Source: Candidatus Woesearchaeota archaeon (lineage in GTDB: Archaea; Nanobdellota; Nanobdellia; Woesearchaeales; B72-G16). From it: a stretch of DNA of 41,119 bases. The notes beneath the pieces are model-generated. The model did not search any database and was not told the origin of the DNA. It saw only the letters and a program-made list of their open reading frames with translations. The DNA lies in assembly GCA_003650545.1 (NCBI GenBank), contig QMQO01000008.1, positions 1 to 41,119 of the forward strand, in the 5' to 3' direction. A program made the position numbers and the translations under genes. This document shows positions 1-41,119 of this stretch, one piece after another (positions within the stretch are counted from its first letter, which is position 1; each line of letters begins with the position of its first letter).

Positions 1-3000
1 CTTGTTACATCATCGCCTATATCAAAACCATCTGGATTCCAGCTACATTGATCATTCATACCATTAGCACCCGGCACATAAGAATTCTCACACTGGCTTT
101 GATCAAATATTTCAAAGCAGTCATTCACGATTTGTTTATTGTCACAAATTCCTTCTGGAACTGCGTAAACATCTATTGGTCCATCACATACACCATCGCC
201 ATCACAATCAGGATTATCAGGGCATGGATCGCAAACATCTCCTACAGCATCACCATCAAAATCTGATTGATCTGGGTTTGGTGTGTAAACACAATTATCA
301 TCAGAATCTAGTATACCATCATCATCTGAGTCTATCGCAGGTATGTTAAAAATTTCTTGACAAGCATCTCCTATGCCATCATCTACTCCATACAATATAA
401 TATCTGAATTGTTCTGATCAGGGTTGTACACATCTGGACAGTTATCAAATATGTCTGGTAAACCATCTCCATCAAAATCTGGTTGTACATAATATGTTGT
501 GTTTGTTTCAGGGTTATATTGTTCCTGATTGTTGTAAGGCGAGTCTTCATCACACCTGTCACCAATGCCATCACTATCTGTATCCAATTGGTCTGGGTTG
601 TATGCGTACAAACAATTATCTATAATATCGTACACACCATCACTGTCATAGTCTACAAAATTTGGTGAGTCTGCTTGACCTATTTCATTAGGTGCTATAT
701 TGCCGTTTGCATAATAGTTGTTTTGATAACTATTAGCTCCGTATGGATCATCAACACCGCAATCAAAATTATTGTTTTCAATGTTGTTATCTTGGGTGTC
801 AGAATCTATGATTTGTAAATCATATCCTCCACCACAAACTTCAAATTTATTGTATGTAAAGTTATTTCCAGTTGAAGGATCAACACAGACATGGCTTCCT
901 GCAAGGCAACCTGGTGCAGAAGCATCTACATTAACAATGTTAACACCGTTGAAATAATTATAACTTACATCCATGTTTGCCACTGTTTTTAAATAAAGAT
1001 TTAATCCACCATTTGTCGTAAAATTGTTATAGCTCGTAGACACTTCATTTATACCCATCAAATAAGCGCCTATTTTACCATTATTAATTATTTTATTATC
1101 ATTAATGTATACTGCTCCAGAGCTGACCACAATAATTCCTGATCCTTTGTTGTCTGAGATTATGTTTTGTTTAGCACCAAAATCAACAGATGCAGAATTT
1201 ATTATGGTTGCGCCTGTGTTTCCGTTGTTAGTAAATCTGGATAGACCTACCTGCATGTTAGAAACTCCATCAGCAAACATTCCATCTTGTGTGTTCTCTG
1301 TGAACTCTGAACTATCTATCATTACATCGCCTGTTCTTAATAAGAATATTCCATAATTATTATTTCTTGCTTGTGTATTTTTAACAGACACTGTAGAAGC
1401 ATCTATTGCATCTATTCCAACATTAAAGTTTTCAATGTCACAATTCGATATCAAAACATTTCTTCTCAAAGGCATTATCTTTATGCCTATGCCAGTTTTA
1501 TCTGTTCCGGTTAACATAAATCCTGAGCAATCTATTGTAACATCATTTGCATCAATTATGATGCCATCTCTTGCACAATTATAATCCTGATCTAGAGTGA
1601 TCTTTGCACCATCCTCTGTTATTGTAATACCACAACCTATTTCAAAATCTGACTTTACCATTTTATTGCGTGTTGCTGCACCGAAGAAAACACCACTATC
1701 CTTCTGTATTAGGTATCTAACTTTGTTGCTTGACAATGCTGGCAGTGAAGCCTCGTTTATCAACACATCCATCTGTGTTTCTCCTGCATTTTTTGTGTAC
1801 AACTTGCCAATCCCAGCATCTGAAAATCCTATCATCACTGAATCACGACTATCGCCATAATCTAACTCTGTTGTTGACAATGCTTCAACATTTGGACTTG
1901 GTAATATTGGATATTCATAATCTTTTACTGATCTGAATGCTCTTGATCCTGCGCTGACAAACAATTGTTTTCTGATTCCTTTTCGCACAATCGTTGGTGC
2001 GGAACAAGTTGTTGCGCCATAGATATCACTGCATTTCAACTCAATTTTGTACCCATCAGGACTTGTGGAATCAAACCAATTTATGCCGTCTTCTGAAGTT
2101 GCTGAATGGATGTTTCGATGTTCCCATCCAGATCCTGTATAATAATCATATTTCGAGAAATACATTTTGTATAACCCGTTTTCCTTAACAACCCAAGGAT
2201 CGAATGCTCCACGGCCATAACCAAACGAATTGTAAGGCAGGACTGATCCACGATCTCCATTTCCTTGAACCTTTGTCCATGTTATCCCATCTGTCGATGT
2301 TAGATAATAAACATACGTTCTAGTAAATGGTTGAGGATCTGTGGTACGATAAGCAGCAACCCACATTCTGTAGATTCCTTTTTGATAATCAAGCATCACA
2401 AAAGGCTTGCCAAAGAAGACTGCGTTTGGGTCTGCATCCAAGATGTTGACATCAACAACTGGTGATATTTTATATCCCCAATAATTAATTCCATCTGGCG
2501 ATGAAGCATGCCAGACAACACCATAGTCATTCGTCGATGTGTTGTAAGCAGTGAAGTACATATGATAATTTCGCTGTTTTGGGTTTTTAAGTACAACTAA
2601 TCCTTGTTTATAATAAGCATATTGCATCTCCAAACCATAATCTCGTGGTGCAAACACTTGACGAGGTTGATCCCAATCATACCCATCATCAGATGTTGTG
2701 TACATTATCACAGCAGAACCATCGATATATGTAATGTACCACATTTTGTATTTAGCATCATCAAAATCATACAGCACACTCTGACCACGATAATAAGTGT
2801 TCTGGTTTAGATTGATGTCGAATGGCTTTGGCCATGCTCCTACACTAGAATTTTTCGTAGACAATACGTTAGCCTGCGCAAACTCTTCACGCTGTGGGGT
2901 GAACTTTAAAACACCGACTCCTTTGTCTGACGCAAGCATGTAATTCACGAACAAAGGAGTTTCTTCTGCTTTTATGACTTGTGCTTCACAAATCGCCAAA

Positions 3001-6000
3001 CCATGATGCCTAACATGCTGACCACCGCCATATAGAGATTCAACAGCATATATTTTCACGTACCTTGCTGGTGTTTTTTCAAAAGGAAAATCTATCCATC
3101 CTGTTTTCCAACTGCCATAATCGCTTCTATAATATTGTCTTACACGAGTATAATTAACACCATCCACAGATGTATATATAGCTATGGTTTTAGGAGTTGC
3201 GAATGATTTGTAGCAACCATTCGCACCGACAAAAAGCCTTACTTTGCTTATGTTGATGATGTCCTCTAAATCAATAATCAAATTAACTGATCCAACTTCT
3301 TCATAGTACAACTGATCTTTGCATGGCCGATTTACATAAGTACAATAAGGAGGTGGAGTAGGATGTATATCTATGTAAGTATAATTGCTTATATGATATT
3401 TAGCACAGCCAAGCTCACCATCTGTTAGTTTTGTGTTCTGAGGATCAGTTAGTTTAAAATCAGTACTTGTCCAGTATCCTGATATACCACCGAATTTGCT
3501 TTGTTTTATGTAAGGTTTTCCAAGAGCAACATTTAAATTATCATCTCCAATCAAGCCGCCAGCTGTCAATGGTTTGCTAGAAAAGAAACCTTTGCTACCT
3601 GATGCAATTAAATTTACAGGAACATGCTTACTCGCCACTGGAAAAGGACCAAAAGAAACATCTTTTTCAAAACTATCCAGACCTGTTTCTCTGTCATAAG
3701 AAGAATCATAAGTAGCAGCAAATATCCTATCAGTACCCACCCATCCAAATCTATCCACATTATCTTTGAACAAAGCACGCAACCCATTGTACGATGCTAC
3801 CAAGGAATTACGCCTGTTCCACAAAACAATAGTTGGAATTAATTTTTTGTATCCATCTGAACTTTTATGAACAAATTGTATGTTTGACGTGAACGGAATG
3901 TCTGGACAATTATTTCCTGCTATCATTAAAATGGCTTTCCTGAATCTATAAGCTTCTGGATCTGAGCCAGCTGGTCCACGACCATTGTCAGGATTCCATC
4001 CGTATGTGCTGAATTCAGGAACCTTTGCAAAGCTATCAGACAAATCCATCAGTATCATTGAATCTTTTGCACCTATTGCAAGAACTGGTTTTATCCCTTT
4101 TCCAACAGGTATTCCGTCAACAGGCGAACCAGTTGCTTCAACTTCGCAAAGCCAGAGATATTGATTATCGAATATTGAATACCTAATGTATCTTATGTTG
4201 TTTGCATTGTTTAATTGGCCAAAGATAATCCAATCGTTTTTATTAATCGGCACATTAATACCATAACTACCTTCATTTTTTTCTTGCATCAAGTGCCAAT
4301 TAACACCATCCAAAGAGCCCCAAACTTGTATCTTGTCTGGAAGAATATCACCATATTGACCACCGCCTATATTTATTCTTGTTCCACTAACATCATGAGG
4401 TTTTTCAAGGTCAAATGTTATGTTTATAACTCCATTTGCATTTGCCATGTCAGTTCCATCCCATCGCAACCCTATACATCCTTCAACTATTCCTGATTCA
4501 ATTTTACCGTTTGTCAATGAAGGAACATCCAGATCATTTCTATGATCTGTTAATGGAGGCAGTTTATCTTGTGTATTGTATGCCCACCAAGGAAGAACTG
4601 GTTCAATTGTGTAACCACTTCTAGCTAATATATTTTGAGTGCTCTTACCTTCAAAATCATAGTATCCTGTATCAATATCATAAACAACATGCCTGCCTGG
4701 GTTAACATTTCGGTCGCACGCCCATCCCCATAACTGCATGTTGCTGTTGTAATGCCCGTAATAACCTTTTTTATCATTTCTCTCAGTTATTGTGCCGTTG
4801 TATAGCATTATGCTTGGCTCATTATTCCAAGGGAAAGTAGCCATTATCCAGCCAGCATTGTCTCTTTTAAAATCTACAAAGAAAACTCCATTCCCACCGC
4901 GCACTATTCCAAACAAATAACCATCAATCATCTTCACTTCATTAAGAAAACTCACACTCGTGCCTTGAGAATATGGATTAAAGATGCTATCTCTAGATAG
5001 ATTAAACCTCATCCACATTTCATCTGTTTCTGCATCGATTATGTCAACATAACCCTGATTTTCAGAAGAGTTGAATGATGCTACAACATAAACTTCATCA
5101 GGGAAACACCTTTTGCTTCCTCTTGTAGCGGTGTTCAATGGTTCATTGTACCATGACTTTGTCGTATCACAGCGATTCCACGATTCTGCATCTGTATGTT
5201 CATAGATCTCGACTTCATCCAAATCACCAGAAGTACTCCTTACCCAAATAGAATCAGTTACAATATACGGAACATTGTTTGGAGTATTTGGAAGTTTTAT
5301 ATCAGTATAGTATAGCATACATTTATAATACTTGAATGTGTTGTATTTTAAGCAATGGTAATAACCAGGAGCAGATTCTGCACCCATGAGTTCATAGCCA
5401 CCTCCAGGAGCTTTGTAATAAATCTTTACTGTTGGATTTATTCCGCCTAAAAAAGTTTTTACTTCGTCTATAGCTTTCATCTCGTCAAAATTAAAAACAA
5501 TATCAACAACATCATAGGGAGGCTTGCCGGGACTTCTTATTGTTACTTCTGAACAAGTTTCTGTTCTGTACATTCCACCAACCCAAAATTTTCTTATAGC
5601 AGCACAATAACTTTTGTCTGTAAGTTGGTCTCCTAAAGGAATAGGTTTGATTAAATTTCCATACACTATAGATACACTTGCTTCAGGCGCAATATTCTTG
5701 CGGTGTTCAGCAGGCGCGTATCTTGTGATTGCATAGACATCATTGCCTCCAATTACTGGTGTCCCAATCTCTTTTAAAACCATTCCTTCACAAGCAGGGT
5801 CTGTGCAGACATCTGTTCTGCAAATCCCAGAAACACAGTTGCCAATGCAATCATTATTGCTTGTACATGAACTGCCGTCTTCACAAGGAGGACATGGTCC
5901 ACCGCAGTCAACATCGCTCTCGCCATTATTCTGGTATCCGTCTAGGCATGTCAACGCAACTGGTCCACAAACACCATTGTCGCAGTTAAAACTTCTGCAG

Positions 6001-9000
6001 TCAGAATCAACCAAACAAGATTGTTGTTCAGTACACCTCAAACCAAAATATTGTGAACATGTTGCTCCACAATCTACATCTGTTTCAAGAGCAGGGTCTA
6101 AGATTTTTTCATCAGTACAATCTGCTATAGGGACTATACAGACTCCATAATCACCTCCTGCTGATTTATCGCACCTCAAACCAGTTTCACAATCAGTATC
6201 ATCATAGCAGCCTTCACCGCCAGGACACCTATCTGGACATATATCACCGCCGCAATCAATGCCAGTTTCATCCTGGTTTTGAATACCATCGCTACAAGTT
6301 TCTTGTATCTCAAAACTATGGGTTACACCATCTGCATCAATCCATGTCTCTGCTGGTCCAGAAACACCGAATGATGGAGTGTCACCAACATCTATGTCAA
6401 TTGTTTTGGCAACATAATTAGGATCTTTATAACCTAAACTTATGTCAACATCTTTCATACCTAAACAAGTTCCAGTTGGTTGTAAAAATTTCAGCTTAAC
6501 AGGACCCAGATTATTATTCAAGGTTCCATCATAAAACTTAGGCGAAGGAAATCCTGTTGTAAAATAAGCGTACATATCAGTTACGCCTGGGAATAACTCA
6601 CTCCTAACCTCTACTTTCCAATTTGCACATCCTGCCAGAGGATTGCCTGCTATCTGTCCTTTTGTGACATCTTTCACCCACAATGCCCTGCCTGGTCCAC
6701 CTGCACCAACACCAAATTGAGTAAAATGTGTTGTTGTAAATTTAAGCTGGCCTGGGACGCTTCTGTCAATTGGTGATTCAAACCATTCTTTCCATTCTCC
6801 TGCAACAGGATCATACACAAGAATAGTCAATTGGTTTGGATCAGGATAAGCATTGGTATCATAATACAACACTATCTCAACAGGGCTGTTGAAGTCTGTT
6901 TCAACAGGTCCGAATGAATATGTATTAATCGGTGTTATGTCAACAGCACCTAGTGAAAATGTTGGCTCGCTGCCTGTGTATTCTGCTGTTATAGGAGTAT
7001 CATAAGACAAAGCATTTGCTGGGATGTTAACATCTGCCTGTGCAGTTGTATCGCCTGACTTAAGCGTAATTGTACCTCCTGTGCTGGCCTCAACATAATC
7101 CTGCGCACTATCGCCAGTGGACACACTACAATCACCAAAGCAAATATCACAAGCATCTCCTATGCCATCATTATCAGAATCTGCTTGATCAAAATTGCTT
7201 TCTTTAGGGCAGTTATCATCCACATCCAAAACACCATCATTATCATCATCTGGATCGCACTTGTCTCCTGCTGTGTCTATTGCTATTTCTTCAGGGGTTA
7301 AAGCCTTTTTCAGGATTCTTACTTCGTCTATATAATAGCTATGGTTGCAAGATAAACCCGTAGTATATTCTGTTCTTCCGATTGTAAGAGGTTCATTCAT
7401 AGAAACATAGCAAGTTGTTATTCCTGTGCTCGTTGCAACTTCATTGCCATCTACATAAAGCTTTAACTCTCCTGTTGCAACATTTCTGACAACAGCTATA
7501 TGATACCACCTATTCGTTTCAGTTATGATATCAAGAGCATCCACCACAGCGCTGCAGGTACCTGCAGATATTTGAAATTCTATTTCTCCTCCGCTTGTAC
7601 CAGTTACCGTACCCCAACGAGCAATTTGCCATCCGTCTCCTCCTGTTCCTTTGTAGATAAGAATTAGATCTTCTTCAAGATCTTCAAACTTTGCCCAAAA
7701 TTCAAGAGTGAAGTTACCATCTTCAGGATCAAACAACGGACTCGTAGATCCCTCTGCATACACATCACCAATGAATGAAAGTGCTGATCCAAACTTTCCT
7801 TGTGTCCATGTTGCTCCATTAATTGTAAGATCGCTGTTCTGTGCTTCATCTTTAGAAATCGAACCTGCTCCTTCGTTTAGGTGCCACAATCCTGTTGTAT
7901 AACTTGTTACCCCTCGCTCGCCGCCATCTGTATCGATCTGTGATGGATTATATACATAGGGACAGTTATCAACACTATATTCAAAGCCATCACAATCATT
8001 ATCATCAGAACAATCCGGACCTGTAGAAGCAGAGGTCAAGAAGGGTGTGTAATCAACCTGGCCTGTATTTTCGATGATTCCTGCTTCAATCTGCACTGGG
8101 TCTGTTGTGCCCCACCAATTATATTCTGCGACAATAGTATCATGTTGGTCATTTTTTAAATTAGCGTATGAGTTGCTGTATATGTTATTATAGGATATAA
8201 CATTGTCTGTTGAACCTCCACTCAAAGAAACTCCTACTGTTAAACCAGTCATGTCATTATAATCTATAATATTATTATTTGCACCTGACATACCAATTCC
8301 AAAAGAATTTGTCCAAGTACTGGAAAAACTATTGTGTCTGACAAGATTATTATCTCCATACAACATTAAGCCTGTTGAAACATCTCCAAGAATTATATTA
8401 TTAATAATTTTATTATGATCACTATTTGGATTTTTAAAGTCTCCTATTGACATGCCCCATCCTTGATCAGCTATTCTTATATAATTTCCATCGATTGTGT
8501 TATAATATGAATCGTACATCCGGACGCCTTTTCCAAAATTATATATCTTATTGTTTGATATTTCTGCATAATTGTTCGCAAATATATCAATGCCTGGAGA
8601 ACCATAGTTTATTCCTGAATAATAAAATTCATTTCCAGAAATTTTATTATCAACAACTTGCGGATGGCCTGTATAAGCCCTTATGAATACTCCTGTATAT
8701 TTAATATTCGTGAAATTATTATTAATGATTGAATTTGAATTTGCATTTATTATATCTACACCTGCATTAAAATTATCTATGTTGCAATTTTTCAAGATGA
8801 AATTATCATTGTACACTAATATTCCTTTTGAATATGTTGTCCCAGGACCTGTTATTTTATGTCCTTGACAATCTATAGTAATTTTATCAGCATGTACCTC
8901 AAAACAATAATCCCCAGAAGTAGAGATATCGCTTGTTAAAACATACTCAGTATTGCTGGTTGTTAAAGTAATACCACAGCTTGATAAAATAATAGGACAA

Positions 9001-9356
9001 CCATTGCCTGGATAGATGTTTGGATTGTTATCATCGCAATCTTCAGCAGCACAATCATAAGTTGGATTTGCAGAATCTTTATAGTTTCCTTCGTAGCCAT
9101 CACCATCTTGATCACACTGCTGGCATGTTCCACTATCACAATATTCAGGATTTTTCGGATCAGTCCATCCTGCAACTTCACAATCAGAACCATCTAAACA
9201 AGGATCACCAACTGCTTTGCCTGTTATGTTTCCTTTTGGGATTAAAAAGAAGAGAGCTAACGCTATTGCAAGAACCAAAACAACGAGGAAAGCTGGAAAT
9301 AATCTTGATGATGATGTAAACGCTTTTTTATACAATGCTCTCTCCTCTTTTTTCAT
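1..9356 (-). CDS. Giant secreted/surface-anchored protein, C-terminus truncated by window edge (>=3118 aa)
   Basis: ATG at 9356-9354 preceded by GGAGGT; translation starts MKKEERALYKKAFTSSSRLFPAFLVVLVLAIALALFFLIPKGNITGKAVGDPCLDG. The same frame still reads ...NDQCSWNPDGFDIGDDVT at positions 59-3. Regions read by eye: N-terminal TM, parallel beta-helix (NosD-like), LamG/ConA-like, thrombospondin-3-like DxDxDG repeats, possible ZU5-like segment, Cys-rich DGxxNxxExxxDCGGxC modules, two F5/8-type-C (discoidin)-like domains, beta-propeller/GH-like segment, second beta-helix, terminal TSP3-like repeats. Confidence 0.9.
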   Translation of the reverse strand, partial: MKKEERALYKKAFTSSSRLFPAFLVVLVLAIALALFFLIPKGNITGKAVGDPCLDGSDCEVAGWTDPKNPEYCDSGTCQQCDQDGDGYEGNYKDSANPTYDCAAEDCDDNNPNIYPGNGCPIILSSCGITLTTSNTEYVLTSDISTSGDYCFEVHADKITIDCQGHKITGPGTTYSKGILVYNDNFILKNCNIDNFNAGVDIINANSNSIINNNFTNIKYTGVFIRAYTGHPQVVDNKISGNEFYYSGINYGSPGIDIFANNYAEISNNKIYNFGKGVRMYDSYYNTIDGNYIRIADQGWGMSIGDFKNPNSDHNKIINNIILGDVSTGLMLYGDNNLVRHNSFSSTWTNSFGIGMSGANNNIIDYNDMTGLTVGVSLSGGSTDNVISYNNIYSNSYANLKNDQHDTIVAEYNWWGTTDPVQIEAGIIENTGQVDYTPFLTSASTGPDCSDDNDCDGFEYSVDNCPYVYNPSQIDTDGGERGVTSYTTGLWHLNEGAGSISKDEAQNSDLTINGATWTQGKFGSALSFIGDVYAEGSTSPLFDPEDGNFTLEFWAKFEDLEEDLILIYKGTGGDGWQIARWGTVTGTSGGEIEFQISAGTCSAVVDALDIITETNRWYHIAVVRNVATGELKLYVDGNEVATSTGITTCYVSMNEPLTIGRTEYTTGLSCNHSYYIDEVRILKKALTPEEIAIDTAGDKCDPDDDNDGVLDVDDNCPKESNFDQADSDNDGIGDACDICFGDCSVSTGDSAQDYVEASTGGTITLKSGDTTAQADVNIPANALSYDTPITAEYTGSEPTFSLGAVDITPINTYSFGPVETDFNSPVEIVLYYDTNAYPDPNQLTILVYDPVAGEWKEWFESPIDRSVPGQLKFTTTHFTQFGVGAGGPGRALWVKDVTKGQIAGNPLAGCANWKVEVRSELFPGVTDMYAYFTTGFPSPKFYDGTLNNNLGPVKLKFLQPTGTCLGMKDVDISLGYKDPNYVAKTIDIDVGDTPSFGVSGPAETWIDADGVTHSFEIQETCSDGIQNQDETGIDCGGDICPDRCPGGEGCYDDTDCETGLRCDKSAGGDYGVCIVPIADCTDEKILDPALETDVDCGATCSQYFGLRCTEQQSCLVDSDCRSFNCDNGVCGPVALTCLDGYQNNGESDVDCGGPCPPCEDGSSCTSNNDCIGNCVSGICRTDVCTDPACEGMVLKEIGTPVIGGNDVYAITRYAPAEHRKNIAPEASVSIVYGNLIKPIPLGDQLTDKSYCAAIRKFWVGGMYRTETCSEVTIRSPGKPPYDVVDIVFNFDEMKAIDEVKTFLGGINPTVKIYYKAPGGGYELMGAESAPGYYHCLKYNTFKYYKCMLYYTDIKLPNTPNNVPYIVTDSIWVRSTSGDLDEVEIYEHTDAESWNRCDTTKSWYNEPLNTATRGSKRCFPDEVYVVASFNSSENQGYVDIIDAETDEMWMRFNLSRDSIFNPYSQGTSVSFLNEVKMIDGYLFGIVRGGNGVFFVDFKRDNAGWIMATFPWNNEPSIMLYNGTITERNDKKGYYGHYNSNMQLWGWACDRNVNPGRHVVYDIDTGYYDFEGKSTQNILARSGYTIEPVLPWWAYNTQDKLPPLTDHRNDLDVPSLTNGKIESGIVEGCIGLRWDGTDMANANGVINITFDLEKPHDVSGTRINIGGGQYGDILPDKIQVWGSLDGVNWHLMQEKNEGSYGINVPINKNDWIIFGQLNNANNIRYIRYSIFDNQYLWLCEVEATGSPVDGIPVGKGIKPVLAIGAKDSMILMDLSDSFAKVPEFSTYGWNPDNGRGPAGSDPEAYRFRKAILMIAGNNCPDIPFTSNIQFVHKSSDGYKKLIPTIVLWNRRNSLVASYNGLRALFKDNVDRFGWVGTDRIFAATYDSSYDRETGLDSFEKDVSFGPFPVASKHVPVNLIASGSKGFFSSKPLTAGGLIGDDNLNVALGKPYIKQSKFGGISGYWTSTDFKLTDPQNTKLTDGELGCAKYHISNYTYIDIHPTPPPYCTYVNRPCKDQLYYEEVGSVNLIIDLEDIINISKVRLFVGANGCYKSFATPKTIAIYTSVDGVNYTRVRQYYRSDYGSWKTGWIDFPFEKTPARYVKIYAVESLYGGGQHVRHHGLAICEAQVIKAEETPLFVNYMLASDKGVGVLKFTPQREEFAQANVLSTKNSSVGAWPKPFDINLNQNTYYRGQSVLYDFDDAKYKMWYITYIDGSAVIMYTTSDDGYDWDQPRQVFAPRDYGLEMQYAYYKQGLVVLKNPKQRNYHMYFTAYNTSTNDYGVVWHASSPDGINYWGYKISPVVDVNILDADPNAVFFGKPFVMLDYQKGIYRMWVAAYRTTDPQPFTRTYVYYLTSTDGITWTKVQGNGDRGSVLPYNSFGYGRGAFDPWVVKENGLYKMYFSKYDYYTGSGWEHRNIHSATSEDGINWFDSTSPDGYKIELKCSDIYGATTCSAPTIVRKGIRKQLFVSAGSRAFRSVKDYEYPILPSPNVEALSTTELDYGDSRDSVMIGFSDAGIGKLYTKNAGETQMDVLINEASLPALSSNKVRYLIQKDSGVFFGAATRNKMVKSDFEIGCGITITEDGAKITLDQDYNCARDGIIIDANDVTIDCSGFMLTGTDKTGIGIKIMPLRRNVLISNCDIENFNVGIDAIDASTVSVKNTQARNNNYGIFLLRTGDVMIDSSEFTENTQDGMFADGVSNMQVGLSRFTNNGNTGATIINSASVDFGAKQNIISDNKGSGIIVVSSGAVYINDNKIINNGKIGAYLMGINEVSTSYNNFTTNGGLNLYLKTVANMDVSYNYFNGVNIVNVDASAPGCLAGSHVCVDPSTGNNFTYNKFEVCGGGYDLQIIDSDTQDNNIENNNFDCGVDDPYGANSYQNNYYANGNIAPNEIGQADSPNFVDYDSDGVYDIIDNCLYAYNPDQLDTDSDGIGDRCDEDSPYNNQEQYNPETNTTYYVQPDFDGDGLPDIFDNCPDVYNPDQNNSDIILYGVDDGIGDACQEIFNIPAIDSDDDGILDSDDNCVYTPNPDQSDFDGDAVGDVCDPCPDNPDCDGDGVCDGPIDVYAVPEGICDNKQIVNDCFEIFDQSQCENSYVPGANGMNDQCSWNPDGFDIGDDVT

Positions 9357-9442
9357 GATATCAAACCTCCTAGAACTAGAAATATTAAAGTTATTTTATT
9401 GGGTTCCCTCTTTTTTCCTTCCATTTTTCTCTATTAACTCAC

Positions 9443-9489
9443 AAAGAAGTCCCCAACACAAAGATACGGTCTGGTATCTTTACTTCTTT
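9443..9489 (-). promoter_or_regulatory. 5'-UTR hairpin of the giant gene: two perfect 8-bp helices separated by a 9-nt one-sided bulge
   Basis: AAAGAAGT(9443-9450) pairs with ACTTCTTT(9482-9489); AAAGATAC(9460-9467) pairs with GTATCTTT(9474-9481); loop of 6 nt; bulge CCCCAACAC (plus-strand reading). Confidence 0.7.
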
Positions 9490-9510
9490 TGACTAGGATA
9501 AAATAAATTC

Positions 9511-9520
9511 ATATAAATAA
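9511..9520 (-). promoter_or_regulatory. Putative TATA box for the giant gene
   Basis: Minus-strand TTATTTATAT about 26 nt upstream of the outer edge of the 9443-9489 hairpin. Confidence 0.5.
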
Positions 9521-9562
9521 CTTTCGCTTTTTTTACTATGAAAAAATATAAGTTTAATAGGT

Positions 9563-9886
9563 TTAACTTCTAAATAGAATGAACCAAACAACTATTACTA
9601 TAATAACTATGATTATCATCAATAAGAGCAGATTATGTTTTTTTTTGGCTGGAGGTGTTAATTTTGTACCATGGTATTCTGCTGCTTTTCCTTGCTGCTT
9701 AGACCTTTTTTTTATAAATTTTTGTTTCACAAGTTCTTTTTTTTGTTTTTCTATTTTAGATGCTTTTTTTGCAGCAGCAAATTGTCTTTTTATTTCAGCC
9801 TTTGCATAAAATCCTTTACGAATGCCTTGGTTGATCTCTTGCATCTTTTCTTTATAAGCTTTTGTTTGTTTGTTCATTTTTCTCAC
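9563..9886 (-). CDS. Small basic coiled-coil protein with C-terminal TM (tail-anchor-like)
   Basis: 107 aa, K/Q-rich helical body, C-terminal LLLLMIIIVIIVIVVWFILFRS. Confidence 0.75.
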   Translation of the reverse strand: MRKMNKQTKAYKEKMQEINQGIRKGFYAKAEIKRQFAAAKKASKIEKQKKELVKQKFIKKRSKQQGKAAEYHGTKLTPPAKKKHNLLLLMIIIVIIVIVVWFILFRS

Positions 9887-10250
9887 TTTTATTCTTTTGG
9901 TATATTAAGACCAAAATAATCACTAATATATATATTATAGTAAAAATTGCAATAGAAGTTGGATTTATAATAGCTCTCATGTTTTCTTTTGTTTTGTAGA
10001 TAAATATATAGATAAAGTGTATAACTATCAATGGAGAAAGCACTAGTAGATTCTTTAGAAAGGTTTGTATGGTTACATCTCTTTTTTTAATGACAGGGAT
10101 TGTTATTTCGTGTTTCATAAAACATTTTTCTAGAGAATTTATTCTAGATTCGTGATTATCTAATGTAAATTTTATTTGCTCATTCCTGTTCTTAAAGAAG
10201 TTTATCCAGCCAATAATACGTTGCTCAGTTTTTTTATCCATTAGTGACAA
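9852..10250 (-). CDS. Small membrane protein, two predicted TM segments
   Basis: 132 aa; hydrophobic segments FLKNLLVLSPLIVIHFIYIFIY and SIAIFTIIYILVIILVLIY; overlaps the 9886 gene. Confidence 0.7.
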   Translation of the reverse strand: MSLMDKKTEQRIIGWINFFKNRNEQIKFTLDNHESRINSLEKCFMKHEITIPVIKKRDVTIQTFLKNLLVLSPLIVIHFIYIFIYKTKENMRAIINPTSIAIFTIIYILVIILVLIYQKNKSEKNEQTNKSL

Positions 10251-10451
10251 GAATGAATAAATATATAAAAAGATTGTTTAGTATCGTATAGTGTACATTA
10301 TTTGTATTGAGGATTATGATTGAGGAACTTTTAATGTTTTTTATTCTTTCCTCTAACAAACATCTTCAAAGACATCACGACATAGACTGTGACGTTCAGT
10401 CTTTGTTCACAACATTCTTGGCTTGAGTGCTGTGAGATGTATTCTTACCAG

Positions 10452-10694
10452 TTACATAAATACACTTGTAACTGCGCTTAGAACTGCAACTTTGGACGCT
10501 GGTTGCAGCTCAATCTTCTCGATATTAGATCTTACATCCATCTGATGTTTAAGAGTTTTTAACATCAGGTTAATCTCACGAAGGGCGCCATATAACTGTT
10601 GGAGCTCATTAGGATGAAGCTCGTCCGAACGTTTTTTTATTATACTTAGTATTCTATCGCGCCTATGCTCAAATATGTTAAATATTTCTTTCAT
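10452..10694 (-). CDS. Small helical hypothetical protein
   Basis: 80 aa ORF MKEIFNIFEHRRDRILSIIKKRSDELHPNELQQLYGALREINLMLKTLKHQ...; minus-strand, in line with neighbouring minus genes. Confidence 0.6.
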   Translation of the reverse strand: MKEIFNIFEHRRDRILSIIKKRSDELHPNELQQLYGALREINLMLKTLKHQMDVRSNIEKIELQPASKVAVLSAVTSVFM

Positions 10695-10922
10695 TTTTTC
10701 ACCTTGAATAAGAGAGTAGTGTCAAATTATATATAGATAACCAATAGAAAGTACGACAGATACGACAACAAGGTAAAATCTAATTCTTGATAGTATCATG
10801 TCCAAATCAGAGAGGCGAGACTCTTTCTTTTAGAAATTTATATTTAGAAATGTATAAAACTATATAATTAATGCTGAAATGTCGATCCATGTAGAGTGAA
10901 GCTTTTCTCTGTGAGGAGGAGA

Positions 10923-11861
10923 CTAGATTTTTCTTATCTTTGCTACAAAAAATCCTCCTGTGTTATTGTCTTGCGGCCAAATCCTTAAACAATGTTTGAC
11001 TCCTTTATTATAACTCTCTCCTTCAAACCCCATTACAGCTGGACTGTGATTTATATTAAGTTTGATTTTCTCTATCCTAGCTTCTTGATGGTTATCTAAT
11101 AAATAAGATATAACTCCTTCATCTTCTTCTGGCTCTAATGAACATGTAGAATAGACAAGAGTCCCGCCTTTTTTTAGATTTTTGCAGAAAACTGTCTCTA
11201 GAATAGATTTCTGGTTTCTAGATAATCTTTTTATTAAAGCTGGATTCCACATACTAACTGTTTTTAGTGATTTTCTTATAGTACCTGTACCTGAACATGG
11301 AGCATCGACTAAAATCTTATTGAACTGTTGCTTAAAGCTGCGGGCATCCATTTGGGTAACTATTACATTTGTACAACCACATCGCTGAAGGTTAATACCA
11401 AGAGCTGCAAGACGTTTGCCTGTCAGGTCATTTGCAACTATGATGCCTCTGTTCTTCATTATAGCAGAGAGTTGTGTTGTCTTGCTTCCTGGTGCTGCAC
11501 AACAGTCTAAAACTATATCAGTTGGTTTTGGGTTAAGAACAACTGGAGGGATCATGCTAACTGCTTCTTGAACATAGATATAACCGAGAGAATGCTCGGC
11601 AGTGTTACCAATATCGCGTCTACCAGTTTCATGGGAAAAGTAAAATCCTTCCTTACACCAAGGTATCTGCTTTAGGTGCCAGTCTTTCATCCTTCCTTTT
11701 ATCCTATTGACACTAATTTTGATTGTGTTAATTCTTATCGATCTATCGAGGTAGCTTAAAGAATATTGTTTGAATTTTTCAAACTCTGTCAATTTGGAGT
11801 AACGTTCTATAAATGTGGGTTTAAACTCTAGTTCTGCTGCGTTAGGGTTGATTTTAGGCAT
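10923..11861 (-). CDS. NOL1/NOP2/Sun (NSUN)-family RNA cytosine-5 methyltransferase
   Basis: Motifs DCCAAPGSKTTQLSAIM, VDAPCSGTGTIRKS, GGTLVYSTCSLEPEEDEGVI. Confidence 0.92.
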   Translation of the reverse strand: MPKINPNAAELEFKPTFIERYSKLTEFEKFKQYSLSYLDRSIRINTIKISVNRIKGRMKDWHLKQIPWCKEGFYFSHETGRRDIGNTAEHSLGYIYVQEAVSMIPPVVLNPKPTDIVLDCCAAPGSKTTQLSAIMKNRGIIVANDLTGKRLAALGINLQRCGCTNVIVTQMDARSFKQQFNKILVDAPCSGTGTIRKSLKTVSMWNPALIKRLSRNQKSILETVFCKNLKKGGTLVYSTCSLEPEEDEGVISYLLDNHQEARIEKIKLNINHSPAVMGFEGESYNKGVKHCLRIWPQDNNTGGFFVAKIRKI

Positions 11862-12226
11862 GCTACTATGGTTATTACATATATTAATATATGTTGTGGT
11901 TAATGAAATTAATAAAAGCTAGAAGCACTAACTATAACATTATATATAACATAGGAAAATATAACATAGAGAAAGATCTTAGCTAGATGATTATAAACAA
12001 AACTAGACACAATAATAAACAGGTTATAAAATTATAATAAATAAGTAAATAATTGAAAAATAAATAAAACAGGTAGATGATAGACAGAGTAACAGGAAAT
12101 TATTAATTTGCATTTTAAGGGTGAAGACTCTAAGTGTTACATCTTGGCAAACATTACAAATAATAATTTTTGATTTAAATAACCTTTAGAGTTATTTCTA
12201 AGAATTTAACAGTATTGCTTATTCCA

Positions 12227-13894
12227 CTAAACTTTCTTGACCATATAAGGTCCCTGTTTTTTATACTTTTGTTTGCGATAATATTCCCGCACACCAACAC
12301 CAGAAATAATGACAATCTTATCCTTATCATGCAGCTTTGCAATTTTCTCTGCTAGCTTTAACAACCTCTTACCAAGACCACGGTGTTGAATATAGGCTTT
12401 CTTTCCAAGAGCAGCAGGTTCACCGTAAACATGTAACTCTCGTATTAATGCTGTTCCTTTAGTTATCTCTTTTCTTAACTGAACTGATGGGAAACGCATC
12501 CTGCAAAAGCCAAGCAAAGATTCGCCACTTATAGCTTCAATAAAAAATTCTCTACCATGGCTAGCTTCATATTCTATAGTATTATAGGTTATCTTTCCTA
12601 ATGTCTTTAAAGTTCTGCCAACCTCTCTACATCTGATGCAACTACATTTAATATTGCGAAGCTTCATTAACGAATGAATGTACTGACGGAGATTCGTCTT
12701 ATTAACACCTGCTACAATTTTATAACTTGGGATATCACGCTGCACTCGCATGATTCTGCAATATTTAGGAACAAATTTTTTGAAGTCTGCAATTAAAGAA
12801 GCAGCTTGTTTTGTTGTTAATGGTTTAAATTTGCCTTTCTTGTAAAGCTGATATAACTTTGTACCTTTTATTACTATACACGGATAAATTTTTAGCATAT
12901 CTGGACGATAGTCTGAGTCAGAAAAAAGCAGTTTCATTCCAGCCAAATCATAACTTCTATTCACAAATAAGCCAGGCATGTAATGAAAATTGAGTTTAAA
13001 CCCAAGATCTTTCAAGGTTCGGATAGAGTCTATATTATCTTGTACTGTGTGACCTCGTTTAATCTTTTTTAGAACCTCGTCATAGACAGATTGTATGCCT
13101 AGTTCAATGCGGGTACAACCTAGATTCAATAAAAAATTACCGTGCTCAAGTGTTCCGTAGTCTGCACGGGTTTCAATTGTTAAGCCGACACATTTCACAA
13201 CCGATGTTTCATTTAGTTTTTGTTCTCGCTTAAGAGATTTTTTATTTTTATTTTTTTCTTTCAGAGCTTTTTTATGGATGGACGCAACCCTTTCTTCTGA
13301 ACTTACTTTTCCCGGAAGTTCAAAAAATTGCTTGAATTTTTTTATATTAATAACACCGTTTTTAAAGAAGATTCTTGAGAAATCATTCATCGCTTTAAAA
13401 CAGTTTTTTATAAATTCTTGTTGGTAATTTCTAGGAAAGCTCGGAAATGTTCCCCCCATTATTATTAACTCAATTTTCTCAGGTAAGTGTCCTGTGACAA
13501 TGTATTGCTCCAATCTATTAAAGATTTGCAAGTAAGGATCAAATTTATTTCTTAAAGCACGCATTGTTGCTGGTTCATAACCAGTGTAAGATTTTGGGAT
13601 CCCTTTTTTAGTATAGCTAGGGCACATTATGCAGCTACCATGGGGACACTCGTATGGGGCTGACATAACTGCGATGATTGCGACTCCAGAAATTGTACGA
13701 GTTGGTTTTGTTAATAGTTGTTTTTTTAGTTTTGGTATATCTTTTTCAGAGGCATTAAGAAGGATCTCAACATCTGTTGGAGGATATTTCAGATTATATT
13801 TTTTACAAAGTTTTAACTTTAGTCTGTTGATTTTGTCTTTGCTGAGTTTTTTTGATTTTATTTCTTCTATCAGTTCATTGTAATAGGATTGCAT
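12227..13894 (-). CDS. elp3: Elp3-type tRNA uridine(34) acetyltransferase (radical SAM + GNAT)
   Basis: Radical SAM cysteines CPHGSCIMCPSY; LIIMGGTFPSFP; GLTIETRADYG; C-terminal GNAT with HRGLGKRLLKLAE. Confidence 0.93.
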   Translation of the reverse strand: MQSYYNELIEEIKSKKLSKDKINRLKLKLCKKYNLKYPPTDVEILLNASEKDIPKLKKQLLTKPTRTISGVAIIAVMSAPYECPHGSCIMCPSYTKKGIPKSYTGYEPATMRALRNKFDPYLQIFNRLEQYIVTGHLPEKIELIIMGGTFPSFPRNYQQEFIKNCFKAMNDFSRIFFKNGVINIKKFKQFFELPGKVSSEERVASIHKKALKEKNKNKKSLKREQKLNETSVVKCVGLTIETRADYGTLEHGNFLLNLGCTRIELGIQSVYDEVLKKIKRGHTVQDNIDSIRTLKDLGFKLNFHYMPGLFVNRSYDLAGMKLLFSDSDYRPDMLKIYPCIVIKGTKLYQLYKKGKFKPLTTKQAASLIADFKKFVPKYCRIMRVQRDIPSYKIVAGVNKTNLRQYIHSLMKLRNIKCSCIRCREVGRTLKTLGKITYNTIEYEASHGREFFIEAISGESLLGFCRMRFPSVQLRKEITKGTALIRELHVYGEPAALGKKAYIQHRGLGKRLLKLAEKIAKLHDKDKIVIISGVGVREYYRKQKYKKQGPYMVKKV

Positions 13895-14232
13895 AATATA
13901 AAGAATAAAAGAAGATTTATAAAGTTATTCAAACTAGTTTGAAATATTTTTATTTTATTTATTTGTGTTTTTCTTCAAAGTACAATCTTGTGATTGGACA
14001 CAACATCTGATTGTTATTGATTCTATTTTGTTATAAGGATTTTAATGCTGAAGGAGTAGAGGAAAGATATTGAAAGGAATATTAAGAATATTTTTGAGAA
14101 GAAAATATTGAGCACTAATATTCAAATACATGTTCAAATATATTTTCTGTTTCCTAAAAAGATTAACGAGATCATTAAGTTACAATTTTTTAATCTCTGA
14201 TGACTTGTTATAGTCTCTGAGAATTAAATTTT

Positions 14233-16179
14233 TCATATCACAGGCACTTCGATGTGGCGTTTACCGATCTTGAAGCCATAGATATAAATGTATTGCCAGA
14301 ATAAGCCCCACTTACGCTCTACCTTGACTGCAAAACCTGCTTTTCTAAAAAAAGACGCGATCTTCTCGTCAGTCTCGAGCCACTCGACATTCCTGATTAG
14401 ATGGAAGAATCTATCATATTCGACAACAAAGATCTTACCACCTATTGGAAGACGTTTATACCAACCTTGCATAACAGCGTCTATATTCTGCACGGTGCTT
14501 AATGTTCCAACAGATACTACAGCGTCTATTTCAGGGATAACTGGGTGTACACGCTTGTGATGCTGCTCGTCATATAAAAACTTCACGTGTGTATGACCTT
14601 TTTTGGTAACTCGGTGATGTGCTATCTTTATCTGACCCATTGAGTGACTAGTTGCATAAACCTTACCACTTGGCAACACAGCTTTAGCTAGATGCAATGT
14701 GAGCGTTCCAACATTACAACCATATTCTAGTATCTTTTTTCCACGAATAGAACCAATCAAAGTGATTAGTTTTTTTCTCATTCCCCATGGAAATAAAACG
14801 TTTTCAAGCAGATAAGTTAAAAACGCAAGCCTGTCGCTAAATGCTCTTATAACACTGGGGTTATAATATACATTAACCAAAAGATAGATTGGCAAACAAA
14901 AACCGATCAAAGAGATTGTTACAAGGAAAACGAATAACGCGTGCTCTACAATTTTAACCCAGAGGAATATTAAAACAATATTTATCATTACAATCAAGAC
15001 AGGGATTATTTTTCCTAGAGGTGCTTTATAATGACGAGGATGATCTGGCATCTTATAGCGCAATATGGTTACAGATAAAATGACCAAAGAGTACATTGTA
15101 AGCTCTATAGGAACTAACATTTCAACCAATGTCCTTATCGAACCTATACCTAATATGACTATGCCACAAGTAAGAACAGCCATGAAGAGTATCGCCTTAT
15201 ACGGGGTTTTGTATTTCTGGTGTATGTTTGAAAATGTTCTTGGAAAAAGTTTATCGCGAGCAAGCGCTAGTACCAAGCGAGGAGAAGAAACTGCCTGGCT
15301 TGCTAGGCCACCTATTAATGCGACATATACTATTAATGAAAATATTATTAAAAGTAGACCAGAATAACCAATACTTGTTGCAACAGTTTTGAGAGGAGCT
15401 GCTGCCTCACCAAGGACCTTTGGGTGTATTACAGTTAAAAGAATAAAACTAAAAACTAACGAGAAGATAATGCTGATAACAGTACCCAATATAATCGCCT
15501 TTGGGATAACCTTTTCTGCATTTTCTGTTTCTTCTGCTAAAAAAGTTATGTCTTCCCAGCCAAAGAACATCTCTGAGATAAAAAATATTGTGACAAATAA
15601 TGTTCCAATAGAAAATACTGGGGGAAAGAAAGGAACTAGATTTCTTAGATTTACATGGAATGCTCCAGGTAAAATTATCATAAGGAGCGTGCCAAGCATT
15701 ATAAAAGAGAAGATATTAACTAGCCATGCGCTTTCCTTGACTCCTTTATAAACGATGCTATAAAACCCGATTATGAACATTATGCTTATAGCCATAACAA
15801 TCAAGTTCGCTGTAAGCGTCTCGAAAGGAATTATGTATTTGATTGCTGCAACTATCAATAACGAAGATGTTACTCCATAAGCTAAAATAGCAGTCCAGCC
15901 AATTATAAAACTTGGGAAGCGACCATAAGCTTGCTTACAATACTCGTATGTTCCACCAACCTTAGGAAACATGCTAACTAGTTCTGCAAAACACATCGAT
16001 ATATATATTGATAAAAAGCCAACAATACCTAAAGCTAATAGAGATGCACCCCAAGAAAGTCTGGCAGCTATAGGTGGCAGGAACAGCACCGAGCCTCCTA
16101 TAAGAGAGTTCAAAGTCATAAAGAGTACCATTCTAAAACTAAGTGCTCTCTTCAATTTTGGCTGTTGCTTTTCTTCCAT
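14233..16179 (-). CDS. APC-superfamily amino acid permease fused to C-terminal class I SAM methyltransferase-like domain
   Basis: 648 aa: multi-TM permease (SLIGGSVLFLPPIAARLSWGAS..., GGTYEYCKQAYGRFPSFIIGWTAIL...) followed by KILEYGCNVGTLTLHLAKAVLPSGKVYATSHS...GGKIFVVEYDRFFHL. Confidence 0.88.
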   Translation of the reverse strand: MEEKQQPKLKRALSFRMVLFMTLNSLIGGSVLFLPPIAARLSWGASLLALGIVGFLSIYISMCFAELVSMFPKVGGTYEYCKQAYGRFPSFIIGWTAILAYGVTSSLLIVAAIKYIIPFETLTANLIVMAISIMFIIGFYSIVYKGVKESAWLVNIFSFIMLGTLLMIILPGAFHVNLRNLVPFFPPVFSIGTLFVTIFFISEMFFGWEDITFLAEETENAEKVIPKAIILGTVISIIFSLVFSFILLTVIHPKVLGEAAAPLKTVATSIGYSGLLLIIFSLIVYVALIGGLASQAVSSPRLVLALARDKLFPRTFSNIHQKYKTPYKAILFMAVLTCGIVILGIGSIRTLVEMLVPIELTMYSLVILSVTILRYKMPDHPRHYKAPLGKIIPVLIVMINIVLIFLWVKIVEHALFVFLVTISLIGFCLPIYLLVNVYYNPSVIRAFSDRLAFLTYLLENVLFPWGMRKKLITLIGSIRGKKILEYGCNVGTLTLHLAKAVLPSGKVYATSHSMGQIKIAHHRVTKKGHTHVKFLYDEQHHKRVHPVIPEIDAVVSVGTLSTVQNIDAVMQGWYKRLPIGGKIFVVEYDRFFHLIRNVEWLETDEKIASFFRKAGFAVKVERKWGLFWQYIYIYGFKIGKRHIEVPVI

Positions 16180-18806
16180 TTTAACCTTGCCATTAATCTA
16201 TAAAGTTCACCATAGATCAAAACTGTTGAGCTAAGCAATATAACTACAATCCAATCAAAAGCCTGAAGTTGGGTAGTTTTGAAAGCCACATTTAATGGTG
16301 TGTAGATAACGATTAACTGTAGAGTGATTGAGCTTGTGACAGCTAACAAAAGCCAATTGTTACGCTTTACCTTAAAGATAGTACTCTTTTCAGAGCGACA
16401 GTTAAATACATTAAACATTTGATAAAATACTAGTGTGCAGAAAGCTATTGTTGTTGCATAGACATAGTTTGTTCTCATGCCATAGTTAAACGCTATTAGT
16501 GTGCCAGCAGCCATTATTATACCAATAAAAAAGAGATCTAATCCACGACTTTTTGTAATTATTGGTTCTGACTTCTTGCTAGGCTTACGCTGCATTACAT
16601 CTTTTGAAATAGGATCAACTGATAATGAAATTGCAGGAGCACCATCTGTAACGATATTTATCCAAAGCAAATGTAAAGCTAAGAGTGGTAATAATGTTTT
16701 ACCTCCTGCTTTTAAAGTTAGTATTCCAATGAACATTGTGAGGACTTCGCCCGTATTTGAGCTTAGCAAGTACTTCAAGAACTTTTTTATATTATCATAG
16801 ATGCCGCGACCCTCTTCAATAGCATTAACTATGCTTGCAAAGTTGTCGTCTGTTAATATCATGTCACTCGCTTCTTTGGAAACGTCGGTTCCAGTAATGC
16901 CCATTGCAATACCAATATCAGCTCTCTTTAATGCTGGGGCATCATTGACACCATCTCCCGTCATAGCGACAACATGATTGTGTTTCTGAAATGCTGTAAC
17001 AATCTTTTGTTTATGCTCTGGATTGACTCTAGCATAAATACCAATTTCCTTAACATAGTCCTCCAGGTTTTTAATTTTGGCTAGATCTTGACCTGTCATT
17101 GCCTTTCCTTCTATGCCAAGTTCACGAGCAATTGCAATAGCTGTTGTTAAATGATCGCCTGTGATCATCACAACTTTAATACCCGCAGATTTGCATTTAG
17201 CAATAGCTTCTCTGACTTCTTGACGTGGAGGATCGATCATTGCTTGTAAGCCAACAAAAACTAGATTATCTTCTGTTTTTGGGCCATCCAAGTAACGGTA
17301 GGCAAATCCTAAAACGCGTAATGCCTTACATGCAAATTCTTCATTCTGCTTAATAATCTTTTTTTGATATTCAACAGTCATCTTCTGTTCTTTTCCATTG
17401 ATTAGAACTTTTGTGCAACGCTGCAGCAAGATATCAGGAGCACCTTTTGTAAGCATTAAACATTTTCCTTCATCATCGTGTATTGTTGACATCATTTTTC
17501 TTGAAGATTCAAAAGGAATCTCATCTATTCTTGGAAATGTTGTATTAAGAGTTTTTTGTGAATACTCTGCTTTTTGTGCAGAAATTATTAACGCAGCTTC
17601 TGTTGGATCACCTATGACTTTTTCATTTTCAATCTTAGCGTCATTACAAAGAGCGCCAATTCTTAAAAGTATGTCGTAATCTTTAGGGTCAGCCAGTTTG
17701 CCATTTATTAAGAATTCTCCTTCTGGCTTATAACCTGAACCAGTAACATCAATCACTTTGTTGTTAACAAATAATTTTTTGACTGTCATCTGATTGTGTG
17801 TCAAAGTACCTGTCTTATCTGCACAGATAACAGTTGTAGAACCTAGTGTCTCTACACTAGGCAGTTTTCTTATTAGTGCGTTTCTTTTTATCAATCTTCT
17901 TACGCCTAATGAGAGCGAAATAGTAACAACAGCCGGTAAACCTTCAGGAACGGCAGCAACTGCTAGGCCTATTGCGGCCAGAAACATTATCTTAATTGAA
18001 TTTCCTGAAAGAATCCCTGTAAAGAAAACAATTAAACAAATGCCAATGACTGCAATGCTCAATAATTTTCCGAGTTGTTTGAGTTTCTGTTGCAAAGGAG
18101 TTACGATTTCTTCTGTTTCTTGTATCATTGTTGCAATCTTGCCGATTTCGGATTTCATACCTGTAGCAGTTACAACAGCTAAACCTTTCCCACGCGTTAT
18201 AATAGTACTAGAGAATACCATGTTGCTTTGTTCTGCAATTGGTTTATTCTCAAGATAGCAAACATGTTTCTCGACAGGTGTGCTCTCACCGGTTAGGCTT
18301 GCTTCTTGTGTTTCTAGGTTAATTGCTCTAATTAAACGAGCATCTGCTGGAACCTTGTCTCCTTCTGCTAAAACGAGAATATCTCCAGGAACTACTTCTT
18401 TAGCATCTATTTTTTGTTCTTTACCATCTCTAATGACACGGGCTTTGAGGCTTGCTAATTTTTTTAATGCTTCAATAGATTTCTCTGCTTTATATTCTTG
18501 GAAAAAACCAAGCAAGGCATTTAAGATTAGGATGGCAAATATCACTGCGGCATCTATTATCTCTTCTCTGGAATGTTCTACTAATCCTATAATTATAGAG
18601 ACAAAAAATGCAAATATCAGAATGTAGATTATGAAACTTTTAAATTGTGAAAAGAAAATCTTAAGTTTTGATATTTTTTTCTCACGTATGATCTCGTTTA
18701 ACCCATACTTCTCTATTCTGATTGCAGCTTCCTCGCTAGTTAAACCATGCTTATTTGTTCCAAGTAATAGGAACACATCTCTTAGTGGTTTATCGTAGTA
18801 TGTCAT
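16152..18806 (-). CDS. P-type cation (Ca2+-type, P2A-like) ATPase
   Basis: DKTGTLTHNQM, TGES, MTGDGVNDAPALKRADIGIAMG, PEGLP in M4, NIVTDGAPAISLSVDP in M6. Confidence 0.95.
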   Translation of the reverse strand: MTYYDKPLRDVFLLLGTNKHGLTSEEAAIRIEKYGLNEIIREKKISKLKIFFSQFKSFIIYILIFAFFVSIIIGLVEHSREEIIDAAVIFAILILNALLGFFQEYKAEKSIEALKKLASLKARVIRDGKEQKIDAKEVVPGDILVLAEGDKVPADARLIRAINLETQEASLTGESTPVEKHVCYLENKPIAEQSNMVFSSTIITRGKGLAVVTATGMKSEIGKIATMIQETEEIVTPLQQKLKQLGKLLSIAVIGICLIVFFTGILSGNSIKIMFLAAIGLAVAAVPEGLPAVVTISLSLGVRRLIKRNALIRKLPSVETLGSTTVICADKTGTLTHNQMTVKKLFVNNKVIDVTGSGYKPEGEFLINGKLADPKDYDILLRIGALCNDAKIENEKVIGDPTEAALIISAQKAEYSQKTLNTTFPRIDEIPFESSRKMMSTIHDDEGKCLMLTKGAPDILLQRCTKVLINGKEQKMTVEYQKKIIKQNEEFACKALRVLGFAYRYLDGPKTEDNLVFVGLQAMIDPPRQEVREAIAKCKSAGIKVVMITGDHLTTAIAIARELGIEGKAMTGQDLAKIKNLEDYVKEIGIYARVNPEHKQKIVTAFQKHNHVVAMTGDGVNDAPALKRADIGIAMGITGTDVSKEASDMILTDDNFASIVNAIEEGRGIYDNIKKFLKYLLSSNTGEVLTMFIGILTLKAGGKTLLPLLALHLLWINIVTDGAPAISLSVDPISKDVMQRKPSKKSEPIITKSRGLDLFFIGIIMAAGTLIAFNYGMRTNYVYATTIAFCTLVFYQMFNVFNCRSEKSTIFKVKRNNWLLLAVTSSITLQLIVIYTPLNVAFKTTQLQAFDWIVVILLSSTVLIYGELYRLMARLKWKKSNSQN

Positions 18807-18833
18807 TTTTTATCAGATAGGATAGCATTTATC

Positions 18834-18914
18834 AGGGAAGATAGACAGCAGAATTCCAGACAATTCTTGGGGGTCGAATTGAGAAAGAAGGTTACTGCTG
18901 TCCAACCCTTCCCT
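18834..18914 (-). promoter_or_regulatory. Structured intercistronic/5'-UTR element upstream of the P-type ATPase
   Basis: Plus-strand reading: AGGGAAG(18834-18840)/CTTCCCT(18908-18914), GACAGCAG(18844-18851)/CTGCTGTC(18895-18902), CAATTC(18861-18866)/GAATTG(18876-18881), all perfect. Confidence 0.65.
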
Positions 18915-18930
18915 TGAATGTAAGTTTTAA

Positions 18931-19311
18931 TCATAAAAGGAGCACCTCTTTTCTTTTGTAAGGAATATTCCATTTTGCAAATACTTCCTGCATCTCTTCA
19001 TCATTCCTAATTGGAATTATGAAACAGCCAGGAACTAGAAAATCTCCGCACATTTTCTTGACTAACCCTTTCTCGCGTTTTCTACCCTTCAAAAGATAGA
19101 CAAATCTTACTTTTTTTGACTTGGAGGATGTTTTTGTTAAGTCATAAGTATAGATAACATAATGCCTCGGGCTTTCGACTCTTTTCTGTTTTTTCATGAT
19201 AAATCGTTTAGGCGTAGCCAAAAGTTTTGAACAAAGAAAATCTGATAAATCAGATTTTATTTGCATTGCTAAATAAAAAAAGAAGTGCGATATATGGCAA
19301 ATATCAAACAT
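18931..19311 (-). CDS. Hypothetical small basic protein (start could be 19311, 19266 or 19197)
   Basis: 126-aa ORF; body MKKQKRVESPRHYVIYTYDLTKTSSKSKKVRFVYLLKGRKREKG...; TATA-like CTTTATAAAG upstream at about 19345-19355. Confidence 0.65.
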   Translation of the reverse strand: MFDICHISHFFFYLAMQIKSDLSDFLCSKLLATPKRFIMKKQKRVESPRHYVIYTYDLTKTSSKSKKVRFVYLLKGRKREKGLVKKMCGDFLVPGCFIIPIRNDEEMQEVFAKWNIPYKRKEVLLL

Positions 19312-19321
19312 GGCAAATATT

Positions 19322-19409
19322 GTTAATAGGTTAACTTTTTTCTACTTTATAAAGTTTACGGTTAATATATTAACTTCATATCAAAAATATTAAAGGTTAA
19401 TATGTTAAC
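19322..19409. promoter_or_regulatory. Three GTTAA-N4-TTAAC inverted repeats in a divergent intergenic region
   Basis: GTTAATAGGTTAAC (19322-19335), GTTAATATATTAAC (19361-19374), GTTAATATGTTAAC (19396-19409). Confidence 0.7.
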
Positions 19410-19470
19410 CAAAAATAGACTTTATAGAATTTATAGAAAGATTTATCTTTATTAGAAAATAACAGGAAGT

Positions 19471-20310
19471 ATGATTAGGAGACCTGTTGTTGCTGGAATG
19501 TTCTATGAGGAAAATTCTGAAGCCTTGATAGAACAGATAAAGGAATGCTTCCTCGGAAAGTTTGGACCAGGTAAATTGCCTGATGGAAATGGTAATAAAC
19601 TAAGAGCTGTTATAGCTCCGCATGCTGGCTATAACTTCTCAGGGAGTTGTGCTGCTTGGTCATACAGAGAAATAGCAGAAGCAGAGTTTCCAGAAGTGTT
19701 TGTTATCCTTGGAACAAATCATCAATCACCTGCGAGCAGCGTCTCGTTGAAGGATTTTGAAACTCCACTCGGTGTTGTTAAAAATGATGTTGAACTTACT
19801 AAGAAATTGGGCGTTGAGGTAGATGAGGTTGTGCATGCGAACGAGCATAGTATTGAGGTTCAATTACCGTTTTTACAGTTTGTGTTTCGTGAAAAAAGTG
19901 AAAAATTAAAAATAGTGCCAATTTTAGTAGGAGAAGATAATAAGATTGTTGCCAAAAGACTAGTAGAGGTTATTGGAAAGAAAAGGGTTGTGTTTATTGT
20001 AAGCGCTGATTTTACACATTATGGAATACATTACGGCTATATTCCGTTTAAGCCAGATAAGATAAAGTTAAGAGAGCTCGATCTGGGTGCTGTAAAAGCG
20101 ATTCAAAAAATTGATAGCTTTGCTTTTGAAAATTATTTAGATGAGACGCAGGCCACAATCTGTGGGAAGAGTGTTATTCTATGCTTATTGAAGTTCTTTG
20201 AACTAAAAAAGGAAAAGGTTAGAGCTGAATTGCTTGAATACTATTCTAGTGGTGATATATCAGGAGATTATACTAATTCTGTGGGTTACGCTGCTATCGC
20301 ATTTAGATGA
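19471..20310 (+). CDS. MEMO1 family / AmmeMemoRadiSam system protein B homolog
   Basis: RRPVVAGMFYEEN, AVIAPHAGYNFSG, ILGTNHQSP, HSIEVQLPFLQ, VSADFTHYG. Confidence 0.93.
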   Translation: MIRRPVVAGMFYEENSEALIEQIKECFLGKFGPGKLPDGNGNKLRAVIAPHAGYNFSGSCAAWSYREIAEAEFPEVFVILGTNHQSPASSVSLKDFETPLGVVKNDVELTKKLGVEVDEVVHANEHSIEVQLPFLQFVFREKSEKLKIVPILVGEDNKIVAKRLVEVIGKKRVVFIVSADFTHYGIHYGYIPFKPDKIKLRELDLGAVKAIQKIDSFAFENYLDETQATICGKSVILCLLKFFELKKEKVRAELLEYYSSGDISGDYTNSVGYAAIAFR

Positions 20311-20314
20311 AAAA

Positions 20315-20659
20315 ATGCTATTGAACAAAACAAAAGATAGGAGAATTGTAAATGAAGTTAAGCATTGCAGGAACCTGGTTAGTAAGGTTCGAGGACTAAT
20401 GTTTAGGAAGAAAGTTAACTGTCGTGGCTTAGTGTTTCATTTTGCTAAAGAAAGGGTAAATTCTTTACATACACTGTTTGTGTTTCATCCTATTGATATT
20501 CTGTTTTTAGATAAACATAAAAAAGTAGTTGAAATTAAAAAAAACTTGCAACCATTTAGATGTTACAGACCAAAGAAAAAAAGTAAATATGTTGTAGAGT
20601 TGGTTGCAGGGGTTGTTAGAAGAAGTGATACAAATATAGGAGACATAATTATATGGTGA
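20315..20659 (+). CDS. DUF192 family protein
   Basis: KVRGLMFRKKV...GLVFHF...NSLHTLFVFHPIDILFLDKHKKVVEI...VVELVAGVV; start chosen at internal ATG (MLLNKTKDRR), just after the MEMO1 stop. Confidence 0.8.
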   Translation: MLLNKTKDRRIVNEVKHCRNLVSKVRGLMFRKKVNCRGLVFHFAKERVNSLHTLFVFHPIDILFLDKHKKVVEIKKNLQPFRCYRPKKKSKYVVELVAGVVRRSDTNIGDIIIW

Positions 20660-20672
20660 TTAAATAAAAACT

Positions 20673-20712
20673 CTAATTTTTCAAAACAGAAATGTTGTAT
20701 TAGAAAAATTAG
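20673..20712. repeat. Inverted repeat CTAATTTTTC-N20-GAAAAATTAG
   Basis: Perfect 10-bp arms downstream of the DUF192 stop. Confidence 0.75.
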
Positions 20713-20755
20713 CAAAAAAGGTTTTAAACATCACATCAATACACCAATAGAAATC

Positions 20756-20763
20756 TTTATAAA
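20756..20763 (+). promoter_or_regulatory. TATA box (TTTATAAA) upstream of tRNA-like gene
   Basis: Centre about 28 nt before the first acceptor-stem nucleotide at 20788. Confidence 0.65.
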
Positions 20764-20787
20764 GCCACAATTATTAATTCGGATTAA

Positions 20788-21056
20788 GGGGCTGTAGTAT
20801 AAACCTTAATAAATAGGGTACAATCTGGCTAGAAGGAATAGGAGCGACATGCTCTCTTCCGAGTTGATGGGTGGCTCCAGGATTGGAGCGAGGAGCTACA
20901 GTCTACTGTAGCTGTGACTTTAGCTATGGTCTGTTGAAGCTTGCTTCAATGAAGAGACCACCAGATGTTAACACAACCCTGTGTTAATAGGCGTAATCTG
21001 GGTTCAAAATTGGTAAAGTGTTATTCATTTTGCTTGTGAAAGTCCCAGCAGCCCCA
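20788..21056 (+). tRNA. Multiply interrupted tRNA gene; anticodon unresolved (tRNA-Trp CCA is one reading)
   Basis: Acceptor GGGGCTG(20788-20794)/CAGCCCC(21049-21055)+A73; D stem GTAT/GTAC; ATCTGG(20823-20828)/CCAGAT(20961-20966) as anticodon stem; T stem CTGGG(20998-21002)/CCCAG(21044-21048). Removal of 21009-21042 restores T-loop TTCAAAT. Confidence 0.72.
21009..21042 (+). other. 34-nt T-loop intron (position 59/60) with hBHBh' motif
   Basis: CTGGG-[TTCA]-AA^A-...-[TGAA]-AG^T-CCCAG: 4-bp central helix TTCA:TGAA flanked by two 3-nt bulges, inner stem AAAGTG-TTATT-CATTTT. Confidence 0.75.
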
Positions 21057-21080
21057 TTACACCCCTTAATTTAAAAGAGG

Positions 21081-22265
21081 TTGAAATTGGTTTTCATTAA
21101 AGGAAAACGCAAAAGTAAAAGTCCATTAGGAGCTATTGCCACATTAATAGGTACAACAATTGGAGCTGGAATTTTAGGAATACCTTATGTTGTAGCAAAA
21201 TCAGGCTTACTTTATGGCTTATTCCTTATTATTTTTATTGGGGTAATAATACTGTTTGTCAATCTATTTTTTGGTGAAATTGTTTTAAGGACTAAAGGCA
21301 ATCATCAAGTACCGGGATATGCTGAAAAATATACTGGAAAATTTGGAAAATTCTTTATCGTGCTTTCGTTTATTATTGGTGTATATGGCGCAGTCATTGC
21401 TTATACAATCAAAAGCGGAGAGTTTCTTATGTATGTTTTTAATGGATCTAACTCGTTTCCATACAGCCTTGCGTTCTTTGCTGTTATGTCTGTTGTAATC
21501 TATTTTGGCATAAGGGCTGTTGAACACTCCGAACTCGTCCTTGTCGGTTCATTCATATTAGTTATTCTAATCGTTTTCTTTTTAGGGCTCAAATCAGTTG
21601 ACCTCAGCAATTTTGACCTTGTTCATCCAAAGTATCTTTTCCTGCCTTATGGTGTTATTCTATTCGCCTTTTTAGCTACAGGTTCTATCCCTGAGATGAA
21701 GGAACAGCTAACTCATTATAGAAAGAAGATTAAAAATGCTATTATCTTAGGAACCATCGTACCAATCATAGTCTATCTTGCTTTTGCAATCGTTGTAGTG
21801 GGTATTACTGGAAAAGATACGACAACAGGAGCAATTGAAGGTCTTGCGAATGTCATCAAGAATCCTACGGTTATTAAAGGAGCATTTATTTTTGGTATAC
21901 TTGCTATGGCAACTAGTTTTATTGCTCTTGGCAGAGCACTCAAAGAAATGTACATGTTTGATTTTGGTTTTAAAAAATTTCATTCTTATCTTTTTACAGT
22001 TATGATACCTGCATTGTTGTTTTTGTTGCTTTATTTTACTGGCAATAGCAGCTTTATAAATATTTTGGGGATAGCGGGGGCTATATCTGGTGGGATTGCA
22101 GGAGCAATTATTGTATGGATGTATATAAGAGCTAAAAGGTTAGGTGATAGACAGCCAGAGTTTAGTATAAAGTTAAATAAGCCATTTGCTTGGTTTATCA
22201 TTCTGGTTTTTATTATTGGGGTTATATTAAAACTCTTAGAAGTGTTTGGAGTTTTGAGGTTTTAG
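21081..22265 (+). CDS. Aromatic/hydroxy amino acid permease-like transporter (APC superfamily)
   Basis: TTG start; SPLGAIATLIGTTIGAGILGIPYVVAKSG, about 11 hydrophobic segments. Confidence 0.85.
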   Translation: MKLVFIKGKRKSKSPLGAIATLIGTTIGAGILGIPYVVAKSGLLYGLFLIIFIGVIILFVNLFFGEIVLRTKGNHQVPGYAEKYTGKFGKFFIVLSFIIGVYGAVIAYTIKSGEFLMYVFNGSNSFPYSLAFFAVMSVVIYFGIRAVEHSELVLVGSFILVILIVFFLGLKSVDLSNFDLVHPKYLFLPYGVILFAFLATGSIPEMKEQLTHYRKKIKNAIILGTIVPIIVYLAFAIVVVGITGKDTTTGAIEGLANVIKNPTVIKGAFIFGILAMATSFIALGRALKEMYMFDFGFKKFHSYLFTVMIPALLFLLLYFTGNSSFINILGIAGAISGGIAGAIIVWMYIRAKRLGDRQPEFSIKLNKPFAWFIILVFIIGVILKLLEVFGVLRF

Positions 22266-22316
22266 AAAGAAAACTAAATTTTCATTGTTACACTAAATTA
22301 TATTAAGAGCAATTTT

Positions 22317-22886
22317 TTATTTACTAACATAATAGAAAGGATCCTGTTTCTTAAATAATTCCTTGTGACTATTTATATAATTATTTATCTTACTAATATC
22401 CCAGCCCTTTTCAGCAAGCATTTGTTTGATCTCCCACAATGATTTACCTTGCTTTACAGACGCCTTAATAAAATCATCCAAGCTTTTGATTGCCAACTGC
22501 TCCAACTGCTTTGCTGCTTTTTTAGATAGCGATGCTTCTGGTATATATTTTGGTTCTTTAAAAAAGCCTTTTACCTTATGTCTTGGCTTTAGTTGTTGTT
22601 TCAGAAATTCAGTTTTAGATTTTTGCTTTAATGGAATTGCTTCCTTTTCTTCTTCTTTTTTAATGTATTTTCTAAACACAGTGATGACCATCCAAATTAA
22701 AGCTATTACAATTATAATAATTAATGTGATCAAAGCGATTGTACTAGTAGATAGCGATAACTCGCCTGTTACATTTCCTGTAATCTGATTTTGGTTCGAG
22801 TTTAGATTCATCAAGGACGAGTAAGAAAATATTCCTGTAAATATAAGAATTAAAAACAACATCTGCCCCTTTTTTGTATCCATCAC
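22317..22886 (-). CDS. Membrane/secreted protein with N-terminal TM followed by ITGNVTGE motif and helical C-terminal tail
   Basis: MDTKKGQMLFLILIFTGIFSYSSLMNLNSNQNQITGNVTGELS; second TM LITLIIIIVIALIWMVITVF; C-terminal SLWEIKQMLAEKGWDISKINNYI. Confidence 0.8.
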   Translation of the reverse strand: MMDTKKGQMLFLILIFTGIFSYSSLMNLNSNQNQITGNVTGELSLSTSTIALITLIIIIVIALIWMVITVFRKYIKKEEEKEAIPLKQKSKTEFLKQQLKPRHKVKGFFKEPKYIPEASLSKKAAKQLEQLAIKSLDDFIKASVKQGKSLWEIKQMLAEKGWDISKINNYINSHKELFKKQDPFYYVSK

Positions 22887-22959
22887 AATTAAGAAATAGA
22901 AAAGAGATTTATAAGTTTTTTGCTTATTTTTATTTTTATTTGCTTATTCTTATTCTGCT

Positions 22960-24414
22960 TTATTCGCTCTTTGGCGTTACTATCAACCAAACATCCCCTG
23001 TGTTTAGTTGTGACTGTCCGTCATCGACTATAAATTGGATTGTTCTAACACCAATAAAACCCTTATCTGGAAAAAATTTGACATAGCCAGACTTTTCGTC
23101 CAATTCATAATAAATATTTTTTATTTTGCTTTCTGAATAAAAAGTTAATGGGTCTCCATCAGGATCTCTGATATATCTGCTGAGATTGAGTGCATGCGGC
23201 TTATCTTGTTCCCAAACCTGATAGCGGAATTTATCTTTCTTGTCTTCTATTTCCTTAAGTTTTTGTTCTACCTCTTCTATTTCTTGGATAGGTTTGTAAT
23301 CTACAGACTCAAAATCTTTCTTGAGTCTAATGTAGTTTTGATATTCTTTTTCTAGTAAAGACAACTCTACAGATTCTTCTTCTTTTTCGGTTTTGTCTTC
23401 GGTTCTATTATGTTCTTTTGTTGATGTCTGTTCTTTGACAGACTTATCTGCTGGCTCGTGTTTGAATATGTTGAGGATTGAAGCAATCCTATCAAAGATG
23501 CCTGTTTTGTTCTCTAACTGTTTAGTCTGTTTTCCTTCAGCTATGGAAGATGTGGAAGAAGGTGTAGCAGCTAAAGGTGGCTTTTCTTTTCCCATCTCAT
23601 CTCCTTTAATCGTCACAATTTTTATTGATAAGATCCATATACCAAACAACAGAACTGCTATTAAAATCACTATTATAGGAGTAAACCACCATTTTATTTT
23701 TTTCTTTGATTCTACTTCTTTAACAAACTCTTTCTTGATTTTTTTCTTTGGCTCTTTTATAACAGCCGGTAAAATTTTTAATGGAACAATTGCAAATATG
23801 CCTAGCCCAGGGCTTACCGCTTTGAAGTAATGGTATAATTCGTCTGATTTAATTCTGTTTGTTTTAAGTGTGAACCAGCGGCCATTTGTATAGTATTTCA
23901 GTACAATATCATTAGTGTTTATATTATGTTTTAATAAATAAGAACGCTCGAGCCTGAAGCGTATTATCACTTCCTTGATAGCATACTCTCCTAGATTACG
24001 AGTAGTGAATTTAAAATACTTATAGCAGTCTTTGAGCTTCTTTGCACCAAAACTGCTGTAGCCTTGTTCTGCTTTTACTATTACAGCGTCAACATCTTCT
24101 TTTAAGGAAACTTCGGCTGTTAGTATATCTAAGTTGTCAGTCTCAAAGATTAGTTTCTCTTTGCTAGAAATGAACGGAAAATACTTGAGATTAGGTTTTC
24201 TTTTATCTTGTGTTAGATGTCTAAGCTTAACCTCCTGTGATGCTATAACTAATAGTAATATAATTAATAACAGTACTACAACAAAGGTTATTCCAATAAT
24301 AAGAATAATAGCTAGACTGGTATTAATGGCCTCATTTTTAGCCTGGTTGCCTAATGCATAAGCAGAACTGATTAGAACAAAAACGAATGTTAGTAATAAT
24401 AGTCTTGCCTTCAT
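22960..24414 (-). CDS. Membrane protein with PGF-pre-PGF-like domain and C-terminal cadherin-like domain
   Basis: Signal peptide, TM IILIIGITFVVVLLLIILLLVIAS, segment ...YKYFKFTTRNLGEYAIKEVIIRFRLERSYLLKHNINTNDIVLKYYTNGRWFTLKT...SPGLGIFAIV, TM IIVILIAVLLFGIWIL, C-terminal DPDGDPLTFYSES...GQSQLNTGDVWLIV. Confidence 0.8.
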   Translation of the reverse strand: MKARLLLLTFVFVLISSAYALGNQAKNEAINTSLAIILIIGITFVVVLLLIILLLVIASQEVKLRHLTQDKRKPNLKYFPFISSKEKLIFETDNLDILTAEVSLKEDVDAVIVKAEQGYSSFGAKKLKDCYKYFKFTTRNLGEYAIKEVIIRFRLERSYLLKHNINTNDIVLKYYTNGRWFTLKTNRIKSDELYHYFKAVSPGLGIFAIVPLKILPAVIKEPKKKIKKEFVKEVESKKKIKWWFTPIIVILIAVLLFGIWILSIKIVTIKGDEMGKEKPPLAATPSSTSSIAEGKQTKQLENKTGIFDRIASILNIFKHEPADKSVKEQTSTKEHNRTEDKTEKEEESVELSLLEKEYQNYIRLKKDFESVDYKPIQEIEEVEQKLKEIEDKKDKFRYQVWEQDKPHALNLSRYIRDPDGDPLTFYSESKIKNIYYELDEKSGYVKFFPDKGFIGVRTIQFIVDDGQSQLNTGDVWLIVTPKSE

Positions 24415-24478
24415 TCTATCATTCTATGCCCCTTTTATTAAACACTTTTATTAAAAATAGATTAAAAAAAGAAAAAAT

Positions 24479-25735
24479 TTAATAGTATGTTTGGCTCTCC
24501 TCAAAGCCTTCTTCTTCGTTACCTTTTAGCTTACTGAAACCGATTACTAAGCCCAAGATAACTAAGATAACTACTAATACGATCAAGGCTATGATCAAGC
24601 CAGTCTTCCAACCACTGCTTAGGCCTCCCTTTTCTCCAGCAGTTATGTTTGCACTTAAAGTAACAAGTTCTGAAACATCGTCTCCAGACTCAACTTTGAC
24701 TGCAAAGTCCTGTAGGCCTTCAACAGCATCCTTATCTGCTGTCACATAAACAAGTACGCTTTTGGTTGCACCACTAGCTATACTTATAACATTCTCTGGG
24801 CGTACTTGGATGGTGCCCCATTCAATATCGTCAGCTGAAATCACAAATGTACGAGTTTCAGCAGCACCATTAGTGATGGCTATCTCATAAAGAGCTCCAC
24901 CTTCGCCTTTAACGATTGTCTTTGTGTTTGTTCTAGAAACAACACTCGTTGCAGGAAGCTCTTTCTGTACTTCAGCACCAATAACCTGGACTGTAGCTTT
25001 TTCAGATGTTTCTCTTCTACCATCAAAGTACTTTGCAGTTACAACCAGATCATAACTGCCTGATTCAGCATCTGCTGGAATCCTCAAGTATAACTCTTCT
25101 GAAGTTGTCTTTTCCTTGGCATCTAGCTCGTCTATGTAATCTGACGCACTAACACCTAGCTCAGGAATCGAAGCTGTTACTTTAATACCATCTGAGTCTT
25201 CTTCGCCAACGTTCTCAATCCTTACAGTTGTAAGCAATGACCTACCAGCCTTAACAGAATTCATTGGGCTGAGGATAATGTCACGGATTAAAATGCGTTC
25301 ATCACCATCTTCATCTCCTACTAAGTGCAGGTTGTATGTATACTCTTCTAAACTTCCTTCTTTACCGTAGATCAAAATCCTTAAGTCATAATATTCGTCA
25401 CTGTCCATTAAATCTGGAAGCTCAATCTCAAGCTCTTTTGTTACTGTGTCGCCTTCGTCTAGGTCGAAACGTCTTGTGGTGTCAGTTAGATCTCCGTGCT
25501 TGTAGCCGCCGATCTCTGCTCTGATCTTTAAATCCTCATAATCCTGATCGTCAGCTTCTAACTCTATTGAGATATCAAGCTTATCGCTTAATTCAACAAG
25601 CTTAGTCTCATCACCAAAAGGATCAATCTCCTTGTTGTTTATCTCTAAGCTCTCTATTCTTGGCAAAGCACTTGCCATGCCAACCACTAATATTCCTATT
25701 AGGAATACCAACAAAATGCTAAATTTAGCCTTCAT
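24479..25735 (-). CDS. S-layer/COG1361-like exported protein with C-terminal TM
   Basis: Signal peptide MKAKFSILLVFLIGILVVGMASA; CARDB/NEW3-like beta-sandwich repeats; C-terminal TM TGLIIALIVLVVILVILGLVIGF; GGGGGT upstream of ATG 25735. Confidence 0.85.
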   Translation of the reverse strand: MKAKFSILLVFLIGILVVGMASALPRIESLEINNKEIDPFGDETKLVELSDKLDISIELEADDQDYEDLKIRAEIGGYKHGDLTDTTRRFDLDEGDTVTKELEIELPDLMDSDEYYDLRILIYGKEGSLEEYTYNLHLVGDEDGDERILIRDIILSPMNSVKAGRSLLTTVRIENVGEEDSDGIKVTASIPELGVSASDYIDELDAKEKTTSEELYLRIPADAESGSYDLVVTAKYFDGRRETSEKATVQVIGAEVQKELPATSVVSRTNTKTIVKGEGGALYEIAITNGAAETRTFVISADDIEWGTIQVRPENVISIASGATKSVLVYVTADKDAVEGLQDFAVKVESGDDVSELVTLSANITAGEKGGLSSGWKTGLIIALIVLVVILVILGLVIGFSKLKGNEEEGFEESQTYY

Positions 25736-25767
25736 TTTATTTACCCCCACTAAGTTGGTTTTTAACT

Positions 25768-25804
25768 ATTACATTTCGAATGTTTGTAACTATTCGAAAG
25801 TAAT
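25768..25804. promoter_or_regulatory. Inverted repeat ATTAC-a-TTTCGAAT-N10-ATTCGAAA-GTAAT in promoter of S-layer-like gene
   Basis: Perfect 8-bp plus 5-bp arms with one bulged A, next to TATA-like TTATATATAA (25811-25820). Confidence 0.7.
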
Positions 25805-25852
25805 CACAACTTATATATAAACATTACTGTGTTCGAGTATATGTTTATTTTA

Positions 25853-28708
25853 TTATTTTACTGTAATCTGTCTATATTTAATGCGATGTAGGCTATCGTC
25901 TTCCTTGCCGTTTATTGTTATGCGGATATCATAAGTTCCTAGCTTAGCATCCGCAGGAATAACAAACAAGATATTTTTGCTAACTACATCGTCTTTCTTT
26001 AGTCTGAATGGACCGATCTTGTTCCTTAGACCTAGTTCGTCTATAATTGCTGTTACTTCAACATCTTTTAGGCTGTTGTGCTCATCTGTATTCTCGAGAG
26101 AGATAGACAACACAAACTCATCTCCTGGACTAACAACTTCATTGTCTAGCTCTAAGCTCTTCACTAAAAGTCTACGTCGTGGTAGAGTGATCTCGCTATC
26201 GCGTTCCTCATCAGGATCGATTACAGTAAGCGTGAAAGTCTTACAAACGTCATGTTCGAGATCTGCTACACATACCTCTATTTCATTATCTCCAAGGTAC
26301 TTTTTACTTGGAACCCATCTAAACAAGCCTGATTCTTTATCAATAGTCATTTTGTTGTTTATTGGGTTTACTAAATAGAAGTATATAGATTCGCCTTCAG
26401 GATCTGCAGCCTCAAACTTAAACTTGTACTGCTGATTAACATAAGCATCTGGCATAGCTGTTGTTATTATATATGGCGCATTATTTGTGATTGTGATTAC
26501 GTGTGTTGCTGTGCCTGTCAAGCCTTGGTTGTCTGTTACTGTTAGTGTTACAGTGTATTCACCAGATTCTTCATAAATATGGGTTACTATTGAACCTGTT
26601 TTTAATTGTGTTAATTCCATAGCACAGTATCTTTGGTTGCCAGAATAAATAATTTCATTAAGGCTGACCTTAAGATCGCCAATTGTTGTTGAATGTTCAT
26701 TTAAAATCGTTGTTTGTATATTGTTAACATTTAACTGACATGCGTTATCATTTATTTCAACAATTTCAATTTGGTACTCTACCCCATTAATGGTGTATAT
26801 TCTATTTTCCCCCTCTTCAAACCATCCGTAATAGTCTGGCTCACCAAAGTCCCACAGATAACTAACTATCGTTATCGTACCACCATCAGGATCAGAGCTG
26901 CCAGAACCATCAAATGTAATCTCTTCTAGGACAGAGCCTGTTGAGGGTGCTAAGATGACAGCAGTTGGTGGATACATGCTTTGAATTATTACTTCTGCTG
27001 TATCTATACCAATTGCACCATTGTTATCAGTTACTATTAATTTTGCTGTATATGTACCTGTAGAAGTGTAGGTGTGTGTTGGATTTGCTAGATTAGAGGT
27101 AGCACCATCACCAAAGTCCCAAAAGTAACTTACTATCTGACCATCTGGATCATAACTTCCTAATGAAGTAAAGCTAACAGGGATGTTAACCAAGCCAGAG
27201 TAAGGACCATTTGCTTCTGCTACTGGTGGCTCTGTTACACCTTCTTGGATTCTAGCCAATGTTGAGTCTGTACCTTCCAAACCATCGTTATCTGTAACAG
27301 TTAATACAATAGTGTAGTTTCCAGCTTCTTGATATGTGTGTGTTGGATTTGCTAGGTTAGAGGTAGCACCATCACCAAAGTCCCACAAGTAACTTACTAT
27401 CTGACCATCTGGATCATAACTTCCTGATGAAGTAAAACTAACAGGGAGATTAACCAAGCCAGAGTAAGGACCATTTGCTTCTGCTACTGGTGATTCTTCA
27501 CAACTATAAACCGTAGCTGTTGTTGTTGTCATGTTATCATAGCCATCATTGTCTGTAACCATAAGTGTCACCAAGAATGTTCCTGTTTGGGTGTATGTGT
27601 GCTGGACAATAACATTTTTTGTTGAGCCACTTGAATCCCCAAATGTCCAGCTATATGTAACAATATTACCATCTGGATCATAACTATTAGAGCCATCAAA
27701 AGTGATTGGTTGGTTGACGCAACCTGTGTATGGTCCAGTTGTTAAAGCCACGGGAATATTGTTATCTGGGATTGGAACTATTGCGTCTAGAAAATTAACA
27801 GTTCGGATTGCACCAGTTCTCCTATCTAAATTATAGGCGCTAACAAGCTGGTTGTTTAAACTAACTTCGCAATAGAATAGCTGATCATTCGTGTTTAAAG
27901 AACAGCTTGTATGGAAATTGCGACCATATTGATCCTTGCTATCAAGCTCGCATCTAGCAGAGTTACAAAAATTTTGATTTGTGATATCACCATCTACAAA
28001 TAGATTGTCTGTATCAGGAATGTAATTCGTTGCAGAATGTGTTACTTTATAATAATAGTCGGTTGCAATATAAAAGCTCACTACTGTGCCACTTCTTGTT
28101 TCCTCTCTCCTGTATTGCTCTTCTGGATGTGTGTTATTAACAAGAACACTTATTTGTTCAATATAATCACCTGCTTCCTTATCTTTCGCTGCTGTCTGAA
28201 ATAACATATGTTGGGAAGCAGCATTTTTCTTTAGGAAATTTACACGAGCCACATAATCTTTAGATGGGTAGTAGATAAAAGCAGTTAATGGCGCGCCATT
28301 TTTATAAACCTCACAATAGCGATTTGTTTGCTTGAGCACGTCAGGGCGACAGGTTGTTGTATAGACATTATTGTTAGATGTTTTTGATAGAGTACAATCG
28401 AGATTATTTCCTGCGCATGTGCTAAGTTGAGAATCAATAAATAGATAGTCAACATCTGACTGATAACCATTGCTACCATATACTATATAGTACAAAGTAT
28501 CGGCATTAATGTTTTGAAATTTCGCAAGATCGTCAACAGGCTGCATCACGCTGACTGTTGGTTCTGCAGTGTTTTCACTTATCAAACTTGTATATGTTTG
28601 TATTGAATCCTTTGTGTCATAGTCACGAGTTTCTGTTGCGAAGTTATAAGCTGAAACCGTTGCTATCATGAGCAAGGCAAAGATGATTAATGTGACCAGC
28701 TTCTTCAT
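25853..28708 (-). CDS. PKD-domain surface protein with cadherin-like and C-terminal CARDB-like domains
   Basis: Four WDFG/WTFG PKD domains (SYSWTFGDSSG, SYLWDFGDGAT, SYFWDFGDGAT, SYLWDFGEPD); signal peptide MKKLVTLIIFALLMIATVSA. Confidence 0.9.
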   Translation of the reverse strand: MKKLVTLIIFALLMIATVSAYNFATETRDYDTKDSIQTYTSLISENTAEPTVSVMQPVDDLAKFQNINADTLYYIVYGSNGYQSDVDYLFIDSQLSTCAGNNLDCTLSKTSNNNVYTTTCRPDVLKQTNRYCEVYKNGAPLTAFIYYPSKDYVARVNFLKKNAASQHMLFQTAAKDKEAGDYIEQISVLVNNTHPEEQYRREETRSGTVVSFYIATDYYYKVTHSATNYIPDTDNLFVDGDITNQNFCNSARCELDSKDQYGRNFHTSCSLNTNDQLFYCEVSLNNQLVSAYNLDRRTGAIRTVNFLDAIVPIPDNNIPVALTTGPYTGCVNQPITFDGSNSYDPDGNIVTYSWTFGDSSGSTKNVIVQHTYTQTGTFLVTLMVTDNDGYDNMTTTTATVYSCEESPVAEANGPYSGLVNLPVSFTSSGSYDPDGQIVSYLWDFGDGATSNLANPTHTYQEAGNYTIVLTVTDNDGLEGTDSTLARIQEGVTEPPVAEANGPYSGLVNIPVSFTSLGSYDPDGQIVSYFWDFGDGATSNLANPTHTYTSTGTYTAKLIVTDNNGAIGIDTAEVIIQSMYPPTAVILAPSTGSVLEEITFDGSGSSDPDGGTITIVSYLWDFGEPDYYGWFEEGENRIYTINGVEYQIEIVEINDNACQLNVNNIQTTILNEHSTTIGDLKVSLNEIIYSGNQRYCAMELTQLKTGSIVTHIYEESGEYTVTLTVTDNQGLTGTATHVITITNNAPYIITTAMPDAYVNQQYKFKFEAADPEGESIYFYLVNPINNKMTIDKESGLFRWVPSKKYLGDNEIEVCVADLEHDVCKTFTLTVIDPDEERDSEITLPRRRLLVKSLELDNEVVSPGDEFVLSISLENTDEHNSLKDVEVTAIIDELGLRNKIGPFRLKKDDVVSKNILFVIPADAKLGTYDIRITINGKEDDSLHRIKYRQITVK
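27073..27228 (-). repeat. PKD tandem repeat copy (partner 27337-27492)
   Basis: About 156 bp, ~6 mismatches by eye between copies, period 264 bp (88 codons). Confidence 0.85.
27337..27492 (-). repeat. PKD tandem repeat copy (partner 27073-27228)
   Basis: As above. Confidence 0.85.
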
Positions 28709-28769
28709 TTTTTAACCCCCTATTGTTTATCGTTCACCTGTTAAATTAATAACCAAAATAAGTAAAAAA

Positions 28770-30341
28770 TTATGGTAATTTATCCTCTATTCCAGCACTA
28801 CATGTTCCATCGGATAGGCAATTAAATTCTTCTATTTCTACACCTGCCATTGATGGTGGTGCAACAGATCCTTGGCTACCTTGTATGATTGTTTCTTCGC
28901 CGCTCTCTTTACCTAATAAATAAAAGATAAGGGCGATTCCTCCACGTTCTAACCATTGGCGTTTCTTAATTTTCTCATATTTGACTTGTACATTATTAAG
29001 ACTAGCTTGCTTGTCGGCTAAAGCTTTTTTTACATCCTCAATTGTGGTATTTGCTGTGTTCAGTTCGTTTTCTAGGTTGTCTATTTTTTTATGTGCCTTG
29101 TTCAAGTCGTTATTTGTAGCTATTAACTCACCTATGATTTTTCTTCCCCCAAGCTTATCACCAAAAAGCCACATATCAAAGTAAAAGTAATTGTCAAACA
29201 TAGCATCCCATAATGGAAGATCTACTTGATCTCTGTTATTTTGGTTGAAATAACGACCGTTTTGATCTACCATTGCTTGTAATGTTGGTGCTCCTGTGTT
29301 CTGTACTATGTCGCCAGTGCTTGATTTTAGACCACGAACATAAATAACTCCCTCCGGTGTGTTAATCCAACCTCCATTTGTTAAGCCTGTTCTGTCAGCA
29401 AGACCTATTTCTGTATCGTCTGTGCGAACAGCATCTTCAAGCCTGAAATAGTAGATGCTGTTTGGTTGAGTTTCATTTGTCATGTGGTAAAGGATCATTG
29501 CTAGATCATCATTGCTTATTTCTTCTGGTTCTAATGTACCGTTTCCATCTTTGTCTTTCACAAAAGGTTCCCTAGTACCATCTTTAGTCTCGTAAAAACG
29601 ATTGAGGTCAAATCCATGAAAACCTGTTGCATCATTCAATAAACTTGTCAATGCAAATAATTTTTCACGATAGAGTTCTGCAGGAGTGTTAAATCTCTTT
29701 GGGACTAAATCGTTTGGTATGCTTGGATCTGCATAGGTAGTCTCTGTTTTAAGATAATCGACAAAGTCTAGAAGTAATGCATCCTCATTAATAGGTGGAT
29801 GATAGAGCTTATCTATACCTGTTATCTGAGCTACTTCTTCGCTTATCTCTCCTAACTGATACAATGCCGCTGCATAAGATCCACCAAGCCCTTCTATACC
29901 TAAATCATAAACACTGGTAGTTGAGTACTCTGCAACATAAACATTTCCATCTGGTTTTTCTATTGCTTTTGCATCCAAGATGTAGGCTTTTTTGCCCAAA
30001 ATATACGGATCTAGATTACATACGTTGATCAGATTATCGTCAATCCGACCTGCGTTTTTAAGTTTTATAACATCTTCAGCAGGCATATAGAGCTTTTCAC
30101 CCTCGTTACTGAATGGGACAGGGATTGTGTATTCACCAGTATCATCTTGTTTGAATAGACCGCATTTTTTTTGATATTCTTCAAGTGTTTGGTATTTGAG
30201 TGGCTGACCACGTAAAGTTTCGCGAAAATCTTTTGCTAATGCTGGAGCTGCGATACCTGCTGTTAAAAAAGTACCTAGAATTGTTGTTGCAATTGCTTTT
30301 TTAACATATTTAACAGAATCCAAAATTGAATATTTTTTCAT
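28770..30341 (-). CDS. Exported hypothetical protein with EF-hand-like loop and coiled coil
   Basis: MKKYSILDSVKYVKKAIATTILGTFLTAGIAAPALAKDF signal; DKDGNGTLEPEEIS; ENELNTANTTIEDVKKALADKQASLNN coiled coil; ATG 30341 preceded by GGGGGAAATTAAA. Confidence 0.82.
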   Translation of the reverse strand: MKKYSILDSVKYVKKAIATTILGTFLTAGIAAPALAKDFRETLRGQPLKYQTLEEYQKKCGLFKQDDTGEYTIPVPFSNEGEKLYMPAEDVIKLKNAGRIDDNLINVCNLDPYILGKKAYILDAKAIEKPDGNVYVAEYSTTSVYDLGIEGLGGSYAAALYQLGEISEEVAQITGIDKLYHPPINEDALLLDFVDYLKTETTYADPSIPNDLVPKRFNTPAELYREKLFALTSLLNDATGFHGFDLNRFYETKDGTREPFVKDKDGNGTLEPEEISNDDLAMILYHMTNETQPNSIYYFRLEDAVRTDDTEIGLADRTGLTNGGWINTPEGVIYVRGLKSSTGDIVQNTGAPTLQAMVDQNGRYFNQNNRDQVDLPLWDAMFDNYFYFDMWLFGDKLGGRKIIGELIATNNDLNKAHKKIDNLENELNTANTTIEDVKKALADKQASLNNVQVKYEKIKKRQWLERGGIALIFYLLGKESGEETIIQGSQGSVAPPSMAGVEIEEFNCLSDGTCSAGIEDKLP

Positions 30342-30500
30342 TTTAATTTCCCCCATTTGTTTTATTAATCTCTGGATAGTAATGAACATTAATCCCCCTT
30401 TAACCTAGTGAAGAATGTGTTACTTATAAAGTTTTCGGTTATGTTGCCATTCTTCAATGGGTACAAAACCAATAAATATGGCCTCTTTTTATATTTTTCT

Positions 30501-31589
30501 ATGATTGTGAATATAATTGGTGGAGGTCCTGCTGGCAATTATCTTGCTTACCTTCTAGCAGAAAAAGGAGTTAATGTTAAGATTTTCGAAGAGCATGAAA
30601 CTATAGGAATGCCTGTCCAATGTACAGGAGTTGTAACAAAAGATCTTTTTGATCTCATCCCTAAAGATAAAAAATTCGTCACAAATGAAATAAATAAAGT
30701 AGAGGTATTTCTTGACGAGGAAAAGGCTGCTGAGTTTGAAGTAGAAAACTATGTTATCGATAGAACAAGGTTTGATGGATATATTGCTAACATGGCGAAA
30801 AAAGCTGGTGCAAGGTTTTTTCTCGGACATTCTTATTTATCGGGAGATGAAAAAGAAATATGTGTAAAAAAAGGTGGAAAGATTAAAACCTTCAGGGGGG
30901 ATATTCTTGTTGGAGCTGACGGACCATTAAGCAGGGTTGCTCGAGAGAATAGTATGGTAAAATCTAGGATTTTTTATCATGTGATACAAGCTGTCGTGAA
31001 AAAGAAGAATAATGAACACTCGTATAGAGCATATTTTGGAAAATTCGCTCCAAGGTTTTTTGCATGGAAAGTTCCGAAGGACAAGAATACATTCCTTATC
31101 GGAATTGGCGAATTGTGCGACTCGAAAAAAAAATTTGAAGAGTTTATGGAATTTCAAAAAATAAAGCCTGCGGAAATTCAGTCTGGGATGATACCTGTTT
31201 ATAACCCAAACTATCAGGTTAGAAAAGATAATATTTTTCTGTTGGGGGATGCAGCTGCGCAAATAAAAGCTTCCACTGGTGGAGGAATTATTCCTGGATT
31301 GAGGTTTGCTTTACGCTTGAAAGATGCGATTTTATATGGAAAATGTTATAATAATAAAGATAAGAGTTTGATGATGAATCTTAGATTTAGAAAAGTTCTG
31401 AACAGAATGAGTAAGCGAGATTACGAATTATTATTGAAAATTATGAAAAGAAAAAAGATTAGAAAAATAATTAAGGAGTATGATAGAGATAATGCAGCAA
31501 AAACATATTTTAAGTCTGCTATTGCAGATCCAAGAGTGTTGTGGTTCCCAATAAAATTTTGGTGGTGTCTGTTAAGTGATAAATTTTAA
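30501..31589 (+). CDS. Geranylgeranyl reductase family FAD-dependent oxidoreductase
   Basis: MIVNIIGGGPAGNYLAYLLAEKGVNVKIFEEH, VQCTGVV, LLGDAAAQIKASTGGGIIPGLRFA. Confidence 0.88.
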   Translation: MIVNIIGGGPAGNYLAYLLAEKGVNVKIFEEHETIGMPVQCTGVVTKDLFDLIPKDKKFVTNEINKVEVFLDEEKAAEFEVENYVIDRTRFDGYIANMAKKAGARFFLGHSYLSGDEKEICVKKGGKIKTFRGDILVGADGPLSRVARENSMVKSRIFYHVIQAVVKKKNNEHSYRAYFGKFAPRFFAWKVPKDKNTFLIGIGELCDSKKKFEEFMEFQKIKPAEIQSGMIPVYNPNYQVRKDNIFLLGDAAAQIKASTGGGIIPGLRFALRLKDAILYGKCYNNKDKSLMMNLRFRKVLNRMSKRDYELLLKIMKRKKIRKIIKEYDRDNAAKTYFKSAIADPRVLWFPIKFWWCLLSDKF

Positions 31590-31772
31590 AATAACTAAAT
31601 AGAAAAAGTCAAAGTTTACTCGGCTAAAAAAATATCATTCGTATATGTCTGTCTGAGCAAACTCAACACCAACCAGAACAATGATGGCACATATTTTGTC
31701 TAACTTAGGATAACGCTTTATTATTCACAAATTTTATATAATAGACGTATTATTCAACAAGAAGGGTTTTTA

Positions 31773-32345
31773 ATGAAAAGATCAGACAAACTCGAAAAAC
31801 GTAAGAGAAGGAATACTATTCTTATTGGCATCATAGTTGTAGCTGTCATGGTTGGAGGGATGTTTTTTGTTCCATTTGGTCAAGAAAACAAACAAGAAGA
31901 ACTAAAATATAATGGTTACCAGTTTGCGTTGACACAATATGGTTTTGCAGTAGATGTTAATGGACAGACATTTTATTTTAGTAACTTTCCAAAGGAACTT
32001 GAAAACATAACCAACATAACCACAAATGAACAGTTTGTTTTTACTCATGATAAGATATATTTTGCAAGAAATGAGTCTGAATTGAAAGATGATAGAAATG
32101 TCAAGTCTGTTGTTTTTCAGCTTTACAGAGATAGAATTTTTCAAGACGCAACTTACGACCCTTTAGATACAAGAGACGTTCCTTTGGTTAGTTGTGATGA
32201 GAATCGCGATATTGTGATGTTAAAAATAGGAGAGAATAAAATATATAAAGACAAAAACTGTTTGGTAATAGAAGGAAAGGATTATAATGAGATTACAAAA
32301 CTCGCAGAATATCTATTGTATAGAACAATAGGAATTATGAGTTGA
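31773..32345 (+). CDS. Membrane-anchored hypothetical protein immediately upstream of AglB
   Basis: 190 aa; N-terminal TM TILIGIIVVAVMVGGMFFVPFG; 4 nt separate its stop from the AglB ATG. Confidence 0.8.
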   Translation: MKRSDKLEKRKRRNTILIGIIVVAVMVGGMFFVPFGQENKQEELKYNGYQFALTQYGFAVDVNGQTFYFSNFPKELENITNITTNEQFVFTHDKIYFARNESELKDDRNVKSVVFQLYRDRIFQDATYDPLDTRDVPLVSCDENRDIVMLKIGENKIYKDKNCLVIEGKDYNEITKLAEYLLYRTIGIMS

Positions 32346-32349
32346 CAAG

Positions 32350-35300
32350 ATGGAAGAAAAAAAGGAAAGCAAAGAAAAAACAATAGAGGAAAATAAAGAA
32401 GAAAAAAATGAAAAAGTAGAGATAGAGATTAAACAGGCAGAGGATGAAGGGGAAGCTATAATTAATTTCATCAGAAAGCATAAAAAAGGTATTCTTAAGT
32501 TTTGGCCATATGTGCTATGCGCAATTGTGATCGCAATTGGATTTTTGGTTAACTTCATAGGAACTGTAACATATCTGAAGATTACGGCGTTGATTGTTAT
32601 TCCAATAATTATTATTCCTTTAATCGCATTTAAGAGATATACATGGATATTACTACTTTACATAATTTCCTTTACAACTTCAATTAGAATAAAAAACCTA
32701 CATTTATTGAAGGTTGGCGAAAGGTATATACCTTTAGCTTTGGACCCACATGTTTTTTTGAGATACGCTGAATATATCTCTCAGCACGGAAGTTTGTACG
32801 CTATTGATATGATGAGGTATGTACCTCTTGGTTTCGATATCGCAAAAGAGGGTGTGTTTTTATCTTATTTTGTAACCTACTTGTACAGGTTCCTTAGTAT
32901 ATTTGTAAATGTAACTCTCGACTTTGTTCATGTGATATACCCAGTTATTGCATTTGGGATAGCATTAATATTCTTCTTTTTGCTTATCAAGAGATTATTC
33001 AACAACGAAAAAATTGCATTGCTAGCAACGTTCCTTTTAGGTATAGCGCCTGCATTCTTATACAGAACAACTGCTGGATTTGCAGATAAAGAGAGCCTCG
33101 CAACAATGTTCATGTTTATGGCTTTGTATTTCTTTGTTGAAGGTTTTAAAACTAAAAAATATTGGCAGAATATATTATTTGGTGTTCTTGCTGGCATGTT
33201 CACGGCAACAATGGGTTTAGTATGGGGTGGCGTCAAATTTGTATTTTTGATTGTTGGTGGAGGAGCACTTGTTATCTATCTTCTCAACAAGTATGACAGA
33301 AAATTTGTATATACTTATATTTCATGGTTTATTGTAAGTGTATTGATGCTCGGATTGCTGAAAGGCACTAAATATGGAGGATTACAAGGAATATTGACAT
33401 CTACAACAGGAGGGATTGCTTCGTTGTCTTTATTGTTAATCGTTGTTCATTACATATTATACAGATGTGAAAAAACTGCTAAAATAGTTAAGTTAAAAGA
33501 GAAAATAAATTTTCCGTCAACGGTTGTGATTTTTATTACACTTTTAACGGTGATTATTGTTCTTTTAGCTATAATAAATTTTCCACTTCTGAAACTTCAG
33601 TTTTCTGGTGTATATAGTCAGGTTTCAACTGGTTTATCTGGAAGTAGATTAGGACAGACAGTGGCAGAGAATAGACAACCTTATTTTGCAGGGGAATGGA
33701 AACAAAGTTTCGGGCCTACCATCATAGGAATTCCTATTTATTTTTTTCTGTTCTTTATAGGTTCTATATTGTTGTTTTATAATCTTGTAGAGAAAATTAA
33801 AAAATATAAATGGGCCTTAACTTTCGGGTATGGCATTGCGATATTCGGTTTGATTTTCAGCAAATACTCAAGGGACTCTATTCTAAATGGAGAAAACGGA
33901 TTTTCTATCTTTGTTTATCTAGGTTTACTTGGGTTCTTCTTGATATTTGTTGCATTCGTGTATATCTTTACATACTTCAAAGATAAAAAAACATTTAAGA
34001 TGTTTAGAGAGATAGATACGGGCTTAATTTTTGTTTTTATATGGTTCTTGTTGATGATAATTGCTGCTAGAGGAGCTTCTAGACTGATGTTTGTTTTTGT
34101 ACCAATAACTGCTATTTTAGCAAGCTATCTTGTTGTACAAGCAATAAAAATCATACTAGGAAAATTCGAGAACAAGTATGTATTTTATGCAATTACAACA
34201 TGTATTATTATATTTTCACTTTTCGCCTACAAAAAGGTTTTTGGCTTGAAGAGTAATCCTACATTTGTTCTTGTTGCATTGATAATGGTAATGCTTGTTG
34301 TATTGGTACTGCCTATGATAAAAAATTACGATAGTAAAGGTATCATGGGGCATATCGTAGAGCGAACTCTTTGTTTTATTTTGATAGTAAGTATATTAAT
34401 ATTCTCCATTTATGGAGCAACATTGATCTCTACATCAAGTGCAAGAAGCACTGGATTAAGCTTTAATTCACAATGGCAACAATCAATGAACTGGGTAAAG
34501 AATAACACTCCAAAGAATGCAGTGTTTGCACATTGGTGGGACTATGGATACTGGATTCAAACACAGGCTGAACGTGCAACAATATTAGATGGCGGCAATC
34601 ATATTGCATATTGGAATTATCTAATGGGAAGAGAGGTCTTAACAACACCAGATGAAAAAACTGCTTTGAAATTTTTGAGAACCCATAACGCTACTCATTT
34701 GCTGATTATAAAGGATGAAATAGGTAAATACACTGCTTATTCCTCTATTGGCTCTGATGAAAATTATGACAGATATTCTTGGATAAACACATTTGTCAAA
34801 AACAACAAACTGACACAAGAATCGAGAAACGGAACAACATATTATTACACAGGGCAATATGCGCTAGACGGGGATTTTATTTATAAAGGCAGAGTTTATC
34901 CTGGTGCTGCAAAGTTTGGCTATAATTTTAATTTTCAGAATACGCCTGTTGCTGTGGTTGTTGCTGTCGAACTGCCAACAGAAAACATTCGCGTTCTTGT
35001 TCCAAACAGTACAAACTATTCTGTAACAGAGCAAATCAAACAGCCAAACATGATTATATCATACAATGGCCAACAAACTAAGATACCATTGGAGTGTATA
35101 TACATTGGAGATAAGATGTTGACTGAATTCTACGGGGGACAAAAAGAAGGTTATAAAGGTTGTTTGCGTATAATTCCTGTTTTTAAGAGGACTAGTAATG
35201 GTTATCAGTTAGCTGATCCTATTGGAGCTGGTTTGTTTTTAAGTGAGCGTGGTGTAAAAGCATTGTGGGTACAATTATATCTACTAAATAAAAAAAGTGA

Positions 35301-35511
35301 TTATTTTAAATTAGTTTATGATGATAGCGATCCTCTATTGCCAGGAGGAAGTGCTGCTCCTCTAGGGATACTTGAAGGTGTTGGTCTTTGGGGACCTTTG
35401 AAAATATGGGAAATAAACTATCCCGATGATCTAAGAATCGAACCAGAGCTGGCAGAACGTTACTTAATGACACAATTCCCGGAGGATATTTCTAGTAGAT
35501 TTACTCCGTAA
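32350..35511 (+). CDS. aglB: Oligosaccharyltransferase AglB (STT3 family)
   Basis: Multi-TM N-terminus; catalytic-region motif AHWWDYGYWIQTQAERATILDGGN. Confidence 0.93.
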   Translation: MEEKKESKEKTIEENKEEKNEKVEIEIKQAEDEGEAIINFIRKHKKGILKFWPYVLCAIVIAIGFLVNFIGTVTYLKITALIVIPIIIIPLIAFKRYTWILLLYIISFTTSIRIKNLHLLKVGERYIPLALDPHVFLRYAEYISQHGSLYAIDMMRYVPLGFDIAKEGVFLSYFVTYLYRFLSIFVNVTLDFVHVIYPVIAFGIALIFFFLLIKRLFNNEKIALLATFLLGIAPAFLYRTTAGFADKESLATMFMFMALYFFVEGFKTKKYWQNILFGVLAGMFTATMGLVWGGVKFVFLIVGGGALVIYLLNKYDRKFVYTYISWFIVSVLMLGLLKGTKYGGLQGILTSTTGGIASLSLLLIVVHYILYRCEKTAKIVKLKEKINFPSTVVIFITLLTVIIVLLAIINFPLLKLQFSGVYSQVSTGLSGSRLGQTVAENRQPYFAGEWKQSFGPTIIGIPIYFFLFFIGSILLFYNLVEKIKKYKWALTFGYGIAIFGLIFSKYSRDSILNGENGFSIFVYLGLLGFFLIFVAFVYIFTYFKDKKTFKMFREIDTGLIFVFIWFLLMIIAARGASRLMFVFVPITAILASYLVVQAIKIILGKFENKYVFYAITTCIIIFSLFAYKKVFGLKSNPTFVLVALIMVMLVVLVLPMIKNYDSKGIMGHIVERTLCFILIVSILIFSIYGATLISTSSARSTGLSFNSQWQQSMNWVKNNTPKNAVFAHWWDYGYWIQTQAERATILDGGNHIAYWNYLMGREVLTTPDEKTALKFLRTHNATHLLIIKDEIGKYTAYSSIGSDENYDRYSWINTFVKNNKLTQESRNGTTYYYTGQYALDGDFIYKGRVYPGAAKFGYNFNFQNTPVAVVVAVELPTENIRVLVPNSTNYSVTEQIKQPNMIISYNGQQTKIPLECIYIGDKMLTEFYGGQKEGYKGCLRIIPVFKRTSNGYQLADPIGAGLFLSERGVKALWVQLYLLNKKSDYFKLVYDDSDPLLPGGSAAPLGILEGVGLWGPLKIWEINYPDDLRIEPELAERYLMTQFPEDISSRFTP

Positions 35512-35519
35512 TTCTAAAA

Positions 35520-37040
35520 ATGTCAGAAGCACAAAAAACATTTAGAAAAATTGTCAAGGGAGCTGGAATAATATTTATTGGATTAACATTCAGCAAGTTA
35601 TTTTCTTATATATATAAGTTTGTGATTGGTCGCATGTTAGGAGTAGAGATCTTTGGTGTGCTAGCATTTGCCTTGATGTTGCTTGGTTTTGCTTGCACAA
35701 TTTCAGGGTTAGCGATTAAAGAAGGCACACTTAGGTATGTCTCATTTTTCAAGGGGAAGAGAAAATGGGACAAAATAAAAGGTACGGTTGTTAGCTCATT
35801 TCAGATAGTAGTTCCTATATCTGTGCTAATGTTCGTCGCATTATTTTTTATGAGCAACTATATTTCTCAACTCTTCTTACAACCTGATCTAGCGTTATTG
35901 TTAAAACTGCTAAGTTTTTCTTTACCGTTAATCATTATAACCGAAATTCTATCCTCGATAACACTTGGATTGCAGAACGTCAAATATTATGTTTTATTTC
36001 CCTTGTTTCTGAATAATTTTCTAAAATTGGTATTAACAATAATATTGATTGTCTTCGGTTTAAGACTGGTTGCTTTGGGTGCTGGTTACACAATTTCCTT
36101 TTTAATAGTCACAATCGCATTTGGTTATTTGACTTTTAAGAAAATACATAAAATATGGATCAAGTATAAGCCAAGATATAATAGGATGGAACTGATTAAA
36201 TTTTCTTGGCCGCTGTTGCCTTATACAATAATTTGGTCTGTGATGGGTTGGATTGATACATTTATGATCAGTTACTTCTATAAAGATTTTTCTCTCGTAG
36301 GGAGTTATAATGCGGCTTTGACTATAGCAACTATTTTAATGATCGTTCCAATGATCTTTATGACAATTTTTAGTCCTATCATCACAGAATTATACGCTAG
36401 ACATAAAAAGAAAAATATAAAACTATTAAATAGACAGATTAATAAACTAATTTTCCTAGCTAATTTTCCATTACTATTAATCTTTACAGTATTTCCAGTT
36501 GTGATTATAAGGATGCTCTTTGGTCAAGATTTCTTAACAGGTGCGAATTCTCTTATAGTGTTAGGCATTGGTTTTTTTATTTTTGGTATTGCAAATTCAT
36601 CAATTGTTCTTTTAAAAACTATAAAGAAAACTAAAATCAACTTAATAAATTCTATTATTACAATTGTTATTAACATTACTTTGAATTATTTTTTAATTCA
36701 AGCTTATGGAATAATCGGTGCAGCAATTGCTACTGCTATTTCTTATATCATCTACAGTTTATTGGACATAATACAAGCACACCATTATATGAAAATGCAA
36801 CCAATCAGCAAACCGACTATTAAAGCAATTTTTGCAGGAGTGATTCCTTTCATAGCATTAATCTATTTGAAAATGCTTTACACATTTAATAGTATACTTC
36901 TAGTAATAACGATTGGTATAGTATTTTTAGCAACTTACTTAACAATGTTATTACTACTGAAGTTTTTTGAAGAAGATGATATTCAGCTAATAAGAGCAAT
37001 ATTCCAAAAAGTTAAACTATCTAAATCTAAAAGAACATAA
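35520..37040 (+). CDS. Polysaccharide/oligosaccharide flippase (MOP superfamily)
   Basis: 506 aa, about 14 hydrophobic segments; GAGIIFIGLTFSKLFSYIYKFVIGRMLGVEIFG. Confidence 0.88.
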   Translation: MSEAQKTFRKIVKGAGIIFIGLTFSKLFSYIYKFVIGRMLGVEIFGVLAFALMLLGFACTISGLAIKEGTLRYVSFFKGKRKWDKIKGTVVSSFQIVVPISVLMFVALFFMSNYISQLFLQPDLALLLKLLSFSLPLIIITEILSSITLGLQNVKYYVLFPLFLNNFLKLVLTIILIVFGLRLVALGAGYTISFLIVTIAFGYLTFKKIHKIWIKYKPRYNRMELIKFSWPLLPYTIIWSVMGWIDTFMISYFYKDFSLVGSYNAALTIATILMIVPMIFMTIFSPIITELYARHKKKNIKLLNRQINKLIFLANFPLLLIFTVFPVVIIRMLFGQDFLTGANSLIVLGIGFFIFGIANSSIVLLKTIKKTKINLINSIITIVINITLNYFLIQAYGIIGAAIATAISYIIYSLLDIIQAHHYMKMQPISKPTIKAIFAGVIPFIALIYLKMLYTFNSILLVITIGIVFLATYLTMLLLLKFFEEDDIQLIRAIFQKVKLSKSKRT

Positions 37041-37242
37041 ACTATTCTAATCTAAAAATAACTTTAAGTTAATAGTTACTTCTTACAATCTACACTCGTT
37101 ATTAAACTGCTCCTAAAATGAGTGTGCCTGATTGTACTAACTTTGTACGTATGGTACAAACTGAATGGCAGTCTGCTTTAAATAAAAAAAACAGAAAAAT
37201 ATTTAAAACAACAAACAGTAATCTCTTTAAGGGGGGAGAAAC

Positions 37243-38283
37243 ATGGCAAAAAAAGCACTTATAACTGGCATAACTGGGCAGGATGGATCATACTTAGCAG
37301 AATTTTTGTTAAAAAAAAAATATGAAGTATATGGCATCATAAGGAGGTCTAGTTCTTTTAATACAAGTAGAATTGACCATATATATCAAGATCCACATGA
37401 AAAAAAATATAAACTTAAATTAGTGTACGGTGATTTGTCTGATGCAAGCTGCGTCGCTAAAATCATCAGAAAGGTAAAGCCTGATGAAGTGTATAATCTA
37501 GGAGCGCAGAGTCACGTTAGGGTTAGCTTTGACATTCCAGAGTATACTGCAGACGTTGTAGGTTTGGGAGCATTGAGAATTTTAGAAGCAATAAAAGAAT
37601 TTTCTCCGCGGACAAAATATTATCAAGCATCTAGTAGTGAGATGTTCGGTAAAGTAAAAGAGATACCACAGACTGAAAACACGCCGTTTCATCCTATGAG
37701 TCCTTATGGGTGTGCAAAGGTCTTTGCATATTGGATCACTAAGAATTATAGAGAAAGTTATGGTATATTTGCATGTAATGGTATTTTATTCAACCACGAA
37801 TCACCAAGAAGGGGTGGAACATTTGTAACAAAGAAGATAACGCGGGCTCTTGTTAACATAAAACTTGGAAAGCAAGAAAAACTTTATCTTGGAAATCTAG
37901 ATGCTAAAAGAGATTGGGGTTATGCAAAAGATTATGTTGAAGCAATGTGGTTGATGCTCCAACAGGATAAACCTGATGATTATGTTATTGCAACTGGTGA
38001 AACGCACTCGGTTAGAGAGTTTGTTGAAGAAGCATGTAAAATTCTCGGTTTTGATCTTGAGTGGCAAGGAAATGGCCTAGAAGAAAAGGGAATCGATAAA
38101 AAAACTAGGAAGGTAATTATAGAGATTGACCCTAGATATTTTAGACCCGCTGAAGTTGATCTGCTTTTAGGCGACCCAAGCAAAGCATTAAATCAGCTTG
38201 GGTGGAAAATAAACACTAAATTTAAAGAACTTGTTAAGCTTATGATTGAAGCTGATCTAAAAGAAGCACGGGATAAGGGTTGA
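37243..38283 (+). CDS. gmd: GDP-mannose 4,6-dehydratase
   Basis: [68 protein letters not shown]. Confidence 0.95.
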
Positions 38284-39219
<936 letters not shown>

Positions 39220-39223
39220 TAGA

Positions 39224-40168
39224 ATGTCTAACAAATGTGTTCTTTGTAATTCTGAAAAATCGATTTTGTTAAAGACTGGAAACAAAAAAATTAATAATTT
39301 TATATGTAAAAAGTGTGGATTAGTCTACGTATGGCCAACTGTTAATGAAAATCGTATTTTCTCTTACTATAAAAATGGTCATTATGATTCTAGTCACAAT
39401 GTCAAAATTAGATTCTCGAAAAAAAGATTGGAAGGGATATTCCTGGGTGCTAACGATAAATATAACTATATCTATAAATACATTAAAAAACACATTAAAA
39501 ATAAAACTGTATTAGAAATTGGTTGTGCTACAGGACATATTTTAAACATATTTAAACTAAAAGGATTTGATGTCTTGGGTGTTGAACCTTCAGAGAAACT
39601 TGCTGAATTTGCAAAAATTAATTATAATGTGAATGTAGTAAATGACATGTTTGAAAATGTGAAGATTAATAAGAGCTATGACTTAGTCTTATGTTTACAT
39701 ACATTAGAACATGTGATTAATCCAAGAAGATTTCTTTTAAAAATAAACAAACTAATGTCAAATAATTCTATTTTATTTATAGAAGTTCCAAATATTTACA
39801 AACCTCAGAATAGCCTCAAAAAATTTTTCGATTGTTCACATTTTTACACTTATTCGCCTAAAACATTGTGGAATATGTTAGCTCTAAATAAATTTAAAAT
39901 AATTTATTTGGATACAAAAAATTCACAGATAAAAGCTTTTTGTATTAAAGACAAAGACATAAAGCCGATTATTGATCCTAACGAATATAAACGAGAGATT
40001 ACTTTTCTTAATAGATACAAAAAGAATTACATCATTAAGGGATATTTCATTTCTAGTTTTTTTAGATTTCTGAAATATAAATCCACAATTTTATTGCCAA
40101 TTAGTTTGCTAAAAAAAATAAAAAGATTTAAAAAATACAAAAAGATCAAATTCAACATTGTTTTATAA
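39224..40168 (+). CDS. Class I SAM methyltransferase with N-terminal CxxC...CxxC
   Basis: CVLCNSEK...FICKKCGLVYVWP; VLEIGCATGHILNIFKLKGFDVLGVEPSEKL; LCLHTLEHVINPRRFL. Confidence 0.88.
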   Translation: MSNKCVLCNSEKSILLKTGNKKINNFICKKCGLVYVWPTVNENRIFSYYKNGHYDSSHNVKIRFSKKRLEGIFLGANDKYNYIYKYIKKHIKNKTVLEIGCATGHILNIFKLKGFDVLGVEPSEKLAEFAKINYNVNVVNDMFENVKINKSYDLVLCLHTLEHVINPRRFLLKINKLMSNNSILFIEVPNIYKPQNSLKKFFDCSHFYTYSPKTLWNMLALNKFKIIYLDTKNSQIKAFCIKDKDIKPIIDPNEYKREITFLNRYKKNYIIKGYFISSFFRFLKYKSTILLPISLLKKIKRFKKYKKIKFNIVL

Positions 40169-40195
40169 AAATAAAGGGAGTAAGGGGTTATCATT

Positions 40196-40972
40196 TTGAA
40201 AGTATCAAAAAATAAATTAAAAAATTTTGCATCTTTAATATATAGATTAAGTGAACCTCTTTTTAATCCAAAAAAAACCATAAAGGGAGTACCTTTATAT
40301 ATAAACTACATAAAAGATTGGATAAGGTATTCACAATTAGAGAACAACGAAAAGCTTAGAATAAAAAATGCGTTTCCTTGTATTTATGATAAGACTAAAA
40401 CCACTTCGATTGACACACATTATTTTTATCAAGATATATGGGCATTTAAAAAGATTCTAAAATCAAAAGCTAAGAAACATATTGATGTTGGTTCGAGAAT
40501 TTATTTTGTGGGGGTATTAACGGCAATAACAAAAGTTATTTTTATAGATATCCGTCCTTTGGTTACAAATTTGAATAATTTCGAATCAAGGAAAGGTAAT
40601 ATTCTTACACTACCATTTGAGGATAATAGTATTAAATCTCTATCATGTTTACATGTTGCAGAACATATTGGTTTAGGAAGGTATGGTGATACGCTAGATC
40701 CGCGTGGGTCTATCAAGGCATGTGAAGAATTACAGAGAGTGCTTGCCAAAAAAGGAAATCTGTATTTTTCTTTACCTGTTGGGAAACCGCGCACATGTTT
40801 TAATGCTCACAGGGTGCACTCCCCAAGACAGATCCTTAGGTATTTCGATGAACTTAAACTTATAGAATTTTCGGGTATTGATGATAATGGTCGTTATATA
40901 GAAAACATAGACACAGATGTTTTAGAGAAGTCGAATTATGCATGCGGATTATTCCACTTTAGAAAGGAATAA
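40196..40972 (+). CDS. DUF268-like methyltransferase-fold protein
   Basis: TTG start; HIDVGSRIYFVGVL, LPFEDNSIKSLSCLHVAEHIGLGRYGDTLDPRGSIKACEELQRVL, NAHRVHSPRQIL. Confidence 0.8.
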   Translation: MKVSKNKLKNFASLIYRLSEPLFNPKKTIKGVPLYINYIKDWIRYSQLENNEKLRIKNAFPCIYDKTKTTSIDTHYFYQDIWAFKKILKSKAKKHIDVGSRIYFVGVLTAITKVIFIDIRPLVTNLNNFESRKGNILTLPFEDNSIKSLSCLHVAEHIGLGRYGDTLDPRGSIKACEELQRVLAKKGNLYFSLPVGKPRTCFNAHRVHSPRQILRYFDELKLIEFSGIDDNGRYIENIDTDVLEKSNYACGLFHFRKE

Positions 40973-41010
40973 CAACACTAGAAAACAAATAAAAATCTAA
41001 AAGTAAACAA

Positions 41011-41030
41011 CTGTGGGCTGAAGCCCACAG
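41011..41030. repeat. Perfect 20-nt hairpin CTGTGGGCT-GA-AGCCCACAG
   Basis: 9-bp perfect arms, 2-nt loop; lies between convergent gene ends. Confidence 0.85.
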
Positions 41031-41061
41031 CATTTCGCTTGGGTAGCGTGGCTATTCAAGC

Positions 41062-41118
41062 TTAGGCACAAAAACCTACCAATGATTTTTGTGCACGCAT
41101 ACGCTGTTGCTTAAGTCG
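41062..41118 (-). CDS. C-terminal fragment of a minus-strand CDS running off the window (possible TnpB/OrfB-type end)
   Basis: Minus-strand frame reads RLKQQRMRAQKSLVGFCA-stop (TAA 41064-41062), followed by a strong hairpin 32 nt downstream. Confidence 0.4.
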   Translation of the reverse strand, partial: RLKQQRMRAQKSLVGFCA

Positions 41119-41119
41119 A

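Follow-up and report, generated by a model that had tools for sequence, protein, structure and literature searches.

What is the additional sequence in a tRNA gene enlarged to 269 nt, and can a standard tRNA still be made from it? The question is raised by an element on the forward strand of a contig from a Woesearchaeota archaeon (DPANN; NCBI GenBank assembly GCA_003650545.1, contig QMQO01000008.1), analyzed here over a window of 41,119 nt. The evidence presented below makes it very probable that the element (window positions 20788–21056) is a functional tRNA-Trp(CCA) gene composed of six exons and five introns, from which splicing is predicted to produce an ordinary mature tRNA (Table 1).

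Gene structure and predicted mature product

A preliminary description of this locus proposed a tRNA gene enlarged by several introns, possibly four or more, and comparative evidence sets their number at five. The span is present as described, as are the 7-bp acceptor stem (GGGGCTG/CAGCCCC, with A73), the T stem (CTGGG/CCCAG) enclosing an enlarged T-loop, the enlarged variable region, and the named hairpins. A TATA-like sequence lies where a TATA box had been noted, and similar AT-rich boxes occur at about the same distance in several relatives. The D and anticodon stems of that description, however, are rejected by comparison with relatives. The sequences given for the D stem, GTAT/GTAC, do occur but pair the exon with the 3′ end of the D-loop intron and so make up the central helix of the intron 1 motif; once spliced, the tRNA has GTAT/GAAT as its D stem, like its relatives. 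The proposed anticodon stem, ATCTGG/CCAGAT, also exists in the sequence, but its pairing is coincidental, and the true stem is GGTGG/CCACC around the loop CTCCAGA, with anticodon CCA. Neither isotype nor exon–intron borders had been named.

Table 1. Features of the tRNA-Trp(CCA) gene and its predicted introns, in window coordinates; exon positions follow tRNA numbering
Feature	Coordinates	Strand	Basis
TATA-like box, TTTATAAA	20756..20763	+	sequence; ~28 nt upstream of gene
Exon 1, positions 1–15, GGGGCTGTAGTATAA	20788..20802	+	profile alignment
Intron 1, D-loop 15/16, 21 nt	20803..20823	+	relaxed splice motif; site comparison
Exon 2, positions 16–23, TCTGGCTAGA	20824..20833	+	profile alignment
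Intron 2, 23/24, 33 nt	20834..20866	+	near-canonical motif; site comparison
Exon 3, positions 24–37, anticodon CCA within, ATGGGTGGCTCCAG	20867..20880	+	profile alignment
Intron 3, canonical site 37/38, 76 nt	20881..20956	+	conserved box C/D-type guide intron
TGGAGC, antisense to G31–A36	20884..20889	+	alignment; N+5 rule applied by hand
GGTCT, antisense to unspliced 3′ junction AG^ACC, points at C39	20928..20932	+	covariation test
Exon 4, positions 38–45, 8 nt long, ACCACCAG	20957..20964	+	profile alignment
Intron 4, variable loop 45/46, 31 nt	20965..20995	+	relaxed motif; homologous 31-nt intron in L130
Exon 5, positions 46–59, ATCTGGGTTCAAA	20996..21008	+	profile alignment
Intron 5, T-loop 59/60, 34 nt	21009..21042	+	canonical motif; site comparison
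Exon 6, positions 60–73, TCCCAGCAGCCCCA	21043..21056	+	profile alignment

Cutting five segments (21, 33, 76, 31, and 34 nt) from the 269-nt element leaves a perfect 74-nt tRNA-Trp. The spliced product recovered by a profile aligner that allowed introns anywhere, GGGGCTGTAGTATAATCTGGCTAGAATGGGTGGCTCCAGACCACCAGATCTGGGTTCAAATCCCAGCAGCCCCA, is a complete tRNA and is called tRNA-Trp (cca) by ARAGORN; relatives read side by side also give tRNA-Trp with anticodon CCA and a mature form like GGGGACGTAGTATAACCTGGCTAGAATAGGTGGCTCCAGACCACCGGATCTGGGTTCAAATCCCAGCGTCCCCA. Setting the border of intron 2 at 24/25 instead of 23/24 gives an identical product. The dynamic programming (DP) score against the profile was 70.5, compared with a mean of −13.1 and a maximum of 5.4 in 200 dinucleotide shuffles; when the window was excluded from training, the score was 68.3 and the same five insertions were recovered, the first moved by two nucleotides. 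Bacterial sequences carrying the anchor pattern alone scored at most 8. Across the 32 combinations of segment removal, ARAGORN with default settings called tRNA-Trp(cca) in one, that with all five segments out; with introns allowed, it made the same call in three further combinations retaining one or two segments and called other isotypes in two.

Homologous genes and intron distribution

Comparison with related genes makes the strongest case for the inserts being introns. When related genomes were searched, two proved to contain clearly similar DNA, with the match strongest in the middle of the element rather than at its ends, and both loci are plainly tRNA genes. One relative's locus was then used as a query against 359 genomes of the same order, with at most two candidates per genome scored, and an exact-pattern scan of named genomes added further homologs; eight retrieved regions held no recognizable gene. 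Including the window gene, 128 distinct homologous tRNA-Trp genes were obtained, and the named archaeal homologs are nearly all from Woesearchaeota, other DPANN, or “Nanoarchaeota” assemblies.

The number of introns per gene is 0 in two genes, 1 in 68, 2 in 38, 3 in 14, and 4 in five, with 5 found in the window gene alone. These counts follow the automatic parse, which is wrong in the D arm for L025 and L041 (L041 was counted by hand as having three introns; L025 was kept as parsed), and they include as an intron, with some uncertainty, a 12-nt T-loop segment in L104 and L154. That segment (12–13 nt, GAAACAAAGCGA, at 56/57, with a similar sequence in L173) may be a very short intron. At the other extreme, L172 has a 100-nt T-loop intron at 59/60, about three times the usual size there.

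Introns recur at shared sites: D loop 15/16, near 22–25, anticodon 37/38, variable loop 45/46, 53/54, and T-loop 59/60. Each of the five sites in the window gene is filled in some relatives and empty in others; the D-loop 15/16 site is filled in about 35 of the 128 genes, and some 10 relatives carry an intron no more than a few nucleotides from 23/24. L130 shares four of the five sites, including a homologous 31-nt variable-loop intron. The tRNA-Trp genes L266 and L271 have no introns, and L225, L227, and L228 have the D-loop intron alone; given these intronless and D-loop-only genes, the introns are gained and lost independently.

These comparisons bear on whether the element might be a tRNA-Trp pseudogene in decay, with insertions built up over time, while the real tRNA-Trp lies in an unassembled part of the genome. 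The tRNA set of the window's genome, sampled via RF00005 and a T-arm pattern, includes no other tRNA-Trp. As the assembly is fragmented (133 contigs) and 85% complete, a second, simpler tRNA-Trp could be absent from it; the boxes of the guide intron described below are also degenerate (AGGA and TGTGA, vs. ATGA and CGATGA in relatives). Against decay, the exons keep every stem and the conserved loop nucleotides and give a mature product of the form usual in the family, the differences from relatives within stems are paired changes, and the insertions lie at sites that relatives use for introns and carry splice motifs. A pseudogene is very unlikely on these grounds, and the functional five-intron gene is the reading retained here.

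Splice motifs and the splicing endonuclease

Scored with the remaining introns removed, each of the five predicted introns carries a strict or relaxed bulge–helix–bulge motif. Intron 5 is canonical, with the T stem as outer helix (4/4), central helix TTCA/TGAA (4/4), bulges AA^A and AG^T, and inner helix 3/4, and intron 2 is near-canonical (outer 4/4, central 3/4, inner 4/4). In intron 3 the outer and inner helices are present and the central helix is 3/4. Both flanking helices of the strict hBHBh′ form, the outer (exon–exon) and the inner, are thus present in introns 2, 3, and 5. Introns 1 and 4 have no outer helix and are relaxed: intron 1 has a 4/4 central helix (GTAT/GTAC), bulges AA^A and AA^T, and a 3/4 inner helix, and intron 4 has a 3/4 central helix and a 4/4 inner helix (reaching ~10 bp). 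Across relatives, a 4/4 central helix is found in 97% of D-loop introns (6% when shuffled), 87% of introns at 53/54 (4% shuffled), and 67% at 59/60 (5% shuffled).

The relaxed form of introns 1 and 4 and the single central mismatch in each of introns 2, 3, and 4 count against a full set of five. It could be argued that one segment, most likely the 33-nt segment preceding the anticodon stem or the 31-nt segment of the variable loop, is retained as an expanded loop, as the motifs of introns 2 and 4 both contain a central-helix mismatch and class II tRNAs with long variable arms exist. Yet these segments are absent at the same positions in most related tRNA-Trp genes, so that mature tRNA-Trp normally lacks them; their retention would either break the stack of D arm and anticodon stem or produce a class II tRNA-Trp; and intron 4, with its inner helix of ~10 bp and its 3-nt bulges, is consistent with a splice motif. 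A gene with fewer introns therefore appears slightly less probable still than a pseudogene. That the element is a standalone structured noncoding RNA, tRNA-like at its ends by chance, is scarcely credible: its predicted strand fold is very stable (−102 kcal/mol vs. −74.9 in shuffles, z = −5.3) and its conservation strongest mid-element, but the relatives' homologs are ordinary tRNA-Trp genes that share its ends and anticodon arm, and the standalone RNA family over the full span that the preliminary description had raised as a competing identity finds no Rfam match. Querying Rfam with the unspliced window at the gathering threshold returned no match to any covariance model, those for group I introns, RNase P, and SRP RNA included, and a permissive threshold returned chance-level fragments only (E 0.7–6.5); these identities are therefore rejected.

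For the five-intron gene, the motifs also suggest an order of events. Nucleotides 40–43 are claimed both by the central helix of intron 4 and by the outer helix of intron 3 (the anticodon stem); because these overlapping demands do not allow the two motifs to coexist, splicing of the pre-tRNA is probably sequential. The transcript would be cut at each bulge–helix–bulge, one cut after another, most likely by the single detectable EndA of the genome, and the six exons would then be joined by tRNA ligase.

This EndA presents a difficulty for the five-intron reading. Relaxed introns are reported to be removed efficiently only by (αβ)2 and ε2 enzymes, by virtue of their loops, while α4-type EndA is described as limited to strict motifs (PMC6379350; see also PMC12397907). 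The window's genome has one EndA gene (PF01974), still one at E 10, and exactly one PF01974 gene was found in each of 31 genomes. The encoded protein aligns end to end with the α4 enzyme of M. jannaschii and does not have the insertion seen in S. tokodaii and A. pernix. None of 19 aligned EndA sequences has a CSL insertion, and a search of the window's genome with PF01974 at E 10 recovered neither a second subunit gene nor a chain of three fused units bearing a CSL or ASL-type loop. A loop-less, α4-type EndA beside relaxed introns challenges the current model of specificity: either the rule has an exception in Woesearchaeota, or a divergent subunit was missed, as a structural subunit may be too divergent for PF01974. 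We tentatively propose, with slightly less than even confidence, that an α4-like EndA without a CSL or ASL loop removes all five introns, two of them relaxed, in a set order, and that the restriction to (αβ)2 and ε2 enzymes fails in Woesearchaeota. In the region L054:97-3022 (contig C6 of the assembly), the EndA gene is flanked on one side by a Trp/Tyr-tRNA synthetase family gene and on the other by an RNase Z-like gene; the synthetase, which has a KMSAS motif, is probably TrpRS.

The anticodon-loop intron and comparison with known systems

Judged from its sequence and position, the 37/38 intron is the ancient box C/D-type guide intron of archaeal tRNA-Trp, with degenerate boxes in the window. 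The fifth nucleotide before the D′-like ATGA of most relatives (AGGA in the window) faces C34 by way of TGGAGC, and GGTCT pairs with the last two bases of the intron and the first three of the next exon. A matching 5-mer occurs in 50 of 63 long introns, whereas shuffling gives 17.9 on average and 29 at most; among introns with unusual junctions, 9 of 14 have it. Read by eye, the boxes run in the order D′-C′-D-C, with ATGA, CGATGA, and, in some cases, TGATGA in relatives and AGGA, TGTGA, TTGA, and TGAAGA in the window; the weak boxes make guide activity of this copy uncertain. The intron would be a box C/D guide for 2′-O-methylation of positions 34 and 39, or the descendant of a working one.

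In Haloferax volcanii, the box C/D intron at 37/38 of pre-tRNA-Trp guides methylation of C34 and U39 (PMC4090602). The window intron shares its site in tRNA-Trp(CCA) and has antisense elements fitting 34 and 39, but its box order is a circular permutation of C-D′-C′-D, its boxes are degenerate, and its guide for 39 pairs with the unspliced 3′ junction.

Other tRNA-like genes in the same assembly also appear to contain introns. L077 (contig C14, minus strand, T-arm 12381–12391), a tRNA-Leu-like gene of 210 nt, has two or more insertions; the insert in its anticodon region (TTGAG-TGATGAG-hairpin-CAATGA) has the layout of the tRNA-Trp intron with the antisense part altered for a CAA anticodon, which suggests a second self-guiding tRNA intron, for C34. 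L072, L020, and L015 have 159, 156, and 97 nt, respectively, between matching acceptor strands; overall, tRNA introns seem to be plentiful in this genome.

Archaeal tRNA genes are reported to contain up to three introns (PMC8450103; PMC3218864). Several introns per tRNA, at non-anticodon positions and with bulge–helix–bulge motifs, are also seen in Thermoproteales (Pyrobaculum, Thermofilum), but these reach at most three per gene, while the window gene has five in a DPANN host with a single-gene EndA without the crenarchaeal loop. Most tRNA genes of the Asgard Atabeyarchaeia and Freyarchaeia are described as having introns, many of them noncanonical, with multiple introns in over half (PMC11291895), a multi-intron condition resembling that of the window gene; some of these Asgard genes may have four or five. 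The red alga Cyanidioschyzon merolae has introns in the D, anticodon, and T arms of one tRNA (PMC9602550), similarly spread over different arms, but is a eukaryote with three introns rather than five. No description of four-intron archaeal tRNA genes or of Woesearchaeota tRNA introns was found in the openly licensed literature, and as far as that searchable literature shows, five introns is two above the maximum for one archaeal tRNA gene.

Archaeal tRNA genes carrying four or more introns thus appear undescribed in the openly licensed literature; here there are six exons, one of just 8 nt. Gene finders can overlook such genes, as ARAGORN reported no tRNA in the unspliced window. Homologs whose intron number ranges from 0 to 5 over a small set of sites provide a series for studying the gain and loss of tRNA introns, and the presence of a loop-less, apparently single-subunit EndA beside relaxed introns makes the link between enzyme type and intron type testable.
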